DNA of 64,000 nt, from NCBI RefSeq assembly GCF_000975095.1, contig NZ_BBRD01000001.1, positions 1,073,467-1,137,466 of the forward strand, written 5' to 3'. Position numbers and translations under genes: made by a program. Under the pieces are notes generated by a model. It saw only the letters and a program-made list of their open reading frames with translations. It was not told where the DNA came from and made no database searches. Shown here one piece after another: positions 1 to 64,000 of this stretch. This DNA comes from Demequina aestuarii. GTDB lineage: Bacteria; Actinomycetota; Actinomycetes; Actinomycetales; Demequinaceae. Position 1 is the stretch's first letter. Every line of letters begins with the position of its first letter.

Positions 1-18
1 GGCCGCACGGGAGGGGCG

Positions 19-981
19 ATGTCATACGGAAGGTCGATCGTCGCGGTGCTCCTGGTGGTGGTCGGCGCGCTGCTCAGTGCCGTGTGGGCCATCAGCGCGA
101 CCGCAGTGCGCAGCATCGAGGACGGGACAGCGGGGGATGCCCTCGTCGCGAGCGTGCTCGACTCGCCGCAGTCCGCAGACGTGGTCGCGGACCAGGTCAT
201 CGACGCCCTCGAAGACGCCCTCGACACTCCTGTGGGCCGCACCGCACTCGCGTGGGGCGAGCAGCAGGTGAGGGACGCCGTGACGACCGTGGTGGCGTCC
301 GATGCGGTGTCGGAGATCATCCGTGAGCGTGGATCGAGAGCCAAAGACCGACTGCTCCGTGACCTGACCGACCCCGACCGGGAGCCGGGGGCGTTCGTGC
401 TCCGCGTCAATCTCTCCGAGCGCATCAACGCCATGCTCGCAGAGGTCCCCGTGATCGGTGCGCTCCTGCCGGAGATTCAGCTTCCGGCTCTCTCCGTCGA
501 GGTGATCTCCGCCGAGGCCTTCGAGGACCTGCGGGGCCTGTTCGCGGTCATGAAGGCGCTCTCGACGTGGGGGCTGTGGTGCGCTGTCGTGAGCCTGGCC
601 GCAGGGATCGCCGTCTCCCGTCGATGGCTCGTCTTCGGAGCGAGGGCGCTGGCGAGCGTCGGGGCCTTCGCCATCGCACTGTCGCTGCTGCTGGGGGCCA
701 TGGGACCGAGTGCCCTCGCAGGACTGATGCCCGGTGGTCGTGACGGGGGAGCTGGAGTGCTCGTCGAGGACCTTCTCGCCGGCGTGGCTCTGGGCCCCCT
801 CACGCACACGCTGATGGTGCTGGGGATAATCGCCGCCGCGGGCGCCGTGATCTGGTGGGGCGCGGTGCGAGGTTTCCGGGTGGGACGAGACGACGGCGGC
901 GGCGATGGCTCGCCGTCGGCGGGTCAGCCTCGGGACGAACCCGGCGCCGGTCCCGTCGACTTGCGCACCACGAGTTCATAG
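19..981 (+). CDS. Membrane protein of unknown function
   Basis: I do not recognise a family for this 320-residue protein. It has an N-terminal hydrophobic helix (about residues 6-29), then a roughly 145-residue soluble, probably extracytoplasmic part with acidic and helical character, then three further hydrophobic helices (about 180-200, 207-230 and 262-285) and a Gly/Asp-rich polar tail. The layout resembles actinobacterial cell-envelope membrane proteins of unknown role. The ATG is preceded by a purine-rich GGAGGGG close to the start. Its 3' end overlaps the 3' end of the convergent lacI-type gene by 58 bp, so the last residues may be poorly constrained. Confidence 0.6.
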   Translation: MSYGRSIVAVLLVVVGALLSAVWAISATAVRSIEDGTAGDALVASVLDSPQSADVVADQVIDALEDALDTPVGRTALAWGEQQVRDAVTTVVASDAVSEIIRERGSRAKDRLLRDLTDPDREPGAFVLRVNLSERINAMLAEVPVIGALLPEIQLPALSVEVISAEAFEDLRGLFAVMKALSTWGLWCAVVSLAAGIAVSRRWLVFGARALASVGAFAIALSLLLGAMGPSALAGLMPGGRDGGAGVLVEDLLAGVALGPLTHTLMVLGIIAAAGAVIWWGAVRGFRVGRDDGGGDGSPSAGQPRDEPGAGPVDLRTTSS

Positions 982-1973
982 GGGAGCGCCTCGTTGCCTG
1001 GCTCCGGTCTGTCGCCGTCGAGCTGGTGAAGCAGGATCTCGACCGCGTGCCGTCCCTGCACCTCCGGGAACTGATCCACGGTCGTGAGGCCGAAGAACTC
1101 TGAGAGGTCGTGGCCGTCGATGCCGATGATCGACAGGTCCTCCGGCACCGAGCGCCCCAGGTCCCTGGCCGCGAGCATCGCGCCGATCGCCATCTCATCG
1201 GAGGCCGCGAAGATCGCGGTGGGGTGGACTCGTGGGTCACCGAGCAGCTGGAGAGTCGCGTCGTAGCCTCCGGCGATCGTGAAGTCCGCCGTGCGCAGCA
1301 TCAGCGGATCCGAGGTGATGCCTGAGTGGGCAAGCGCCTCCTCCCACCCCGCGCGCCGATGCGCGGGCAGGTGGAAGTCGATCTCGAAGTCCTGATCGCC
1401 CGCGAGGTGGGCGATCTCGCGGTGTCCGAGCGCGAGGAGGTGGTCGACCGCGAGCCGGGCGACCTCGTGGTCGTCGAGGCTGAGCGTCTGGATGCCTGGC
1501 AGCGGGCCACCGATTCCCACCACGGGCTTCTTGATGGCGGTCAGGCTGTCCAGCTCGGCCCGGGTGAGCTCGAGACTCACCGCGATCAGCGCGTCCACCC
1601 GGCCGCGGCGCAGGAACTCGTCGAAGAGCCGGCGGCGCCGTGGGTTCTCCTCGACGGGACGATCCTGTCCCACGTTCGGATCGAGGTGGTACAGCGTGAG
1701 GTCGTAACCGGCGTCCGCGAGCGACCGCTGAATGCCCTTGAGCACCGCGATGAAGAACCAGCTGTCGATGAACGGCACGACCACGCCGACGTTGCGGGTC
1801 CTGCCCGATGCGAGGCTCGAGGCGTTGGCCGACACGACGTACCCGAGTTCGCGGGCGGCGTCCTCCACCCGCGAACGGGTGGCAGGCGAGACCGACGACT
1901 TCCCGGCGAGCGCACGCGACACGGTCGCGGTCGACACGCCCGCGAGGTCCGCGACCTTCTGGATCTTCGTCAC
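924..1973 (-). CDS. LacI-family transcriptional regulator
   Basis: This 349-residue repressor has the typical N-terminal LacI helix-turn-helix (residues 3-50, including VADLAGVSTATVSRAL) and hinge, followed by a periplasmic-binding-protein-like sensor domain (about 60-335) with the usual ASDEMAIGAM and GIDGHDLSEFF motifs. The start is a GTG at 1973, preceded by AAGGAGG at good spacing; longer in-frame extensions lack the fold. It lies 28 bp downstream of the GH13 alpha-glucosidase gene on the same strand, so it probably regulates that gene and is co-transcribed with it. The likely effector is an alpha-glucoside or its breakdown product (inference). The family is certain, the ligand is not. 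Confidence 0.93.
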   Translation of the reverse strand: MTKIQKVADLAGVSTATVSRALAGKSSVSPATRSRVEDAARELGYVVSANASSLASGRTRNVGVVVPFIDSWFFIAVLKGIQRSLADAGYDLTLYHLDPNVGQDRPVEENPRRRRLFDEFLRRGRVDALIAVSLELTRAELDSLTAIKKPVVGIGGPLPGIQTLSLDDHEVARLAVDHLLALGHREIAHLAGDQDFEIDFHLPAHRRAGWEEALAHSGITSDPLMLRTADFTIAGGYDATLQLLGDPRVHPTAIFAASDEMAIGAMLAARDLGRSVPEDLSIIGIDGHDLSEFFGLTTVDQFPEVQGRHAVEILLHQLDGDRPEPGNEALPYELVVRKSTGPAPGSSRG

Positions 1974-2001
1974 TGGCCCTCCTTGGCCCTGCGATGCCGC
2001 C

Positions 2002-3663
2002 TCAGCGCAGCATCCACACCGTGGTGTCCGCTGGAAGGGTACCGGTCGTCGGGCTCGAGGCAAGAATCTGCTCGCCGTCCGGCAGGTCGAAAGGCTCGCC
2101 CGCGATGTTCGCGTACACCGTGACGCCACCCACCCTGAAGCCCAGCACGCCGTCAGGGAGTTCCTCGATCCAGACCAGGTCGCCCTCGGCGAGGCGGTGC
2201 TCGCGGCGCAGGCGCAGGGCGTCTTGATAGAACGTGAGCGTCGATTCGGGGACGCCCTCCTGGACGTCACGGGCCAGGTGCGCCCACTCGGCCGGCTGCG
2301 GGAGCCACGACTGGCCGGACGGCGAGAACCCGTAGGCCGGCGCATCAGCCGTCCACGGAATGGGCACGCGGCACCCGTCGCGTCCGTAGCGTTCGCCCTC
2401 CGTGCGGTGCCATGTGGGGTCCTGCCTGGCCTCCCCCGGAATGTCGGTGACCTCCGGCAGCCCCAGCTCCTCGCCTTGGTAGAGATAGGCAGAGCCCGGG
2501 AGCGCCAGCATCAGCTGGGTGGCCGCTCGTCCTCTCCTCACGGCGGTGTCCGCGTCGGGGAGGCCGGGGGAGTCGGGGCCGATTCCCTGGCCCTGCGGAT
2601 GCGGCACCGTGAGAGACAGCCTCGAGCTGTGGCGAATCACATCGTGGTTCGACAGCACCCAGGTCGCGGGGGCCTCGACGCCATGGAACGCCGTCAGCGA
2701 CTCGTCGATGACATCGCGCAGCGCTGCGGCGTCCCATCCTGTGATGAGGTACGGGAAGTTGAATGCCTGATGCATCTCGTCGGGGCGCACCCAGTCCGCC
2801 ATCCTGGTCAGAGGCTTGACCCACGCCTCGGCCGTGAGGATGCGATCGCCCGGGTACTCGTCGACGACTGCGCGCCAGCGCCGCCAGATCTCATGGACGC
2901 CGGTCTGCGCCCAGGCGGGGTGGTCCATCGCGGCTCCACCCATGGACGCGTCGACCTCCCCCTCCGGAAGGTAGTCGGGGAGACCGGGGACCTTCGCCAG
3001 CCCGTGTGCGACGTCCACGCGGAATCCATCCGCGCCGCGGTCGAGCCAGAACCTCAGGATGCGATCGAACTCGACGCGCACCTCCTCGTTCGTCCAGTCG
3101 AGGTCGGGCTGGGACGAGTCGAACAGGTGGAGATACCACTGGTCGGGCTCGCCGTCCTCACGGTGCACCCGAGTCCACGCGGGCCCGCCGAACATCGACT
3201 CCCAGTTGTTCGGCGGCTGCTCCCCGCCCTCTCCGGAGCCGTCGCGGAAGATGTAGCGCGCGCGCTCCGGGCTCCCCGGGGCTGATGCGACCGCGTGCTG
3301 GAACCATACGTGCTCGCTCGACGTGTGGTTGGGAACGATGTCGACGATCACCCGCAGTCCGAGGTCGTGGGCCCGCTCGCGCATCGTGTCGAAGTCCTCG
3401 AGGGTGCCGAAGACGGGGTCCACGTCGGTGAAGTCTGCGACGTCATAGCCAGCGTCGTGCTGCGGGGAGACATAGAACGGCGAGAGCCAGATCGCGTCCA
3501 CACCGAGCGCCGCCAGCGAGTCGAGCCGTGACGTGATGCCGGCCAGATCGCCGATGCCGTCGCCGGATGCGTCGGCGAAGGATCGCGGGTAGATCTGGTA
3601 GATCACAGCCGTGCGCCACCACTCGGCGGCGGTCTGCTGATGGGCGCTGGCAACGTTGCTCAT
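2002..3663 (-). CDS. GH13 alpha-glucosidase (oligo-alpha-glucosidase type)
   Basis: A 553-residue cytoplasmic glycoside hydrolase of family GH13 without signal peptide. It has the (beta/alpha)8 conserved regions: DIVPNH at 108-113, GFRVDVAHG with nucleophile Asp217, TAEAW with acid/base Glu279, and LSNHD with Asp341. The N-terminal WWRTAVIYQIYPRSFAD is typical of alpha-glucosidases and oligo-1,6-glucosidases that release glucose from maltose- or isomaltose-type oligosaccharides. A C-terminal beta-domain ends the protein. The ATG at 3663 follows a GAGGAGAG ribosome-binding site. No sugar transporter is adjacent, so substrate uptake must be encoded elsewhere. A LacI-type gene follows 28 bp downstream. 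Exact bond specificity cannot be read from the sequence. Confidence 0.92.
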   Translation of the reverse strand: MSNVASAHQQTAAEWWRTAVIYQIYPRSFADASGDGIGDLAGITSRLDSLAALGVDAIWLSPFYVSPQHDAGYDVADFTDVDPVFGTLEDFDTMRERAHDLGLRVIVDIVPNHTSSEHVWFQHAVASAPGSPERARYIFRDGSGEGGEQPPNNWESMFGGPAWTRVHREDGEPDQWYLHLFDSSQPDLDWTNEEVRVEFDRILRFWLDRGADGFRVDVAHGLAKVPGLPDYLPEGEVDASMGGAAMDHPAWAQTGVHEIWRRWRAVVDEYPGDRILTAEAWVKPLTRMADWVRPDEMHQAFNFPYLITGWDAAALRDVIDESLTAFHGVEAPATWVLSNHDVIRHSSRLSLTVPHPQGQGIGPDSPGLPDADTAVRRGRAATQLMLALPGSAYLYQGEELGLPEVTDIPGEARQDPTWHRTEGERYGRDGCRVPIPWTADAPAYGFSPSGQSWLPQPAEWAHLARDVQEGVPESTLTFYQDALRLRREHRLAEGDLVWIEELPDGVLGFRVGGVTVYANIAGEPFDLPDGEQILASSPTTGTLPADTTVWMLR

Positions 3664-3713
3664 GGGGCTCTCCTCGAGGCGCGTACGGGTGCTTGCTCCC
3701 ACGATACGGCGAC

Positions 3714-3726
3714 TGCAAGCGTTTCC
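3714..3726 (-). promoter_or_regulatory. Candidate LacI-family operator
   Basis: TGCAAGCGTTTCC is an imperfect palindrome centred on CG at 3720/3721, the layout of LacI-family operators (consensus-like GCAAnCGnTTnC). It lies about 50 bp upstream of the alpha-glucosidase start, where repression by the neighbouring LacI-type protein would be expected. Two half-site positions do not match. Confidence 0.5.
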
Positions 3727-3779
3727 GGTCCGCGCGCTCCTGAGGACGTACGTCCTGGTCCAGCACGACTCTGAATTTC

Positions 3780-3785
3780 TACGCT
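3780..3785 (+). promoter_or_regulatory. -10 hexamer of copper-protein gene / leaderless uORF
   Basis: TACGCT lies 6 nt before a GTG at 3792. This is the same geometry as the other leaderless promoters of this window and implies that the transcript starts at or next to that GTG, not at the main ATG at 3821. Confidence 0.5.
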
Positions 3786-3791
3786 GGTTTC

Positions 3792-3824
3792 GTGGAAAAG
3801 ACTCCGGCACGAGCGTCGTCATGA
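3792..3824 (+). CDS. Ten-codon leaderless upstream ORF
   Basis: GTG at 3792 opens a short frame encoding MEKTPARASS. Its TGA (3822-3824) overlaps the ATG of the copper-protein gene (3821-3823) as ATGA. A -10-like TACGCT ends 7 nt upstream of the GTG, so the mRNA could begin with this codon. The main ATG has no convincing Shine-Dalgarno sequence, so re-initiation after the short ORF could supply its translation. The peptide itself has no recognised function. This is inference from geometry alone. Confidence 0.4.
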   Translation: MEKTPARASS

Positions 3825-6430
3825 GGGCCCGCTGGCACCTGCGCGTCCACGTGTTGGTGCTTGCCTGGCTCGTCGCCGCAGCGATCGCTGCCGGCGCTCA
3901 CCGGGTCACGCCAGCGAGCGAGTGGCTCATGGTGCACCTGCTCATGCTGGGCGGCGTCACGGCGGCGATGCTGATCTGGAGCGCGCACTTCACGCAGGCA
4001 CTGCGCCGCAGGCCGTTGCCGACAGGACGCCGGGGTGAAGCCGCCCGGCTTGCCGCGCACACGGGTGCGGCGGTGGCGGTGATCGTGGGCATCGCGCGGC
4101 CCGTGCCGTCGCTGGTGATCGCCGGCGCCGCCGTGCTCGGTGCCGTCGTGGTGTGGCACGGCGTCGAGATCGCGATGACCGCCCGTGGTGCGCTGTCCAA
4201 CCGCTTGGGATGGAGCACCTGGGCCTACGTCGGAGCCGCCGCCGCCCTCGCCATCGGCGTCGTCTACGGCGTGCTGCTGTCCCGCGGCGGCGCGTCGATC
4301 GACGGGGCCGCGCGCTTGTACGTGTCTCATGTGTCGCTCATGATCCTCGGGTGGGTCGCGCTCACGGTCGTGGCCACGCTCATCACGCTGTGGCCGACGG
4401 TCCTCGCGGTGCGCATGCCGGAGACCGGGGTGCGCGACGGCCGAGTCGGCTTGAGCGTGATGAGCGCGGGTCTGGCGACGACCGTCGCCATGGTGGCCGT
4501 GGGGTCGCGGGCGGCCACCTCCATGGCCGTGGCGGTCGTCGCCGTCGGCATGCTCATCGCGGCGCGTGCGATGGTCGCCGCAGGACGTGCGCGAGTCCCC
4601 GTCACCGTGGCGGCATGGCACCTGGCATGTGCGGTGCTCTGGATGGTCGGCGCGACCGTGACCTGGGCCGCAGCGATCGCGCTCGCCTCCAGCTGGGACG
4701 ATGCGCGCGCACGCCTGGGCGGGGTGCTGGCGGCATTCGTGGTCGGTGGCGCGGCGCAGGTGCTGCTCGGCGCGCTCTCGCACCTCATCCCGATGGTGAT
4801 CGGGGGAGGGCCGCATGCCGTGCGTCGGTCGCGGGCCGCAGTGGAGCGGCACGCTGTCGCGCGCCTGGTCCTCATCAACGGAGGCGTCGCCCTGTGGGTG
4901 CTGCCCACTCCCAGCCTCGTGCGCGTCGGCGGCTCCGTGCTGGCCCTGGCGTCGGCGGTGTGGACGCTGGCGGCGATCATCGCCGCGGTCAGGACGTCCT
5001 ATGTTGCGCGGCATGAGCCTGAGGCCCAGCACGCGGTGGTGGTCTCCGCCTCAGCGCTGTCCGAACGCCCCCGCCTGCCTGGCAAGTCATCGGCCGTGGC
5101 GGCCGCGGTCGCCCTGGTCCTGACGACGGCAGCCGGAGTCGCTGCCGACCCCGGCGCAGCGGGCATCGGTGCGGCCGCGAGCGCGGACGTCGATCCGACC
5201 GGGCGCACCGTCGAGGTCGAGGTGGAAGCGTCCCAGATGCGGTTCACGCCCGGCGACGTCGTGGTCGATGCCGGGGACCGGCTGGTGATCCACGTCACCA
5301 ACACGGATGAGACCGCGCACGATCTGGTGCTCGACAGCGGTGACCGCACGGAGACGATTCCACCGGGGGAGCGCGCGCTCCTGGACGTAGGGATCGTGGG
5401 CCGCGACATCTCCGGATGGTGCTCTCTCGCGGGCCACCGGCAGATGGGGATGGTGCTGGAGATCGACGTCGAGGGTGCACCACCAGCACACGAGTCCGCC
5501 GCCGCTGAGGACCGTGCCGCCGACGACGCGGCAGGCGCAGCGGCGCGGATCGACTTGCAGGCGACGTCGACGGTCGCGCCGCACCCGGCCACGCTCGAAC
5601 CCGCTCCGGAGGGCACCGTCCACCGCGTCACCCTGGAGGTCGAGGACGCGGTGACCGAGGTCGCACCCGGGGTCACGCAGCGGCTGTGGACCTTCGGAGG
5701 GTCCGCGCCGGCGCCGACGCTCCGAGGAAGCGTGGGCGACACCTTCGAGATCACGCTCGTGAACAACGGAGACATGGGCCACTCGATCGACTTCCACGCG
5801 AGCGCGATCGCCCCCGACGCGGTGATGCGAACCATCGAGCCGGGTGAATCTCTCACCTACACGTTCGTGGCGGAGCGCGCCGGGGCATGGATGTATCACT
5901 GCTCGACCGCCCCGATGTCGCTGCACATCGCCAATGGCATGGCAGGGGCCGTCATCATCGATCCGCCCGGGCTGGCGCCCGTGGATCGTGAGTACGTGGT
6001 GGTGCAGTCCGAGCTCTACCTCGGGGAGCAGGGTGGCATCGCCGATGCGGCGAAGATCGCGGACGAAGACCCGGACCTGGTGGTGTTCAACGGCCACGCT
6101 ACGCAGTATCGCGATCAGCCGCTGACCGCCGCCCCCGGCGAACGCGTGCGCGTGTGGGTGGTCGACGCGGGCCCCTCGCGCGCAAGCTCCTTCCACGTGG
6201 TGGGCACGCAGTTCGACACCGTCTTCAGCGAGGGCGCCTACGCCTTGGGCGGACCTGGCGATTCCGACGGGGTCGGCGGCGCTCAGTCGCTCGCGCTGCA
6301 GCCAGGGCAGGGCGGGTTCGTCGAGCTGACGTTCCCGGAGCCCGGCCACTACCCGTTCGTCTCTCACATCATGGTCGACGCCGAACGCGGCGCGGCCGGT
6401 GTGTTCGACGTCCACGACGACCACCCATGA
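3821..6430 (+). CDS. Membrane-anchored multicopper protein, NirK-type nitrite reductase fusion
   Basis: An 869-residue fusion. Residues 1-395 form about ten hydrophobic helices with scattered His (H170, H321, H332), reminiscent of quinol- or heme-associated membrane domains. A further helix (425-441) precedes a cupredoxin domain (460-550) with candidate ligands H500, C534, H539 and M542/M544. Residues 590-869 are a two-domain copper nitrite reductase of the AniA-like class: type 1 copper ligands H654, C694, H702 and M707; type 2 ligands H659, H693 and H849; catalytic D657 and H792. It would reduce nitrite to NO at the outer membrane face, possibly taking electrons through the fused cupredoxin. 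It is followed by DUF2249 and regulator genes. No NO reductase is in the window, so NO handling is unknown here. Confidence 0.85.
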   Translation: MRARWHLRVHVLVLAWLVAAAIAAGAHRVTPASEWLMVHLLMLGGVTAAMLIWSAHFTQALRRRPLPTGRRGEAARLAAHTGAAVAVIVGIARPVPSLVIAGAAVLGAVVVWHGVEIAMTARGALSNRLGWSTWAYVGAAAALAIGVVYGVLLSRGGASIDGAARLYVSHVSLMILGWVALTVVATLITLWPTVLAVRMPETGVRDGRVGLSVMSAGLATTVAMVAVGSRAATSMAVAVVAVGMLIAARAMVAAGRARVPVTVAAWHLACAVLWMVGATVTWAAAIALASSWDDARARLGGVLAAFVVGGAAQVLLGALSHLIPMVIGGGPHAVRRSRAAVERHAVARLVLINGGVALWVLPTPSLVRVGGSVLALASAVWTLAAIIAAVRTSYVARHEPEAQHAVVVSASALSERPRLPGKSSAVAAAVALVLTTAAGVAADPGAAGIGAAASADVDPTGRTVEVEVEASQMRFTPGDVVVDAGDRLVIHVTNTDETAHDLVLDSGDRTETIPPGERALLDVGIVGRDISGWCSLAGHRQMGMVLEIDVEGAPPAHESAAAEDRAADDAAGAAARIDLQATSTVAPHPATLEPAPEGTVHRVTLEVEDAVTEVAPGVTQRLWTFGGSAPAPTLRGSVGDTFEITLVNNGDMGHSIDFHASAIAPDAVMRTIEPGESLTYTFVAERAGAWMYHCSTAPMSLHIANGMAGAVIIDPPGLAPVDREYVVVQSELYLGEQGGIADAAKIADEDPDLVVFNGHATQYRDQPLTAAPGERVRVWVVDAGPSRASSFHVVGTQFDTVFSEGAYALGGPGDSDGVGGAQSLALQPGQGGFVELTFPEPGHYPFVSHIMVDAERGAAGVFDVHDDHP

Positions 6431-6444
6431 ACAGGAGACACCAC

Positions 6445-6843
6445 ATGAACCAGGACACGGCCCCGACCACGGAGTCCACTGAGCCCGCTGACCGCTGCGC
6501 GTGCGGAGGCGGCGGCTGCGGTGCCGCGCAGGCGGCACCCGCCGTCGACCGCGGCGAACGCACCGAGCTGTCGACAGCCGCCGCAAGCCCGGTCCGCGCA
6601 TCGGCCGCCGAGCCGGGGGACATCGATGTGCGAGCCATCCCTCGCGAGCACCGTCACGCGCGAGTCATCGGCCAGGTGACGTCGCTCGTGCCGGGCGAGG
6701 CCATGGTGATCGCGGCGCCCCACGCTCCCGAGCGGCTGCTGGCGGAGATCGATGCAGAGGTCCCCGGAGACTTCTCCTTCGAGTACCTCCAGCGCGGCCC
6801 CGAGGTGTGGCGCGTGTCGATCTCACGGCTCACCTGCTGCTGA
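6445..6843 (+). CDS. DUF2249-domain protein
   Basis: This 132-residue protein has a low-complexity N-terminus with a CACGGGGCG cysteine/glycine cluster (about residues 17-25), then a DUF2249 domain (about 54-128: DIDVRAIPREHRH, LVPGEAMVIAAPHAP, FSFEYLQRGPEVWRVSI). It ends in TCC. DUF2249 proteins are small proteins often found next to denitrification and hemerythrin-type genes; their biochemical role is not settled. The ATG at 6445 follows AGGAGA at 6 nt and is preferred over an ATG at 6427 that overlaps the previous stop. It lies 14 bp after the copper-protein gene and its stop overlaps the start of the next regulator, so the three form an operon. Confidence 0.8.
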   Translation: MNQDTAPTTESTEPADRCACGGGGCGAAQAAPAVDRGERTELSTAAASPVRASAAEPGDIDVRAIPREHRHARVIGQVTSLVPGEAMVIAAPHAPERLLAEIDAEVPGDFSFEYLQRGPEVWRVSISRLTCC

Positions 6844-7559
6844 TGTCTCCCGCGGATCGAGAGACGCACGCGGACTCGCGCCAGCGAGTGCTGCGCGCGC
6901 TGTGCCGCGTGGCCGCACCGGTTCCGCTCGCGGACGTGGCGGCCGCCGTCGGACTGCACGCCAACACCGTCCGCGAACACCTCGAGGCGCTCGTGGAGGA
7001 CGGCCGCGTGACCACGTGGCACGAGCACACGGGGGCGCGCGGGCGTCCGCGCGCGCTGTATCGCGTCACGCCCGCAGGGCTGCTTGCGCACGACCCCGGG
7101 GTCGACGCGCTGCGTCTCGCAGGCATCATTCTCGAGGCGTTTGGCCAGGACGAGTCGAAGGCACGCGCCACGGCCTTCGCGGCCGGTGCCCGGTGGGGAG
7201 AGGAGCTCGCTGCGTCGTTGGCAGGCGTCGATGCTCCGATCGACCGGCTCGTGACGGCGCTCGGGGCGGTGGGGGCGGAACTCTCCATCAGCGCTGCGCC
7301 GTCCGCCAGTGCAGGTGCCCCGGGAGGCGTGGGCTGCGTCCATGTCGCCCGGTGTCCCTTCCGGGACCTGGCGGCGGTGCGTCCCGATGTGGTGTGCGGG
7401 ATCCACGCGGCGGCGATCGAGCGCATCGCGAACCGGCCGGGGCAGGAGGACGTCCTCGTGACCGTCCGCCGTGCCACTGGGCGCGAGGGAGGCGCGTGCA
7501 TGGTGGAGCTGGAAGGAGCGGCTGACGCGCCCGCTCCGCCGAGCCCGCATCGGCCCTAG
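6843..7559 (+). CDS. Helix-turn-helix regulator with C-terminal cysteine cluster
   Basis: A 238-residue regulator. Residues 10-75 form a winged helix-turn-helix (VPLADVAAAVGLHANTVREH, then a GARGRPRALYRVT wing) like ArsR/DeoR-type and SufR-like regulators. The C-terminal half has Cys165, Cys171, Cys185 and Cys219 in the arrangement CVHVARCPF...CGIH, which suggests an iron-sulfur or metal sensor. SufR-like proteins use a comparable C-terminal cysteine set. The ATG overlaps the DUF2249 stop by one base (TGATG), so translation is coupled. Likely role (inference): sensing NO, oxygen or copper and controlling the upstream nitrite reductase-like gene. Confidence 0.8.
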   Translation: MSPADRETHADSRQRVLRALCRVAAPVPLADVAAAVGLHANTVREHLEALVEDGRVTTWHEHTGARGRPRALYRVTPAGLLAHDPGVDALRLAGIILEAFGQDESKARATAFAAGARWGEELAASLAGVDAPIDRLVTALGAVGAELSISAAPSASAGAPGGVGCVHVARCPFRDLAAVRPDVVCGIHAAAIERIANRPGQEDVLVTVRRATGREGGACMVELEGAADAPAPPSPHRP

Positions 7560-7579
7560 TCAGGTCCCGGGAAAGCGAA

Positions 7580-7611
7580 AGCGGGGCCGGCCCGTGAAGG
7601 CCGACCCCGCT
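7580..7611. terminator. Bidirectional terminator between regulator and glnA
   Basis: AGCGGGGCCGGCC and GGCCGACCCCGCT pair with a single G-T mismatch across a 6-nt loop. The hairpin lies between two convergent genes and can serve both. Confidence 0.75.
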
Positions 7612-7633
7612 CGTCGCGTGACGCGACTACTGC

Positions 7634-9064
7634 TTAGCAGTCGTAGTACAGCTCGAACTCGTGCGGGTGGGGACGGAAGCGCAGCGGGTCGATCTCGTTG
7701 GTGCGCTTGAAGTCGATCCACTCCTCGATGAGGTCCTCGGTGAACACGCCGCCCTCGAGCAGGTAGTCGTGGTCGGCCTCGAGGGTGTCGAGCACCGCGG
7801 GAAGCGAGTCGGGAACCTGGGCGATCTGCGCGTGCTCCTCGGGCGGGAGCTCGTAGAGGTCCTTGTCGATGGGCGCCGGCGGCTCGATCTTGTTCTTGAT
7901 GCCGTCGAGGCCGGCCATGAGCAGCGCGGAGAAGGCGAGGTACGGGTTTCCGGACGAGTCAGGGGCGCGGAACTCGATGCGCTTGGCCTTGGGGTTCGTT
8001 CCGGTGATCGGGATGCGCACTGCGGCCGAGCGGTTGCGGGCCGAGTACACCAGGTTGACCGGCGCCTCGTAGCCCGGCACCAGGCGGTGGTAGGAGTTCA
8101 CCGTGGGGTTGGTGAACGCCAGCAGCGACGGCGCGTGCTTCAGGATGCCGCCGATGTACCAGCGCGCGATGTCCGAGAGACCGCCGTAGCCTGCCTCGTC
8201 GTAGAACAGCGGCTCGCCGTCCTTCCACACGGACTGGTGCACGTGCATGCCGGAGCCGTTGTCGCCGAACAGGGGCTTCGGCATGAACGTGGCGGTCTTG
8301 CCGTTGCGCCATGCGACGTTCTTGACGACGTACTTGAACTTCATCAGGTCGTCGGCGGCGTGCAGCAGCGTGTTGAAGCGGTAGTTGACCTCCTGCTGAC
8401 CGGCGGTGCCCACCTCGTGGTGCGCGCGCTCGAGCTCGAGGCCCACTTCGCCGAGCACGGTGCACATCTCGTCGCGAAGGTCGCCCATCTGGTCGCCGGG
8501 CGACACGGGGAAGTAGCCGCCCTTGAAGCGCGTCTTGTAGCCGAGGTTGGGCGAGCCGTCGAGCTCGGTCTCCTTGCCGGTGTTCCACCAGCCCTCGGAG
8601 GACTCGATGTGGTAGTAACCCTCGTGCTGGTTGGTGTCGAAGCGCACGGAGTCGAAGATGAAGAACTCGGCCTCGGGGGCGAAGAACGCCGTGTCGCCGA
8701 TGCCGGTGGACTTCAGGTACTCCTGCGCCTTCATCGCGACGTTGCGCGGGTCGCGGGAGTAGGGCTCGTCCGTGAACGGGTCGACGACCGAGAAGTTGAT
8801 GACCAGGGTCTTGGCCTTGCGGAAGGGATCCACATAGGCGGTCTGGAGGTCAGCGATCAGCTTCATGTCGGACTCGTTGATGGCCTGGAAACCGCGGATC
8901 GACGAGCCATCGAAGGCGGCACCGTCCTCCAGCACCGTCTCGAACTGGGACGCGGGAACATTGACGTGCTGCATCGCGCCAGGAAGGTCGCAGAAGCGAA
9001 TGTCGATGTACTCGACGGCCTCATCCTTCACATACGCGATCGCCTCTTCGGCAGTCTTGAACAT
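7634..9064 (-). CDS. glnA: Type I glutamine synthetase
   Basis: This 476-residue enzyme makes glutamine from glutamate, ammonia and ATP as a cytoplasmic dodecamer. It has the N-terminal beta-grasp, including FDGSSIRGF, the catalytic motifs [10 protein letters not shown] and [12 protein letters not shown], and the NRSAAVRIP signature. Tyr404 in [10 protein letters not shown] is the expected adenylylation site of the GSI-beta class (MtGlnA1-like), so activity should be controlled by GlnE; glnE is not in this window. The ATG at 9064 follows AAGGAG at 7 nt. The upstream region carries a -10 (TAGGGT) and a four-half-site GlnR-type box. The glnA-RDD neighbourhood matches that of mycobacterial glnA1. 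Confidence 0.97.
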
Positions 9065-9109
9065 CCGTTTGCTCCTTGCAATGTCAGGTGTGCTCGGGCT
9101 AGCAAGCCC

Positions 9110-9115
9110 ACCCTA
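9110..9115 (-). promoter_or_regulatory. -10 element of glnA
   Basis: On the minus strand TAGGGT lies about 46 nt upstream of the glnA ATG, giving a leader of about 40 nt that contains the AAGGAG ribosome-binding site (9072-9077). Confidence 0.5.
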
Positions 9116-9125
9116 GGGGCAGGCC

Positions 9126-9163
9126 GTTTCCCCCAGATTCGTGTGATGTTACGAGAGTGTTAC
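9126..9163 (-). promoter_or_regulatory. GlnR-type nitrogen-control box upstream of glnA
   Basis: Read on the minus strand the site is GTAAC-N6-GTAAC-N6-CGAAT-N6-GAAAC, with exact 6-nt spacers. The described actinobacterial GlnR consensus is gTnAc-n6-GaAAc repeated with 6-nt spacing. Three of the four half-sites fit well and the third (CGAAT) is degenerate. It ends about 11 bp upstream of the proposed glnA -10, a position suited to activation. Confidence 0.7.
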
Positions 9164-9236
9164 GCGATCTCTGGGAGAGCGCGTCTCAGCGGCAGCGCTG
9201 GGACGGCGACGTCATCGACCCTAGTCCACGCGCCGA

Positions 9237-9242
9237 TACGAT
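9237..9242 (+). promoter_or_regulatory. -10 of leaderless RDD-protein transcript
   Basis: TACGAT lies 6 nt before the GTG at 9249, which has no Shine-Dalgarno sequence. This fixes the start at that GTG. Confidence 0.6.
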
Positions 9243-9248
9243 GGAACG

Positions 9249-9674
9249 GTGACCCACCCGATGCCCGAGACTTCACGCGCGTACCCGGGCCTGCGGCTCG
9301 TGGGAGTCGCCGTCGACTGGGTGCTGTGCCTGCTGATCTCCTCCGCCTTCTTTCCGGCCGGAGACACGTCGGCCCTGACCGCCGTCGAACGCGTCCTGCT
9401 GGCGGGCGATCCCATGGCGACGCTGGTGATCTGGATGGTGCAGCACCTCGTGCTCGTCGCCACGCTTGGCACCACCGTGGGGCACCGCCTCGTGGGGCTG
9501 CGGGTGACGAGGGAGGACGGCGCGCCGTTCGTCGGCGTCCTCCGCGCGTTGGCCAGGACGGTGCTGCTGGCCCTGGTGATCCCCGCCGTGGTGTGGGGTC
9601 CGGACGGCCGCGGACTGCACGACCGCGCCGCAGGCACCCTGATCGTGCGCACCAGAGGAGCCGTCAATGCCTGA
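9249..9674 (+). CDS. RDD-family membrane protein
   Basis: A 141-residue membrane protein with three hydrophobic segments (about 14-35, 55-78 and 103-120) and the RDD-family pattern, including GTTVGHRLVGLRV and the C-terminal GLHDRAAGTLIV. RDD proteins are of uncertain function; some have been proposed to be ion antiporters. A copy next to glnA, divergently arranged, is also seen in mycobacteria (Rv2219A beside glnA1), so the association is conserved. The GTG start is supported by the leaderless promoter; a later ATG at 9261 is possible. Its end overlaps the following phosphatase gene by 8 bp. Confidence 0.85.
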   Translation: MTHPMPETSRAYPGLRLVGVAVDWVLCLLISSAFFPAGDTSALTAVERVLLAGDPMATLVIWMVQHLVLVATLGTTVGHRLVGLRVTREDGAPFVGVLRALARTVLLALVIPAVVWGPDGRGLHDRAAGTLIVRTRGAVNA

Positions 9675-10320
9675 GCTGACCGTGTCCGCCGTGCTGTGCG
9701 ACATGGATGGCACCCTCGTCGACTCCAACGCGCTGGTCGACGTGATGTGGAACGAGTTCGCCGGCGCCCACGGCTTGGACGGCGTCGAGGTGCGGGCCTT
9801 CGCCCACGGACGCCCGAGCCGCGCGACCGTGGCGCGCTATCTCACCGACGACGCGGAGATCCGCGAGTGGCTGGATCGCATCCACACGATGGAGACGAGC
9901 AGGTTCGACGGGGTGGTGGAGATTCCCGGCGCAGCGGCGTTCGTCGAGGCGCTCCCTGACGGACGCTGGGCGCTCGTGACCTCTGCGCTCGCCGGGCCCG
10001 CCAGGGGCAGACTCTCGGCCGTCGGCATCGATCTGCCGGAGATTCTCATCGGTGCTGATGACGTCGAGCACGGCAAGCCGGACCCCGAGGGATTCGCGCG
10101 AGCCGCAGACCTGCTCGGCGTGGAGCCGGGCGAGTGCGTGGTGTTCGAGGACACCGATGCGGGGATTCGGGCGGGCCAGGCGGCCGGATGCGCGGTCGTC
10201 GTGGTGGGGGACAACCGCTCCTCCGTCACCGAGGGCCTGCTGCGGGCCGACGACATGACCCAGGTGGGTGTGCGAATCGACGGCGACCGCATCGTCCTGA
10301 CGCTGCCCGAGCCTGACTGA
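9667..10320 (+). CDS. HAD-superfamily (subfamily IA) phosphatase
   Basis: A 217-residue HAD hydrolase with all four motifs: DMDGTLVD with nucleophile Asp12 and acid Asp14, the TSA of motif II (VTSALAG), the motif III lysine in HGKPDPEGF, and the acidic FEDTDAG of motif IV. The small helical cap (about 18-80) is that of beta-phosphoglucomutase and sugar-phosphate phosphatases, so a phosphorylated sugar or polyol is the likely substrate. It starts inside the RDD gene (8-bp overlap) and is translationally coupled to it. No specific substrate can be assigned. Confidence 0.88.
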   Translation: MPELTVSAVLCDMDGTLVDSNALVDVMWNEFAGAHGLDGVEVRAFAHGRPSRATVARYLTDDAEIREWLDRIHTMETSRFDGVVEIPGAAAFVEALPDGRWALVTSALAGPARGRLSAVGIDLPEILIGADDVEHGKPDPEGFARAADLLGVEPGECVVFEDTDAGIRAGQAAGCAVVVVGDNRSSVTEGLLRADDMTQVGVRIDGDRIVLTLPEPD

Positions 10321-10347
10321 TCTGCGCCCGGCCGATGCTCGTGTGGC

Positions 10348-11046
10348 TCAGCGCCCGCGCATCGCCTTGCGGTCGGGGCGGGCACGCATGGGGTCGACGC
10401 CCTTCGGCACGGGCAGCTTCTGACCACCGATGGCGCGCAGTCGCGCACTGACCTGCTCGCGCTGGTCCTTGGTGAGCGCCTTCTTGTGCTTGCGGATCGC
10501 CTTGGTGAGGTTCTTGAGCGAGACCTGGCCCTCGCCAGCGCCGATGGAGATCACATGGACAGGCACGCCGGGCACCAGCTTGTTGATGCGCCGCTTGACT
10601 GCTGTCACCTGCTTGTTGGCGGCATTGCCTCCCTCGGCGAGCAGCACCACGCCGCCCTTGCCGATGCCCTGGAACACGAGGGACTTGCCGCGCGGGTCGA
10701 TCGACACCGGGTCGTCTTCGAACTTCCACCCCCGGCGAATGGACTGCGCGATCGAGATCGACGCGCCCATCTGGCCCTCCATGCGCTGGAAGGCATTCTT
10801 CTCGAAACGGCGGGTCAGCGTGTACATGGCGGCGAGCGCGGCCGCGAGGACGCCGAAGAGGACCGAGTACACCAGCACGATGGTCGAGTCGGAGACGAGC
10901 AGCGCCACGAGCACCGACAGGCCGATCACCGCCACCGGGATGAGGATCATCAGCGGCAGCAGCCACTTGTCGTCGGGCGCTGTCGCCTTATACGCCTGCG
11001 CGACGAGCTTGTACCAGCGGGGCTTCTTCTGCGGTTCCTTAGCCAT
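10348..11046 (-). CDS. DUF4191 membrane protein
   Basis: A 232-residue protein with a short basic N-terminus, two adjacent hydrophobic helices (about 27-50 and 53-77), then a soluble C-terminal domain ending in a Lys/Arg-rich tail. It matches the actinobacterial DUF4191 family, of which Rv2219 lies in the same place beside lipA in M. tuberculosis. Function is unknown. The SD-poor ATG lies 10 nt after a minus-strand TAGACT (11057-11062), so its own mRNA would have a very short leader. It is convergent with the HAD gene, 27 bp apart. Confidence 0.85.
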   Translation of the reverse strand: MAKEPQKKPRWYKLVAQAYKATAPDDKWLLPLMILIPVAVIGLSVLVALLVSDSTIVLVYSVLFGVLAAALAAMYTLTRRFEKNAFQRMEGQMGASISIAQSIRRGWKFEDDPVSIDPRGKSLVFQGIGKGGVVLLAEGGNAANKQVTAVKRRINKLVPGVPVHVISIGAGEGQVSLKNLTKAIRKHKKALTKDQREQVSARLRAIGGQKLPVPKGVDPMRARPDRKAMRGR

Positions 11047-11105
11047 GATGCGGCACAGTCTAGTCGCTCAGCGGCGTGCGGCCGATGCGCTCACGGGATG
11101 GCGGG

Positions 11106-12125
11106 TCAGCAGGCTGGTGCGGCGGAGCGGTTCAGGAGGAACGATGCCTCCTGGCGGGCCTCCATGGGCTCACCGAGGTGCGCCAGCTCCTCCGGAATCG
11201 GACGGCCCTTGCTCTTCATGGCCTGGCCCCACAGGCGTCCGGCACGGTAGGAGGAACGCACGAGCGGCCCTGACATGACACCGAGGAATCCCATCTCCTC
11301 CGCAGCATCAGAGAGCTCGACGAACTCCTCGGGCTTGACCCACCGCTCCACCGGGTGGTGGCGCGGGCTCGGGCGCAGGTACTGGGTGATCGTGATGAGG
11401 TCGCAGCCCGCGTCGTGCAGGTCCTGGAGGGCCTGCACCGCCTCGTCGAACGTCTCTCCCATGCCGAGGATGATGTTGGACTTGGTCACGAGCCCATCGC
11501 GCTGGGCCTCCGAGATCACGTGCAGCGAACGCTCGTACGTGAACGCGGGCCGGATCCGCTTGAAGATGCGCGGGACGGTCTCGACGTTGTGCGCGAGCAC
11601 CTCTGGGCGTGAGGAGAACACCTCGGCCAACTGGTCGGGCACCGCGTTGAAGTCGGGAATCAGCAGCTCCACGCCGGTGCCGAGCCCCAGCTCGTGGATC
11701 TTGCGGACCGTCTCCGCGTAGAGCCATGCGCCGCCGTCGGCGAGGTCATCGCGGGCGACACCGGTGATGGTCGAGTACTTGAGCCCCATCTCCTTCACGG
11801 AGTTCGCAACCTTGGTGGGCTCCATACGGTCCAGGGGAGAGGGCTTGCCGGTGTCGATCTGGCAGAAGTCGCATCGCCGCGTGCACTGAGCGCCGCCGAT
11901 GAGGAACGTCGCCTCGCGGTCCTCCCAGCATTCGAAGATGTTGGGGCAGCCGGCCTCCTCGCACACCGTGTGCAGCCCACCCGATCGGACCAGGGTCTTG
12001 AGCTCCGAATACTCGGGGCCCATCGTGGCCTTGGTGCGGATCCACTCAGGCTTGCGCTCGATCGGGGTCTCGGCGTTGCGGGCCTCGACGCGCAGCATGC
12101 GGCGGCCCTCTGGTGCGATGGTCAC
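11106..12125 (-). CDS. lipA: Lipoyl synthase
   Basis: A 339-residue radical SAM enzyme that inserts two sulfurs into octanoyl groups on lipoyl domains. It has both clusters: the auxiliary [12 protein letters not shown] (Cys55, Cys60, Cys66) and the radical [11 protein letters not shown] (Cys81, Cys85, Cys88), plus the C-terminal RSSYRAG that closes the auxiliary site. The GTG start at 12125 overlaps the lipB stop as GTGA, so the two are translationally coupled. Its product is needed by the DlaT subunit encoded at 17362-18822. Confidence 0.97.
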
Positions 12126-12823
12126 ACGGTCTCCTTGGGGTGCTCGGCGACGGCAGCGGCGGCGCCTGTAGGCGTCGCCGTCTCCCAGCGTACGTCTGTC
12201 AGTGCGGTTTCTAGGAATCCAAGCGCGGCGGGCAGGACGTCGCCGATGCCCACGTCGCGCCCGAGTTCCTGGGACAGCGAGGTGACGTCGGCGTCATCGA
12301 TGCCGCACGGGACGATGCGGTCGAACTCGCCGAGCGCCGGGTCGCAGTTGAATGCGAAGCCGTGCATGGTGACTCCCTTGGCGACGCGCACGCCGATCGC
12401 ACAGATCTTCCGCTCGCGCCGGGTGTCCGTCGCCGGCAGCCACACTCCGGAACGGTCGTCCACCCGTGTGGCGTCGAGGCCATACGACGCGCTGAGGTCG
12501 ATGAAGGCCTGTTCGAGCGCCCGGACGTACTTCACGACATCGACGGGCTCGCGCAGACGGATGATCGGGTAGCCGACCAGCTGGCCGGGACCGTGCCACG
12601 TGATCCTGCCACCACGGTCGACGTCCACGACGGGGGTGCCATCGACGGGCCGGTCCCACCGGGCGGTGCGCTTTCCCGCGGTGTACACGCTCTCGTGCTC
12701 GACCAGGACGACCGTGTCCTCACGGTCGCCGGCGACCCGCTCCGCGTGGAGGCGGCGCTGCAGGTCCCATGCCTCCTGGTACGGCACGAGCCGCGCGCCG
12801 ACATCGAGGGTGAGCGTCTCCAT
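12122..12823 (-). CDS. lipB: Octanoyl-ACP:protein N-octanoyltransferase
   Basis: A 233-residue enzyme transferring octanoyl from acyl carrier protein to lipoyl domains. The catalytic pair is Cys173 (VPCGIDD) and Lys139 (KICAIGV), with [14 protein letters not shown] at 73-86 as the substrate-site signature. The ATG at 12823 is preferred over upstream frames because the protein aligns from METLTLDVG and a minus-strand TAGCCT lies 7 nt upstream, consistent with a leaderless mRNA. It is followed directly by lipA in one operon. Confidence 0.96.
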
Positions 12824-12830
12824 AGAGTCC

Positions 12831-12836
12831 AGGCTA
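12831..12836 (-). promoter_or_regulatory. -10 of leaderless lipB-lipA transcript
   Basis: Minus-strand TAGCCT lies 7 nt before the lipB ATG, and no Shine-Dalgarno sequence is present. The divergent MMPL gene starts only 56 bp away. Confidence 0.5.
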
Positions 12837-12879
12837 AACCCCCGGGAATGCAGTGATCGCCGCAGCGTTGAGGCACGAT

Positions 12880-15093
12880 ATGAACATGTCTTCACGCGCC
12901 TGGATTCGGCCCCTCGTCATCGTCCTCGTCATTGCAGGGTGGCTCGCCGTCGGCGGCGTCGGGGGCCAGACCTTCGGCAAGCTGTCGGAGGTACAGGAGA
13001 ACGACTCAGCGGCATTCCTGCCTTCGTCGGCCGAGTCGACGCGAGCCGCAGAGCTGCAGGCAGAATTCTCACCGGCCGATGCGGTTCCCGGGATCTTCGT
13101 CGTCGACGGGATCACGGGCCCGGAGGACATCGCTTTCGTCGAGCAGTTCGTCGCCACCGTCGTCGACAACCCCATCGAGGGAGGCGAGGCGGGCCGCACC
13201 GTCGGCGAGGTGCTTTCGCCACCGGCAAGCGAACAGATGCCGCAGGTGGTGCCGTCAGAGGACGGTGAAGCGGTGCTCGTGTCGTTCTCAGTCTCGGGCG
13301 ACGTCGCAGAGGAGAGCGCAGGCGAAGGAACGGTCGGCGAGCTTGTCGCCGAGACCATTCGGATGACGTGGGAGGGGAGCGAGAGTGGAAGCGACCTGAA
13401 CGGTCACTTGACCGGCGGGCTCGGGATCCTCGCGGACCTGCTCGAGGCCTTTGCGGGCATCGACGGGATCTTGCTCGTGGTCGCGCTCGTCGTGGTGCTC
13501 GTCATCTTGCTGGTCGTCTACCGCAGCCCCGTGCTGCCCCTGCTGGTGCTGTCGACGGCCATGATCGCGCTCACCGGCGCGATCCTGGGCGTCTACGCGC
13601 TGGCGGACTCGGGGGTCATCACCCTCAACGGTCAGGCGCAAGGAATCATGTTCATCCTCGTCGTCGGCGCGACCACCGACTACGCGCTGTTGCTGGTTGC
13701 CCGCTACCGCGAGGAGCTGGTCCGCAACGAGTCCACCTACACGGCGCTGTGGAAGGCGTGGCGACGGTCTCTCGAGCCCATCGCCGCGTCCGCCGGCACC
13801 GTCATCCTCGGACTGCTGGTGCTGCTGCTGAGTGACCTCAAGTCCAACGCCGCGCTCGGTCCGGCAGGCGCCATCGGCATCGCCGCGGCGCTGCTCGCGG
13901 CCCTGACGCTGCTTCCCGCGCTCCTGCTCATCGGCGGCCGTCGCGCACGCGGCGTGTTCTGGCCGGCTCTGCCGCGCTATCAGGCGAGCGAACAAGGGCA
14001 CGGCTCCGACCCGTCGATGGGCTCCGGCTTCTGGCCGCGGGTGGCGCGTGCCGTCGACTCGCGCCCACGCCGCACGTGGATTCTTGCCGCGGGCGGGCTG
14101 CTGATCTTCGCCGCCTTCTTGCCCACCTTCAAGGCGCAGGGACTCGGCGCGCAGGATGTGTTCACCACCCGCACCGACTCGGTTCAGGGAACCGAAGTGC
14201 TCGAGGATCACTTCGACGCCGGTGCGTCATCGCCCATCCGTATCTTCGTGCCCGTGGATCAGGCCGATGACGCGGTTGAGGCCGCCACTGACGTCGAGGG
14301 CGTGGAGAGCGCATACGTGCTCACCCCCTCCGTCGCAGAGGGAGCGCCTCCCGGTGCCGTGCCCGGCGAGGCTCCGATCGAGATCGACGGTCGCGTCTCG
14401 GTGGTCGCGATCACGCAGGTGTCGTCGAGTTCTTCAGAGGCGGCCGACATCGTTGAGGGCGTGCGCGACGCCGTTCATCCCTTGGCCGACGATGTCCTCG
14501 TGGGCGGTCAGGCGGCTGAGCAGCTCGACACGCGCGTGACCACGCAGCGCGACACGCTGATCATCATCCCCACCATCCTTGCGGTCATCTTCGTCGTGCT
14601 GGTGATGCTGCTCCGCTCCGTGCTGGCGCCGCTGCTCATCGTGCTCGCCAACGTCCTGTCCTACGGCGCGACGCTCGGGCTCTCGGCGATCCTGTTCAAC
14701 CACGTGTTCGGCTTTGCCGGCTCGGACCCCGCCGTCCCGCTCCTGGGGTTCGTGTTCCTCGTGGCGCTCGGCGTCGACTACTCGATCTTCCTGATGTCGA
14801 GAGCGCGCGAGGAGTCGCTGGCGCACGGCACCCGCGACGGAGTCAGGAGAGCCCTCGCGGTGACGGGCGGCGTCATCACGTCTGCAGGCATCGTGCTGGC
14901 GGCGACGTTCGCTGCGCTCGGCGTGATCCCGCTGATCTTCCTCGCGCAGATCGCCGTGATCGTCGGCCTCGGCGTGCTGATCGACACGTTCGTCGTGCGC
15001 TCCCTGCTGGTCCCTGGTCTGGTCTCCGACATCGGGCGGCCGGTGTGGTGGCCGTGGGCGCGTCGCATTCCGAGTGACGACTCCCTGAGCTGA
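12880..15093 (+). CDS. MMPL/RND-family exporter
   Basis: A 737-residue membrane transporter of the MMPL family. It has one N-terminal helix, a soluble loop (about 35-180), five to six helices, then a second repeat with another extracytoplasmic loop (about 420-550) and six helices, giving about 12 transmembrane segments. FILVVGATTDYALLLVARYREEL and FLVALGVDYSIFLMSRAREE are the paired proton-relay regions, each with an Asp-Tyr. Such proteins export lipids, siderophores or hydrophobic drugs using the proton gradient. The ATG at 12880 follows TTGAGG at 6 nt; a GTG at 12853 is less likely. Substrate is unknown, and no lipid synthase gene is adjacent. Confidence 0.9.
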   Translation: MNMSSRAWIRPLVIVLVIAGWLAVGGVGGQTFGKLSEVQENDSAAFLPSSAESTRAAELQAEFSPADAVPGIFVVDGITGPEDIAFVEQFVATVVDNPIEGGEAGRTVGEVLSPPASEQMPQVVPSEDGEAVLVSFSVSGDVAEESAGEGTVGELVAETIRMTWEGSESGSDLNGHLTGGLGILADLLEAFAGIDGILLVVALVVVLVILLVVYRSPVLPLLVLSTAMIALTGAILGVYALADSGVITLNGQAQGIMFILVVGATTDYALLLVARYREELVRNESTYTALWKAWRRSLEPIAASAGTVILGLLVLLLSDLKSNAALGPAGAIGIAAALLAALTLLPALLLIGGRRARGVFWPALPRYQASEQGHGSDPSMGSGFWPRVARAVDSRPRRTWILAAGGLLIFAAFLPTFKAQGLGAQDVFTTRTDSVQGTEVLEDHFDAGASSPIRIFVPVDQADDAVEAATDVEGVESAYVLTPSVAEGAPPGAVPGEAPIEIDGRVSVVAITQVSSSSSEAADIVEGVRDAVHPLADDVLVGGQAAEQLDTRVTTQRDTLIIIPTILAVIFVVLVMLLRSVLAPLLIVLANVLSYGATLGLSAILFNHVFGFAGSDPAVPLLGFVFLVALGVDYSIFLMSRAREESLAHGTRDGVRRALAVTGGVITSAGIVLAATFAALGVIPLIFLAQIAVIVGLGVLIDTFVVRSLLVPGLVSDIGRPVWWPWARRIPSDDSLS

Positions 15094-15177
15094 TGGCGGT
15101 CGCCGGGCTCACGGCGAGTCCCGCACCGACGCTGTGGATAACCCCCGTGCCCGTGGCCGGGACGTCACAGTGGAGGC

Positions 15178-16479
15178 ATGTCCAGTGATCGAGGAGCCGA
15201 TGCACGAGTACTGACGCGTTCCGTCGGCATGGGGCCAGAGGTGCTGGCGAGTGTCTCCGAGCGCGTCCGAGCGCTCAGAGAGGTGGAGCATCCCGGGGTG
15301 CTGGTCCCGCTCGGGGTGGGCGTTGCGGAAGGCGACCAGGTGGTCGTGACGCTGCCGTGGATCGACGGCGTCGACCTCGCCGAGCTCGAGACCAGGCGCG
15401 GCCCCCTGGCCGCGGGGGAGTGCGTGTGGCTGGGAGTCCGGGTCGCGGCGGCGCTCGACGCGCTCCACGCGCGCGGGATCGCCCACGGTGACGTCGCACC
15501 CGCCAACATCGTGATCGCCGACGGCGAGGTCATCATCGTCGACACCGTCGGCGGGTGTCTCGACGATGAGCGGGGCACCGTGGGGTTCCGCGCGCCGGAG
15601 CGCCGCTCGGGACCGTCGCTCACGGCCGATGCGTACTCGCTTGGGGCTCTCCTGCGGTGGTGCGTGGCAGCGCACGACAGTGTGGCAGTGGAGGCCTGGA
15701 CGGCACCCCTCCTCGCGCACGACCCCGACTCTCGACCTCCGGTGGCGGTGGCGGCACAGGCCCTTGCCTCGTGCGCCCCGCAGCGGCCAGTGGCCGTGCC
15801 GTCCCGGACGGAGGTGGTGGGCGCGGTCCGGGCGAGGGCGAGCGCGAGCACCGAGCGGATCGCCGCGGGACGCGCGTGGCGCATGCGCCGCGTGGCCAGC
15901 CGGATCGCTGTGGGGATGGCGGTCTCAGCAGCAGCCGTGGCCGGGGTCGTCGCCGTGCCCCGCGTGGTGGACGCCGCGATGCCGTCGATCCCCAAGCCGC
16001 CCGGAGTCGAGCGCACCGGGACGCCGCAGTTGGCCCACTCGCACACACCCGACGCCGGAGACTCGGCGGCGCCTGCGACAGCGCCCTCAAGCTCCGCCGG
16101 TCGCGTGCCGCGCGATTCTCCTGGTGAGGCCGCACTCGCCCTGACCGCCCAGCGCATGGACGCCCTGGCGGCGGGTGACGGGGCGGCGCTGCTCGCCACC
16201 ATCGCCGACGGGCCGCTGACTGCGCAGACGCGGGCGTTGGCGCGTGCGCTCGACTCTGGAGACACTCGCTACGACGGGCTGGAATACGACCTCGGCGAGG
16301 TGGAGGTCGCGTCGCAGTCGGGAGACGGCGCGACGGTCACGGTCAGTTATGAGGTCGCTGCACACCGGATCGTGACGCCGGATGGCGCTGCCGAGGCGGC
16401 GGCGTACGTGCAGAGCGTGGAATTGGAACTCAGGTGGGACGGGCGCTGGTCGGTGGTGCGTGCCCGGCCTCAGCCATGA
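15178..16479 (+). CDS. Membrane protein with kinase-like domain lacking the N-lobe (probable pseudokinase)
   Basis: A 433-residue protein. Residues 30-205 resemble the C-lobe of a Ser/Thr protein kinase: IAHGDVAPANIVI replaces HRDxxPxN (His103, Gly104, Asp105, Asn110), VDTVGG stands where DFG is expected (Asp122), and RAPERRSG is the APE motif. The glycine-rich loop and the ATP-binding lysine (VAxK) are absent because the N-lobe is reduced to about 60 residues. A transmembrane helix (about 240-262) precedes a Ser/Pro/Ala linker and an external domain (about 320-433) with an NTF2-like pattern. I infer a pseudokinase or scaffold rather than an active kinase. Its 3' end overlaps the convergent TIGR01777 gene by 50 bp. 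Confidence 0.7.
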   Translation: MSSDRGADARVLTRSVGMGPEVLASVSERVRALREVEHPGVLVPLGVGVAEGDQVVVTLPWIDGVDLAELETRRGPLAAGECVWLGVRVAAALDALHARGIAHGDVAPANIVIADGEVIIVDTVGGCLDDERGTVGFRAPERRSGPSLTADAYSLGALLRWCVAAHDSVAVEAWTAPLLAHDPDSRPPVAVAAQALASCAPQRPVAVPSRTEVVGAVRARASASTERIAAGRAWRMRRVASRIAVGMAVSAAAVAGVVAVPRVVDAAMPSIPKPPGVERTGTPQLAHSHTPDAGDSAAPATAPSSSAGRVPRDSPGEAALALTAQRMDALAAGDGAALLATIADGPLTAQTRALARALDSGDTRYDGLEYDLGEVEVASQSGDGATVTVSYEVAAHRIVTPDGAAEAAAYVQSVELELRWDGRWSVVRARPQP

Positions 16480-17353
16480 CCCACTGCGCCGCGCCCGTGA
16501 TCTCCGGGTGACGCCACGAGAAGTCGAGTCTCTTGAGCACCCCGGGGGAGGCGAGCTGGCTCGACAGCAGGTCCTCGATCGCACGGCCGATGGCAATCTT
16601 CAGCGCCCAGCCCGGGACGGGCAGCCCAGGAGTACGCCCCGCCGCCTCCGACATCGCGCGGATGAGTTCACGGTCGCGCACCGCGATCGGTGCGATCACG
16701 TTGGCGGGGCCATGGTGATCGGAATCGATGAGGAACCGCAGGGCTCTGATGTGGTCATCGAGGGAGATCCACGAGTGCCACGCGGTGCCCTTGCCGAGCG
16801 AGCGCAGCAATCCGCGGGTGACGAGCGGCATCAACCGTTCCGCGAACCCTCCGTGCGGAGCGAGCACGAGTCCGGTGCGCGCGAACACGGTGCGGATCCC
16901 GGCGTCCACCGCCGGCTGTGCGGCGGCCTCCCACTGGCGCACGATGGACGCCAGCAGTGTGTCTCCCGGTCCGGAACGCTCCGTGAGGTGGTCCTCTCCA
17001 CGATCCCCGTAGTACCCCATTGCAGAGCCTTGCAGCAGCAACCCGGTGAACCCGGAGTCGACGAGCGCACGCACGATCGTTCCGGTGGAGTCGAGCCGAG
17101 ACTGCAGGACGAGATTGGCGTGGGAGTCGGTGAGGCGCTTCGCGCCGATCGACGCCCCCGCGAGGTTCACGACCACGTCCGCAGACGCGAGCACCTCACG
17201 ATCGACGTCGCCGGAAGCGGGCTCCCACGACGACTCGTCCGGATCGCGCGCCTCACGGCGCACCAGCGAGACCACATCGTGGTCGTCACGACGCAGAGAA
17301 TCCTTGAGCGCCGTCCCGATCAGGCCCGATGACCCCGCAATGACGACCCTCAT
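16430..17353 (-). CDS. TIGR01777-family (SDR39U1/YfcH-type) NAD(P)-dependent epimerase-like protein
   Basis: A 307-residue short-chain dehydrogenase-like protein with an N-terminal Rossmann motif (VVIAGSSGLIGTAL, residues 3-16), NLAGASIG (about 63-70), and a C-terminal DUF1731-like end (PGVLKRLDFSWRHPEI). The family is widespread but of unproven substrate. It starts 9 bp after the dlaT stop, so it belongs to the lpdA-dlaT operon; the M. tuberculosis homologue Rv2216 also follows dlaT (Rv2215). The conserved adjacency to lipoylation genes is the best clue to its role. Confidence 0.88.
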   Translation of the reverse strand: MRVVIAGSSGLIGTALKDSLRRDDHDVVSLVRREARDPDESSWEPASGDVDREVLASADVVVNLAGASIGAKRLTDSHANLVLQSRLDSTGTIVRALVDSGFTGLLLQGSAMGYYGDRGEDHLTERSGPGDTLLASIVRQWEAAAQPAVDAGIRTVFARTGLVLAPHGGFAERLMPLVTRGLLRSLGKGTAWHSWISLDDHIRALRFLIDSDHHGPANVIAPIAVRDRELIRAMSEAAGRTPGLPVPGWALKIAIGRAIEDLLSSQLASPGVLKRLDFSWRHPEITGAAQWVMAEAGHAPPTSARPT

Positions 17354-17361
17354 GAGGTGCC

Positions 17362-18822
17362 CTAGAGCCCGAGGTCAGCCTCGAACGCGCCGGCCTCGAT
17401 ACGCTTCTTCACGCTCTGCAGGAACCGAGCCGCATCCGCGCCGTCGACCAGTCGGTGGTCGTAGCTGAGGGGCAGGTAGCACATGGGGCGGATCGAGATG
17501 ACGTCTTCGCCGTCCGGACCCTTGACGACCGCGGCGCGCTTGACGATCGCGCACGTCGCCAGAATGCCGGCCTGAGGCGCGGGCACCACGGGCGTGTCGA
17601 ACAGGGTGCCCACGGAGCCAGTGTTGGTCACCGAGAAGGTTCCGCCCGAGATCTCGTCGGCCTTGAGCCCGCCGGAGCGCGCACGCTCCGCCAGGTCCGC
17701 GATGGCCTGGGCCTGCTCGGGAAGCGACTTGGCGTCCGCCTCCCGCATCGTCGGCAGCATCAGGCCCTTCTCGGTGTCCACCGCGATCGACAGGTTGACG
17801 GCCGGGTGATACACGATCGACTTGCCGTCCTCGCTGACCGAGGCATTGATGTTCGCGTACTCCGCGAGTGCCTCGGACACTGCCTTGGTGAAGAAGGGCA
17901 GGAACGACAGCTTGACGCCGTGCTTCTCGTAGAAGGCGTCCTTCGAGGACGCGCGAAGTGCCCAGATCTTGGAGCAGTCGACCTCGATGACGGAGGTCAG
18001 CTGCGCCATGCCGTGCAGCGACTCCATCATCTTGTCGGCGGTGACCTTGCGGATGCGGGACATCTTGATGGTCTGTCCACGGAGCTCGGACTCGACGGGA
18101 GCCGCCGCCTGTGCCGGGGCAGAAGCGGCGGCGGGGGTCGCCGACTGGGCGGGAGTCGCTGCCTTCGCGGACTCCGCGGCGCTGATGATGTCTTCCTTGC
18201 GGATGCGACCGCCCACACCAGTGCCGGAGACCTGGGACAGGTCGACCCCGCGCTCCTTGGCGAGCTTGCGGACGATGGGCGTGACGTAGCCAGAGCCCGA
18301 CGAATCGCCAGGCGCCGATGCGGCCGCCGGGGCGGCCGTCGTGGCGGGGGCCTTCTCCTGATCCGCGGTGGCGGCAGCCTCGGCGGCAGGGCTCGACGCC
18401 GGCTCCGCCTGAGCGGGCTCGGCGGCGGAAGCGGTCGTCTCCGGTGCGGGAGCGGACTCCTGCGCCGGTGCGGACTGCTCTGCCGGTGCCGACGCGGCTG
18501 CCGGGGCGGACGGCTCGGCAGCCGCGGAGGCCGCTGCGGGTGCCGACTGCTCTGCGGGTGCGGACGGTGCTGCGGGCGCGGCGTCGGCGTCGCCGATGCG
18601 GGCCAGGACGGCGCCCACCTCCACGGTGTCGTCCTCCTCGACGAGGATCTCGTTCAGGGTGCCGGCAAAGGGCGAGGGGATCTCGGTGTCGACCTTGTCG
18701 GTGGAGACCTCCAGCAGGGGCTCGTCGACCTCGACGGAGTCGCCGACGGACTTGAGCCAGCGTGTGACGGTGCCCTCAGTGACGGATTCGCCCAGGGCCG
18801 GAAGAGTGACGTCGTTGCTCAT
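17362..18822 (-). CDS. dlaT: Dihydrolipoamide acyltransferase (E2) of 2-oxoacid dehydrogenase
   Basis: A 486-residue E2 subunit. It has one lipoyl domain (1-77) with lipoylated Lys43 in STDKVDTE, an Ala/Pro/Ser/Glu-rich linker (about 80-175) made of imperfect [14 protein letters not shown] repeats, a peripheral-subunit-binding domain (about 178-215), and a catalytic acyltransferase domain (about 245-486) with [11 protein letters not shown] (His456, Asp460). One lipoyl domain, and the neighbouring Rv2216- and pepB-like genes, fit the M. tuberculosis DlaT layout, where the protein serves pyruvate dehydrogenase and peroxide defence. Annotation as sucB (2-oxoglutarate type) is possible. The ATG follows GGAGA. 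It lies 20 bp after lpdA. Confidence 0.93.
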
Positions 18823-18842
18823 GATGAAGATTGTCTCCGTAA

Positions 18843-20228
18843 TCAGTCGTGGGCGTGGAGGGGCTTGCCGGCCAGGGCCAAGTGCGCTTCGCCCATCGCC
18901 TCATTCTGCGTCGGGTGCGCGTGGATGAGAGGTGCCACGTCTTCGGGGTGTGCCTCCCAGCTCACGATGAGCTGAGCCTCGCCGATCTGCTCGCCCACGC
19001 GTGAGCCCAGCATGTGGACTCCGACGACCGGGCCGTTCTTGACCCGGACCAGCTTGATGAAGCCCTGGGTGCCGAGGATCTGGCTCTTGCCGTTGCCACC
19101 CAGGTTGTACTCGAGAGCCTCGACCGCATCGTCGCCGTGGATCTCGCGCGCCTTGGATTCGGTCAGCCCTACGGACGCGACTTCGGGCTCGCAGTACGTC
19201 ACGCGCGGGATGTTGGCCTCGACGATCGGCTGGGGGCTGAGCCCCGCGATCGTCTCTGCGACGAAGATGCCCTGCTGGAAGCCGCGGTGCGCGAGCTGCA
19301 GCCCGGGAACGATGTCGCCGACGGCGTAGATGTTCGCCACGCCGGTGTGCAGCCTCTCGTCGGTGAGCACGAACCCGCGGTCCATGCGCACTCCCTGCTC
19401 CTCGTAGCCCAGGCCGGAGGTGCGCGGTCCACGGCCCACGGACACGAGGAGCACGTCCGCCTCGAGAACGGTGCCATCCTCGAGGGAGACCTTCACACCC
19501 GAGTCAGTCTGCTCGACGCCCTGGAACTTGACGCCCAGCTTGTAGTCGATCTTGCGGCGCCGGAAGGCGCGCTCGAGTCCCTTCGAGAGCACCTCGTCCT
19601 CGTTGGGCACGAGGTGGGGGAGCGCCTCGACGATGGTGACGTCCGCCCCGAACGACTTCCACACGGAGGCGAACTCCACACCGATGACGCCGCCGCCGAG
19701 CACGATGGCGGAGCTTGGAACGGTGTCCATCTGGAGCGCCTGATCCGAGGTCATGACGCGACCCGTGATCTCGAGACCGGGCAGTGAGCGGGCATACGAT
19801 CCGGTCGCGAGCACGATGTTCTTGGCGGTGTAGCGCTCGCCACGCACCTCGATGGCGTCGGGGCCCACGAGCGTGCCGTGGCCCTCGATGAGCTCGACCT
19901 TGCGGGCTTTCACCAGGCCCTGGAGTCCCTTGTAGAGCCTGTCGACGACGCCCTGCTTGTACTCGTTGACGACGGCCATGTCGATGGAGTCGAGGGTGGC
20001 GTTCACGCCGTACTTCGCGCCGTCGCGCGCGTTGTCAGCGACCTCGGCCGCGTGCAGCAGCGCCTTGGTGGGGACACAGCCGTTGTGGAGGCACGTGCCC
20101 CCGACCTTCGATTCCTCGACCAGCCCGACCGTGAGGCCGAGCTGGGAGGCGCGGAACGCGGCGGCATAGCCGCCGGAGCCTCCGCCAAGGATGAGCAGGT
20201 CGAACGAGCGTGGGGTGGACTCGGGCAC
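18843..20228 (-). CDS. lpdA: Dihydrolipoyl dehydrogenase (E3)
   Basis: A 461-residue FAD flavoprotein that reoxidises dihydrolipoyl groups with NAD. It has the FAD-binding [10 protein letters not shown] (15-24), the redox disulfide [13 protein letters not shown] (Cys46, Cys51), an NAD-binding [11 protein letters not shown] motif, the second FAD contact YAVGDIVPG, and the C-terminal HAHPTQNE with the catalytic His-Glu pair. The GTG start at 20228 follows AAGGAG at 8 nt. It is the first gene of the lpdA-dlaT-TIGR01777 run. Confidence 0.96.
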
Positions 20229-20306
20229 GATGAGTTCTCCTTGTGGGAAAGTCGGTCACACCCATCTTGCCACCAGTCGGCGTCGGCGCGAACCGCAACC
20301 CATGAC

Positions 20307-20312
20307 TACCCT
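20307..20312 (+). promoter_or_regulatory. -10 of leaderless transcript (small conserved gene)
   Basis: TACCCT lies 6 nt before the ATG at 20319, which has no Shine-Dalgarno sequence. Confidence 0.6.
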
Positions 20313-20318
20313 GGGCTC

Positions 20319-20660
20319 ATGAGCTTCTTGTCACACATGTTCGGGTCAAAGCGAGCAGACGGCGCCGCCGGGAGCGCGGCATCGAAGGACGCGCGAGCGG
20401 AGACGGTCGCGCACCTCCAGGCCTTCGTGGCCGAACATGAGGGCTGCGAGGCGTTCATCGAGCCTCCCACTCGGGTCACGCAGACCACGATGGTGGTGGT
20501 CGCCGACACTGGCCAGTGGACCCGGCGGCGCGTGCCCGACATCGAGACGGCGCGCAAGGTCGCGAAGCAGCTCGGCGTCCCCGCGTTCGACGTGAACCTC
20601 TCCGGCTACCCGTCGCGCATGCGCGAGTGGAACGAACGGCAGCGCAAGAGTCACGGCTGA
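20319..20660 (+). CDS. Small conserved actinobacterial protein of unknown function
   Basis: A 113-residue soluble protein. After a polar N-terminus, residues 30-105 contain FVAEHEGCEAFIEPPT, TTMVVVADTGQWTRRRVPD, and YPSRMREWNERQRK. I recognise this as the type of small protein often found beside lpdA and pepA in Micrococcales and sometimes annotated as an oxidoreductase without support. No cofactor-binding motif is visible. The ATG at 20319 is set by the leaderless promoter; upstream in-frame sequence is the antisense of lpdA and is not coding. A hairpin follows the stop. Confidence 0.75.
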   Translation: MSFLSHMFGSKRADGAAGSAASKDARAETVAHLQAFVAEHEGCEAFIEPPTRVTQTTMVVVADTGQWTRRRVPDIETARKVAKQLGVPAFDVNLSGYPSRMREWNERQRKSHG

Positions 20661-20671
20661 CCCGCACCACG

Positions 20672-20708
20672 GAGAACGGCGGCCGAGCAGAGCCCGACCG
20701 CCGTTCTC
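20672..20708. terminator. Bidirectional terminator before pepA
   Basis: GAGAACGGCGG (20672-20682) and CCGCCGTTCTC (20698-20708) form a perfect 11-bp stem with a 15-nt loop between two convergent genes. Confidence 0.75.
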
Positions 20709-20729
20709 GCGCGTGACGCACGTGCCTGA

Positions 20730-22169
20730 CTAGAGGCCCGCGCGCGTCTCCAGGAAACGGAACATGGTCCGCACCGAGGCGCCGGTCGCGCCGGAAGGCG
20801 TGAAGCCCCACGGGGAGCTCTCGTTGAACGCGGGGCGCGCGATGTCGAGGTGCGCCCACGGGGTGTCACCCACGAACTCCTTGAGGAACACGCCGGCCGA
20901 CAGCATGCCACCCATCGGGTCTCCGATGTTCCTGAGGTCCGCGACCTTCGAGTCGAGGGACTCGCGCAGGTACTCGGGAAGCGGCATCGGCCAGAACGCC
21001 TCATCCACCGAGTCGGCCGCGGCCACGACGGCTGCGCGCACCTCGTCGTCGCCCATGACGCCAGACGTCCGCGAGCCGAGCGCGACGCCCTGGGCGCCGG
21101 TGAGAGTGGCGATGTCGAGGACCACGTCCGGGTCCTCCTCGATGGCGCGTGCGAGACCGTCGGCCATCACCAGCCGACCCTCGGCGTCAGTGTTCATCAC
21201 CTCGACCGTCTTGCCGCCGTAGATGCGGATGACGTCCGACGGCCGCTGGGCGGTGGCCGACGGCATGTTCTCTGCGAGGCACAGCCACCCGGTGACCTTG
21301 ACCGGCAGTTCGGCGCGGGCGGCCGCCAGGACGATGTGCAGCACGGCGGCCGCTCCGGACATGTCCGACTTCATCGTCTCCATGCCCTTCGGCGGCTTGA
21401 GGGAGATGCCGCCGGTGTCGAAGGTGATGCCCTTGCCCACCAGCGCGACCGAGCTCTTCGCGTCCGCGGGGTTCCACTCGATGCGCACCAGGCGCGGCAG
21501 TCGGGACGAGCCCATGCCCACGCCCAGGATGCCGCCGAAGCCCTCTTGCGCGAGACGCTCCACGTCCCACACCTCGACGTCGACGGGGAACTGCTGCGCG
21601 TAGCCCTGAGCGGCCTCGGCGACGGAGGCCGGGAACATGTCGAGCGGCGGAGTGTTGACGAGATCCCGCGTGCCGGTGACGGCCGCAGCGAGGATCGACG
21701 CGCGCTTGAGCGCCGCGTCGGACGCACCAGCGATGTGCCAGTCGGCGCCCTCGTAGCTCGCCAGAGCATCGTCCGACTTGTAGTCGTGGAACGTGTACGC
21801 ACCCATGAGTGCGCCCTCGGCGACCGCGGAGGCAGCGACGTCGTCGGAGGCGGGAAGCGCGACGACGACTGACGACGGGCGCTTGCCGCAAGCGCGGGAG
21901 GCGGCGCCTGCGGCGATGCGCAGGTCGCCCTCGGAGCCGTCACCGATGCCGACGATGACGACGCGCGTGGCGCTCACGTCGATGCCGGGCAGGACGACGG
22001 TGGAGCCGACCTTCGCGGAGGGCTCGAGCATCCCCGCGGCCGTCGCGATGGTGGCGCGCACGTCCTCCGGGAGCTGAGGGTGTGTGGTCACATCGCCGTC
22101 GTAGCCCAGGATCAGGGCGTCGGCGTCGATGGTGCTGACAGAGTCGCTCGTGGCGTTGAGAGAAGTCAT
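20730..22169 (-). CDS. pepA: Leucyl aminopeptidase (M17 family)
   Basis: A 479-residue cytosolic metallopeptidase that releases N-terminal residues from peptides. The C-terminal catalytic domain has the M17 signature NTDAEGRL, with metal ligands in VGKGITFDTGG (Lys and Asp) and KSDMSGAAAV, and carries the two-zinc active site. The N-terminal domain (1-165) is the usual variable macro-like domain. The ATG at 22169 is preceded by minus-strand TAGGGT 6 nt upstream, so the mRNA is probably leaderless. The gene is divergent from pyrD with only 31 bp between start codons. The mycobacterial pepB (Rv2213) lies in a comparable place. Confidence 0.95.
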   Translation of the reverse strand: MTSLNATSDSVSTIDADALILGYDGDVTTHPQLPEDVRATIATAAGMLEPSAKVGSTVVLPGIDVSATRVVIVGIGDGSEGDLRIAAGAASRACGKRPSSVVVALPASDDVAASAVAEGALMGAYTFHDYKSDDALASYEGADWHIAGASDAALKRASILAAAVTGTRDLVNTPPLDMFPASVAEAAQGYAQQFPVDVEVWDVERLAQEGFGGILGVGMGSSRLPRLVRIEWNPADAKSSVALVGKGITFDTGGISLKPPKGMETMKSDMSGAAAVLHIVLAAARAELPVKVTGWLCLAENMPSATAQRPSDVIRIYGGKTVEVMNTDAEGRLVMADGLARAIEEDPDVVLDIATLTGAQGVALGSRTSGVMGDDEVRAAVVAAADSVDEAFWPMPLPEYLRESLDSKVADLRNIGDPMGGMLSAGVFLKEFVGDTPWAHLDIARPAFNESSPWGFTPSGATGASVRTMFRFLETRAGL

Positions 22170-22175
22170 GACTCG

Positions 22176-22181
22176 ACCCTA
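22176..22181 (-). promoter_or_regulatory. -10 of leaderless pepA transcript
   Basis: Minus-strand TAGGGT lies 6 nt before the pepA ATG. Only 7 bp separate it from the divergent pyrD -10. Confidence 0.65.
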
Positions 22182-22188
22182 TCCGCGC

Positions 22189-22194
22189 TACGTT
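22189..22194 (+). promoter_or_regulatory. -10 of leaderless pyrD transcript
   Basis: TACGTT lies 6 nt before the GTG at 22201. It selects this start over an in-frame start at 22129, which would lie inside pepA. Confidence 0.65.
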
Positions 22195-22200
22195 GGTGCC

Positions 22201-23205
22201 GTGTACCGCCTGTTCTACGACCACGTCCTCGCGCGCGTCGACGCGGAGAACGCCCACCGCCTAGGCATCGCCGCCTTCCGCTACGGGGGATGGGCCTTCC
22301 GAGCGGCGCGTGCGCTGCACCTCACTGCCCGGCCGTCTGCTCCGGTGAGCGCCATGGGCATCGAGTTCCCGGGGACTGTCGGGCTCGCCGCAGGCATGGA
22401 CAAGAATGCCGAGGCGGTGACGGGGCTGGCTGCCGCCGGGTTCGCGTTCGTCGAGATCGGCACCGTGACCGCGTGGGGGCAGCCGGGCAACGAGCGGCCC
22501 CGATCCTGGCGCGAGCGGGACGTGCGGGGCCTGCGCAACCGCATGGGCTTCAACAACGAGGGGGCCGATGCCGTGGCGCGCAGGCTCGCGCGCCTGCGGT
22601 CCACACGGCCCGGGCGCGCCGTCGTGCTCGGCGTCAACATCGGGAAGACCAAGCTCACCGCACCAGAGGACGCGCCGGCGGACTACGCATACTCGGCGCA
22701 CGTGCTGTCTCCGTACGCGGACTACCTGGTCGTCAACGTCAGCTCCCCCAACACCCCGGGGCTGCGTGACCTGCAGAGCACCGAGTCGCTGCGGCCGATC
22801 CTTGCGCAGGTGCGTGCGGCCGCCGACGAGGCCGCGGGGCATCACGTGCCCCTGCTCGTCAAGATCGCCCCCGACCTGGCGAATGACGACGTCGATGCCG
22901 TCGCTGACCTCGCCATTGAAGCGGGCCTGGACGGTGTCATCGCGACCAACACGACGATCGCGCACGATCGCGGCCCCGGGGGGCTCTCCGGCCCTCCGGT
23001 GAGGGCGCGAGCGGTCGAGGTCGTGGCGCGCCTCAAGGAACGCGCCGGGGACCGGCTGACCATCGTGGGCGTCGGTGGGATCGAGTCCGAGGACGATGCT
23101 CGTGCTCTGCTCGACGCGGGCGCGACGCTCCTTCAGACGTACACCGGCTTCGTCTACCAAGGTCCGGGCTGGGTGGCGCGGCTCAACGCCGCGTTGTCGC
23201 GCTGA
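22201..23205 (+). CDS. pyrD: Dihydroorotate dehydrogenase (quinone), class 2
   Basis: A 334-residue FMN enzyme oxidising dihydroorotate in pyrimidine synthesis and passing electrons to menaquinone. The N-terminal helices (about 1-45: [22 protein letters not shown]) are the membrane-associating part of class 2 enzymes. Then follow [13 protein letters not shown] (63-75), [24 protein letters not shown] with the catalytic Ser of this class, and the FMN-phosphate motif [14 protein letters not shown]. The GTG start is supported by a leaderless promoter. It converges on the next gene with 24 bp between stops. Confidence 0.95.
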
Positions 23206-23229
23206 GGGGGACGTCTCACCCTCCTGCAT

Positions 23230-24297
23230 TCAGTCGGAGGTGCGAAGGACCGCGAGCACCTCGTCGTCAGAGGTGGGGGAGAAGTCCCGGTACCACTGGC
23301 CGACGGACGTGAACGGCTCGGGAGTCATGGCAGCGATCGCGCGGTCCGCGTGGCGCCCGAGCATCGCGAGGACATCGGGGGGCGCGGTGCCCACCGCGAC
23401 CAGCACACGCGCGGCTCCCATGGTCCGTGCGACCGCGATCGCCGCCTGTGCGGTCGCTCCGGTGGCGGAGCCGTCGTCCACGATGATCGCCGTGCGTCCC
23501 GTGAGCGTGAGTGCGGGCCGACCGGCACGGTAGACGGCGACGCGACGGGCCAGCTCCCGGCGCTCCGCGGCCACGACCGCCGCCACCTCCGACTCGACCA
23601 GGTCCGCGGCCGCCACGATGCGCTCGTCGATCAGAGGCTCGCCGCCCTCTCCGATCGCACCGAACGCGTATTCGGGATTCGACGGCAGCCCGAGCTTGCG
23701 CACCACGAGCACGTCGAGTGAGCAGGACAGCGCACGGGCGATCGGCGCGGCCACCGGCACCCCTCCCCGGGGCAGGGCGAGCACGGTGGGCCTCGCCGGG
23801 GCGAGCGCCGCGAGCACCGGAGCGAGTCGTTCTCCTGCTTCGACGCGATCCGCCAGCACCTCGGGGGCGCGGCGGGCAGTCGCGACGGGGTCGGTCATCA
23901 CGTCTGCCCAACGCTCCACCGAGGCGAGGTGCTCCCGATCCTTGGGGCGACCGAGGCGGCGCTTGTAGGCCACCACGTCCGCGAGAGAAGCGACGCGCAC
24001 CCCGTCGACGTTCGCGCTGCGAGCGATGACGGCATCGGCTGGTTCCCCCCGCCACCCCGAGAAGACCTGGATGCCTCCCGGGAGGTCGACGTAGTGATCA
24101 CCGAGCTCTCCGGCGTGCACCTTCCCCCGAGCCGCGAGGCGCTCCCAGGCGTCGCCGCGGGCCACGATGTCGACGTCCCCGATCTCGGCGATCACGCCGT
24201 GGGCGAGCAGCGGGCCGCTGCCAGTGAGGACGATGTCCTGATGTGGAACGTCCAAGGACCGCACCGCATCGATGACGTCTCTCCATGTCAGGCCCAT
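23230..24297 (-). CDS. Nucleotidyltransferase-like domain fused to a phosphoribosyltransferase
   Basis: A 355-residue two-domain protein. Residues 1-135 resemble a minimal nucleotidyltransferase fold (VLTGSGPLLAHG, then DVDIV with Asp41 and Asp43; later YKRRLGRPKDREHL, as in toxin-antitoxin and DUF6036-like NTases). Residues 150-355 are a type I phosphoribosyltransferase with the PRPP loop IIVDDGSATGAT (271-282) and ALPRGGVPVA. The phosphoribosyltransferase half resembles stand-alone actinobacterial PRTases of unknown substrate (Rv0571c-like). I do not know this fusion from characterised enzymes. The start is set by minus-strand TAGCGT 6 nt upstream of the ATG. Confidence 0.75.
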   Translation of the reverse strand: MGLTWRDVIDAVRSLDVPHQDIVLTGSGPLLAHGVIAEIGDVDIVARGDAWERLAARGKVHAGELGDHYVDLPGGIQVFSGWRGEPADAVIARSANVDGVRVASLADVVAYKRRLGRPKDREHLASVERWADVMTDPVATARRAPEVLADRVEAGERLAPVLAALAPARPTVLALPRGGVPVAAPIARALSCSLDVLVVRKLGLPSNPEYAFGAIGEGGEPLIDERIVAAADLVESEVAAVVAAERRELARRVAVYRAGRPALTLTGRTAIIVDDGSATGATAQAAIAVARTMGAARVLVAVGTAPPDVLAMLGRHADRAIAAMTPEPFTSVGQWYRDFSPTSDDEVLAVLRTSD

Positions 24298-24303
24298 GGC
24301 ACT

Positions 24304-24309
24304 ACGCTA
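24304..24309 (-). promoter_or_regulatory. -10 of leaderless phosphoribosyltransferase-fusion transcript
   Basis: Minus-strand TAGCGT lies 6 nt before the ATG at 24297, with no Shine-Dalgarno sequence. Confidence 0.6.
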
Positions 24310-24344
24310 CGGTGCTCGCTCGGGTGGGCACCAGGGCGCGACGG

Positions 24345-25421
24345 TCATGAGCGCAGCGCCGCCGTCACTGCGGCGCCGATCTCCGCCTCCGCCTCCGCGA
24401 ACTCGAGCTCCTTCCCCGCGCCGGGCCCGCCGGACAGGTCCACGCCGACCACGCCAGGGATCGTGAGGAACTCCAGCGCGAGTCGCGACGCCGCCGCGAC
24501 GCCCTGAGCGCGAACGTTCCGAGCCTCGAGGATGCCGTACAGGTATCCGTCGGGGAGCGCCAGGGACGTGAATCCCCGAATCAGCTCCGCACTCCCGCGA
24601 TCCACGATCACCGGCACGCAGGGGATGAAGCCCATCGTCACCCCCAGGTTCTGAGCGCGCTCGATGAATGCGCGCACCGGCTCGGGGCCGCCAGCGTGGT
24701 TGACGAAGCAGACCTCGGCGCCGGCACGCTGCTTCTCGAGGAGGCGCGCGGGGCGCGACTCGACAGGCGGCGACAGTGGGGCCTCCGCCACCGACACGAG
24801 GTGCCCTCGAGACGCCATCATCGCCGCAAGCCGCGTCGAGTCGAGGTCGAACACGGGCGCGGCATCCGGGCGAGAGCCGATCCCGGTGTGGTCACCTGTC
24901 ACGCAGTGCACGCCCGCGGCCCCTGCGTGAGCGAGAGCGGCGGCCTCGCCCTCGAGCGCCACCCGGTTGCGATCCCTGGCGTTCACTCCCATCCACGCGT
25001 CGACGCCCGCGTCGCTCAGCAGCCGGGCACGGTATGCGGGAGGGAACTGCACCCGTGCGGTGCCGGAGTCGCCCGCGAGCACCGCATCGACCGAACCCGA
25101 CAGGGCCCGAGCGCACGCCGACAGCGACTCGGCGTCCAGGGCGCGGGCGGGGAAGTCGGCGATCACGACGCCGCCGGTGGCCAGCCGCTCGCGCATGAGC
25201 GAGGCGGCCGGGGGAGGCGCCACGTGTCCGGCCGGGTCGGCGGGCAGCGCGCCGCGCCAGCGCACGGGGGCCAGCGATAGGAAGGAGCACGCGTGGTCGG
25301 CGACCTCGCACCTGCCGGAGAACTCCACCCCGCCGCAGGGCCCGTACTCCATGTGCTTGGGACAGCCTGCCGCACCGGTGGCGGGCGAGGGGGCCGGCGA
25401 TGAGCTCGGGCTACCCGGCAC
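24345..25421 (-). CDS. MTHFR-like protein with N-terminal zinc/cysteine MTHFR_C-type motif
   Basis: A 358-residue protein. Residues 18-50 carry CPKHMEYGPCGGVEFSGRCE plus a further Cys (Cys20, Cys29, Cys38, Cys45), the motif of the methylenetetrahydrofolate reductase C-terminal family (MTHFR_C). Residues 75-358 resemble a MetF-type barrel: VIADFPARAL at the start, VHCVTGDHTGIGS in the FAD/folate region, and GFIPCVPVIV later. In this family the Cys motif usually sits in a separate or C-terminal unit; here it is N-terminal. It is the last gene of the accessory operon and overlaps the previous gene by 11 bp. Likely role: oxidising or reducing a folate-bound one-carbon unit released by the pathway (inference). 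Confidence 0.65.
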   Translation of the reverse strand: MPGSPSSSPAPSPATGAAGCPKHMEYGPCGGVEFSGRCEVADHACSFLSLAPVRWRGALPADPAGHVAPPPAASLMRERLATGGVVIADFPARALDAESLSACARALSGSVDAVLAGDSGTARVQFPPAYRARLLSDAGVDAWMGVNARDRNRVALEGEAAALAHAGAAGVHCVTGDHTGIGSRPDAAPVFDLDSTRLAAMMASRGHLVSVAEAPLSPPVESRPARLLEKQRAGAEVCFVNHAGGPEPVRAFIERAQNLGVTMGFIPCVPVIVDRGSAELIRGFTSLALPDGYLYGILEARNVRAQGVAAASRLALEFLTIPGVVGVDLSGGPGAGKELEFAEAEAEIGAAVTAALRS

Positions 25422-26001
25422 GGAAGGTCGCCTCCCAACCGCCGTCCGTCGCGACGTACTCGACTCTGCGCGAGGCGGTGTCGGCAGCGCCGATCCAGAA
25501 GCGCAGCAGGCGTGGGCGCACCACGTAGCCAGTCCACGACCCCGGTGGAGAGAAGCCGCCGGTGTGCTCGGTCGAGAACCGCGCCCACTGCCTGGTGCGC
25601 GACGCGTCGTCGGCGGCGGCGAACTCGGGGGTGTTCATCCACGCGAGCTGCTGCAGGTACGGGCCACGATCGCGGTAGGCCTGGGCGATCTCCGCCGCCG
25701 GTGCGGCGTCGGCCGTGCCCTGAACCACCAGCTGCCGGCTCTGCTCGGCGAGCAGGATCGTCAGGGAGACTCGCGCATCGGCCGCAATCTGCGCGCACTT
25801 GCGTGACAGGGCATCCGTGTGGAAGTGGAAGCCGTCACGGGTGACCTCCGACAGCAGCATGGTGCGCGAGTCAGGGGCGCCCTCGTCGAGCGTCGAGAGT
25901 GTCATGAGGCACTGATTCGCGCCGCCCGGCAGCCAGTCGAGCGCCAGATCCATCGGGTCGCTCGGAAAGCCCCGCGCGATCGGGTCGTCGCCCGCCGTCA
26001 C
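25411..26001 (-). CDS. Pyridoxamine 5'-phosphate oxidase-like flavoprotein
   Basis: A 196-residue protein of the PNPOx split-barrel family: SRTMLLSEV and GFHFHTDALSRKCAQI (FMN-phosphate contacts), then GSWTGYVVRPRLLRFWIGAADTASRRVEY at the C-terminus. The C-terminal PdxH signature RLHDR, whose Arg and His contact the vitamin substrate, is replaced by TASRR, so vitamin B6 is probably not the substrate. Its start overlaps the creatininase stop by 4 bp and its end overlaps the MTHFR-like gene. It is expected to bind FMN and act on an amine or another product of the same pathway. Confidence 0.75.
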   Translation of the reverse strand: MTAGDDPIARGFPSDPMDLALDWLPGGANQCLMTLSTLDEGAPDSRTMLLSEVTRDGFHFHTDALSRKCAQIAADARVSLTILLAEQSRQLVVQGTADAAPAAEIAQAYRDRGPYLQQLAWMNTPEFAAADDASRTRQWARFSTEHTGGFSPPGSWTGYVVRPRLLRFWIGAADTASRRVEYVATDGGWEATFRAG

Positions 26002-26774
26002 GCGCCACCGCCCGCGGGGTCGAAGCGCGAGATCTCCTCCAGCGACTCGACGGCGATTCGGACGAAGTCTTCGGCGACGCTCGCGCCCGCGCTGGCATCG
26101 GCGCGGGTGGGGTCACCGAGAACCCCGTCGAAACCGAAGTCGTCGCTCAGCCACCCGAACTGCACCGGAGCCCCCGCGAAGCCGATGTGCCGATAGTCGG
26201 CCAACCCCTCGGGGATGGCACGGGTGGCGCTGCCGTGCGCGACCAGGTCCGGCCGCAGGTGCATCATGAGCGAGGTCTCGCCCCAGCCGCCGTGGATGCC
26301 CAGGCCCGACTCCTCGGGGGCGCTCGGCACCGCCACCGACAGCGAGAAGGTGCGCAGGTCGTAGAGCCGACGCAGCTCTCGCAGTGCGACTCCGAGAGGG
26401 GCGACGTTGCCGCCGTGACCGTTGATGAGCACGAGCGTCCTGGCTGGCGTGCGCGCCAGCGACCGTCCGATGCCGCGCAGGGTGGCGAGAAGCTCGTCCG
26501 CGCCGATCCAGAACGTGCCAGGCGCCCAGTCGTGCTCGTCCGACTTGGTGTAGGCGAGCGGGGGCAGGCGCCACACGTCGAGCCCAGCCTGGGCGGCCTC
26601 GTCGACGGCTCGAGCGGACATCTCATCGGCCATGATCAGGTCGGTGGCCACCGGCAGGTGCGAGCCGTGGTGCTCGATCGAGCCCACCGGCAGCACCACG
26701 ATCGACGTGGCAGTGAGGGTGGCGTTCAGGGCCGGTCCGCTCAGCTCTGCGAGCTCACGGGAGGAGGCGCTCAC
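25998..26774 (-). CDS. Creatininase-family amidohydrolase
   Basis: A 258-residue metal hydrolase of the creatinine amidohydrolase family. The metal-binding pattern is complete: VGSIEHHGSHLPVATD (Glu34, His36, Asp45), NGHGGN (His120) and HGGWGETS (Glu166). Members open cyclic amides (creatinine), or act on formamides and mycofactocin precursors, so substrate is open. The GTG start at 26774 overlaps the FAD-oxidase stop (GTGA) and its own stop overlaps the next start. No mycofactocin genes are present, which argues against an MftE role. In this operon it probably hydrolyses an amide or lactam intermediate. Confidence 0.87.
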   Translation of the reverse strand: MSASSRELAELSGPALNATLTATSIVVLPVGSIEHHGSHLPVATDLIMADEMSARAVDEAAQAGLDVWRLPPLAYTKSDEHDWAPGTFWIGADELLATLRGIGRSLARTPARTLVLINGHGGNVAPLGVALRELRRLYDLRTFSLSVAVPSAPEESGLGIHGGWGETSLMMHLRPDLVAHGSATRAIPEGLADYRHIGFAGAPVQFGWLSDDFGFDGVLGDPTRADASAGASVAEDFVRIAVESLEEISRFDPAGGGA

Positions 26775-28108
26775 ATCTGCGTCCCGGTGTACTCCGACGC
26801 CCTCGCGCCCAATTTGCCGGGGTTGAGCAGCCCCTGCGGGTCCGTGACGGCCGCGAGCGCAGCAGCGCGTTCTGGCTCGAAGTCGACGGCCCACTGGTGC
26901 GGATTGTGGGTCTGGACGCCGAGCGCGGCCAGGCGATCGAAGCCGGCGAGGACGTCCGCAGCTGAGGTGTACCGCGCGGCCAGCATGCCGATGGGGCGGC
27001 CCCGCTGCGCCTCGATGTGGAGCATCGCGTCGGGGTACACGGACTCGACCCCCGCGAGGTCGTCCACGAGCGCGTCGCCGAGCACCTCGAGGTGGAAGTA
27101 CTCGCCCGGCGCGGACTTCTGCAGCCACTCGATCGGATGGTTGTACGAGTTCATGGACAGCTTGACGGTGTGCTGGGCGCCTTCGCGCACGTCGTCCACC
27201 CGTCCGCCCGCCTCGTTGACCAGGCGAGTCGCCTCGTCGATCGTCGCCTCATCCAGGATGGCTCTCAGCGACGCGCGTCCTGCCGGGATGCCGAGATCGC
27301 TCGGGAGGGTGCCGGCAATGCGTGCCCGGTCGCCGGACACCAGGCGCGGGGTGGGGTCAAGCGCGGCGAATGGGCGCATGAGCGACACCACCTGCTCGAA
27401 GGTGTCGAAGCTGGCGAGGAACGCCCGCCACGGCTGCAGGGGTTCCGTGGCGACGCGGACCTTCGTGAGGATGCCAGTGGTGCCGTACGCATGCAGGTAG
27501 GGGATGGCGTCCTCGCCTTCCATCCATTCGGGCTCGGAGTCGGGCACGGCGCGGATGACCTCGACGGCGGTGACGAAGCCCTGGTGGAGCAGCCCGTTGG
27601 CGATCGACCCGGTGCCGCCCGAGCCGCCCGAGACGAAACCGCCCACGGTCGTCTGCGCGGTCGACGGGTACATCCACAGCTGGCGGCCGGCGCGGTTCGC
27701 CGTCTGTTCCAGCATCCACATCACTGCGCCTGACTCGGCCTCGATGTAGTCGTCGCCGACCTCGAGGACACGGCGCGCTCGGCTGGTGTCGAGCACCAGG
27801 CCGCCGGCCATCGGAATGCCTTGGCCGTAGTTGCCCGTGCCTTTGCCGCGGGGGGTGATGGGGACCTCGTGTCTCACGGCCGCACCGACGGCCACCGCGA
27901 TATCCGCGGCGGACGTGGGAGTGACGACGATCTGCGCCTGGCCGAGCGGAAGGAGCTCGGTGATGACGGGGGACAGATGAGAGCCGTCGATGGAGGCTCG
28001 TGCGAGGGCGGCGGCGTCGGTCGTCACGACATCCGCGCCGAGTGCTGCAACGAGGTCGGCGACGAGAGCGTCGATACGGTCGGCGTCGACTGAGGCGAGG
28101 TCGGTCAT
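26771..28108 (-). CDS. FAD-linked oxidase (VAO/PCMH type)
   Basis: A 445-residue flavoenzyme of the GlcD/vanillyl-alcohol-oxidase type. The N-terminal PCMH FAD-binding domain (about 55-235) includes PITPRGKGTGNYGQ, the pyrophosphate-binding loop, and TVGGFVSGGSGGTGSI. The C-terminal half is the substrate cap, ending in PQGLLNPGKLG, a typical terminal motif. It would oxidise an alcohol, 2-hydroxyacid or amine. The ATG follows AAGGAG. It begins 45 bp after the SDR gene and overlaps the creatininase gene, so it is an internal member of the accessory operon. Substrate unknown. Confidence 0.88.
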   Translation of the reverse strand: MTDLASVDADRIDALVADLVAALGADVVTTDAAALARASIDGSHLSPVITELLPLGQAQIVVTPTSAADIAVAVGAAVRHEVPITPRGKGTGNYGQGIPMAGGLVLDTSRARRVLEVGDDYIEAESGAVMWMLEQTANRAGRQLWMYPSTAQTTVGGFVSGGSGGTGSIANGLLHQGFVTAVEVIRAVPDSEPEWMEGEDAIPYLHAYGTTGILTKVRVATEPLQPWRAFLASFDTFEQVVSLMRPFAALDPTPRLVSGDRARIAGTLPSDLGIPAGRASLRAILDEATIDEATRLVNEAGGRVDDVREGAQHTVKLSMNSYNHPIEWLQKSAPGEYFHLEVLGDALVDDLAGVESVYPDAMLHIEAQRGRPIGMLAARYTSAADVLAGFDRLAALGVQTHNPHQWAVDFEPERAAALAAVTDPQGLLNPGKLGARASEYTGTQM

Positions 28109-28153
28109 GGGGAAGATGCTCCTTGTAGCGCGGGGACGGTGAACGGTGGGGCG

Positions 28154-28906
28154 TCAGTGCATGACCATGCCGCCGGTGAGATTGAGCGCCTGGCCGGTGA
28201 TGTAGCTCGCGGCATCGCTGGCCAGGTACGCGGCGAGCTCTGCGACATCCGCGGGAGCACCGAGGCGACCCAGCGGTGAGCGGGACGACCATTCGGCGAC
28301 CTGGTCGGCGGTGCGCGTGGCTGCGCCCATCTCGGTCAGCACGTAGCCGGGACAGATGGCGTTGACGCGGATGCCGTGCGGACCCCATTCGAGAGCGGCG
28401 GCGCGGGTCAGCGCCACGACGGCGGCCTTGGAGGCGGCATAGTGGGCCTCCATGGCGCCGCCCGACTTCGCGGCCATGGATGCGAGGTTGATGATCACGC
28501 CGCCATCGCCGGCGATCATCTGGCGCGCCGCGCTCTGCATGGTGAGGAGCGTGGCCCTGGCGTTGATGTCCACCATCGCATCCCAGGCCGCGACGTCGAT
28601 GTCCAGCAGCGGCGAGAGCGCGAAGATGCCGGCGGAGTTCACCAGCACGTCGAGCCCGCCCAGACCATCGATCGCCTCTGCCATCGCCCGCGACGTGTCT
28701 GCCGGATCGGTCAGGTCCACTGCGACGGCGATTCCCCCGCAGGCGAGGGCCGTCTGATCGGCCGGGAGCCGGTCCATGATTGCGACGTGAGCGCCTTCGC
28801 GCGCGAGGTGAGTGGCGATGGCGGCGCCGATCCCACGCGCCCCTCCGGTGACGATGGCACGACGCGCCGTGTGGCGGTTCGAGGTCGGCACCGGAGGGGC
28901 GGTCAT
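28154..28906 (-). CDS. Short-chain dehydrogenase/reductase
   Basis: A 250-residue classical SDR: TGGARGIG cofactor motif (21-28), NSAG, and the YAASK catalytic Tyr/Lys, with the C-terminal ITGQALNLTGG typical of FabG-like enzymes. It oxidises or reduces an alcohol/ketone with NAD(P). It sits between the transporter genes and the FAD oxidase in the accessory operon, with a GGAG ribosome-binding site, so it probably acts on the imported compound or an alcohol made from it. Confidence 0.9.
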   Translation of the reverse strand: MTAPPVPTSNRHTARRAIVTGGARGIGAAIATHLAREGAHVAIMDRLPADQTALACGGIAVAVDLTDPADTSRAMAEAIDGLGGLDVLVNSAGIFALSPLLDIDVAAWDAMVDINARATLLTMQSAARQMIAGDGGVIINLASMAAKSGGAMEAHYAASKAAVVALTRAAALEWGPHGIRVNAICPGYVLTEMGAATRTADQVAEWSSRSPLGRLGAPADVAELAAYLASDAASYITGQALNLTGGMVMH

Positions 28907-28937
28907 GGTTGCTCCGTAGGGGTGGAAGGGAAGGGGA

Positions 28938-30143
28938 TCAGGAACCGAGCGAGATGGACTCGTCGATGAACTCGTTCGTGTACAGGTCCTCGGGAGTCAG
29001 ACCCTCGGCGACCTCGATGCCCTGCTCCGCGTAGATGGGCTCGACGATGTCGAAGAGTTCCGCCACTCGCTCAGCGTCGAACGTGCCGAGCACACCGTCC
29101 GGCCCGTCGGAGGCGATGCCGTCGGCGAGCATGGTGTCGAACGAGTAGTCAGCGACGTCAGCGGAGTAGACCCAGCCGGTGTCGAACGCCTCGACCAGTT
29201 CGAGCACGAGCGACTTCACGGACTCCTTGAGGGTGCCGTCGTAGTAGTCGACCTCGGCCTGCTGCATGATCGGCACGAGCTGCTCGAGGCAGTCGGCATA
29301 CTCGGTGACGTCATCGGGACGCACGGACATGGACGCTGCGTACTTGGGATAGCCCGCGTCGTTGATCAGCTGGTAGCCGATCGGCTTGCCCCAGTCCGCG
29401 ACCTCGTTCTCGTAGATGAAGGGCTCTGCGGACGCGAAGCCCTGCTGAGCGATCGCACCGTTCTCCGAGACGAAGACCGCCGGAGTGCCGTCGTAGGTGG
29501 TGTCGATCTGTGCCTCGTCGAGCACGCCCGTGCCCACGAAGTAGTCGATGTACACGCCGCCGGGGAACACGCGGACGGTGGTGCCCTCATCCCCCAGGTC
29601 GGCGATGCCGTCGACGTCGGGATAGGTCTCGGGATCCCACATGATCATCTGCGGGTCCTTCTCGAGCGGCTGGAAGACCGACACGGTGGGCAGGTCCACC
29701 GAGTGCGCGATCGCCTCGTCGGTGCCCACGTACGCCATGAAGATGGACTCGTCGGAGTACAGCTGGGCGTTCGGCTGCGCGAAGCCGACCGCCGGGCCGC
29801 CGGAGAGCACGGTGACGTCGACGCCGGTGTCCTGGCCCGAGGCCATCAGGGGGCCGGTCACGGACTTGTTGTTGGAGTCGACCTCGTACTCGTCGCCCAA
29901 CAGCGCGTACAGGTGGCCGTGCTCCATCTCGGGGTTCCAGTCGGTCTGGATCCTGATGTCGGCGGGGCAGATCGCCGCCAGGTCGACTGAGCCGTCCGCG
30001 CTCGCTGACGAGGTGCCGGAGGGGGCGGGGGAGCCGGTAGTGTCGTCCGGCTCTTCCTCGGCGCCCGGGCTGCACGCGGCGAGGGTGAGGGCGGTCACGG
30101 CGACGCCTGCGAGGACGATGCCGCTTCTAGGGTGGACTCGCAT
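28938..30143 (-). CDS. ABC-type substrate-binding lipoprotein (NMT1/THI5/TauA-like)
   Basis: A 401-residue extracytoplasmic solute receptor. It starts with a lipoprotein signal ending in LTLAAC with Cys24 as the lipid-attachment site, then a Ser/Thr/Asp-rich linker and a type II periplasmic-binding fold (RIQTDWNPEMEHGHLYALLG, then GGPAVGFAQPNAQ). This subfamily brings in thiamine precursors, taurine, nitrate and similar small nitrogen or sulfur compounds. It is the third ABC component after the ATPase and permease of the same operon, with an AAGGAG ribosome-binding site. Ligand unknown. Confidence 0.9.
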   Translation of the reverse strand: MRVHPRSGIVLAGVAVTALTLAACSPGAEEEPDDTTGSPAPSGTSSASADGSVDLAAICPADIRIQTDWNPEMEHGHLYALLGDEYEVDSNNKSVTGPLMASGQDTGVDVTVLSGGPAVGFAQPNAQLYSDESIFMAYVGTDEAIAHSVDLPTVSVFQPLEKDPQMIMWDPETYPDVDGIADLGDEGTTVRVFPGGVYIDYFVGTGVLDEAQIDTTYDGTPAVFVSENGAIAQQGFASAEPFIYENEVADWGKPIGYQLINDAGYPKYAASMSVRPDDVTEYADCLEQLVPIMQQAEVDYYDGTLKESVKSLVLELVEAFDTGWVYSADVADYSFDTMLADGIASDGPDGVLGTFDAERVAELFDIVEPIYAEQGIEVAEGLTPEDLYTNEFIDESISLGS

Positions 30144-30194
30144 GCTGAGCTCCTTCTGGGTGGGGTGGGGACAGGTGGTAGCGACGGCGGCGGG

Positions 30195-31010
30195 TCAGCC
30201 GAAGTCGTACCACTTTCCGACGGCTCTCTTGCCGAGCCAGCCGAAGATGAGGAAGATCGCCACGCCCAGGAGAGAGGCGACCAGAACGGAGGCGAAGAGT
30301 TCCTCCGACAACAGGCGTGCGCTGTACTTGTTGATGAGCGAGCCGAGGCCAGGAGTGCCGCGCTGGAAGAAGAACTCCCCGACGATGGCACCGACGACAG
30401 CCAGTCCCGCCGAGATGCGCATCCCAGCGAAGATGGCGGGCATGGCCGCCGGCATCGACAGCTTGGCGAGGACGGTCGACCGGGAGGGCCCTTGCAGCAT
30501 GAAGAGCTCGCGCATCGACTTGTCGACCGACTGCAGCCCGAACAGGGTGTTGGACACCATCGGAAACAGCGCGATGATCACGCAGACGACGACGCGGGCC
30601 GTGAAGTCGTACCCGAACCAGAACCCGATCAGCGGAGTGATCGCGAGGATGGGGATCGCCTGCAGCATCACTGCGTAAGGGAACAGTGCGCGCTCGGCCC
30701 ACCTGGCCTGGTTCATGATGATCGCCCACGTCACACCGATCACGATGGCGATCGCGAGCCCCGTGAGCGACACCACCGTGGTGCGCCACAGCGCCGTCCA
30801 GATCTCAGGGGCCGACGTGGGATCCCACAGCTTCTCCAGCACCTGGTGCGGCTGTGGCAGCAGGAAGCTGCGCTGCCCGAGGGCCGCGTTGCCCAGGTAG
30901 GCGGCGGTGACGAGCAGCGCGGCGAGAGCGAGTGGCGGCCCCCACTGTCCCACCCCCGACGCGTCGCGCCGGCGCTGGGCCGGTGCGGGAACGGTATCTG
31001 CCGTGGTCAT
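30195..31010 (-). CDS. ABC transporter permease
   Basis: A 271-residue inner-membrane subunit of the taurine/nitrate/thiamine-precursor importer class with about six helices (N-terminal helix about 29-46, then about 78-245). The EAA-like loop MRELFMLQGPSRSTVLAKLSMPAAMPAIFAGMRI is in place for contact with the ATPase. Start and the preceding ATPase stop overlap by one base (TGATG). It should form the translocation pathway for the lipoprotein encoded downstream. Confidence 0.92.
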   Translation of the reverse strand: MTTADTVPAPAQRRRDASGVGQWGPPLALAALLVTAAYLGNAALGQRSFLLPQPHQVLEKLWDPTSAPEIWTALWRTTVVSLTGLAIAIVIGVTWAIIMNQARWAERALFPYAVMLQAIPILAITPLIGFWFGYDFTARVVVCVIIALFPMVSNTLFGLQSVDKSMRELFMLQGPSRSTVLAKLSMPAAMPAIFAGMRISAGLAVVGAIVGEFFFQRGTPGLGSLINKYSARLLSEELFASVLVASLLGVAIFLIFGWLGKRAVGKWYDFG

Positions 31011-31765
31011 CAGTGGGCCTCCCTGAGTGCGTGAGAGATGGTGCCGACGAGCTCCGCGAACTCAGCGCTGAACCTGACCTCCGGGTCTCGCGGCACGTCG
31101 AAGGGCACGTCGTATTCGGCGACGAGGGTGCCGGGGCGGCCGGACATCACCACCACGCGAGTCGAGAGGTAGACGGCTTCAGCGACGGAGTGGGTGATGA
31201 ACAGCCCCGCGAACTGCTTCTCGTGGAACAGCCGGATCAGCTCGTCGTTGAGCCGTTGGCGCGTGATCTCGTCGAGGGCGCCGAACGGTTCGTCGAAGAG
31301 GAACACCTCGGGGTTGAGGGTGAGAGAGCGTGCCAGCGACGCGCGCATGCGCATGCCGCCCGAGAGCTGCCGCGGGAGGTGCTCCTCGAAGCCCTTCAGC
31401 CCCACCAGGTCGATCGCCTCCTGAGCCGATGCGGTGCGCCGCGTGCGACCCTCGCCGTGCAGCTCAGCAAGGAGTTCCACGTTGCGACGCGTCGTACGCC
31501 AGGGCAGCAGGGTCGGGTCCTGGAACACGTAGCCGATCCGGTCCGTCGCGAGCCCGACGTCGCCCTCGGTGGCGTTCTCGAGCCCCGAGGCGATGCGCAG
31601 CAACGTCGACTTGCCGCAGCCGGAGGGGCCCACGACCGAGACGAACTCTCCGCGCCGTACGGTCAGATCGACGGAGTGAAGGGCGACGGTGCCGTCCGGG
31701 AACGCCATTGCGACGTCACGGAAGGACAGGAGCGACGCGCGCTCCGTCGTGGGGGCAGTGCTCAT
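31010..31765 (-). CDS. ABC transporter ATP-binding protein
   Basis: A 251-residue ATPase with Walker A GPSGCGKST (43-51), Q-loop (VFQDPTLLPW), signature LSGGMRMRASLARSL, Walker B VFLFDEPFGALD and the H-loop THSVAEAV. The type matches SsuB/TauB/ThiZ ATPases. Its ATG overlaps the amidohydrolase stop (ATGA) and its stop overlaps the permease start, so all are translated together. Confidence 0.95.
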   Translation of the reverse strand: MSTAPTTERASLLSFRDVAMAFPDGTVALHSVDLTVRRGEFVSVVGPSGCGKSTLLRIASGLENATEGDVGLATDRIGYVFQDPTLLPWRTTRRNVELLAELHGEGRTRRTASAQEAIDLVGLKGFEEHLPRQLSGGMRMRASLARSLTLNPEVFLFDEPFGALDEITRQRLNDELIRLFHEKQFAGLFITHSVAEAVYLSTRVVVMSGRPGTLVAEYDVPFDVPRDPEVRFSAEFAELVGTISHALREAH

Positions 31766-33006
31766 CGGGCAGTCTCCGGGGAAGGGGTGAGCGATGGGTA
31801 GGTGACACTGGTGGTCGAGCGTGAGACCACTGAGCCGTGATGGATCACGACCCGGTCGGCCGGGGCCTCGGCGACGGCCTCGATCAAGCTGTGCGCCTTG
31901 ACCGCGAGCAGGTCCGCCGCGGCCCCGGGGGTCGGCCCGGCGGGCGGCAGGGCCATCACCTCGCGCGCACCGTGAGAGACGGCGGTGAACGCCTCCTCGA
32001 CGTCCAGATGCGCGGCGACGACCAGCAGCATTGCCGTCTCGAGGGCATCGGAGCGGCCCAGCGGGTTGAACGGGTCGCGCACGTTGTCAGCGCCGGCCGC
32101 GAAGCGCGCGCCCGCATCGAGGAGCTGGCGGGCGGCCGTCAGTCCCCGAGGCGTGGCGACCTCGTGGTTCCAGCCCTGCAGGTAGAGATTGGTGATCGGG
32201 TTGGCGATGATGCCGATGCGGGAGCGCACCACCGCGGCGATGAGTTCGTCGCGGTGAGCCGGCTCGAGGGTGCCGAGTCGGACGCAGTGGCCGGCCGAGA
32301 CGTTGCGCGTCCAGCCGTGCGTGCGCTCCGCGAGGGCTCCCAAGGTGACGGCCTCATCGAGCGACTCGTCGGTGTGCATGTCCAGCACGCAGTCGCGCCT
32401 GGCCGCGATCTCCACGAACCGGTCGAGCTCGGTGAGCGGCTCCGGGGCGAGGTGAGCGGCGCCGCCGACGCCGTCGGCGCCCGCGTCGAGCGCTGTCTCG
32501 ATGACGGCCGTCGGGACGTCGTCGGAGGCCAGGGCGATGATTTCAATGTCCATGACGTCGCGGAGCATGTCGCGGACCTCCACCAGGGCATGGATGCCTC
32601 GCAACGGCTGCGGTCCCCGCAGCACGTCCACGTGGGTGCGGATAGCGGTGGTGCCGTGGCGGAGGTTGCGGAGCGCCTGGTCGTGCGCGCGGGCGACGAT
32701 GTCGTCAGTGCTCATGTGGTCCGCGTACGCCCGCCAGCTGGCGATGGCCGCGCGCAGATCGCCCATCGGCGGGGTGATCGCGTCCCAGGACCGGGCCTTG
32801 TCCAGGTGAGCATGCGGGTCGGCTGTAGCCGCCAGCAGAAGGTGACCGTCGAGGTCGAGCACGCTGCTGGAGTCGGTCGGCACCGGGGCGGTCCCGGCCG
32901 TCGCGACATCCACCACCAGGCCGTCGGCGATCGACACGTCCACGGCGCTGCCGTCGGCCAGTCGAGCGCCGCGGATCAGCGTGGGACGCTCCCCGGATGG
33001 TGGCAT
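31762..33006 (-). CDS. CodA-type amidohydrolase (cytosine deaminase family)
   Basis: A 414-residue metal-dependent amidohydrolase, first gene of the accessory operon. The metal and catalytic site is complete: ADPHAHLDK (His65, His67), HTDE (His211, Glu214), AGHC (His240), and ADNVRDPFNPLG (Asp307). This is the pattern of E. coli CodA and of related ring-hydrolysing enzymes for creatinine or triazine-type rings, so the substrate is a cyclic amidine or amide, not necessarily cytosine. The start at 33006 is preferred because AAGGAG sits 6 nt upstream and the family begins there. A palindromic operator lies immediately upstream. Confidence 0.88.
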   Translation of the reverse strand: MPPSGERPTLIRGARLADGSAVDVSIADGLVVDVATAGTAPVPTDSSSVLDLDGHLLLAATADPHAHLDKARSWDAITPPMGDLRAAIASWRAYADHMSTDDIVARAHDQALRNLRHGTTAIRTHVDVLRGPQPLRGIHALVEVRDMLRDVMDIEIIALASDDVPTAVIETALDAGADGVGGAAHLAPEPLTELDRFVEIAARRDCVLDMHTDESLDEAVTLGALAERTHGWTRNVSAGHCVRLGTLEPAHRDELIAAVVRSRIGIIANPITNLYLQGWNHEVATPRGLTAARQLLDAGARFAAGADNVRDPFNPLGRSDALETAMLLVVAAHLDVEEAFTAVSHGAREVMALPPAGPTPGAAADLLAVKAHSLIEAVAEAPADRVVIHHGSVVSRSTTSVTYPSLTPSPETAR

Positions 33007-33032
33007 CGAGCACTCCTTGAGAATGGGCATAA

Positions 33033-33056
33033 TGTTGATCACATCAACAATGTTGA
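33033..33056. promoter_or_regulatory. Overlapping palindromic operator of accessory operon
   Basis: Two perfect palindromes share a half-site: TGTTGAT-CAC-ATCAACA (33033-33049) and TCAACA-A-TGTTGA (33044-33056). Three alternating half-sites in the divergent region between the CodA-type gene and the XRE-cupin gene suggest a repressor site controlling both transcripts. The adjacent XRE-cupin protein is the natural candidate binder. Confidence 0.7.
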
Positions 33057-33163
33057 GAGTAGGGATCGTTCGTTTCGGTCGCGTGACGCGGTGGTTTCCC
33101 TGCGTTAATTCGTGGTCACGAGTGGGGTGCGGCGCAGGCGGCGACCCGGGCAAGGAGGACGCG

Positions 33164-33772
33164 GTGGCATCACCCGAAGGCACGCCCGAGCAGCGAGAGC
33201 AGGCGCGGGAGCTCGGTCAGCGCTTGCGCGCGCTGCGGCGAATGCGGGGCATGACCCTCGTCCAGCTCGCCGAGAAGGCGGAGCTGTCCCACTCGTTCCT
33301 GTCGCAGATCGAGCGCGGTCGGGCGATGCCCAGCATCGGTTCACTGGGACGCATCGCGCACGCAGTCGGGACCTCTCAGATCGAGTTGCTCACGCCGCCG
33401 AGCGCCCCCACTCGCTCGAACGTGGTGCCCACCGCTGCCGCGCCGCGTGGCACCTATGGCGACGAGGCGGCTCGTCTGCTGGTGACCCACGCCGGGGCTC
33501 GGTTCCGCCCACTGTCGCTCACGGGATTCAGCCAAGAGTTTGGAGAGCCGTACTCTCACGCGGAGCACGAGTTTCTGCACGTGATCTCGGGACGAGTCGA
33601 GGTCGAGATCGACGGTGAGGTCAGCGTCCTCGACGAGGGCGACTCGGTCTACTACGGCTCCGACGTGCCGCACCGCTGGCGGGCCGCCGATGATCAAGGA
33701 TTCCACGCCATCGTGGTCAAGGAGCAGCCCGCTGCGTCCCGCACCGCACCGTCCGCTCAGGAGGCCCCGTGA
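33164..33772 (+). CDS. XRE-family regulator with C-terminal cupin domain
   Basis: A 202-residue regulator. Residues 18-73 form an XRE-type helix-turn-helix (MTLVQLAEKAELSHSFLSQIERGRAMPS). Residues 110-190 form a cupin_2 ligand-binding domain (EHEFLHVISGRVEVEIDGEVSVLDEGDSVYYGSDVPHRWRA). The GTG at 33164 follows AAGGAGG at 5 nt. It is divergent from the operon, with the palindromic operator between them, and it overlaps the reductase gene by 4 bp. It probably controls the accessory operon in response to the substrate (inference); related XRE-cupin proteins such as PuuR act in this way. Confidence 0.9.
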   Translation: MASPEGTPEQREQARELGQRLRALRRMRGMTLVQLAEKAELSHSFLSQIERGRAMPSIGSLGRIAHAVGTSQIELLTPPSAPTRSNVVPTAAAPRGTYGDEAARLLVTHAGARFRPLSLTGFSQEFGEPYSHAEHEFLHVISGRVEVEIDGEVSVLDEGDSVYYGSDVPHRWRAADDQGFHAIVVKEQPAASRTAPSAQEAP

Positions 33773-34719
33773 CCCCGCCCACCTCAGCCATCGACGTCAC
33801 CGTCGCCTCCCGCGCGGTGACGGGAGACGTGGTCGTGCTCGACCTCGCCGGCGCCGACGGGGCCCCGTTGCCCACGTGGACGGCCGGTTCCCACATCGAC
33901 GTGCTCATGCCCGAAGGCGTGGTCCGCCAGTACTCGCTGTGCGGCGACCCGGACGACGACAGGTGGCGCATCGCCGTGCTGCGTGAGGCTGACGGCCGCG
34001 GCGGGTCGCGATGGCTCGCGGACCACGCACTCGTCGGCACCGCCCTGCAGGTGGTGGGGCCACGCAACCACTTCGCGTTCGAGACGGACGGGGGCCCGGT
34101 GCTGCTGCTGGCGGCGGGAATCGGAGTGACGCCGCTGTGGTCGATGGCGGCCGAGGCGGCCCGCGACGGCATCGACTATCGGCTCCGCTACTCCGGATCC
34201 AGCCGCGCCTCCATGGCGCTGGTCCGCGAGTTGACGGCGGCGCACGGTGATCGCTGCTCCCTGCATGTCTCGGACGAGGGGACCCGACTGGACCTGGACG
34301 CCGCGTTCGCGGAGGCGACCACGGGCACCGTCGCCTACGCGTGCGGACCTCGCCGGTACCTGGAGGCCGTAGAGGCCGCAGCGGGGGCTCATGACGTGCC
34401 GCTGCGTGTCGAGCACTTCACGCCGGTGGAAGTCGACGAGCCGGTGCTCCACGACACATTCGAGGTCGAGCTCGCGATGACGGGGATCACCGTGGAGGTG
34501 CCGCCCGATCAGTCCATCCTCGCAGCGGTCGAGGAGCACGGCGTCCTCGTGCTGTCGAGCTGCACCGAGGGCACGTGCGGGACGTGTGAGACACCCGTGC
34601 TCGCGGGAGAGGTCGACCACCGCGACTCGATCCTCACGCCCGCCGAGCGTGAGCGCAACGACGTGATGTACGTCTGTGTGTCGCGTGCGGCGTGCCCGCG
34701 ACTCACCCTCGACCTGTGA
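33769..34719 (+). CDS. VanB-type class IA oxygenase reductase (FMN, [2Fe-2S])
   Basis: A 316-residue electron-transfer protein with the fused order flavin domain, NAD domain and C-terminal plant-type ferredoxin, as in vanillate O-demethylase reductase VanB and phthalate reductase. Motifs: RQYSLCGDPDD (FMN site), LLAAGIGVTPL (NAD site), YACGPRRYLEAV, and SSCTEGTCGTCETPVL plus a later Cys for the iron-sulfur cluster. Such reductases feed Rieske oxygenases, but no Rieske oxygenase gene lies in this window. GTG start overlaps the regulator stop. It may reduce a partner encoded elsewhere. Confidence 0.9.
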   Translation: MTPPTSAIDVTVASRAVTGDVVVLDLAGADGAPLPTWTAGSHIDVLMPEGVVRQYSLCGDPDDDRWRIAVLREADGRGGSRWLADHALVGTALQVVGPRNHFAFETDGGPVLLLAAGIGVTPLWSMAAEAARDGIDYRLRYSGSSRASMALVRELTAAHGDRCSLHVSDEGTRLDLDAAFAEATTGTVAYACGPRRYLEAVEAAAGAHDVPLRVEHFTPVEVDEPVLHDTFEVELAMTGITVEVPPDQSILAAVEEHGVLVLSSCTEGTCGTCETPVLAGEVDHRDSILTPAERERNDVMYVCVSRAACPRLTLDL

Positions 34720-36019
34720 TGCGAGCCGTCATCGTGGCCACCAGGTCGGGCTCGGCGGCGCGCACGAGCGCGTAGTCGCGGACCACGACCTGCCCGTCGA
34801 CGATGACGTGCCGCGGTCGCCTGCCAGGAGAGGCCCACAGCAGGCCCGCGACGGGGTCGGCGACGCCGGCATCGGCGACCCCCGAGACGTCCCACACGCA
34901 CGCATCGGCCGCGGATCCTGACGTGAGTCGGCCCAGTTCGCTGCGGCCGAGGCCGTCGGCGGAGCCGGCGGTCGCCATGGCCAGGACGTCGCGCGCCCTC
35001 AGCTGCGGCCCGACGAGAGCCGAGACCTGCAGCGCGAGCCGAGCGTCGGCGAGCAGATGCCCGGCGTCGTTGGAGCCGCCGCCGGACGTGCCGAGGCCGA
35101 CTGTCACCCCGGCTTGTCGCAGGGCCCTCACGGGGGCGATCCCCCAACCCATCGGCACATCGCACCCCGGGGCGTGGGTCGCGCTCACGCCGGCCGCTGC
35201 GAGCCGCGCGATCTCAGGCTCCGTCACGTCACACAGGTGGGCGATCGTGACGTCGGGGGAGAGCCAGCCCCATTCCTCGAGCAGGTCGAGAGGACGCCGA
35301 CCGTACGTCGAGAGGGCGATCTCCGTGTCGACCTGCTCGTTGGCCTGCGTGCGGCGGCGCAGCCCATGCGTGGACGCCACCTCTCCCAACAGGCGGAAGG
35401 TCGCCTCAGCGTCCGAGTGCACGCCCGCGGGCCCGACGGCCAGCTGCAGCATGCCGTCGGCACGCACCCCGCGTGTGTGGGAGGGCAGGATGGCGGTGAC
35501 GATCGCCTCTGCGCTCGACGCGGCCCGCTCCGGGTCGTCGCGAGCCGCGCCGCGGACGAAGGCGAGCCGGCCACCCAGGGCGAGGGCCGCATCGGCCGTT
35601 GCCCTCACGATCTCGACATGGGTGTCGATCGACCCCTCCGAGGGCCACGTCAGGTGGTGGTCCGCGACGGTGGTGACGCCGTTCAGCAGCCCCTCCGCGA
35701 TCCCGACGGAGGCCGATGCGGAGGCCAGCGATGCGTCCACGCGTGCGCGGTCGTAGGAGGATGCCATGGTCGGCAGCCACTCTCGCATCGGCACCCCACG
35801 TGTGCCGGGCAGGGTGCGGAACGCGCTCTGCAGCAGATGGTGATGGGCGTTGACGAGGCCCGGGGTGACGACGCAGCCTGAGACGTCCAGCGTCTCGTGG
35901 CCGTGCCACGCGGAGGTGTCAGGCGCCACCCGACCGTCCACGAAGGCGAGATCGCCCGTGCGATCACTGGCCGCGTCGTGTGGATCGACGACGATGCAGA
36001 GGGCGTCCGTGAGCAACAT
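34703..36019 (-). CDS. TrzN/AtzB-like amidohydrolase
   Basis: A 438-residue amidohydrolase-superfamily protein of the hydroxydechloroatrazine ethylaminohydrolase/8-oxoguanine deaminase branch. It has NAHHHLLQ (His59, His61) and AHLCD (His261). The beta-5 position, usually His in HxxE, is Gln225 in QANE (Glu228 is kept). The beta-8 metal Asp is replaced: GLGTSGGGSND has Thr311-Ser312 there. From memory TrzN has Thr at the beta-8 position, so the loss need not inactivate the enzyme. Other substrates, such as guanine-like rings or isocytosine, are possible. Its end overlaps the convergent reductase gene by 17 bp. The start has a poor ribosome-binding site. Confidence 0.75.
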   Translation of the reverse strand: MLLTDALCIVVDPHDAASDRTGDLAFVDGRVAPDTSAWHGHETLDVSGCVVTPGLVNAHHHLLQSAFRTLPGTRGVPMREWLPTMASSYDRARVDASLASASASVGIAEGLLNGVTTVADHHLTWPSEGSIDTHVEIVRATADAALALGGRLAFVRGAARDDPERAASSAEAIVTAILPSHTRGVRADGMLQLAVGPAGVHSDAEATFRLLGEVASTHGLRRRTQANEQVDTEIALSTYGRRPLDLLEEWGWLSPDVTIAHLCDVTEPEIARLAAAGVSATHAPGCDVPMGWGIAPVRALRQAGVTVGLGTSGGGSNDAGHLLADARLALQVSALVGPQLRARDVLAMATAGSADGLGRSELGRLTSGSAADACVWDVSGVADAGVADPVAGLLWASPGRRPRHVIVDGQVVVRDYALVRAAEPDLVATMTARITGRG

Positions 36020-36075
36020 GGCGGAAGTGTGCCACGCAGATGTTTCGCGCGGGATACGGGCGAGGACGCCGACGC

Positions 36076-36113
36076 ACGACGGCCCCGGAACCGCGAGGGG
36101 TTCCGGGGCCGTC
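36076..36113. terminator. Strong terminator between TrzN-like and aldo/keto reductase genes
   Basis: CGACGGCCCCGGAACC (36076-36091) and its exact complement (36098-36113) form a perfect 16-bp stem with a 6-nt loop, directly downstream of the aldo/keto reductase and upstream of the TrzN-like gene. Confidence 0.8.
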
Positions 36114-36133
36114 GTGGAGCACGGGGGAGAGGG

Positions 36134-37147
36134 TCAGACGACGCGCCCCTGGGGGTTGGTCTCGACGGTCTTGCGCGCGTCGCGCTCGACGACGTCGCCG
36201 AGCGCCTCGTCGATGCGGGTCATCAGCTCGGCGGGGATCTCGACGCCCGAGGCCTTCGCGTTCTCGGTCACCTGCTCGGGGCGCGAGGCGCCGATGATGG
36301 CGGCGGCGACGTTCGTGTTCTGCAGCACCCACGCGATCGCGAGCTGCGCCATGGTGAGGCCCAGCTCGTCGGCCACAGGCTGCAGCTGCTGGACGCGGCC
36401 CAGGACGTCATCGTTCATGAATCGCTTGATCATGTTCGCGCCGCCCTTCTCGTCAGTGGCGCGCGAGCCTGCGGGAGGTGCCTGACCCGGCTTGTACTTG
36501 CCGGTGAGCACTCCCTGAGCGACGGGCGACCACACGATCTGCGACACGCCCGACTCCTGGGATGCAGGCACGACCTCGTCCTCGATCACGCGCCACAGCA
36601 TCGAGTACTGCGGCTGGCTCGAGATGAGGTGGATGTTCAGCTCCTTGGCGAGGCGAACGCCCTCACGGATCTGATCCGCGGTCCACTCGGACACGCCGAT
36701 GTAGTGGGCCTTGCCCTGTCGGACAACGTCCGCGAACGCGATCATCGTCTCTTCGAGCGGCGTCTCGTGGTCGTAGCGGTGTGCCTGGTACACGTCGACA
36801 TAGTCGGTCTGCAGGCGCGTCAGCGAGCCGTTGATTGACTCCATGATGTGCTTGCGCGACAGGCCGGTGTCATTCGCACCACCGGGGCCCGTCGGCCAAT
36901 ACACCTTGGTGAAGATCTCGAGGCTCTCGCGGCGCTCGCCCTTCAGGATGTCGCCCAGCACGGTCTCCGCGGCGGTGTTCGCGTAGACATCCGCTGTGTC
37001 GAAGGAGGTGATGCCGACATCGAGGGCGGCCTTGACGCAGGCGGCGGCCTGCTCGTTCTCCACCTGCGACGCGTGGGTGAGCCAGTTGCCGAAGGTGAGC
37101 TCCGTGATCTTGAGGCCGGAATTGCCGAGGTATCGATAATTGATCAT
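36134..37147 (-). CDS. Aldo/keto reductase
   Basis: A 337-residue (beta/alpha)8 oxidoreductase of the KvBeta/YghZ-like AKR group: N-terminal NSGLKITELTFGNW, FDTADVYANTAAETVLG with catalytic Asp and Tyr, IFTKVYW with the catalytic Lys, YQAHRYD with His, and the cofactor-binding WSPVAQGVLTGKY. It reduces aldehydes with NADPH; substrate unknown. It lies 44 bp downstream of the DUF3043 gene and is flanked by a strong terminator, so it may share that transcript. Confidence 0.9.
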   Translation of the reverse strand: MINYRYLGNSGLKITELTFGNWLTHASQVENEQAAACVKAALDVGITSFDTADVYANTAAETVLGDILKGERRESLEIFTKVYWPTGPGGANDTGLSRKHIMESINGSLTRLQTDYVDVYQAHRYDHETPLEETMIAFADVVRQGKAHYIGVSEWTADQIREGVRLAKELNIHLISSQPQYSMLWRVIEDEVVPASQESGVSQIVWSPVAQGVLTGKYKPGQAPPAGSRATDEKGGANMIKRFMNDDVLGRVQQLQPVADELGLTMAQLAIAWVLQNTNVAAAIIGASRPEQVTENAKASGVEIPAELMTRIDEALGDVVERDARKTVETNPQGRVV

Positions 37148-37191
37148 GCCTCCAGCCTAGAACGGCCGGAGGGGATCTGCTTACCAGGCGG

Positions 37192-37785
37192 TCAGACGGG
37201 GAACTCTCCGCGCGCGACCTTGGGGCGCGGCACCCGGAACCGGCGCAGGTTGAGCGCGCGCGAGATGACGTAGAACGTCCAGCCCCGCGGCAGCTTGCCC
37301 TCACCGAACTTGGCGCCGAAGTGCTTCTTGATCCGCTTGATCGTGATGAAGGTCTCGACGGCTGCGGCCAGCACGATGAGGTAGAACACGACGATCAGCA
37401 GGAACCCGGCGATGCCGAACTGCGGCAGGAACAGCGACAGCACGACGAACACGATGGCCATGGGCAGCAGGAATTCGCCGATGCTCGTGCGGGCGTCCAC
37501 GAAGTCGCGCAGGAACCGACGCTCGGGTCCGCGGTGCTCCGCGGGCATGTTGCGCTCGTCGCCGTCCTTCATCGCCTGGTACTCGCGCTCGCGCAGCTCG
37601 CGGGCCTTGGCGCGGCGGTCCTTCGCGTCCTGCTTGGAGTCCGCGAGCACGCCGCGCTGGTTGGCGGCCTCGCGCTCCTTGCGCTTGGGCGTGGGCCGCC
37701 CCTTGCCCACGATGGTGGGCTCGGCAGGCAGGTCGACGGTCGACTCTGGCGCGTCGTGGTGGTCGGAACTGTTCTTCTTCATCAT
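37192..37785 (-). CDS. DUF3043 membrane protein
   Basis: A 197-residue protein. The highly charged cytoplasmic N-terminus (Lys/Arg/Glu-rich, about 25-100) contains the DUF3043 motif GRPTPKRKEREAANQRG and is followed by two closely spaced helices (about 107-125 and 128-150) and a basic end. The M. tuberculosis homologue (Rv2206) lies beside the glycerate kinase gene, as here. Function is unknown. The ATG at 37785 is 1 nt after the AAGGA; the second ATG at 37782 gives better spacing and may be the real start. It is 36 bp after nadA. Confidence 0.87.
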   Translation of the reverse strand: MMKKNSSDHHDAPESTVDLPAEPTIVGKGRPTPKRKEREAANQRGVLADSKQDAKDRRAKARELREREYQAMKDGDERNMPAEHRGPERRFLRDFVDARTSIGEFLLPMAIVFVVLSLFLPQFGIAGFLLIVVFYLIVLAAAVETFITIKRIKKHFGAKFGEGKLPRGWTFYVISRALNLRRFRVPRPKVARGEFPV

Positions 37786-37821
37786 GTCCTTGCGTTGCGA
37801 GGCGCCGACAACGAGCCGGCG

Positions 37822-39027
37822 TCAGTCCTTGGCGGAGTCTTTGGCGGGCAGGGCGAGCATGCGGTCCAGGGCCACCTTCGCCTCTGCCTGCGTCTGAGCG
37901 TCGACGTCGATGCGGTTCACCACATCGCCGGCAGCGAGAGACTCGAGCGCCCACACCAGGTGGGGCAGGTCGATGCGGTTCATCGTCGAGCAGAAGCACA
38001 CCGTGTCTTCGAGGAAGTGGATGTCCTTGTCCGGGTGCGCGTCTGCGAGCCGGCGCACCAGGTTCAGCTCGGTGCCGATCACCCAGGACGAGCCTGGCTC
38101 GGCCGCGTCGAGCGTCTTGATGATGAACTCGGTGGAGCCGACGTAGTCCGCGCGCGTCACGACATCGTGCGTGCATTCTGGGTGCACCAGCACGTTGATG
38201 CCTGGCACCCGCTCGCGTGCGGCCTCGACGTTCTCCTTGCGGAACCGGCCATGGACCGAGCAGTGCCCCTTCCACAGGATCACTCGCGCACGCTCGAGCT
38301 CCTCGGCCGTGTTCCCGCCCAGGGGCTTGCGCGGGTCGTACACCACGCAGTCCTCGAGTTCGAGACCGAGCTGCAGGACGGCGGTGTTGCGCCCCAGGTG
38401 CTGATCGGGGAGGAACATGACCTTGCCGTCGCCGTCGACGCCGCCCACCTGGTCGAACGCCCATCGCATCGCGACCTCAGCGTTGGAGGATGTGCAGACC
38501 ACGCCGTTGGTGCGGCCGCAGAACGCCTTGATGGCGGCGGTGGAGTTCATGTAGGTCACGGGAATCGTGCGGTCGGCGAGGCCGGCCTCTGCCAGCTGAT
38601 CCCAGGCGTCCTCGACCTGGTTGATGTTGGCCATGTCGGCCATGGAGCATCCGGCCGCCATGTCGGGCAGCACCACGGTCTGCTCGTCGCCCGTGAGGAT
38701 GTCGGCGCTCTCGGCCATGAAGTGCACGCCGCAGAAGACGATGAATTCGGCCTCGGGACGCGCCGCCGCGTCGCGCGCGAGCTTGAACGAGTCTCCTGTC
38801 ACATCAGCGAACTGGATGACCTCGTCGCGCTGGTAGTGGTGGCCGAGGATGAATACTCGGTCGCCCAGCGCCTCCTTGGCGCGCCGTGCGCGGTCCACGA
38901 GGTCAGGGTCGGATGCCGCAGGAAGGTCACCGGGACAGTCGACGCCGCGCTCGGACAGCGGGTCGCGCCGGCCTCCGAGCAGGAGCAGCGCAGGCGACTC
39001 GGACGGTTCAGTGAACGTCGTGCTCAT
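37822..39027 (-). CDS. nadA: Quinolinate synthase
   Basis: A 401-residue 4Fe-4S enzyme of de novo NAD synthesis, condensing iminoaspartate and dihydroxyacetone phosphate to quinolinate. It has DMAAGCSMADM (Cys127), GHCSVHG (Cys256) and VCFCSTMNRI near the C-terminus, plus the substrate motifs HHYQRDEV and TEFIIKT. No nadB or nadC gene is near, which differs from the usual nadABC cluster. The gene is divergent from the glycerate kinase-like gene with 39 bp between starts. The ATG at 39027 lacks a good Shine-Dalgarno sequence. Confidence 0.94.
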   Translation of the reverse strand: MSTTFTEPSESPALLLLGGRRDPLSERGVDCPGDLPAASDPDLVDRARRAKEALGDRVFILGHHYQRDEVIQFADVTGDSFKLARDAAARPEAEFIVFCGVHFMAESADILTGDEQTVVLPDMAAGCSMADMANINQVEDAWDQLAEAGLADRTIPVTYMNSTAAIKAFCGRTNGVVCTSSNAEVAMRWAFDQVGGVDGDGKVMFLPDQHLGRNTAVLQLGLELEDCVVYDPRKPLGGNTAEELERARVILWKGHCSVHGRFRKENVEAARERVPGINVLVHPECTHDVVTRADYVGSTEFIIKTLDAAEPGSSWVIGTELNLVRRLADAHPDKDIHFLEDTVCFCSTMNRIDLPHLVWALESLAAGDVVNRIDVDAQTQAEAKVALDRMLALPAKDSAKD

Positions 39028-39066
39028 TCGGTCATTCTCTCACGCTTGCCACGGCAGACTGGAGCC

Positions 39067-40062
39067 ATGCAGATCGTGGTCCTCACCGAGTCCTGGCCGA
39101 ACGACGGCGCCGGCGCGATGACGGCGCTTCAGACGGCCGATGCGGTTGCGGCGACCTGGATTGCCGCCGCCGCCGACGCCTCGGTGCAGTGCTTCGCGAT
39201 CGGCGACGGGGGAGCGCGGAGCGGAGAGTACCTGACGGGCCGCCGCGTCCCGGTGGGAGGTGCGGAGGCGATCGAGGCAGGCCGTTCCCTCGTGCTCGCG
39301 CCCGCGGGGGGTGAGAAGCGGTGGGAGCCCCACGCGCTCGCCACCGCGCTGCTGGGCCTCGCGGCCGAGCATGCCGGCTCTCGGCCGGCGCGGACGGTGA
39401 TCGTGCCTGTCGGTGACGCGCCCCCGGCGGGCGACGCGACCGATCTGTGGCTCGGCGGCATCGCCCAGATGCGCGCCGGCGTCGCGGCGCTCGACGTGGT
39501 CGCGGCGGTGTCGTCGCAGCGCCCGCTGCTCGGCTTCCACGGCATGAGCGCGGCGCTGCGCGACGGCCGCGAGGTGGATGAGGCGATCGGCCTCGCTGCA
39601 CAGGCACAGGAGGATCGTTGGGCCGCGATCGCACGCGACGCTGACGACGTCGCGAGCGTCCCGTCGCTGCTGGGCTCGTCGCGCCTCTCGGACCTCCCAG
39701 GCACCGGCGCCGCCGGCGGACTCGCCTATGCGCTCGGAGCGATCGGGGCGCGGATCGTGCCGAGCGCTCCGTTGATGGCCACGCTGACGGGAGCAGATGA
39801 AGCGGCGGCCACAGCCGACCTCGTCGTGGCTGTGGTGCCAGGGCTCGAGCCGCGCTCGCTGGACGACGGCGCCGTCCCGGCGGCCGCGTCGCTCGCCGGC
39901 CGCCGAGGCCTGCCAGCGATCGTCCTCGCCCCCGAGTCGCGCATCGGCCGGAGAGACCTCATGAACGCCGGGCTGGCCGCCGCGCACGAGGGTGGGAGCG
40001 GAGCAGATGGCCTCGCTGCTGCGGTGCGGCGCGTCGCGCAGACGTGGACGCCGCGCCGCTGA
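39067..40062 (+). CDS. Glycerate kinase-family protein with altered active site
   Basis: A 331-residue protein resembling GlxK/GarK-type glycerate kinases in length and fold, for example GTGAAGGLAYALGAIGA (about 220-236) and the C-terminal region TADLVVAVVPGLEPRSLDDGAVPAAASLAGRRGLPAIVLA. The N-terminal ADP/metal motif APDSFKGSL is replaced by TESWPNDGAGAM, and the usual ITGEGRLD motif is VVPGLEPRSLDD. This implies altered or lost kinase activity. The M. tuberculosis homologue (Rv2205c) lies in the same place next to erpA (Rv2204c). The start ATG at 39067 follows CAGACT at 6 nt. Confidence 0.7.
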   Translation: MQIVVLTESWPNDGAGAMTALQTADAVAATWIAAAADASVQCFAIGDGGARSGEYLTGRRVPVGGAEAIEAGRSLVLAPAGGEKRWEPHALATALLGLAAEHAGSRPARTVIVPVGDAPPAGDATDLWLGGIAQMRAGVAALDVVAAVSSQRPLLGFHGMSAALRDGREVDEAIGLAAQAQEDRWAAIARDADDVASVPSLLGSSRLSDLPGTGAAGGLAYALGAIGARIVPSAPLMATLTGADEAAATADLVVAVVPGLEPRSLDDGAVPAAASLAGRRGLPAIVLAPESRIGRRDLMNAGLAAAHEGGSGADGLAAAVRRVAQTWTPRR

Positions 40063-40118
40063 GCGCGGCGGCACCGGCCGGAGCCGGCGTGGGGTCGTGC
40101 TATGGGTACGGACAGGCG

Positions 40119-40124
40119 TACCCT
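40119..40124 (+). promoter_or_regulatory. -10 of erpA
   Basis: TACCCT lies 31 nt before the erpA ATG. It gives a short leader carrying the strong GAAAGGAGG ribosome-binding site. Confidence 0.5.
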
Positions 40125-40155
40125 GGTAGTCAGAATCTACGAAAGGAGGCCGCAT

Positions 40156-40509
40156 ATGACTGATACTGCGACCGAGGCTGTCACTCACGGAGTCGTCATC
40201 ACCGATGCGGCGGCTGGAAAGGTGAAGAGTCTGCTGGAGCAGGAGGGTCGAGATGACCTTCGCCTGCGACTGGCAGTGCAGCCCGGAGGATGCTCCGGAC
40301 TCATCTACCAGCTGTACTTCGACGAGCGCATGCTCGACGGTGACGTGGCACGGGACTTCGACGGCGTGCAGGTCGTTGTCGACAAGATGTCGGTGCCGTA
40401 CCTCGACGGTGCGACCATCGACTTTGCCGACACGATCGAAAAGCAGGGTTTCACGATCGACAACCCGAACGCTGCAAGTTCCTGCGCATGTGGAGACTCC
40501 TTCAGCTGA
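40156..40509 (+). CDS. erpA: A-type iron-sulfur carrier / insertion protein
   Basis: A 117-residue HesB/IscA-fold protein delivering Fe-S clusters to apo-enzymes. The three conserved Cys are Cys46 (QPGGCSG) and Cys110/Cys112 (SSCACG). It matches the actinobacterial ErpA-like protein (Rv2204c) both in sequence and in position. Clients likely include the Fe-S enzymes encoded nearby (NadA, QcrA, LipA). The ATG at 40156 follows GAAAGGAGG. A hairpin follows the stop, so the gene is monocistronic. Confidence 0.93.
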   Translation: MTDTATEAVTHGVVITDAAAGKVKSLLEQEGRDDLRLRLAVQPGGCSGLIYQLYFDERMLDGDVARDFDGVQVVVDKMSVPYLDGATIDFADTIEKQGFTIDNPNAASSCACGDSFS

Positions 40510-40526
40510 ACTGACGCTTCTCGCCG

Positions 40527-40561
40527 ACGGGCGGCGCTGGCCTCACGGCCGCGCCGCCCGT
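40527..40561. terminator. Bidirectional terminator after erpA
   Basis: ACGGGCGGCGCTGGCC and GGCCGCGCCGCCCGT pair with one bulged T across a TCAC loop between two convergent genes. Confidence 0.7.
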
Positions 40562-40589
40562 TCGCGTCTCCACCGGCAGACTGCTCGGG

Positions 40590-41711
40590 TCAGTCGGCGG
40601 TCATCGTGCGGCGCACGTCCTCGAGCACTCGCGGCAGCGTCGCGATGAACCGCGACACATCCTCGTCCGACACGCCGGGGTGGAGGCCGATGCGGAGGTT
40701 GCCGTGGGTGAGAGCGCCCATGGCCGCGAGCACATGGCTGGGCTCGAACGCCGCAGTTCCGCATGCGGAACCGGAGCCCACCGCGAAGCCCTCGCGGTCC
40801 AGTCTGGTCACCACCGGCTCGCCGTCGAGGTACATGAACGCCGCCGTGAGCAGGTGGGGCACGCGCGACTCCGCGTCGCCGACCACGGTGACGCCCTCGA
40901 GCCCGGCCAGGCCCTCGCGGATCCGTGCGGACAGCGCGGTGAGACGGGCTCGATCCTTCTCTTCGGACTCGCGTCGCTCCTGCAGGGCGACGGCGGCGGC
41001 GAGGGCGAGCGGGATCGACACTCCTCCCGGAGCCCATCCCTCCCCGGGCCAGGCGGCAAGCCAGCGCGTGCGTGGGCGGGTCGCGAGGACTCCCAGCCCC
41101 GAGGGTGCGCCCCAGTCGGCGGGGTCTGCGAGCAGCGCGTCCCACTCGGTCGGCGGGTCCACGTGTCCGATGCTGGCGCTCGCATCCACGATCAGCGGCA
41201 CCTCGGCGCGCCGGGTGAGCTCCGCCACCTCGTCGAGGCGCTGGATCGTCCCGATCTCTTGATTGGCGTGCTGGATCAGTGCCAGTGCGGTCGCGGGGTG
41301 GCTGACGCGAGCCGCAAGCTCGTGGAGACTCACGTGGCCCGCGTCGTCCACGGGAATCCGGTCGACAGCGTCTGGCGCCGTGGAGTCGGCGGCATCGAGA
41401 ATGGCCTGTCGTTCGATCGCGGAGACGACGATGCGCTCCCGACCCCGCCGTGCCCGGAACACGCCGGAGGTGACGCGCTCGGCCGCGACGTGCGCCGACG
41501 GCAGGAAGTGGAGGTGTGCCGCCTCGGCCCCGATGGCGTCGGCGATCGCCTCCCTGGCGCCGTCGAGCAGAGCCCGGGCGCGACGGGACTCGTTGGTGAG
41601 GCGAGTGGGATCGGCCCAGCCATCTGCGACCCCGGCGAGGAGCGCATCGGCCGCTCTCCGCGAGACTGGAGCGCGCCCGCCGGCGTCGAGGAACACCCGA
41701 GTTGCTGGCAT
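40590..41711 (-). CDS. Class V aminotransferase (NifS/IscS-like) lacking the PLP lysine
   Basis: A 373-residue protein of cysteine-desulfurase fold. It keeps the mobile-loop Cys317 (GSGSACGTAAFEPSHVL), Asn150 (QHANQEIG) and Asp176 (VDASAS). Aligned to E. coli IscS, the PLP Schiff-base lysine (GHKIYGPKG) becomes Asp199 (ADWGAPSG), His104 becomes Arg101 (IERQ), Gln183 becomes Ala179, and the phosphate-binding GATESN is missing. It probably cannot make the internal aldimine, so a non-PLP role, or a scaffold role in heme/copper or Fe-S assembly near ctaC, is possible. The start is set by minus-strand TACCGT 6 nt upstream. It is divergent from ctaC (32 bp between starts). Confidence 0.75.
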   Translation of the reverse strand: MPATRVFLDAGGRAPVSRRAADALLAGVADGWADPTRLTNESRRARALLDGAREAIADAIGAEAAHLHFLPSAHVAAERVTSGVFRARRGRERIVVSAIERQAILDAADSTAPDAVDRIPVDDAGHVSLHELAARVSHPATALALIQHANQEIGTIQRLDEVAELTRRAEVPLIVDASASIGHVDPPTEWDALLADPADWGAPSGLGVLATRPRTRWLAAWPGEGWAPGGVSIPLALAAAVALQERRESEEKDRARLTALSARIREGLAGLEGVTVVGDAESRVPHLLTAAFMYLDGEPVVTRLDREGFAVGSGSACGTAAFEPSHVLAAMGALTHGNLRIGLHPGVSDEDVSRFIATLPRVLEDVRRTMTAD

Positions 41712-41717
41712 ACGCCC

Positions 41718-41723
41718 ACGGTA
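41718..41723 (-). promoter_or_regulatory. -10 of leaderless NifS-like transcript
   Basis: Minus-strand TACCGT lies 6 nt before the ATG at 41711, with no Shine-Dalgarno sequence. Confidence 0.6.
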
Positions 41724-41731
41724 TCGCGCGC

Positions 41732-41737
41732 TAGACT
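41732..41737 (+). promoter_or_regulatory. -10 of leaderless ctaC transcript
   Basis: TAGACT lies 6 nt before the ctaC GTG at 41744, and 8 bp separate it from the divergent NifS-like -10. Confidence 0.65.
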
Positions 41738-41743
41738 GACCGC

Positions 41744-42613
41744 GTGTCCAAGAAGCCACTCTCTGCCATGCCCCGGAAGGCCCTGACTGGCGCTGCGATC
41801 GCGGGCGTCGTGACCCTGCTCGCAGGCTGCTCGCAGGGCATCGAGAACGGTGCCCTCCCGTCGACCCCCGACATCACGAACCAGACCGAAACAGTCATCA
41901 CACTGTGGAACGGTTCGTGGATCGCGGCACTCACGGTGGGAGTACTGACCTGGGGTCTCATCCTTTGGTGTGTCGCCGTCTACCGCAAGCGCAAGGACGA
42001 CCACAAGCTCCCGGTGCAGAACCGCGTACACCTGCCGCTTGAACTGATGTACACCGCGCTCCCGTTGATGGCCATCGCCGTGCTGTTCAAGTACACCGCA
42101 GAGGACATCGGCGAGCTGACCAGCCTGGATGCTGAGCCGGATCTCGAGATCCAGGTGGTCGGCAAGCAGTGGAGCTGGGACTTCAACTACCTCAGCGATG
42201 ACGTCTACGACCCGGGCGTCCAGGCGACCCTGACAGGAGAGGAGGGCGTCGAGGAGACGCTTCCGACCCTGTACCTGCCCGTCGACGAGACGGTGCACTT
42301 CTACCTCGACTCTCGCGACGTGATCCACTCGTTCTGGATCCCGGCGTTCCTCTACAAGGAGGACACGGTCCCGGGCCGCACGAACGAGTGGCAGGTCACG
42401 CCGACCGAGGTCGGCACGTACCAGGGCAAGTGCGCGGAGCTGTGCGGCGAGTACCACGCTTCCATGCTCTTCAACGTCGAGGTCGTGGAGCGCGCGGAGT
42501 ACGACGCACACATGGAGGACCTGCGCGCGAGGGGATACGAGGGCGAGCTCGGCCTCGAGTACAGCCGCGACCAGGTCGTGGAGATGACGACGGACCACGG
42601 GGAGACCGAGTAA
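41744..42613 (+). CDS. ctaC: Cytochrome aa3 oxidase subunit II
   Basis: A 289-residue lipoprotein: signal ending in LLAGC with Cys29, two membrane helices (about 53-75 and 95-115), and an extracytoplasmic cupredoxin with the binuclear CuA site [12 protein letters not shown] plus the upstream His of VIHSFWIP. It takes electrons from cytochrome c (QcrC) and passes them to subunit I. The actinobacterial charged insertions ([15 protein letters not shown]) are present. The GTG start follows the leaderless promoter. Its TAA overlaps the ctaD ATG by one base. The order ctaC-ctaD-ctaF matches other actinobacteria. Confidence 0.97.
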
Positions 42614-44370
42614 TGGCAACCGCCGACTACGCCGACGACCGCCACGAGCCCGCCGGTGCCGCGATTCCCGCCGCGCCGTCGCGCTCCGGCTCCATCGCGG
42701 TGAAGTGGATCACCTCCACTGACCACAAGACCATCGGGTACATGTACCTGATCACGTCGTTCATGTTCTTCATCATCGGCGGCGTGATGGCGCTGGTGAT
42801 CCGCGCCGAGCTGTTCGAGCCCGGAATGCAGATCGTGCAGTCCGCGGAGCAGTACAACCAGTTGTTCACGATGCATGGCACGATCATGCTGCTGCTGTTC
42901 GCGACGCCGCTGTTCGCGGGGTTCGCGAACGTGATCGTCCCGCTCCAGATCGGTTCGCCTGACGTCGCGTTCCCGCGACTCAACATGTTCGCGTACTGGC
43001 TGTACCTGTTCGGTGGGCTCATCGCCTCCGCCGGCTTCTTCACTCCGCAGGGTGCGGCGTCGTTCGGATGGTTCGCGTACGCGCCGCTGTCGAACGCCGT
43101 GTACTCGCCTGGCGTGGGTGGCAACCTGTGGGTCTTCGGCCTGGCGCTCGGCGGCTTCGGCACCATCCTCGGCGCCGTGAACTTCATCACCACCATCGTC
43201 ACGATGCGCGCACCCGGAATGACGATGTTCCGCATGCCCATCTTCACGTGGAACATCCTCGTGACCTCGATGCTCGTGCTGCTCGCGTTCCCGCCGCTGG
43301 CCTCCGCGCTGTTCGCGCTGGGCTCCGACCGCGTGCTCGATTCCCAGGTGTTCAACCCCGAGAACGGGGGAGCGATCCTGTGGCAGCACCTGTTCTGGTT
43401 CTTCGGGCATCCCGAGGTGTACATCATCGCGCTGCCGTTCTTCGGCATCGTGTCCGAGATCCTGCCCGTCTTCTCGCGCAAGCCGCTGTTCGGCTACCAC
43501 GGGCTGGTCTACGCGACCATCGCCATCGCAGCCCTGTCAGTGACGGTGTGGGCGCACCACATGTACGTCACTGGCGCGGTGCTGTTGCCGTTCTTCGCGT
43601 TCATGACGATGCTGATCGCGGTGCCGACCGGAGTGAAGTTCTTCAACTGGATCGGCACGATGTGGCGCGGCAAACTCACCTTCGAGACGCCGATGCTGTG
43701 GTCGATCGGGTTCATCATCACCTTCCTGTTCGGCGGACTCACCGGCGTGATTCTGTCCTCTCCGCCGCTCGACTTCCCGGTGTCCGACTCCTACTTCGTG
43801 GTCGCACACTTCCACTACGTCGTGTTCGGCACCGTGGTGTTCGCGATGTTCGCCGGCTTCTACTTCTGGTGGCCCAAATTCACCGGCAAGATGCTGAACG
43901 AGCGCTGGGGCAAGGTTCACTTCTGGCTGCTGTTCATCGGCTTCCACACGACGTTCCTCATCCAGCACTGGCTTGGCGCGAGCGGCATGCCTCGCCGGTA
44001 TGTCGACTACCTGCCGGAGGACAACTTCACGTGGATGAACCAGGTATCCACGGTGGGTGCGGTCATCTTGGCGCTCTCGACTCTGCCGTTCTTCTGGAAC
44101 GTCTACATCACCACCAAGCGTGCACCCAAGGTGTCCGTCGACGACCCGTGGGGCTACGGCAACTCTCTCGAGTGGGCGACCAGCTGCCCGCCCCCGCGCC
44201 ACAACTTCACGTCGATACCGCGCATCCGCTCGGAGCGCCCGGCCTTCGACCTGCACCACCCCGAGGCCGCGGCTCGCGATCACCACGCCGCGTATGGCTC
44301 AGGGAGTGACCATGCCCCCGTGGCGGCCGGCGACAGCCACGCTCACACCGCGTCCGACAAGGAGAGCTGA
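42613..44370 (+). CDS. ctaD: Cytochrome aa3 oxidase subunit I
   Basis: A 585-residue heme-copper oxidase core with 12 helices. Visible ligands: the low-spin heme His in [14 protein letters not shown] (CuB His with crosslinked Tyr), AHHMY (CuB His pair), and AHFHYV for heme a/a3. The proton channel Glu is in the FGHPEVY helix. The C-terminus has a His-rich cytoplasmic tail. Translation is coupled to ctaC by the TAATG overlap. It forms the oxygen-reducing centre of the bc1-aa3 supercomplex. Confidence 0.98.
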
Positions 44371-44373
44371 CCG

Positions 44374-44775
44374 ATGCGACTCGAATCCAACGTCTTCTGG
44401 ATCCCGTCGATCTTCTTCTTCCTTGCCGGAACTCTCTACGGCATCTTCACTGGCTGGGCAGAGTGGGTCGGGATCGTGGCGATCCTGCTCACGGGCGGCA
44501 TGTTCATCATGATCGGCATCTATTTCAAGATGCTCGAGAAGCGCCACGGGCGCCGTCCCGAGGACGATGAGGACGCCCACATCTCCGAGCTCGCGGGTTC
44601 TCAGGGCGTGTACGCGCCGTGGAGCTGGTGGCCCCTGGTGATCGCGCTCGGCGCGGCGTTGGCGTTCGTCGCCATGGCCGTGGGCTGGTGGATCATGGTT
44701 CCGGCCGTGATCATCGGCTCCGTGGGCCTGGTGGGCTGGGTGCTCGAGTTCTCGACGGGACGTCACGCGCACTGA
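44374..44775 (+). CDS. ctaF: Cytochrome c oxidase subunit IV (actinobacterial CtaF)
   Basis: A 133-residue protein with four hydrophobic helices in two pairs and an acidic middle (PEDDEDAHISEL), typical of actinobacterial subunit IV that is structurally part of the bc1-aa3 complex. It starts 3 bp after ctaD and completes the ctaCDF run. No catalytic residues are expected; it supports assembly and stability. Confidence 0.92.
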   Translation: MRLESNVFWIPSIFFFLAGTLYGIFTGWAEWVGIVAILLTGGMFIMIGIYFKMLEKRHGRRPEDDEDAHISELAGSQGVYAPWSWWPLVIALGAALAFVAMAVGWWIMVPAVIIGSVGLVGWVLEFSTGRHAH

Positions 44776-45160
44776 CGGACGCCCCCCTCGCTCCTCCGAG
44801 TCGAGTTGCCCTGCCGGCAGCCGACACGAGGCGCGAGACGGCCACGGCGACACCTGCGGGACGTTGCCGCATCCCAGCGCCGTCAGGGTGACGATGCTCC
44901 CGCACAGAGGACTGTGCCATGGCAGAGGAACCATGGTCACCGTGGGGTCGGCGAAGGACCCAGGGGACGCTCCCTCGATGAGCGCGTCGACCAGCACCGC
45001 GACCAGGAGCCTGTTCTGCGGAACGGCGCTCGGAGCGGCGGGTGGCTCTGGGCGCTGCTGGGCTCTGATCGGCCTCTGAACCGCCGCTGACGGCCTCAGA
45101 TCGCCGTCCCGGTCCTTGGGAACACCACGCTGGCCGCGAGCCGCGCACCCATCGAGACGC
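44776..45160. other. Long intergenic region after ctaF; no convincing gene
   Basis: Between the convergent ctaF and sodA genes lie 440 bases; the last part holds the sodA terminator. A plus-strand open frame from 44864 to 45079 (71 codons) and a minus-strand frame exist, but neither has a clear ribosome-binding site or recognisable motifs. I see no tRNA-like fold. The region may hold a ctaF transcript end, a small RNA or decayed coding sequence. Confidence 0.4.
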
Positions 45161-45198
45161 ACGAAGGGCGGGCACCCCGGAGGATGCCCGCCCTTCGT
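45161..45198 (-). terminator. Terminator of sodA
   Basis: ACGAAGGGCGGGCA (45161-45174) and TGCCCGCCCTTCGT (45185-45198) form a perfect 14-bp stem with a 10-nt loop just past the sodA stop. Confidence 0.8.
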
Positions 45199-45215
45199 AG
45201 ACCCGTGTCAGTGCG

Positions 45216-45836
45216 TTACGCGACGATCAGGCCCTGCGTCGCCGACGCGGTGGCGAAGCGCTGCTGGACGTTCGCCCAGTCCACCACGTTCCACCACGCC
45301 TTGACGTAGTCCGCCTTGACGTTGCGGTACTGCAGGTAGAAGGCGTGCTCCCACATGTCGAGCATCAGCAGGGGGACGAGGCCCACGGGCACATTGCCCT
45401 GCTGGTCGTAGAGCTGGACGATGACGAGCTTCTTGCCGATGGTGTCCCACGCGAGGATCGACCAGCCGGAGCCCATGACGGTGAGCGCGTTGTGCGTGAA
45501 GTGCGCGCGGAACTTGTCGAACGATCCGAAGTTCTCGTCGATCGCCGCAGCGAGCTCGCCGGTGGGCTTGTCGCCGCCGTCCGGGGACATGTTGGTCCAG
45601 AACACCGAGTGGTTGGTGTGCCCGCCAAGGTTGAAGGCCAATGCCTTCTCGAGACCGGCGATCGCACCGAAGTCGTCGCTGTCGCGCGCGGCGGCCATCT
45701 TCTCGAGCGCCGTATTGGCACCGGCCACGTACGTGGCGTGGTGCTTCGAGTGGTGCAATTCCATGATCTCGCCAGCGATGTGCGGGTCGAGAGCGCCATA
45801 GTCGTATGAGAGGTCCGGCAGCGTGTAGTCAGCCAT
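45216..45836 (-). CDS. sodA: Superoxide dismutase (Fe/Mn family)
   Basis: A 206-residue enzyme removing superoxide. Metal ligands: His28 ([12 protein letters not shown]), His76 (GGHTNHSVF), Asp160 and His164 (DMWEHAFY). Sequence type is Mn/Fe-dual actinobacterial; the metal cannot be assigned with certainty. There is no signal peptide. The ATG at 45836 follows AGGAGGAAG. A -10 (TAGGCT, minus strand, 45898-45903) gives a leader of about 60 nt with an 8-bp hairpin. It sits between the two respiratory gene blocks. Confidence 0.96.
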
Positions 45837-45897
45837 ACTTCCTCCTGCGTTGGGCGCGGCGTCGTGCGCCGCGCGGTTTTCCGGGGTGTCCCCTTCA

Positions 45898-45903
45898 GCC
45901 TAT
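45898..45903 (-). promoter_or_regulatory. -10 of sodA
   Basis: Minus-strand TAGGCT, with a leader carrying a hairpin (GCGCGGCG/CGCCGCGC at 45854-45874) and the ribosome-binding site. Confidence 0.45.
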
Positions 45904-45999
45904 CGCCGTGGGCTGTTCCCGCAGCGACGAGCTGTGTGCGTGTCAACACCAGGAAGTGCCTGGGGATTCCCTGTGGGGGCGTGGTGCGGGACAGACGCA

Positions 46000-46033
46000 C
46001 GAAGGCCGGTCCCGACGTGGGGACCGGCCTTCG
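46000..46033 (-). terminator. Terminator of qcrB / ctaE-qcrCAB operon
   Basis: CGAAGGCCGGTCCC (46000-46013) and GGGACCGGCCTTCG (46020-46033) form a perfect 14-bp stem with a 6-nt loop immediately after qcrB. Confidence 0.82.
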
Positions 46034-46049
46034 AACGCTGCTCGGACTG

Positions 46050-47774
46050 CTACTTCTTGGTCGCACCCTCGTCGAGCTCTTCCCACTCGTCATCGAGGCG
46101 CTCGTTGGCGCCCTTCGCGTCAGCGGCGTCCGCCAGACCGTGCGCCGAAGGTGCGTCGGAGTGCGCGTGGTGGGCGGCCTCGAGCTCCTCGGGGGTGACG
46201 GGCTCGATGCGCTCCTCGTAGTAGAAGCGGGACAGTCGCTGCTTGAAGCGGTCCCATCGGTATCCCTTGCGCGCGACGCCACGGTCGTTGCGCTCGGGGG
46301 CGATCTCCAGGGGCTTGTGGTTGTCGAAGGACACCCGCACCCACCGCTCCTCGTCATCCAGAGGGCTGTGGACCTCGACGTACTCGCCGTGCTCGTGGCG
46401 GACGATGGTGCCCGTCTCGTGGCCGTGCAGCACCAGCTCGCGGTCCTTGCGCTGAAGACCCAGGCAGAGCCGCTTCGTGATCCAGAAGGCAAGGACGGGG
46501 AGGATGAAGATGCCCCATTGGAAGAAGATGGTGAGGTCGTTCAGCGACAGGTGGAAGAGGCTCGCCACAATATCGTTCGAGCCCTCGAGGACCAGGATCA
46601 CGTAGAACACGATCATCCCTACGCCGATGCCCGTGCGGACAGGCACGTTGCGGGGCCGGTCGAGCACGTGCTTCTCGCCCTTGTCGCCGGTGGCCCATGA
46701 CTCGATCCACGGGTACAGCGCGATGAAGCCGAAGAACAGTGCGGGGACGATCACTGAGGGGATCAGGATGTTCAGCGACAGCGTGTAGCCCCAGAGCTCC
46801 CATTCCGTGGGGAGACCGAAGAGCCACCCCGGCCACATGCGGAGCAGCCCATCGATGAACAGGATGTACCAGTCGGGCTGCGTTCCCGCGGAGACGGGGG
46901 AGGGGTCGTAGGGTCCGTAGTTCCACACCGGGTTGATGGTGAACACCGAGGCGACCAGGGCGATGATGCCGAAGACGACGAAGAAGAAGCCGCCGGCCTT
47001 CGCCGTGTACACGGGAAAGAGGGGCAGGCCCACGACGTTGCGGTGCGTGCGGCCACCACCCGGGTACTGGGTGTGCTTGTGCAGGAAGACGAGGAACAGG
47101 TGGAGCGCGATCAGCGCGAGGATCAGGCCGGGCACCAGCAGGATGTGCGCGGTGAAGATCCGGGGGATGAGCGCCGTGCCGGGGAACTCGCCGCCGAACA
47201 GCCAGAACGAGATGTGACTGCCCAGGAGCGGAACGCCCTTGATGACGCCGTCGATGATGCGCAGTCCGTTGCCGGAGAGCACGTCGTCGGGAAGCGAGTA
47301 TCCGGTGAACCCGGCCGCGAGTCCGAGGATCATGAGCGTGAAGCCCACGAGCCAGTTCAGCTCACGGGGCTTGCGGAACGCACCGGTGAAGAACACCCGG
47401 CACATGTGGACCATGATCGAGGCGAGGAACAGCAGGGCGGACCAGTGGTGGGTCTGGCGCATGAGCAGCCCGCCCGGCACCTCGAACGAGGTGACGAGCG
47501 TCGACTCGAATGCCTTGGTCATCTCGACGTCGTGCATGGTGGCGAAGGGACCCTCGTAGTGCACGGTCTCCATCGACGGCACGAAGAAGGCGGTCAGGAA
47601 CACCCCGGAGATCAGCAGCACGATGAACGAGTACAGCGCGATCTCACCGAGCATGAAGGACCAGTGGTCCGGGAACAGCTTGCGTGCGAAGAACTTGACG
47701 AATCCGCCGATGGACGTGCGCTCGTCGACGTAGTTCGCGGTGCCGGAGGCGGCGGAATTCAACGTGGCACCCAT
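46050..47774 (-). CDS. qcrB: Cytochrome b subunit of menaquinol:cytochrome c reductase
   Basis: A 574-residue cytochrome b with eight to nine helices. Bis-heme His pairs lie in MRQTHHWSALLFLASIMVHMCRVFF and the helix FTAHILLVPGLILALIALHLFLVFLH. The quinol site has PDWYILF, the actinobacterial form of PEWY. A long charged C-terminal extension (about 430-574) is typical of actinobacterial QcrB. ATG overlaps the qcrA stop (TGATG). It is the target type of Q203-like inhibitors in mycobacteria. Last gene of ctaE-qcrC-qcrA-qcrB. Confidence 0.97.
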   Translation of the reverse strand: MGATLNSAASGTANYVDERTSIGGFVKFFARKLFPDHWSFMLGEIALYSFIVLLISGVFLTAFFVPSMETVHYEGPFATMHDVEMTKAFESTLVTSFEVPGGLLMRQTHHWSALLFLASIMVHMCRVFFTGAFRKPRELNWLVGFTLMILGLAAGFTGYSLPDDVLSGNGLRIIDGVIKGVPLLGSHISFWLFGGEFPGTALIPRIFTAHILLVPGLILALIALHLFLVFLHKHTQYPGGGRTHRNVVGLPLFPVYTAKAGGFFFVVFGIIALVASVFTINPVWNYGPYDPSPVSAGTQPDWYILFIDGLLRMWPGWLFGLPTEWELWGYTLSLNILIPSVIVPALFFGFIALYPWIESWATGDKGEKHVLDRPRNVPVRTGIGVGMIVFYVILVLEGSNDIVASLFHLSLNDLTIFFQWGIFILPVLAFWITKRLCLGLQRKDRELVLHGHETGTIVRHEHGEYVEVHSPLDDEERWVRVSFDNHKPLEIAPERNDRGVARKGYRWDRFKQRLSRFYYEERIEPVTPEELEAAHHAHSDAPSAHGLADAADAKGANERLDDEWEELDEGATKK

Positions 47775-48850
47775 CAGCGGGTCTCCTCCTCGACTGCGGT
47801 GTCATCCCCGCCCTTGAGCCGGTCCCAGTACGACGGACCGATGGGTTCGTCGAAGTCCGCCTGCGCGACGATGTAGCCATCGTCGTCCACTGCGATCGGC
47901 AACTGGGGGAGCGGTCGCTTGGCGGGGCCGAAGACCACCTTGGCGCCGTTCGCGACGTCGAACGTGGACTGGTGACACGGGCACAGCAGGTGGTGGGTCT
48001 GCTGTTCGTACAGTGCCACGGGGCAGCCGACGTGCGTGCAGATCTTGGAGTAGGCCACGATGCCGTCGAACGACCAGTCCTCACGCCCCTGCTGGATGGT
48101 GAGGTCCTTGGGGTCGAGGCGCACCAGCAGCACGACGGACTTCGCCTTCTCGTTCATCATCGCTGCGTGGTCAAGCTCGTGGAGGCCGTCGGGGATCACG
48201 TGGAAGACCGAGCCGATGGTGACGTCGGAGGCCTTGATCAGGGCGCCGTCGGGGTCGCGCGCCAGACGCACTCCCGGGCCCCAGATGGTGTGGCGGAACT
48301 TCGAGACGTTCCAGTCGCCGCCCATGTTGCCGATCTGCGGAACGAGCACGGACAGGGGAGCGATGGCGAGCGCCGTGATGAGCGTGCCCTTGAGCAGGCC
48401 CCGGCGCTCGACTCCAGCGAGGCCCGAGTCCTCCGCGCCGTCCTTCAGGTTCTGGATGGCGCCAGCGCGTGCCTCGTCGGAGCTGCGCAGCTCGTGGCGC
48501 TCCTCGACCATCTCGTGGTCGCGCATCAGGGTCTTGGCCCAGTGGATCGCTCCCAGGCCGATGCCGATCATCGCGAGGAAGACGCCGATGCCGATCCACA
48601 TGTTGATCTGCTGGATCGCCGCGACGTCGCCGCCGTCGCCGATGTCGAGACCGAAGTACGCCCAGATGGCAATGACCGTGCCGATGATCGAGATGGCGAA
48701 CAGCAGTGCGGTCTGTCGCTCCGCGCGCTTGCCGGCCTTCTTGTCCACGTCTGCGCGCCGGGGACGGTGATGCGGCAGTCCGGGGTTGTCGTGCCCGTTC
48801 GCCGACGTGAGGTCGGAGTACGGCGATGAGTTCTTGTCGGCGGCGCTCAT
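47774..48850 (-). CDS. qcrA: Rieske iron-sulfur subunit
   Basis: A 358-residue subunit. Three N-terminal helices (about 50-75, 88-108 and 160-180), characteristic of actinobacterial QcrA, anchor a C-terminal Rieske domain with CTHVGC and CPCHQS ligating the [2Fe-2S] cluster. The ATG at 48850 overlaps the qcrC stop as ATGA and is preferred over an upstream start that would lie inside qcrC. It transfers electrons from menaquinol to the di-heme QcrC. Confidence 0.95.
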   Translation of the reverse strand: MSAADKNSSPYSDLTSANGHDNPGLPHHRPRRADVDKKAGKRAERQTALLFAISIIGTVIAIWAYFGLDIGDGGDVAAIQQINMWIGIGVFLAMIGIGLGAIHWAKTLMRDHEMVEERHELRSSDEARAGAIQNLKDGAEDSGLAGVERRGLLKGTLITALAIAPLSVLVPQIGNMGGDWNVSKFRHTIWGPGVRLARDPDGALIKASDVTIGSVFHVIPDGLHELDHAAMMNEKAKSVVLLVRLDPKDLTIQQGREDWSFDGIVAYSKICTHVGCPVALYEQQTHHLLCPCHQSTFDVANGAKVVFGPAKRPLPQLPIAVDDDGYIVAQADFDEPIGPSYWDRLKGGDDTAVEEETR

Positions 48851-49632
48851 GAGGAACGGGCTCCTACCCAGATGGTGCTGGCGATGATCAGACCGAGCAG
48901 GACGAGCCACGCCCACATTCCCTCGGACACGGGGCCGATGGAGCCGAGTGTCAGACCGCCGGGCGAGCCGTTGCTCTGGAAGTCGAGGTAGGCGATGATG
49001 TTCCGCTTGGTCTCAGGGGTGATGTTGGCGTCGTTGAAGACTGGCATCGATTGAGGGCCGGTCAGCATGGCCTCATACAGGTGAGTGGGAGTCGTGTTGA
49101 GCAGCGACGGCGCGAACTTGCCCTGCGTCAGCGCGCCGCCGCCGCCGATCGAGCCGTGGCACATGGCGCAGTTGGTGCGGAAGGCGAGCATGCCGTCCGC
49201 AGCATCTCCGAGGGCCGGGTCCACCTGCTCAGCGGTGGGGATGGCGGGACCGGCTCCGAGGGAGGCGACCCAGGCCGCGAGCTGGTTGATCTCGTCCTGC
49301 GTGAACTGCGGCGCCTTGGCGGGGGCCTGGGGGCCCGACGCCTGCATGGGCATGCGTCCGGTGCCGACCTGGAAGTCGACTGCTGCCGCGCCCACGCCGA
49401 CCAGCGACGGAGCGACGCCGTCCTGCCCCTGGGCATCGAGGCCGTGGCAGGACGCGCAGTTGGCGGCGAACAGTTGCTCGCCCTCGTCCGCGTCCGCCTG
49501 CGTCATTTCCGTCGAGGCAGTGGCAGGGCCGGAGGTGGAGAGGGCAGCGATGCCGGAGATGAGAGCGAGCAGCGCCAGGACGAGCAGCAACGGGGCTGAC
49601 CGGTGGTGGCGCCGACGGGCAAGAATGTGCAT
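48847..49632 (-). CDS. qcrC: Di-heme cytochrome c subunit QcrC
   Basis: A 261-residue membrane-anchored cytochrome. The N-terminal helix (about 13-35), CASCH and CAMCH heme-binding motifs of two tandem cytochrome c folds, and a C-terminal anchor (about 236-257, SEGMWAWLVLLGLIIASTIWV) fit actinobacterial QcrC. It replaces a soluble cytochrome c by linking the bc1 part to CuA of CtaC in the supercomplex. It lies 10 bp after ctaE. Confidence 0.95.
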   Translation of the reverse strand: MHILARRRHHRSAPLLLVLALLALISGIAALSTSGPATASTEMTQADADEGEQLFAANCASCHGLDAQGQDGVAPSLVGVGAAAVDFQVGTGRMPMQASGPQAPAKAPQFTQDEINQLAAWVASLGAGPAIPTAEQVDPALGDAADGMLAFRTNCAMCHGSIGGGGALTQGKFAPSLLNTTPTHLYEAMLTGPQSMPVFNDANITPETKRNIIAYLDFQSNGSPGGLTLGSIGPVSEGMWAWLVLLGLIIASTIWVGARSS

Positions 49633-49642
49633 GGGTCTCCCC

Positions 49643-50275
49643 CTACTGGACCAGGTAGATCACGGCGAACAGGGCGATCCAGACGACGTCGACGAAGTGC
49701 CAGTAGTACGACACGACGATGGTGGTGGTGGCTTCGTGCGTGCCGAACTTCTTGGCAGCGAATGAGCGCCCGAGCACGAACAGCATGGCGATCAGTCCGC
49801 CGAGGACGTGGAGGCCGTGGAACCCGGTCGTCAGGTAGAACACGGAGCCGTAGGGGCTCGAGGAGATCGTGACGCCCTCGGAGACCAGCACCGCGTACTC
49901 GTAGACCTGGCCGGCGATGAACACCGATCCCATGATGAACGTGAGCACGAACCACTCGTGCATGCCCCAGCTCTTGACGTTCCACAAGGGGCCGGTGCGG
50001 CGACGCTGATAGCGCTCGGCCGCGAACACGCCCGCCTGCGCGGTGAACGAGGACAGCACCAGGATCGTGGTGTTCCCCAGGGCGAAGGGCACGCTGAGCA
50101 ACGGCGCCTGCTCCGCCCAGATCTCGGGCACCTGGGCGCGCAGAGTGAAGTACATCGCGAACAGACCCGCGAAGAACATCAGCTCTGAACTGAGCCAGAC
50201 GATGGTTCCTACAGCTACCTGGTTGGGGCGCGTCGCATGAATAGGTGACGGCACACTCGTCGTCGCGTGGGACAT
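49643..50275 (-). CDS. ctaE: Cytochrome aa3 oxidase subunit III
   Basis: A 210-residue membrane protein with five helices typical of actinobacterial subunit III ([54 protein letters not shown]). ATG at 50275 (MSHATTSV) is chosen because a minus-strand AATAAT lies 7 nt upstream, consistent with a leaderless mRNA; an ATG at 50284 would overlap that hexamer. First gene of the ctaE-qcrCAB operon. Confidence 0.93.
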
Positions 50276-50388
50276 GCGCACCATTATTGCCTATGACGTA
50301 GGTCCTAGATGCCAGAACGCGCGAGACTCCCGAATTGCTGCACTGGAGTCAGCCGATGCGCGTCGCGCTTCATGCCAGAATGGTCTGC

Positions 50389-50817
50389 ATGAGTGACGTG
50401 GCCAAGCGCAATGACGACGCGGTGGGGTCTGCCAAGGCCCGCATCCTGCTCTACAGCGACGATCGCAACGTGCGGGAGAAGGTGCGCTTCGCGTGCGGCT
50501 CCACGACGCACGGACGCACGATCGAATGGACGGAGACCGCCACGCATGATGCGGTCATCGCCCAGGTGGACTCGGCGAGCTTCGACCTGCTGATCCTCGA
50601 TGGTGAGGCGGCGAAGTCCGGTGGCATGGGGCTGTGCAGGCAGATCAAGCACGAGATCTACGACTGCCCGCCCATCATGATCCTCGTGGGCCGTGCGGGA
50701 GACGCCTGGCTCGCGACGTGGTCGGAGGCCGATGCCGCCGTCGCTCACCCTCTCGATCCCTTCGCGGTGCGTGACACCGTCGACGCGTTCTTCGCTCCCG
50801 TCGAACAGACCTCCTAA
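50389..50817 (+). CDS. Receiver-like protein without output domain; atypical phosphorylation site
   Basis: A 142-residue protein whose residues 17-135 follow the response-regulator receiver fold: acidic YSDD (Asp24, Asp25), LLILDGEAAK with Asp71 as phosphoacceptor, and a C-terminal HPLDPFAVRDTV helix. The switch Thr/Ser is Val100 and the invariant Lys of KP is His120 (AHPLDP). It therefore probably binds a partner without classical phospho-switching. No output domain is fused. It sits between the divergent ctaE and trpD; its ATG has CAGAAT 7 nt upstream. Confidence 0.75.
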   Translation: MSDVAKRNDDAVGSAKARILLYSDDRNVREKVRFACGSTTHGRTIEWTETATHDAVIAQVDSASFDLLILDGEAAKSGGMGLCRQIKHEIYDCPPIMILVGRAGDAWLATWSEADAAVAHPLDPFAVRDTVDAFFAPVEQTS

Positions 50818-50843
50818 CGCCAGCCCGAACACGAGGAGGCCTC

Positions 50844-51884
50844 GTGGCCACCCTGCAGGATCTGCTGTCCCGCCTCGTCGAGCACGAGGACCTCACCGCC
50901 GAGGAGACCGCGGACGTGATGAACTCGGTGTTGACCGACACGGCGTCGCCCGTGGCGATGGGCGCGTTCCTGGCGGCGCTGCGTGTCAAGCGCGAGACGC
51001 CGACCGAGGTCGCGGGTCTCGCGAAGGCGATGCTCGACCACGCCATCCGCTTCGAGGTGCCGGGGCGTTCGGTGGACATCGTGGGAACGGGCGGAGATGG
51101 CGCGCATACCGTGAACATCTCGACGATGGCGTCGATCGTGATCGCCGGCGCAGGGCTCACGGTGGTGAAGCACGGCAATCGCGCCGCCACGTCGAAGTCG
51201 GGCAGCGCGGACGTCCTCGGCGCGCTCGGAGTGCGGCTCGACCTCCCCCCGGCACGCGTGGCAGAGCTCGCGACGGAGGTGGGCATCACCTTCTGCTTTG
51301 CGCAGGTCTTCCACCCCTCGATGAAGTTCGCGATGCCCATTCGCAAGGAACTCGGGGTGCCGACGACCTTCAACATCCTGGGCCCCCTCACCAATCCCGC
51401 TCAGCCGGCCGCCACCGCGATCGGCTCATCGAGTCTCAGGGTGTCGCCGGTGCTCGCAGGCGTGATCGCCCAACAGGGCCGCGAAGCATTGGTCTTCCAC
51501 GGCGACGATGGTCTCGACGAGCTCGCGCCCACGGGGGCCGCCACGGTGTGGGAGGTGCGCGGCGGCGGAATCACCGAGCTGCGGCTCGACCCGGTGGGAG
51601 ACCTCGGAGTCGCCCCCATCACGATTGACGAGCTGCGAGGCGGTGACGCCGAGCACAACGCTGGGGTGGCGCGTCGCGTTCTCGAGGGGGAGCGGGGAGC
51701 GGTCCGGGACACGGTGATCCTGAACGCCGCGGCGGGCCTCGTGGCGGACGCGACGCTGCCGGGGACCGCATCGGGCACCATCGCGGAGCGCTTCGCCTCT
51801 GCCATCGTGCTCGCCGAACGGTCCGTCGACTCGGGCGCCAGCGCAGACGTCCTCGACCGCTGGGTTGCCGCAACCCGCGCCTGA
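50844..51884 (+). CDS. trpD: Anthranilate phosphoribosyltransferase
   Basis: A 346-residue enzyme attaching phosphoribose to anthranilate in tryptophan synthesis. Signature motifs: GTGGDG (PRPP loop), KHGNRAATSKSGSADVLGALG, and FNILGPLTNPA. The GTG start at 50844 follows GAGGAGG. It stands apart from other trp genes but in the same position after the ctaE/qcr operon as M. tuberculosis trpD (Rv2192). Confidence 0.96.
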   Translation: MATLQDLLSRLVEHEDLTAEETADVMNSVLTDTASPVAMGAFLAALRVKRETPTEVAGLAKAMLDHAIRFEVPGRSVDIVGTGGDGAHTVNISTMASIVIAGAGLTVVKHGNRAATSKSGSADVLGALGVRLDLPPARVAELATEVGITFCFAQVFHPSMKFAMPIRKELGVPTTFNILGPLTNPAQPAATAIGSSSLRVSPVLAGVIAQQGREALVFHGDDGLDELAPTGAATVWEVRGGGITELRLDPVGDLGVAPITIDELRGGDAEHNAGVARRVLEGERGAVRDTVILNAAAGLVADATLPGTASGTIAERFASAIVLAERSVDSGASADVLDRWVAATRA

Positions 51885-52083
51885 GCGAGCCCGCCCAGCG
51901 CCCTACCGTTCGCCTCTTCTCGTTCCACCCTGGGCGGCGCCATCAGCAGCAGTCACCGTCGTGGCGACGATCCCCGTCACCTCTGACGTCGCCTCCTCGG
52001 AGATGGGTGCGGGGATGGCGGTGCTCTCGGTGGTGCTCGCGCATCGGCGCGTCGTGGTCGATGCTGCGACGCGGTGCCTGGCG

Positions 52084-53775
52084 TCAGCGCCGCTCCGAGC
52101 CGAGTCTCGAGTCGTGGTCGGAGCGGCGAGCGTCCACCCATTGCCGGTGCCGCCCGGCTCCGGTGACGGGGGAGGCCCACTGTCCGTCGACGTACAGCAG
52201 CCGGATTCCCGGTCGTTCGAGCCACCGCAGCGCCAGTTCCTGCTCCTCGACGAGGGCGGCGTCGATCTCGAGCGCGTCCCACCGAGCGCGCAGCTCATCT
52301 GCCGCGTCCCAGACGCCGCTGTCAACTCGGGCGGAGCCCGCGAGCGCGCCGTGGGAGAACGACGCCAGCTCCCAGGCCTCGTCCACGCGCCGCACCGCGA
52401 CCAGTCGACACGCGCGCAGTGCGGCGAGCCGGTCGCGACGCATCGCGCCGTCGACGAGGGCACTGAGCGCGTCCCTCAGTTCGCCTGCGCGCTCGTACTC
52501 GAGCCGCTCGGCTCGGGAAGCGACCTCCCGGCGCATCGCCTCCACCACGGGTGAGACGTCGCGGTCGAGAGCGTCGCGGGCCGCAGCCACGGTGGCGTCG
52601 TATCCGGACTCTTCCCCTGTCACGCACGGGGCGGCGCACGCACCCAGGTCCTTCAGGATGCACGCACGCGCGTCGCTGCGCGGCACGATCGTGAGCCGCG
52701 TGGTGCACGTGCGCACACCGATCACCTGCTCCAGCGCCGATGCGGCGAGGCGCGCGTCCGCCATCGAGCGCATCGGCCCCAACCACGAAGGTTGGCCGTA
52801 GGCAGACTTCACCGCGGCCAGCCGCGGGTAGCGCTCGTCGGTGAGTCGCAGCCACGCGGTCCGCTCCGGACGAGCGGACCGACGGTTGTACCGAGGCCGC
52901 CACTGGTCGATCATGCGCACCTCAAGGATGTTGGCCTCGAGTTGGGTGGGACACACCACGGTGTCGACGTCGACAGCCAAGGCGAGCATGTCGCGGATGC
53001 CCCGACGGCTCTCGCCGCTCGTGAAGTACGACTTGACGCGCGCGCGCAGGTTGCGAGACGTCCCCACGTAGAGGCGTTCGCCGAGCGGCCCGCGGAACGT
53101 GTACACGCCCGGCTTCGCGGGGACGCGGTCCGCCATCGTGGCCTTGCGGCGCAGAGCGCTGGGCATGGGGTTGCGCAGCGAGTCGAGGTCCTCGCGATGG
53201 GTGATGCCGAAGGCTGCGAGGCGCTCGAGCATTCCGTGCAGGACTTCGGAGGTGGCGCGCGCGTCCTCGAGAGCACGGTGATTGGGCGTGACCCGAGTGC
53301 CGAACACGCGCGCGAGGGTCCCGAGCTTCTTGTTGGGTGCCTCCTCCTTGGTGGTGGCGCGGCGTGCGAGCAGCACGGTGTCGACGATCTCGGGGGTGGG
53401 CCAGGCGTACCCGTGGCGACGGCACGCCTCCTTGAGGAAGCCCACGTCGAAGCGGGCGTTGTGGGCGACCAGCACGGCGTCGCCCAGGAACTCGAGAAAG
53501 CTCGGCAGCACCTGGGCGATGGGCGGGGCGGACACGACCATCGCGTCTGTGATGCCCGTGAGCGCGACGATGTACGGCGGGATGGGACCCCCAGGGTCGA
53601 CGAGGGTCTGGAACTCGCCGACGACTTCGCCTCCGCGAGTCTTGACGGCGCCGATCTCCGTGATCTCGCACTCACGCGGCGATCCTCCGGTGGTCTCGAG
53701 GTCGACCACGACGAAGGTGGTCGCCGACAACGGCTCGCCGATCTCTTCGAGGCTGCCCTGCACGACCACTGTCAT
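52084..53775 (-). CDS. DEDD 3'-5' exonuclease fused to UvrC-type GIY-YIG endonuclease
   Basis: A 563-residue DNA repair-type protein. Residues 18-195 are a DnaQ-like exonuclease with VVVDLETTGG (Asp-Glu), VAHNARFDVGF (Asp) and the HRALEDARATSEV motif (His, Asp). Residues 225-310 form a GIY-YIG nuclease domain (KPGVYTFRGPLGERLYVGTSRNLRAR), followed by a UvrC-like helical region. The architecture is that of Rv2191. The start is set by minus-strand TAGCGT 7 nt upstream (leaderless). It likely trims and incises damaged DNA outside UvrABC. Confidence 0.88.
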   Translation of the reverse strand: MTVVVQGSLEEIGEPLSATTFVVVDLETTGGSPRECEITEIGAVKTRGGEVVGEFQTLVDPGGPIPPYIVALTGITDAMVVSAPPIAQVLPSFLEFLGDAVLVAHNARFDVGFLKEACRRHGYAWPTPEIVDTVLLARRATTKEEAPNKKLGTLARVFGTRVTPNHRALEDARATSEVLHGMLERLAAFGITHREDLDSLRNPMPSALRRKATMADRVPAKPGVYTFRGPLGERLYVGTSRNLRARVKSYFTSGESRRGIRDMLALAVDVDTVVCPTQLEANILEVRMIDQWRPRYNRRSARPERTAWLRLTDERYPRLAAVKSAYGQPSWLGPMRSMADARLAASALEQVIGVRTCTTRLTIVPRSDARACILKDLGACAAPCVTGEESGYDATVAAARDALDRDVSPVVEAMRREVASRAERLEYERAGELRDALSALVDGAMRRDRLAALRACRLVAVRRVDEAWELASFSHGALAGSARVDSGVWDAADELRARWDALEIDAALVEEQELALRWLERPGIRLLYVDGQWASPVTGAGRHRQWVDARRSDHDSRLGSERR

Positions 53776-53782
53776 GGTGATG

Positions 53783-53788
53783 ACGCTA
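53783..53788 (-). promoter_or_regulatory. -10 of leaderless exonuclease/UvrC-like transcript
   Basis: Minus-strand TAGCGT lies 7 nt before the ATG at 53775. Confidence 0.55.
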
Positions 53789-53849
53789 CGTGGTGCCTGT
53801 GACACCGCACGGTGATGCGCTCTCACGCGTCGATGTCAGAGGTCGCGCC

Positions 53850-53855
53850 TAGCGT
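53850..53855 (+). promoter_or_regulatory. -10 of leaderless CxxC-protein transcript
   Basis: TAGCGT lies 7 nt before the ATG at 53863. Confidence 0.55.
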
Positions 53856-53862
53856 CGGAGTC

Positions 53863-54057
53863 ATGATCATCGATTGCGATACATGCGAAGTCCGGGGCAA
53901 GGCCTGCGGCGACTGCGTGGTGTCGTTCCTCACGATCCCGGTGCGACAGCCGCGGCCGGTCGAGATGGACGACGACCAGGCGGCAGCGGTGGACGCGCTC
54001 GTCGAAGGCGGTCTCGTGCCGCCCTTGCGGCTGGTGAGGTCCAGCGTCGCCAGCTGA
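53863..54057 (+). CDS. Small double-CxxC protein of unknown function
   Basis: A 64-residue protein with IDCDTCEVRGKACGDCVVSFL, giving two Cys pairs (CDTC and CGDC) in the first 20 residues, likely a zinc or redox knuckle, followed by a conserved-looking VDALVEGGLVPPLRLV tail. I recall short proteins of this type in many actinobacteria, usually annotated as hypothetical. It is divergent from the exonuclease gene and convergent with fadD. Its start is set by the leaderless promoter. Confidence 0.7.
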   Translation: MIIDCDTCEVRGKACGDCVVSFLTIPVRQPRPVEMDDDQAAAVDALVEGGLVPPLRLVRSSVAS

Positions 54058-54122
54058 CCACCGTCCCGCTCGCATCTGGTCGACCCCGTCTGCGATCGGC
54101 GTCGTCTGGTCGATGTGCGCTG

Positions 54123-55916
54123 TCAGTCGGCGCGCTTGGCGGCGTAGAGGTCTTCGATGACGTCGGCGTAGGTGTCCAGCACCCGAGCCCGCTTGACCTT
54201 GAGAGACGGCGTCAGCATGCCGTTGTCGATGGTGAGGTCGCCGTCCAGCACCCGGAAGGCGCGGATCGACTCGGCTCGGGAGACAGCACTGTTCGCACGA
54301 TCGACGGCCTTCTGGATCCGCGCGAGCACCCGGTCATCCTTCGCCGCCTCTGCCAGCGCCATGGGGTCGATGCCCTTGCTCTGGAGCCACCCTGGGAGCG
54401 CGTCCGCATCAATGGTGATGAGCGCCGCGATGAAGGGACGCGCGTCGCCCACGACCACGCACTGACTCACGAGTGCGTAGGCCCGGATCCGATCCTCGAG
54501 CTCGGCGGGGGCGACATTCTTGCCGCCCGCGGTGACGATCAGCTCCTTCTTGCGACCCGTGATGGTGAGGTACCCGTCGTGGTCCTGGGCGCCGATGTCC
54601 CCGGTGTGGAACCACCCGTCGACGACGACGTCGGCGGTCGCATCGGCGTTGTGGTGATAACCCTCGAACAGCTGCTCGCCGCGCAGCAGGATCTCGCCGT
54701 CGTCCGCGATGCGCACCTCGATCCCCGGCAGCGGCGGCCCGACGGTGCCGATCTTCGCCAGCGTGGGCCGGTTGACATGAGAGGCGGCATTGGTCTCGGT
54801 GAGGCCGTACCCCTCGAGCACGGTCAGGCCGAGCCCACGGTAGAAGTGCCCCAGCCGGTCGCCGAGTGGCGCCGATCCGGAGATCGCCCACTGCGCACGC
54901 CCTCCCAGGACGTCGCGGATCTTGCTCAACACGAGCGCATCGGCCGCCTTGTGGCGTATGCGCAACCCCAACCCGGGTCCCGCATCGGTGTCGAGAGCCT
55001 TGGAGTAGTCGATGGCCTGCTTCGCGGCCCAGCGGAAGATACGCACCTTGCCGCCCGCGGCGGCCTTCTGCTCTGCTGAGTTGTAGACCTTCTCGAAGAC
55101 CCGCGGCACGGCCAGCACCAGCGAGGGGTGGAAGCTCTGCATCGCCGGCACGAGCTTGGACGGGTCCGAGCAGTAGCCGATGCACATTCCCGATGCGACC
55201 AGCGCAATCTGGACCAGGCGGGCCAACGAGTGCGCCAGCGTCAGGAACAGCACGGTCGAGGCGCCCTCGCCGAACAGCACCGGGCGCATCTCGTCGTGAA
55301 TCCCCGCGATGTGACGCACATAGGAGAAGTGGGTGAGGCGCACGCCCTTGGGCCGGCCAGTGGTGCCCGAGGTGTACATGATGGTGGCGAGCGAGTCGTG
55401 GCCCAGTGTCGCGATGCGGGCCGCCAGCTGCTCGTCGGTGACGGAGGCGCCCGCGAGCGCAAGGTCGTCGAGGGCGCCGTCGTCGATGACGAGCACGCGC
55501 GTGATGGGGCTCTCGTCGTCGGTCGCGACGGAGTTCGCGCGATCTGCATGCTCCCGCGTCTCGGCGATCACGACGCTGACCTCCGCGTCCGAAGTGATCC
55601 AGTCGACCTGGGGCGTGGACGACGTGTCGTAGATGGGCACGGGGATCGCGCCCGCGGACATGATGGCGAAGTCGAGGACCGTCCACTCGTACCGGGTGCG
55701 AGAGTAGATCGCCACCCGATCTCCGGCCGCCACCCCGGTCGCGATGAGTCCCTTCGCGACGGCATTGACGTGGGCCTGCGCCTGGGCGCCGGTGACGTCG
55801 ATCCATGCGTCGTCGGCATCGGGGTAGCGCAGCACGACCTTGTCAGCGTGGGTGCTCCAGGCGTCGCTCACGAGCGCGATGATGCTGGTCGGGTAGTCGA
55901 CTGCCGGGCTTCCCAT
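54123..55916 (-). CDS. Long-chain fatty acyl-CoA synthetase (FadD15-type)
   Basis: A 597-residue AMP-forming synthetase. It has the P-loop MYTSGTTGRPKGVRLTH, GYGLTETNA and DGWFHTGDIG motifs, and the ITGRKKELIVTAGGKNVAP hinge with Lys, which are the markers of the long-chain acyl-CoA synthetase family. It activates fatty acids for lipid synthesis or degradation. The ATG at 55916 is chosen because GGAGA precedes it and a minus-strand -10 (TATCGT, 55951-55956) would give a 28-nt leader; a GTG at 55952 is the alternative. The M. tuberculosis homologue is Rv2187 (fadD15). Confidence 0.93.
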   Translation of the reverse strand: MGSPAVDYPTSIIALVSDAWSTHADKVVLRYPDADDAWIDVTGAQAQAHVNAVAKGLIATGVAAGDRVAIYSRTRYEWTVLDFAIMSAGAIPVPIYDTSSTPQVDWITSDAEVSVVIAETREHADRANSVATDDESPITRVLVIDDGALDDLALAGASVTDEQLAARIATLGHDSLATIMYTSGTTGRPKGVRLTHFSYVRHIAGIHDEMRPVLFGEGASTVLFLTLAHSLARLVQIALVASGMCIGYCSDPSKLVPAMQSFHPSLVLAVPRVFEKVYNSAEQKAAAGGKVRIFRWAAKQAIDYSKALDTDAGPGLGLRIRHKAADALVLSKIRDVLGGRAQWAISGSAPLGDRLGHFYRGLGLTVLEGYGLTETNAASHVNRPTLAKIGTVGPPLPGIEVRIADDGEILLRGEQLFEGYHHNADATADVVVDGWFHTGDIGAQDHDGYLTITGRKKELIVTAGGKNVAPAELEDRIRAYALVSQCVVVGDARPFIAALITIDADALPGWLQSKGIDPMALAEAAKDDRVLARIQKAVDRANSAVSRAESIRAFRVLDGDLTIDNGMLTPSLKVKRARVLDTYADVIEDLYAAKRAD

Positions 55917-55950
55917 GGTGTCTCCATTGGCATTCGGGGTGGTGGCGCTC

Positions 55951-55956
55951 ACGATA
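55951..55956 (-). promoter_or_regulatory. -10 of fadD
   Basis: Minus-strand TATCGT with a 28-nt leader to the ATG at 55916. It overlaps a plus-strand TACCCT (55954-55959) that may serve the divergent glucokinase gene. Confidence 0.45.
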
Positions 55957-55998
55957 CCCTCTTCCCAGAGTCAACCGAGCATCCAGGGAGCACCGTTC

Positions 55999-56964
55999 AT
56001 GCACGCGATCGGCGTAGACATCGGCGGCACGAAGATCGCCGTCGGCGTGGTCGACGACGAAGGTCGAATCGTTGAGAAGACCCGCCGCGCGACACAGCCG
56101 GAGGACGCTGCCAGCATTGATGCAGCGATCGCCGATGCGGTCGCAGAATTGGCAGAGCGCCACGAGTTCCATCACGTGGGGCTGGCCGCGGCGGGGTTCG
56201 TCTCCTCCGACCGCCGCCGGGTGCTGTTCGCCCCCAACATCGCGTGGCGCGAGTACCCGTTGGCCGAACGCGTGGAAGCGCTCATCGGCCGCGAGGACCT
56301 TGATGTCGTCGTGGAGAACGATGCGAACGCCGCGGGCTGGGGGGAGTACCGCTACGGCGCCGGGCGTGACGTGCGTGACATGGTCATGCTGACCATCGGC
56401 ACGGGTCTCGGTGCGGCGATCATCTCCGAAGGACAGCTCGTGCGCGGCGCGTATGGCTTCGCCGCGGAGCTCGGGCACCTGCGGGTGCAGCCGGGCGGGC
56501 ACCCGTGTGGCTGCGGTCACCGGGGCTGCTGGGAGCAGTACGCGTCCGGATCGGCACTGGTGCGCGAAGCGCGCCGAGCGGCGCGCGAGCGGCCCGTGCG
56601 TGCCGCGGGACTGCTGGCTCTCGCCGGTGGCGATCCTGCGTCCATCGCAGGACCCGATGTCACGCGTGCAGCCGCCGACGGCGACGAACTGGGCATCGAA
56701 CTCCTCGCAGAACTGGGGGACTGGATCGGCGCGGGCTGCGCATCGCTCGCAGCGGTGCTCGACCCCGAGTCATTCGTCGTCGGTGGCGGCGTGATCGCGG
56801 CAGGCGACCTCATGCTCGCGCCCGCGCGGACTGCGTACGAGGAGAACCTTCCCGCGCTCGGACATCGTCCTGTCGCTCCGATCGTCGCGGCCGCGATGGG
56901 CAACGACGCCGGTATCGTGGGCGCCGCCGCGCTCGCGCGCGAGGTGCCGCACACGCAGAATTGA
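55999..56964 (+). CDS. glk: ROK-family glucokinase
   Basis: A 321-residue sugar kinase. It has the ROK phosphate motif VDIGGTKIAVGVV, ENDANAAGWGE, IGTGLGAAII and the zinc-binding CGCGHRGCWEQYASGSAL (GHxxGCxCGxxGCxE-like). It phosphorylates glucose with ATP; use of polyphosphate cannot be excluded. It has the strong AGGGAG ribosome-binding site. Neighbours plsC and PPi-PFK are in the same orientation. The Streptomyces glkA gene has a comparable neighbourhood of acyl-CoA synthetase and phosphofructokinase genes. Confidence 0.92.
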   Translation: MHAIGVDIGGTKIAVGVVDDEGRIVEKTRRATQPEDAASIDAAIADAVAELAERHEFHHVGLAAAGFVSSDRRRVLFAPNIAWREYPLAERVEALIGREDLDVVVENDANAAGWGEYRYGAGRDVRDMVMLTIGTGLGAAIISEGQLVRGAYGFAAELGHLRVQPGGHPCGCGHRGCWEQYASGSALVREARRAARERPVRAAGLLALAGGDPASIAGPDVTRAAADGDELGIELLAELGDWIGAGCASLAAVLDPESFVVGGGVIAAGDLMLAPARTAYEENLPALGHRPVAPIVAAAMGNDAGIVGAAALAREVPHTQN

Positions 56965-57016
56965 CGTAAGGACCATTCACGACCGCCCAGGAACAGGAAG
57001 TCGAGACCGCCCCCCG

Positions 57017-57739
57017 ATGAGCGCCTACTACACGCTTTTCAAGCATGTGCTGATCGGCCCACCCCTGAAGGGCTACTACCGCCCGTGGGTCGAAGGCGTC
57101 GAGCACGTCCCCGAGACCGGCGGCGCGATCCTCGCGTCGAACCACCTCGCGGTCTCGGACTCGTTCTTCCTTCCGCTGGTGATCACACGGAAGGTCGTGT
57201 TCCTGGGCAAGCAGGAGTACTTCTCCGGCAAGGGCCTCAAGGGCTACGCCACCCGTGCCTTCATGGAGGGCGTGGGGACGATCCCTGTGCATCGCGGCGG
57301 TGGCCGGGCCTCCGAGGCCGCGCTTCGCACCGGACTGCAAGTGCTGCAGTCGGGCCAGTTGCTGGGCATCTATCCCGAAGGCACGCGCAGCCCTGACGGC
57401 CGCCTCTACCGCGGCAAGACCGGCCTCGCCCGGATGGCGATCGAGGCGGGCGTGCCGATCGTTCCGCTCGCGATGATCGGCACCGACGTCGCACAGCCCA
57501 TCGGCCAGAAGGTTCCCAGCCGCACCGACATCGGCGTGCGGTTCGGGCCGCCGTTGCGGCTCGACGCCTACGCCGGTCGTCAAGAGGACCGCGACGCGCT
57601 GCGAGAAGTGACCGACGGCGTGATGAAGGCGATCCAGGAGCTGTCCGGCCAGGAGTACGTGGACCGCGATGCGGCACGCTACAAGCTCGAGCTCGAACGC
57701 GGCAAGACCCCGCCCGTCGACCCGAACGAGTCCCCCTAG
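57017..57739 (+). CDS. plsC: 1-acyl-sn-glycerol-3-phosphate acyltransferase
   Basis: A 240-residue acyltransferase of the PlsC family: NHLAVSD (the NHxxxSD catalytic His/Asp variant), GTIPVHRG, and YPEGTRSPDG (binding of the glycerol phosphate). It acylates lysophosphatidic acid to phosphatidic acid at the membrane; the N-terminal helix FKHVLIGPPLKGY is weakly hydrophobic. It lies 52 bp after the glucokinase gene and 37 bp before pfp. M. tuberculosis Rv2182c is the counterpart. Confidence 0.92.
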   Translation: MSAYYTLFKHVLIGPPLKGYYRPWVEGVEHVPETGGAILASNHLAVSDSFFLPLVITRKVVFLGKQEYFSGKGLKGYATRAFMEGVGTIPVHRGGGRASEAALRTGLQVLQSGQLLGIYPEGTRSPDGRLYRGKTGLARMAIEAGVPIVPLAMIGTDVAQPIGQKVPSRTDIGVRFGPPLRLDAYAGRQEDRDALREVTDGVMKAIQELSGQEYVDRDAARYKLELERGKTPPVDPNESP

Positions 57740-57776
57740 AATGAGCGGGACGCCAACCCACCACGAAAGGTTCACC

Positions 57777-58976
57777 ATGTCGGTCCGTCGTGTCGCCCTG
57801 CTCACCGCAGGCGGCTTCGCCCCGTGCCTGTCCTCCGCAGTGGGCGGCCTCATCGGCCGCTACACCGAGATCGCTCCCGAGGTCGAGATCATCGCCTACG
57901 AGCACGGCTACTGGGGACTGCTGCAGGGCAAGTACACGACGGTCACGGACACGGTGCGGGAGAAGGCCGGGATCCTCCACGAGTTCGGCGGTTCGCCGAT
58001 CGGCAACTCGCGCGTCAAGCTCACCAACGCTGAGGACTGCGTCAAGCGCGGACTCGTGCAGGAGGGCCAGAACCCGCTCGAAGTCGCCGCGGAGCAGCTC
58101 AAGACCGATGGCGTCGACGTGCTCCACACCATCGGCGGGGACGACACCAACACCACCGCCGCGGACCTCGCCGCGTACCTCCACGACAACGGGTACGAGC
58201 TCACCGTCGTGGGGCTTCCCAAGACCATCGACAACGACGTGGTGCCGATCCGCCAGTCGCTCGGAGCGTGGAGCGCCGCGGAGCAGGCCAGCGTCTTCGC
58301 GCAGAACGTCATCGGCGAGCACCGCTCCGGACCTCGCATGCTCATCGTCCACGAGGTCATGGGGCGCGCCTGCGGATGGCTCACCGCCGCATCGGCTCTG
58401 AAGTACCGCCAGTGGCTCGATGGACTCGAGTTCGTACCCGAGATCGGCCTGTCGCGTGAGCGCTGGGAGATTCACGGGCTCTACCTCCCCGAGCAGTCGA
58501 TCGACCTCGACGCTGAAGCCGAGCGTCTCAAGGCGGTCATGGATGAGGTCGGCAACGTCAACATCTTCCTGTCGGAGGGCGCTGGCGTGCCCGAGATCAT
58601 CAAGCAGATCGAGGCGGAGGGCGGCGAGGTCGCCCGTGACCCGTTCGGACACGTGCGCCTCGACGAGATCAACCCGGGCCAGTGGTTCGCGAAGCAGTTC
58701 GCCGAGCGCATCGGCGCCGAGAAGGTGATGGTTCAGAAGTCCGGGTACTTCTCGCGGTCCGCGAAGGCGAACACTCAGGACCTTCGCCTGATCAAGTCCA
58801 TGACCGACTACGGGGTCGAGTGCGCGCTGCGCGGCGAGTCCGGCGTGATCGGCCACGATGAGGAGGACGGCGACCGTCTCAAGGCGATCGCGTTCCCCCG
58901 CATCGCGGGGCACAAGGCCTTCGATGTGACCACCCCGTGGTACACGCGCACCCTGAGCGAGATCGGCCAGGCCTGA
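57777..58976 (+). CDS. pfp: PPi-dependent 6-phosphofructokinase
   Basis: A 399-residue phosphofructokinase. The GGDDTN motif has Asp in place of the Gly that ATP enzymes have (GGDGS), and PKTIDND has the Lys, the two recognised determinants of pyrophosphate use. Other sugar-phosphate residues are in VMGRACGWL. The enzyme is reversible and serves glycolysis and gluconeogenesis. The ATG at 57777 follows GAAAGG. It is 4 bp from aroG in one operon, linking central carbon flux with the shikimate pathway. Confidence 0.93.
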   Translation: MSVRRVALLTAGGFAPCLSSAVGGLIGRYTEIAPEVEIIAYEHGYWGLLQGKYTTVTDTVREKAGILHEFGGSPIGNSRVKLTNAEDCVKRGLVQEGQNPLEVAAEQLKTDGVDVLHTIGGDDTNTTAADLAAYLHDNGYELTVVGLPKTIDNDVVPIRQSLGAWSAAEQASVFAQNVIGEHRSGPRMLIVHEVMGRACGWLTAASALKYRQWLDGLEFVPEIGLSRERWEIHGLYLPEQSIDLDAEAERLKAVMDEVGNVNIFLSEGAGVPEIIKQIEAEGGEVARDPFGHVRLDEINPGQWFAKQFAERIGAEKVMVQKSGYFSRSAKANTQDLRLIKSMTDYGVECALRGESGVIGHDEEDGDRLKAIAFPRIAGHKAFDVTTPWYTRTLSEIGQA

Positions 58977-58980
58977 GACG

Positions 58981-60327
58981 ATGACTGAGGCAGCCCTCGC
59001 GGCCGCCGGCGCTGATTCGTACCTGCAGTTCGAGGCGAAGCAGCAACCGGCATGGCCTGACCAAGAAGCGCTCGCGCGCACCACGGAGCGACTGCGGCAG
59101 GTTCCCCCGCTGGTGTTCGCAGGCGAGGCCGACGTGCTTCGCGACCACCTTGCGGCCGCAGGCCGCGGGGACGCGTTCGTGCTCCAGGGCGGCGACTGCG
59201 CAGAGATCTTCGCTGAGGCGACTGCGGACCGCATCCGGAACAAGATCAAGACCATCCTCCAGATGGCGGTGATCCTGACGTACGGCGCCTCGACGCCCGT
59301 CATCAAGATTGGGCGCATGGCCGGCCAGTACGCCAAGCCGCGTTCGGCCGACACGGAGACCCGTGACGGCGTGACGCTGCCGACGTACCGCGGAGACATC
59401 GTCAACTCGTCGGCGTTCACCGAGGAGGCCCGGATCCCCAACCCCGAGCGTCTCATGGACGCCTACCACGTGTCCGCCTCGACCTTGAATCTGATCAGGG
59501 CCTTCACGCACGGCGGCTTTGCCGACCTGCGTCGTGTGCATGCGTGGAACAAAGGCTTCGCTGCCAATCCCGCATACGCGAGGTACGAGAAGGTGGCGGC
59601 GCAGATCGATCGCGCGGTGCGCTTCATGGGTGCCGCCGGCGGCGACTTCGATGCGCTGAAGACCGTCGATCTATTCTCGAGCCACGAGGCGCTGCTGCTG
59701 GACTACGAGCGCGCGCTCACGCGCATCGATTCGCGGACCGGGCTTCCCTACGATTGCTCGGGCCACTTTCTGTGGATCGGCGAGCGAACCCGTGAACTGG
59801 ACGGCGCGCACGTCGAGTTCATGTCCAAGATCGCGAACCCCATCGGTGTGAAGCTGGGCCCCACGGCCACCGGCGCCGATGCCGTGGCGCTCGCCGAGCG
59901 ACTGAACCCGGACAACGTCCCCGGAAGGCTCACGTTCGTGGCGCGGATGGGCGCGGACAAGATGCGCGACTCGCTTCCCCCACTCGTGGAGGCGGTGCGT
60001 GACGCTGGCCTCGCTGTCACGTGGCTCACGGATCCGATGCATGGGAACACCTTCACCTCGGAGTCGGGGTACAAGACCCGCCGCTTCGACACGATCCTGG
60101 ACGAGGTCACCGGCTTCTTCGAGGTGCATCGCGCTGCGGGGACCATCCCCGGTGGCATGCACGTCGAACTCACGGGAGACGACGTCACCGAGGTGATGGG
60201 CGGTACCGAGGACATCGACGATGAGGGTCTGGCGCGGCGCTACGAGACCAAGGTCGATCCGCGCCTCAACCACCAGCAGTCGCTCGAACTCGCGTTCCAG
60301 GTGTCCGAACTTCTCAGCGCGCGGTAG
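58981..60327 (+). CDS. aroG: Class II 3-deoxy-D-arabino-heptulosonate 7-phosphate synthase
   Basis: A 448-residue metal enzyme condensing PEP and erythrose 4-phosphate, the first step of aromatic synthesis. It has the type II signature QGGDCAE (metal Cys), IKIGRMAGQYAKPRS, FVARMGADKMRD, TWLTDPMHGNTF and the metal-binding HVELTGDDVTE. It starts 4 bp after pfp. The M. tuberculosis homologue (Rv2178c) forms a non-covalent complex with chorismate mutase, not seen here. A large palindromic terminator follows. Confidence 0.96.
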   Translation: MTEAALAAAGADSYLQFEAKQQPAWPDQEALARTTERLRQVPPLVFAGEADVLRDHLAAAGRGDAFVLQGGDCAEIFAEATADRIRNKIKTILQMAVILTYGASTPVIKIGRMAGQYAKPRSADTETRDGVTLPTYRGDIVNSSAFTEEARIPNPERLMDAYHVSASTLNLIRAFTHGGFADLRRVHAWNKGFAANPAYARYEKVAAQIDRAVRFMGAAGGDFDALKTVDLFSSHEALLLDYERALTRIDSRTGLPYDCSGHFLWIGERTRELDGAHVEFMSKIANPIGVKLGPTATGADAVALAERLNPDNVPGRLTFVARMGADKMRDSLPPLVEAVRDAGLAVTWLTDPMHGNTFTSESGYKTRRFDTILDEVTGFFEVHRAAGTIPGGMHVELTGDDVTEVMGGTEDIDDEGLARRYETKVDPRLNHQQSLELAFQVSELLSAR

Positions 60328-60328
60328 C

Positions 60329-60366
60329 CGGACGGCGGGACCCGAGGCCTCGGGTCCCGCCGTCCG
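60329..60366. terminator. Perfect 38-bp palindrome after aroG
   Basis: The sequence is its own reverse complement (arms 60329-60347 and 60348-60366). As RNA it forms a stem of about 17 bp with a 4-nt loop. It lies between aroG and the convergent kinase gene, so it can end both transcripts. Confidence 0.82.
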
Positions 60367-60422
60367 CGTGGCTGAATGTGGGGAGCGCGGCGGGGGAGTG
60401 TCGCCCCGTCAGGTGTCGTGTC

Positions 60423-62387
60423 TCAGCTGTCGTAGACCAGCGTGACCGTGGAGCCCACCTCGAGCTGCGTGCCGGGCGCCGGTCGCTGGCCCACCACGAA
60501 CTCCGGGGTGGTCCACGGCCAGGGGTTGTCAGCCTCGAGGTTGACGGTCAAGCCAAGCCCCTCCAGCTCGTCACGAGCACGCTCGACGGTGTTGAACGTG
60601 TAGTCGGCCAGCTCGACCAGCGGGGGACCGTCCGAGACCCAGATGGTGATCTCCTGGGTGCGGACACCGTCTACACCTGCCTCTGGGCTCTGGCGGAAGA
60701 CCTCACCCTGAGGCGCATCGAGGGTGCGACCGCGCTCCACGGTCACCACCAGCGCGTCCTCCTCCAGGACGTCGATGGCCGCGGCCTCGGTCGACCCGAC
60801 GACGTCGGGGACCGTGATCGGTGCGGGACCGTCGGAGAGCTGGAGCGACACCTTCGTGTCGTGCCGCACCGTCTTGCCCTGCGCGGGGGTGGACGCCGTC
60901 ACTTCACCCTCGGGAACCGTGTCCGAGTGCGTGAACGTAGGGTCGCCCACAGGGAAGCCCGCGTCGCCCAGCACTGCGATGGCTTCGCTCTCCTGCAGGC
61001 CCACGACTTCGGGAATGGTCTCCTGGCGAGCGCCCTGGGACACGATCAGCGTGATGTCGGAGCCGTTGAGCAGCCGTGCCTGCTCCTTGGGATCAGTGCC
61101 GATCGCGATGCCTTCGGCGATGACGTCGTCGAACTCCTCCTGCGTGGTCACCACGAACCCGAGGGCTTCGAGCGACGCGGTGGCGTCCGCCTCTGTCTGG
61201 CTCTGCACCGAGGGAACCGTGGTGTAGGCACCGGGGCCGATCGAGGTGTACCACCAGAGGCCCAGGCCGCCGAGCACGACGAGAGTCGCGAGGACGGCTC
61301 CGATCCACCAACCCGTGCGGCGGTTGGGCCGCTCTGGCTCGATCGCATCCGGGTCGTCGTCCAGGATCTCGGCATCTCCGCCCGCGACCAGCGCCGCGGC
61401 GCCGCCCAATCCGATGGGGAGGGCGATGGTCGATCCAGAGGGAGCGTCGGACAGCACCGTCGTCGCGCCGTCATCGTGCGCAAGGGGGACGGCACCCGAC
61501 GGCGGGTCCGCCCGGCGATCGAGAGTGGGGTCATCGATGAGCGAGCGAGCGTGACGCACGAGCACGAGAGCGGCGGCGGCATCGGCCGGGCGGCCCTGAG
61601 GGTCGCGCGCGGTCATGACGGCGACGAGCTCATCGAACTCCACGGGAAGCCACGGCACGGTGGCCGATGGCGCAGGCATGTCCTCGTGGACGTGGCGCGA
61701 CGCGACGCCAAGCGCGGTCTCGGCAGTGAAGGGCTGACGCCCCGTCACCATCTCGTAGAGGAGGATGCCGCACGAGTACACGTCCGCGCGGGCGTCGGCA
61801 TCGCCGTCGGCGACGAGCTCGGGCGCCAGGTAGGCGACCGTGCCGAGCAGCATGCCGGTGGACGTGCTCGTGACCTCGGTGACGGCTCGCGCGAGGCCGA
61901 AGTCGGCGAGCTTGGGTCTTCCGGACTCATCGAGCAGCACGTTCTCAGGCTTGACGTCTCTGTGCACGAGTCCTTGCCGATGCGCGGCTGAGAGAGCGTC
62001 GAGGACGGCATCGGTGATGGCGAGGGCCTCTCCGACCGCCAGCGTGCCCTCCTGCGTGACGCGCTCACGCAGGTTCTCGCCGTCCACGTACTCCATCGTG
62101 AGGTAGGAGAGATCGCCGTCGACGCCCTGGTCGTACACCCGCACCATGCCCGGGTGGGTGAGCCGAGCCGCGGACTTGGCCTCGCGTCGGAACCGCGACA
62201 CGAAGTCCGCCTCGCTCGCGTCGGCGGCGAGGTGCTGGTGCATGATCTTGAGAGCGACGTCGCGCTCGAGCCGCTTGTCGAAGGCGACATAGACGGTGGC
62301 CATGCCGCCCGCCGCGACCCTTTCGCGCACCTCGTAGCGGCCGTCGATCAGACGGCCGAGCAGGGGGTCGGTCAAGGTCTCGGACAC
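60423..62387 (-). CDS. pknL: PASTA-domain Ser/Thr protein kinase (PknL-like)
   Basis: A 654-residue receptor kinase. Kinase domain (about 18-280): Gly loop AAGGMATVYVA, Lys47, HRDVKPEN with Asp144, DFG with Asp162, LGTVAYLAPE activation segment. One helix (359-381) leads to four external PASTA domains (about 388-654) that bind cell-wall precursor or muropeptide. This arrangement, and the neighbours aroG and Rv2175c-like, match M. tuberculosis PknL (Rv2176). It phosphorylates the adjacent Rv2175c-type protein in mycobacteria (known for that family). GTG start with TACAAT 6 nt upstream (leaderless). Confidence 0.95.
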   Translation of the reverse strand: MSETLTDPLLGRLIDGRYEVRERVAAGGMATVYVAFDKRLERDVALKIMHQHLAADASEADFVSRFRREAKSAARLTHPGMVRVYDQGVDGDLSYLTMEYVDGENLRERVTQEGTLAVGEALAITDAVLDALSAAHRQGLVHRDVKPENVLLDESGRPKLADFGLARAVTEVTSTSTGMLLGTVAYLAPELVADGDADARADVYSCGILLYEMVTGRQPFTAETALGVASRHVHEDMPAPSATVPWLPVEFDELVAVMTARDPQGRPADAAAALVLVRHARSLIDDPTLDRRADPPSGAVPLAHDDGATTVLSDAPSGSTIALPIGLGGAAALVAGGDAEILDDDPDAIEPERPNRRTGWWIGAVLATLVVLGGLGLWWYTSIGPGAYTTVPSVQSQTEADATASLEALGFVVTTQEEFDDVIAEGIAIGTDPKEQARLLNGSDITLIVSQGARQETIPEVVGLQESEAIAVLGDAGFPVGDPTFTHSDTVPEGEVTASTPAQGKTVRHDTKVSLQLSDGPAPITVPDVVGSTEAAAIDVLEEDALVVTVERGRTLDAPQGEVFRQSPEAGVDGVRTQEITIWVSDGPPLVELADYTFNTVERARDELEGLGLTVNLEADNPWPWTTPEFVVGQRPAPGTQLEVGSTVTLVYDS

Positions 62388-62393
62388 GGGTTC

Positions 62394-62399
62394 ATTGTA
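62394..62399 (-). promoter_or_regulatory. -10 of leaderless pknL transcript
   Basis: Minus-strand TACAAT (5 of 6 matches to TATAAT) lies 6 nt before the GTG at 62387, with no Shine-Dalgarno sequence. Confidence 0.65.
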
Positions 62400-62447
62400 T
62401 GCGGGTCGAACGGCGCTGACGGTGGTCTGTCGACGGTGCGCCGCGGG

Positions 62448-63794
62448 TCAGGAGAAGCGGCCCCTCAGCGCGAGCACGCTCGCGACGTAGCGCTTGGTGT
62501 CGGCGTACATCCCGTACTTCCGCACACCGGACTCGCCCTGGTAGTAGCCGGCGATGGCGGTCTCGAGTGCACGACCGTCGCGCTGCAGGTGGCGAAGCAC
62601 GGCGACACCTGCGGTGACGTTGTCCTGGGGGTCGAGCAGGTTGAGGTCACGGCCCACGAGGTCTGACGCCCATTCGCCCGTCGTGGGGATGACCTGCATG
62701 GCGCCCACGGCGTTCGCGGGGGACACGGCCCGCATGTTGAAGCCGGACTCCTGGTAGGCCACGGCCTGCGCGAGCGCGGGGTCCACGCCCATCTGCTGCG
62801 CGGTCGTGATGATCATCTGCTGCATCTGGGCTCGCGACGGGACGTCCATGGCGTTGAGAGTCGCCTTGTTCTGGTTGGCGGCGCCGACGACTCCCGCGGA
62901 GTATGTGCGGCCCAGGAAGGTGTCGCCGACGAGTCCCGTCGGGACGCCGCCGGGGATGGTGAGGCTCTGCCCGACGCGGATGACCGAGGGGTTCTTGATG
63001 GCGTTGGCCGACACGAGCGAACTCACCGAGACGCCGAACCGAGTCGCGATACGCGCGAGGGTGTCACCGGACGCGACCGTGTACTGCTGAGTCGTGCCTC
63101 CGAATTCGGCAAGGTTCTTGTCGGTCGCCACGCTCGAGGCAGGGGCCGATGCGGGGGCGTCTCCTACGGCGGTCGCGCCGGGGATCGTCAGCGACTGGCC
63201 TTCGCGGATGATCGCCCGCGAGTCGAGGCCATTGGCGCGCACGATCGACGAGACCGACGTGCCGTAGCGCCGTGCGAGGTCCCAGACGGTGTCTCCTCCC
63301 GCGACGGTGTGGCGCAGCGCGTCGGTCGTCGACGATGCGATCGTCACGGTCGAGGAGACGGGGGTCGCGGTTCCGCCACCGGGAATGGCGAGCTTCTGGC
63401 CGTCGCGGATGATCGCGCGCGAATCAAGGCCGTTGGCAGTGATGATCGCGGAGACGGTGGTGCCGTAGCGCCGTGCGAGGTCCCACACGGTGTCGCCGGG
63501 CGCCACCGTGTGGGAGCCGGACGCCGTGATTGCGGCGGCGTCCGAGTCGGTGGGGATCGTGAGCGTCTGGCCCACGATGATGACAGCGCGAGAGTTCAGG
63601 CCGTTCGCGTCGATGATCGAGCGCACCGTGGAGTCGTAGCGAACGGCGAGCGCGCCCACCGTGTCACCGTCGGAGACGCGGTGGCGTTCGTCGGCGGCTG
63701 CGGGCATCGCCGCGAACGTCGTGGCGGCGATTGCGGCCGCGGTGGCGAAGGCTGCGGTCCGCGCAGTGCGGACGGAGGGGGACGTCGGGGCCAC
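62448..63794 (-). CDS. Secreted lytic transglycosylase with four LysM domains
   Basis: A 448-residue secreted cell-wall enzyme. Signal peptide (about 1-34, ending in AAMPAAA) is followed by four LysM repeats (about 38-81, 95-138, 162-205 and 235-279; each [18 protein letters not shown]...ANGLxSRAIIxxGQxLxIP) that bind peptidoglycan, then an SLT-type catalytic domain (about 310-440) with [12 protein letters not shown] (catalytic Glu), [15 protein letters not shown] and [12 protein letters not shown]. It cleaves glycan strands for growth and separation. GTG start with AGGAG at 6 nt. Three MtrA-type repeats lie upstream. Confidence 0.92.
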
Positions 63795-63825
63795 GGTGTT
63801 CTCCTAGCTGAGGCGCATGAGGCTG

Positions 63826-63850
63826 ATGTGACATATGTGACTCATGTGAC
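63826..63850 (-). promoter_or_regulatory. Candidate MtrA box (three GTCACA direct repeats)
   Basis: On the minus strand the site is GTCACA-N3-GTCACA-N3-GTCACA, exact repeats with 9-bp period, 32-56 nt upstream of the LysM/transglycosylase start. As I recall, MtrA motifs in mycobacteria, corynebacteria and streptomycetes are direct GTCACA/GTAACA-type repeats with a short spacer, and MtrA controls cell-wall hydrolases. It also lies 44 nt before the -10 of the divergent partial gene, so both could be regulated. Confidence 0.65.
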
Positions 63851-63893
63851 TGTAACTCCGGCCCTGGGGATACGCAAGGGTGCGGAACCTTTG

Positions 63894-63899
63894 TAGCCT
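63894..63899 (+). promoter_or_regulatory. -10 of leaderless Rv2175c-like transcript
   Basis: TAGCCT lies 6 nt before the GTG at 63906. Confidence 0.6.
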
Positions 63900-63905
63900 T
63901 GGTGC

Positions 63906-64000
63906 GTGACTGACTCTGATCGCTGGCTTCCTATCCCCGACTTCGCCGACCGGCTCGACATCACTGCGGCGCGCGTGCGTGAACTGCTGCGGGAGCGTGC
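63906..64000 (+). CDS. Rv2175c-like DNA-binding protein (5' part only)
   Basis: The gene runs off the window end. The visible 31 residues (MTDSDRWLPIPDFADRLDIT..., then RVRELLRER) match the start of the actinobacterial Rv2175c-type winged helix-turn-helix protein, which in mycobacteria is a DNA-binding substrate of PknL. It is divergent from the LysM/transglycosylase gene and next-but-one to pknL, as expected for this family. The GTG start is supported by the leaderless promoter at 63894. Confidence 0.75.
   Translation, partial: MTDSDRWLPIPDFADRLDITAARVRELLRER

Follow-up and report, generated by a model that had tools for sequence, protein, structure and literature searches.

Clusters for the N-demethylation (NdmABCDE) and C-8 oxidation of caffeine lead N-methylpurines towards purine catabolism, according to the part of PMC4408171 consulted here. 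The gene cluster of Demequina aestuarii described below resembles them in the N-methylpurine entry that we propose, in its NdmD-type reductase and, through one related cluster (L185), in an NdmA-like oxygenase. In contrast to NdmABCDE, it belongs to a genome that has no Rieske oxygenase, and it has transporter, deaminase, creatininase-family, PNPOx and MTHFR-like genes, none of which the consulted part of PMC4408171 mentions. Genes of the urate-allantoin island (XDH, uricase, HIUase, OHCU decarboxylase, allantoinase and allantoate amidohydrolase) neighbour the cluster in 33 of the 42 core loci, but none of the nine genes in the cluster's main run encodes a step of the known urate route, the cluster has a regulator and an operator of its own, and in D. 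aestuarii the island is about 390 kb distant. Two related loci resemble oxalurate (Hpx) catabolism: in L191 an HpxZ-type domain is fused to an amidase, and in L192 a gene for an amidase of the same family has the operator motif before it; the D. aestuarii cluster has no such gene. With the ThiXYZ-type importer of formylaminopyrimidine the identity is only 20%, and here catabolic genes share the run with the transporter.

Searches of the open-access literature, outside which most subscription papers fall, brought up no account of a pathway that combines these genes, and the original prediction likewise knew of none. What is new here is the genomic setting beside purine catabolism. Every dying cell is a source of modified purines, of pterins and of what these break down to, and we know of no genes assigned to the bacterial routes for many of these compounds. 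The twelve genes, conserved as a unit and equipped with a dedicated operator, provide a short list of testable enzymes plus a receptor.

Organization of the locus

We analysed 64,000 nt (the window) of the D. aestuarii assembly GCF_000975095.1, contig NZ_BBRD01000001.1, positions 1,073,467–1,137,466 of the forward strand. Positions 24345–33006 hold nine complete minus-strand genes (Table 1), all with intact frames and a single, terminal stop, whose neighbours overlap or are separated by at most 51 bp. The distances (negative for overlaps) are −4 bp for CodA/ATPase, −1 for ATPase/permease, 51 for permease/SBP, 31 for SBP/SDR, 45 for SDR/FAD, −4 for both FAD/creatininase and creatininase/PNPOx, and −11 for PNPOx/MTHFR. 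The run proposed in the original prediction is thereby borne out, and its family labels hold at the Pfam/NCBIfam level except for the lipoprotein receptor, for which neither library has a matching model. A good start for the CodA-like gene is the ATG at 33006, preceded by AAGGAGT, so the previously assigned end of the run at 33056 takes in the operator.

Three genes that belong with the nine-gene run had been overlooked (33164–36019). They encode a divergent regulator of the XRE-cupin type, a reductase of the ferredoxin type and a second amidohydrolase, and bring the unit to about twelve genes. Pattern scans found one promoter-like site on the plus strand (0.4 expected by chance) and one terminator-like site on the minus strand, within the permease gene (1.7 expected by chance).

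Table 1. Features of the D. aestuarii cluster, in window coordinates
Feature	Position	Strand	Evidence
CodA-like amidohydrolase, 414 aa, first gene	31762..33006	-	best NCBIfam 189 bits vs cut-off 403
ABC transporter ATPase, 251 aa	31010..31765	-	PF00005
ABC transporter permease, 271 aa	30195..31010	-	PF00528
Lipoprotein substrate-binding receptor (SBP), 401 aa	28938..30143	-	ThiY/Thi5-like predicted fold
Short-chain dehydrogenase (SDR), 250 aa	28154..28906	-	PF13561
FAD-binding oxidoreductase, FAD_binding_4 type, 445 aa	26771..28108	-	PF01565; nearest solved chain 6v42
Creatininase-family amide hydrolase, 258 aa, GTG start	25998..26774	-	PF02633 198 bits
PNPOx/PhzG-like flavoprotein, 196 aa, GTG start	25411..26001	-	PF01243
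MTHFR-fold protein, N-terminal four-cysteine DUF5981 motif, 358 aa, GTG start	24345..25421	-	PF12225
Candidate palindromic operator TGTTGAT-CAC-ATCAACA, between CodA-like gene and regulator	33033..33049	.	motif
XRE-family regulator with cupin domain, 202 aa, divergent	33164..33772	+	HTH_31 + Cupin_2
FMN/2Fe-2S reductase, phthalate-dioxygenase-reductase type, 316 aa	33769..34719	+	Fer2
Second amidohydrolase, 438 aa, nearest 8-oxoguanine deaminase / TrzN	34703..36019	-	PRK08203 247 bits

Operator and regulator

The single palindrome noted earlier ahead of the run was confirmed as a perfect 7-3-7 repeat, TGTTGATCACATCAACA, at 33033–33049, 26 bp upstream of the first gene. It is the sole match in the window at up to three mismatches (shuffled sequences average 0.39) and the sole exact site in the genome, where one other place matches with two mismatches. 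The motif ATGTTGAN5TCAACAT, with at most one mismatch, is found where the CodA-like gene starts in 26 of 34 loci, as against 10 of 740 random pieces, which may themselves contain true sites by chance; three of the 37 loci had less than 200 bp upstream and were left out. The eight loci without it are L029, L030, L032, L036, L042, L044, L053 and L090. The same motif precedes transporter genes in L069, L030 and L191 and a second deaminase gene in L095.

In all 24 loci that contain both genes, the XRE-cupin regulator is the divergent neighbour of the CodA-like gene, and in all 22 with both, the reductase gene follows the regulator gene, which it overlaps by 4 bp in D. aestuarii. We infer that the XRE-cupin protein would bind ATGTTGAN5TCAACAT and repress both divergent transcripts until a ligand, presumably bound by the same protein, arrives.

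Conservation in related genomes

Relatives of the MTHFR-like gene were found in about twenty named genera. A search for the gene order in other genomes, a check named in the original prediction, shows that the module is widespread and that several pair orders are kept. We scanned the best 80 of 102 loci, calling genes with our own codon-usage script in place of a standard gene finder; because these loci share ancestry, the counts are not of independent events. All nine families occur together in 26 of these 80 loci. The order exceeds chance. Wherever both partners are present, ATPase and permease (42/42) and permease and SBP (44/44) are adjacent in the same order, and so are, in most cases, CodA and ATPase (35/40), SBP and SDR (27/33), SDR and FAD (26/37), FAD and creatininase (40/49) and creatininase and PNPOx (35/47). 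PNPOx and MTHFR are adjacent in that order in only 7 of 70 loci, which makes the MTHFR gene the loosest member. In L011, L012, L014 and L015, and in several of the loci scanned, the second amidohydrolase adjoins the cluster; its tally in the scan, 3 of 80, is low, since the gene often lies off the locus edge and the score limit was high. Short loci (L001–L010), L012 and L013 were left out when loci were clustered.

Hydrolases and transporter receptor

The CodA-like protein scores below the curated cut-offs of cytosine deaminase models (PRK07583, 188.9 vs 403; PRK09230, 132.9 vs 483). Two stretches of E. coli cytosine deaminase with substrate-binding roles differ in it: FPQEG aligns with LASDD, and GHDDVFDPW with GADNVRDPF, so that the DD pair is not conserved. 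It is probably an aminohydrolase but, by these substrate-side stretches, not a cytosine deaminase. The creatininase-family protein reaches the family-level model PF02633 (198 bits) but scores 72.1 bits against a cut-off of 235 for creatininase (TIGR04448); the MftE model (123 bits) is likewise below its cut-off. With such scores, and with FPQEG replaced, neither cytosine nor creatinine can be read from the gene names. Both were rejected as substrates named in this way, and the labels are family names only. More generally, annotation as "cytosine deaminase", "creatininase" or "methylenetetrahydrofolate reductase" in these genomes may mislead on substrate. The second amidohydrolase scores 246.9 bits with the 8-oxoguanine deaminase model PRK08203, below its cut-off of 532, and has solved relatives in 3ls9 and 7ww2.

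The receptor has a predicted fold of the ThiY/NMT1 type, a pyrimidine-binding class, and among the families listed the nearest fold is that of the formylaminopyrimidine-binding protein 3ix1, although others may also fit. The model suggests a receptor of the aminopyrimidine-binding class with a putative ligand of that kind.

The MTHFR-fold protein

Of the 50 rows that Foldseek listed for the product of the ninth gene, 49 are MTHFR (best E 4.6e-10); its model is confident in the core but not in the N-terminal Cys region. A profile of the family found no match among PDB sequences at E 0.001, so it was the fold comparison that revealed the relationship. A genome-wide PF02219 search recovered only the canonical MetF (C6:78.7 kb), to which the cluster protein, encoded by a separate gene, is additional. 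The cluster protein resembles MetF/MTHFR and its divergent, GcvT-linked relatives from Actinomycetota in the MTHFR fold, which binds reduced folates, in the DUF5981 motif and in a retained TGD motif. In contrast to MetF, the cluster copy has no PF02219 match. The catalytic acid residues of E. coli MTHFR are Glu28 and Asp120; the cluster copy keeps the Asp of the TGD motif, and the Glu of MetF ELFPP falls in a gap beside an invariant Asp.

The relatives stand beside GcvT-type proteins in at least 10 of 30 loci, a lower bound because most of these loci span only 3–4 kb. The cluster, in contrast, has no GcvT partner: tblastn (E 1e-4) detected no GcvT-type gene in the 80 scan loci (best 80 of 102), and a GcvT-type demethylase was accordingly discarded as a member. 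In the whole D. aestuarii genome one protein is clearly GcvT; a further GCV_T match is weak and partial. The predicted fold suggests a one-carbon product; given the GcvT result, the passage of that carbon to folate, put forward in the original prediction, may at most be conjectured.

Association with purine catabolism

For the purine tally, 66 of the 80 loci were at least 14 kb long, and 42 of these contained at least six of the nine families (core loci). At least one of eight purine-catabolism families lies within 10 kb of the MTHFR-like gene in 33 of the 42, a link that had been overlooked when the substrate was described as a cyclic nitrogen compound; uricase is that close in 30 and allantoinase in 31, and no purine gene is within reach in nine. 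Representatives of allantoinase, urate oxidase and allantoate amidohydrolase exceed their NCBIfam cut-offs. Among loci of at least 5 kb, the nine-gene run continues MTHFR-allantoinase-uricase in L017 and L038, as does, in L020 and L021, a shorter run whose transporter is encoded on the opposite strand. In Microbacterium (L066, L076) PNPOx leads a PNPOx-XdhB-XdhAC run.

In D. aestuarii itself the cluster (C6:1098–1109 kb) is not inside the purine island: uricase, XDH, allantoinase and a guanine-deaminase-like gene are found within C6:697–717 kb, the first three at C6:706–712 kb. Among the seven cluster-bearing Demequina genomes, the only ones counted for these two genes, XDH (PF02738) is present in all and allantoinase above cut-off in six. 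Uricase (PF01014) has no match in two of the seven (G012, G043) and is present in 20 of 40 other genomes searched in the family, so within the family the link is weak.

Proposed pathway and alternatives

The purine-catabolism setting of the loci leads us to read the module as serving uptake and catabolism of an amino-substituted, purine-like heterocycle that feeds the urate/ureide pathway, a reading to which we give close to an even chance. The substrate is most likely a modified (e.g., N-methylated) purine base or a close relative. We infer the reactions, and their order, as follows. The ThiY-like receptor and ABC transporter would import the compound, from which the CodA-like and 8-oxoguanine-deaminase-like enzymes may strip exocyclic amino or alkylamino groups. 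Oxidation steps would fall to the SDR, FAD oxidoreductase, PNPOx-like flavoprotein and 2Fe-2S reductase, and the opening of a cyclic amide to the creatininase-family hydrolase. The products would enter the xanthine-urate-allantoin route encoded elsewhere in the genome, and a one-carbon piece may be handled via folate by the MTHFR-fold protein. The original proposal, uptake and stepwise breakdown of a cyclic nitrogen compound, is supported in part. Possible, if more doubtful, is the wider claim of an undescribed, widespread actinobacterial pathway that would convert a modified purine, a pteridine or a ring-opened purine into standard intermediates, with C1 recovery through a divergent MTHFR-type protein and XRE-cupin control at a dedicated operator.

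The MTHFR fold, the aminopyrimidine class of the receptor and the nearby purine genes would also suit catabolism of a pteridine (a folate fragment or pterin), whose ring would lose its amino group, undergo oxidation and contract to a derivative of xanthine that enters the urate route, with reduced pterins as the substrates of the MTHFR-fold and PNPOx-like proteins. Biochemical work of the 1960s described a pteridine-to-xanthine route, and the second amidohydrolase is related to 2paj, an isoxanthopterin deaminase. However, 2paj is only its twelfth-ranked solved relative (113 bits vs 207 for TrzN), no result points to a pterin-specific enzyme, and the literature on pterin and folate breakdown shows no such cluster among the matches listed; we consider this route unlikely. 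The same receptor evidence, 3ix1 being the nearest fold, could indicate a formamidopyrimidine, derived from a purine by ring opening or from thiamine by base degradation. The creatininase-family protein would then deformylate it as ArfB does, the CodA-like protein would deaminate the pyrimidine, further oxidation would give an oxalurate, and C1 would leave as formate or formamide or via folate. A gene named formamidase-like from its sequence occurs in six of the 80 loci (best 80 of 102) and in L191, L192 and L193, but it is missing from most loci and from the D. aestuarii cluster; the ArfB match, at 22 bits, is far under its cut-off of 180, and uricase adjacency is poorly explained, all of which makes this rather unlikely.

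Creatinine, which the original prediction had offered as a growth test, or N-methylhydantoin would call for a CodA-like protein that deaminates creatinine, oxidation at C5 by the SDR and FAD proteins, opening of an N-methylparabanate-like ring to an oxalurate by the creatininase-family protein, and delivery of the methyl group to folate. Creatinine deaminases are indeed CodA relatives, and the HpxZ domain-amidase fusion of L191 and the operator motif before the same-family amidase of L192 fit an oxalurate product. Against it stand the low creatininase score, the proximity of uricase and allantoinase, which only common end products would explain, and the neighbour families listed, among which no creatinase or sarcosine oxidase was recognised; we hold it quite unlikely. 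It is also rather improbable that there is no single pathway and that the locus is a nitrogen-scavenging neighbourhood, its transporter-deaminase-oxidase set lying beside purine and folate genes that have no link to it but serve on the same diet. Several gene orders exist, and MTHFR and PNPOx often stand apart from the rest, adjacent to each other in so few loci; yet one operator, its exact site unique in the genome, serves the divergent unit, nine families occur together in 26 loci, and several pairs keep their order.

Redox proteins and oxygenase partners

The PNPOx-like flavoprotein scores 83 bits with the pdxH model, below the cut-off of 180, and has a solved relative in PhzG (1ty9). For the FAD protein, a paper on its solved relative 6v42 was not found in the open-access literature. 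Solved relatives of the reductase are 6laa, 7ylr, 2pia and 6icm (NdmD). A PF00355 search of the D. aestuarii genome found no ring-hydroxylating Rieske oxygenase, its three matches being a SUF-operon ferredoxin, a NirD-like protein and QcrA, and the same genome had no P450 match, so the reductase is without a recognised partner there and a classical Rieske or P450 oxygenase was set aside as a candidate. In a single genome (L185), a Rieske oxygenase gene lies between two amidohydrolase genes of a cluster that also encodes the reductase; the best solved relatives of this oxygenase are SxtDIOX and SxtT, followed by the methylxanthine demethylases NdmA and NdmB.

Gene content, extent and distribution of the cluster

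All nine minus-strand genes of the original prediction were found intact in the 2.79-Mb genome of Demequina aestuarii. They encode, from first to last, a CodA-like amidohydrolase, an ABC ATPase, a permease, a lipoprotein receptor, an SDR, an FAD oxidoreductase, a creatininase-family hydrolase, a PNPOx-like flavoprotein and an MTHFR-like protein, and neighbouring genes either overlap or leave a gap of no more than 51 bp. The CodA-like gene probably starts at the ATG at 33006 and not at 33056, the upper end of the range given earlier. The family labels assigned earlier agree with Pfam and NCBIfam, except for that of the lipoprotein receptor, which matched no family in either database. The nearest named relatives of the cluster proteins come from Demequina; the FAD protein, for instance, shares 91% identity with one from Demequina sp. 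SO4-13.

Of the family's 47 genomes, 7 clearly carry the MTHFR-like gene (E < 1e-87); one further match was weak. When one genome was scanned for each species, 102 loci with an MTHFR-like relative emerged, and the analysis used the best 80. Judged by their titles, these 80 come mainly from Microbacteriaceae genera, along with Demequina, Cellulomonas, Nocardioides, Aeromicrobium, Lapillicoccus and Ruania; 26 of them contain all nine families and 44 at least six. A class-wide sample of 394 genomes contained the receptor family in 42, and some of the 20 stretches inspected are reduced or altered clusters. In genome G010 (L007, L009, L015), the PNPOx and MTHFR-like copies seem disrupted by frameshifts or a stop codon; with a listed assembly completeness of 50%, sequencing error may be the cause.

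The unit is larger than first described, as it also includes genes for a regulator, a reductase and a second amidohydrolase (see table). The CodA-like and regulator genes are divergent neighbours in all 24 scan loci that have both, and the reductase gene adjoins that of the regulator in 22 of 22. A phosphoribosyltransferase-domain gene beyond the other end looks like an addition in D. aestuarii, because no relative was observed between the MTHFR-like and PyrD-like genes in L011, L012 or L015.

Features in and around the cluster (positions in the window)
Feature	Position	Strand	Context
Phosphoribosyltransferase-domain gene	23230-24297	-	47 bp downstream of MTHFR-like gene, same strand
Nine-gene run	24345-33006	-	
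Palindrome	33033-33049		
XRE-cupin regulator	33164-33772	+	upstream of CodA-like gene, divergent
FMN/2Fe-2S reductase	33769-34719	+	4-bp overlap with regulator gene
Second amidohydrolase	34703-36019	-	convergent, after reductase

Operator

The palindrome TGTTGATCACATCAACA has 7-bp arms and a 3-bp spacer; the consensus among relatives is ATGTTGAN5TCAACAT. Sequence sufficed in 34 loci for a test of the 360 bp surrounding the CodA-like start: the motif, with at most one mismatch, was present in 26 (16 perfect) and absent from eight, compared with its presence in 10 of 740 pieces drawn at random from these loci. The D. aestuarii genome has a single exact site and one further place with two mismatches. 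Other genomes have the motif, with no more than one mismatch, in front of transporter genes (L069, L030, L191), a second deaminase gene (L095), a cupin gene (L193) and an amidase gene (L192) as well. These sites look like a small dedicated regulon, and from its position the XRE-cupin protein would be the binder.

Association with purine catabolism

Clustering of neighbouring genes placed allantoinase, uricase, HIUase, OHCU decarboxylase, allantoate amidohydrolase and xanthine dehydrogenase (XDH) next to the cluster. Representatives of allantoinase, urate oxidase and allantoate amidohydrolase scored above NCBIfam cut-offs and that of XDH below; the other purine families were named from sequence. 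In 33 of the 42 core loci (at least 14 kb, with at least six of the nine families), one or more of eight purine-catabolism families lies within 10 kb of the MTHFR-like gene (uricase in 30, allantoinase in 31); none does in the remaining nine. The full run in L017 and L038, and a shorter one in L020 and L021, leads straight into allantoinase and uricase, while PNPOx heads a run with XDH in L066 and L076. In D. aestuarii, a purine island with uricase, a guanine-deaminase-like gene, allantoinase and XDH lies about 390 kb away. Among the seven cluster-bearing Demequina genomes, to which these two counts are confined, XDH was matched in all seven and allantoinase exceeded its cut-off in six. Inside the family the association is weak, because uricase occurs in only five of these seven and in 20 of 40 other genomes.

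On the best-supported reading, the cluster would import and degrade a modified purine-like heterocycle, feeding the urate/ureide route and releasing a one-carbon product. A pteridine, a formamidopyrimidine or creatinine/hydantoin as substrate, or a mixed neighbourhood, would be less probable readings. None of the hydrolases scored above the cut-offs for cytosine deaminase, creatininase or 8-oxoguanine deaminase, and the substrate-binding stretches of cytosine deaminase are altered in the CodA-like protein. The cluster is a conserved, uncharacterised variation on purine-type catabolism and no new class of system. Topical searches of open-access papers turned up no description of it, although one may be in print elsewhere.

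The reductase is similar both to reductases of the P450 and dioxygenase types and to NdmD of methylxanthine N-demethylation; neither a P450 nor a ring-hydroxylating Rieske oxygenase was found in the D. aestuarii genome. L185, the one such case among the loci searched, has a Rieske oxygenase gene between its two amidohydrolase genes. The best solved relatives of its product are SxtDIOX and SxtT, then NdmA and NdmB, consistent with a purine-like ring being hydroxylated or N-demethylated. AtzH-like/HpxZ-type domains, which in L191 share one reading frame with an adjoining amidase and in L186 accompany a metallo-beta-lactamase domain, tie related clusters to oxalurate breakdown.

MTHFR-like protein

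The family profile found no significant relative among PDB sequences, and the predicted core has the MTHFR fold (49 of the 50 matches listed); the model of the N-terminal four-cysteine region was not confident. Canonical MetF is encoded separately in D. aestuarii. Relatives elsewhere in the phylum adjoin GcvT-type proteins in 10 of 30 loci (L120-L125, L130, L132, L135 and L138, divergent relatives from Actinomycetota), and in three genomes (L117-L119, the same as L146-L148) they lie beside a class I methyltransferase-like protein. Such neighbours support a one-carbon role, and these loci are possibly further one-carbon modules. A search of the 80 scan loci revealed no GcvT-type gene.

PNPOx is followed by MTHFR in reading order in 7 of 70 loci with both. 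In many relatives the MTHFR gene adjoins allantoinase or diverges from a PNPOx-XDH run, and in Microbacterium loci, for example around 9923 in L066 and L076, the stretch between MTHFR and that run has an inverted motif that is conserved and different from the CodA-like operator, ATGTTGCCGCCATGAACAT. As the L065 uricase gene has a similar sequence, ATGTTTCCGCCATCAACAT, in front of it, control of both may lie with a single purine-type regulator.
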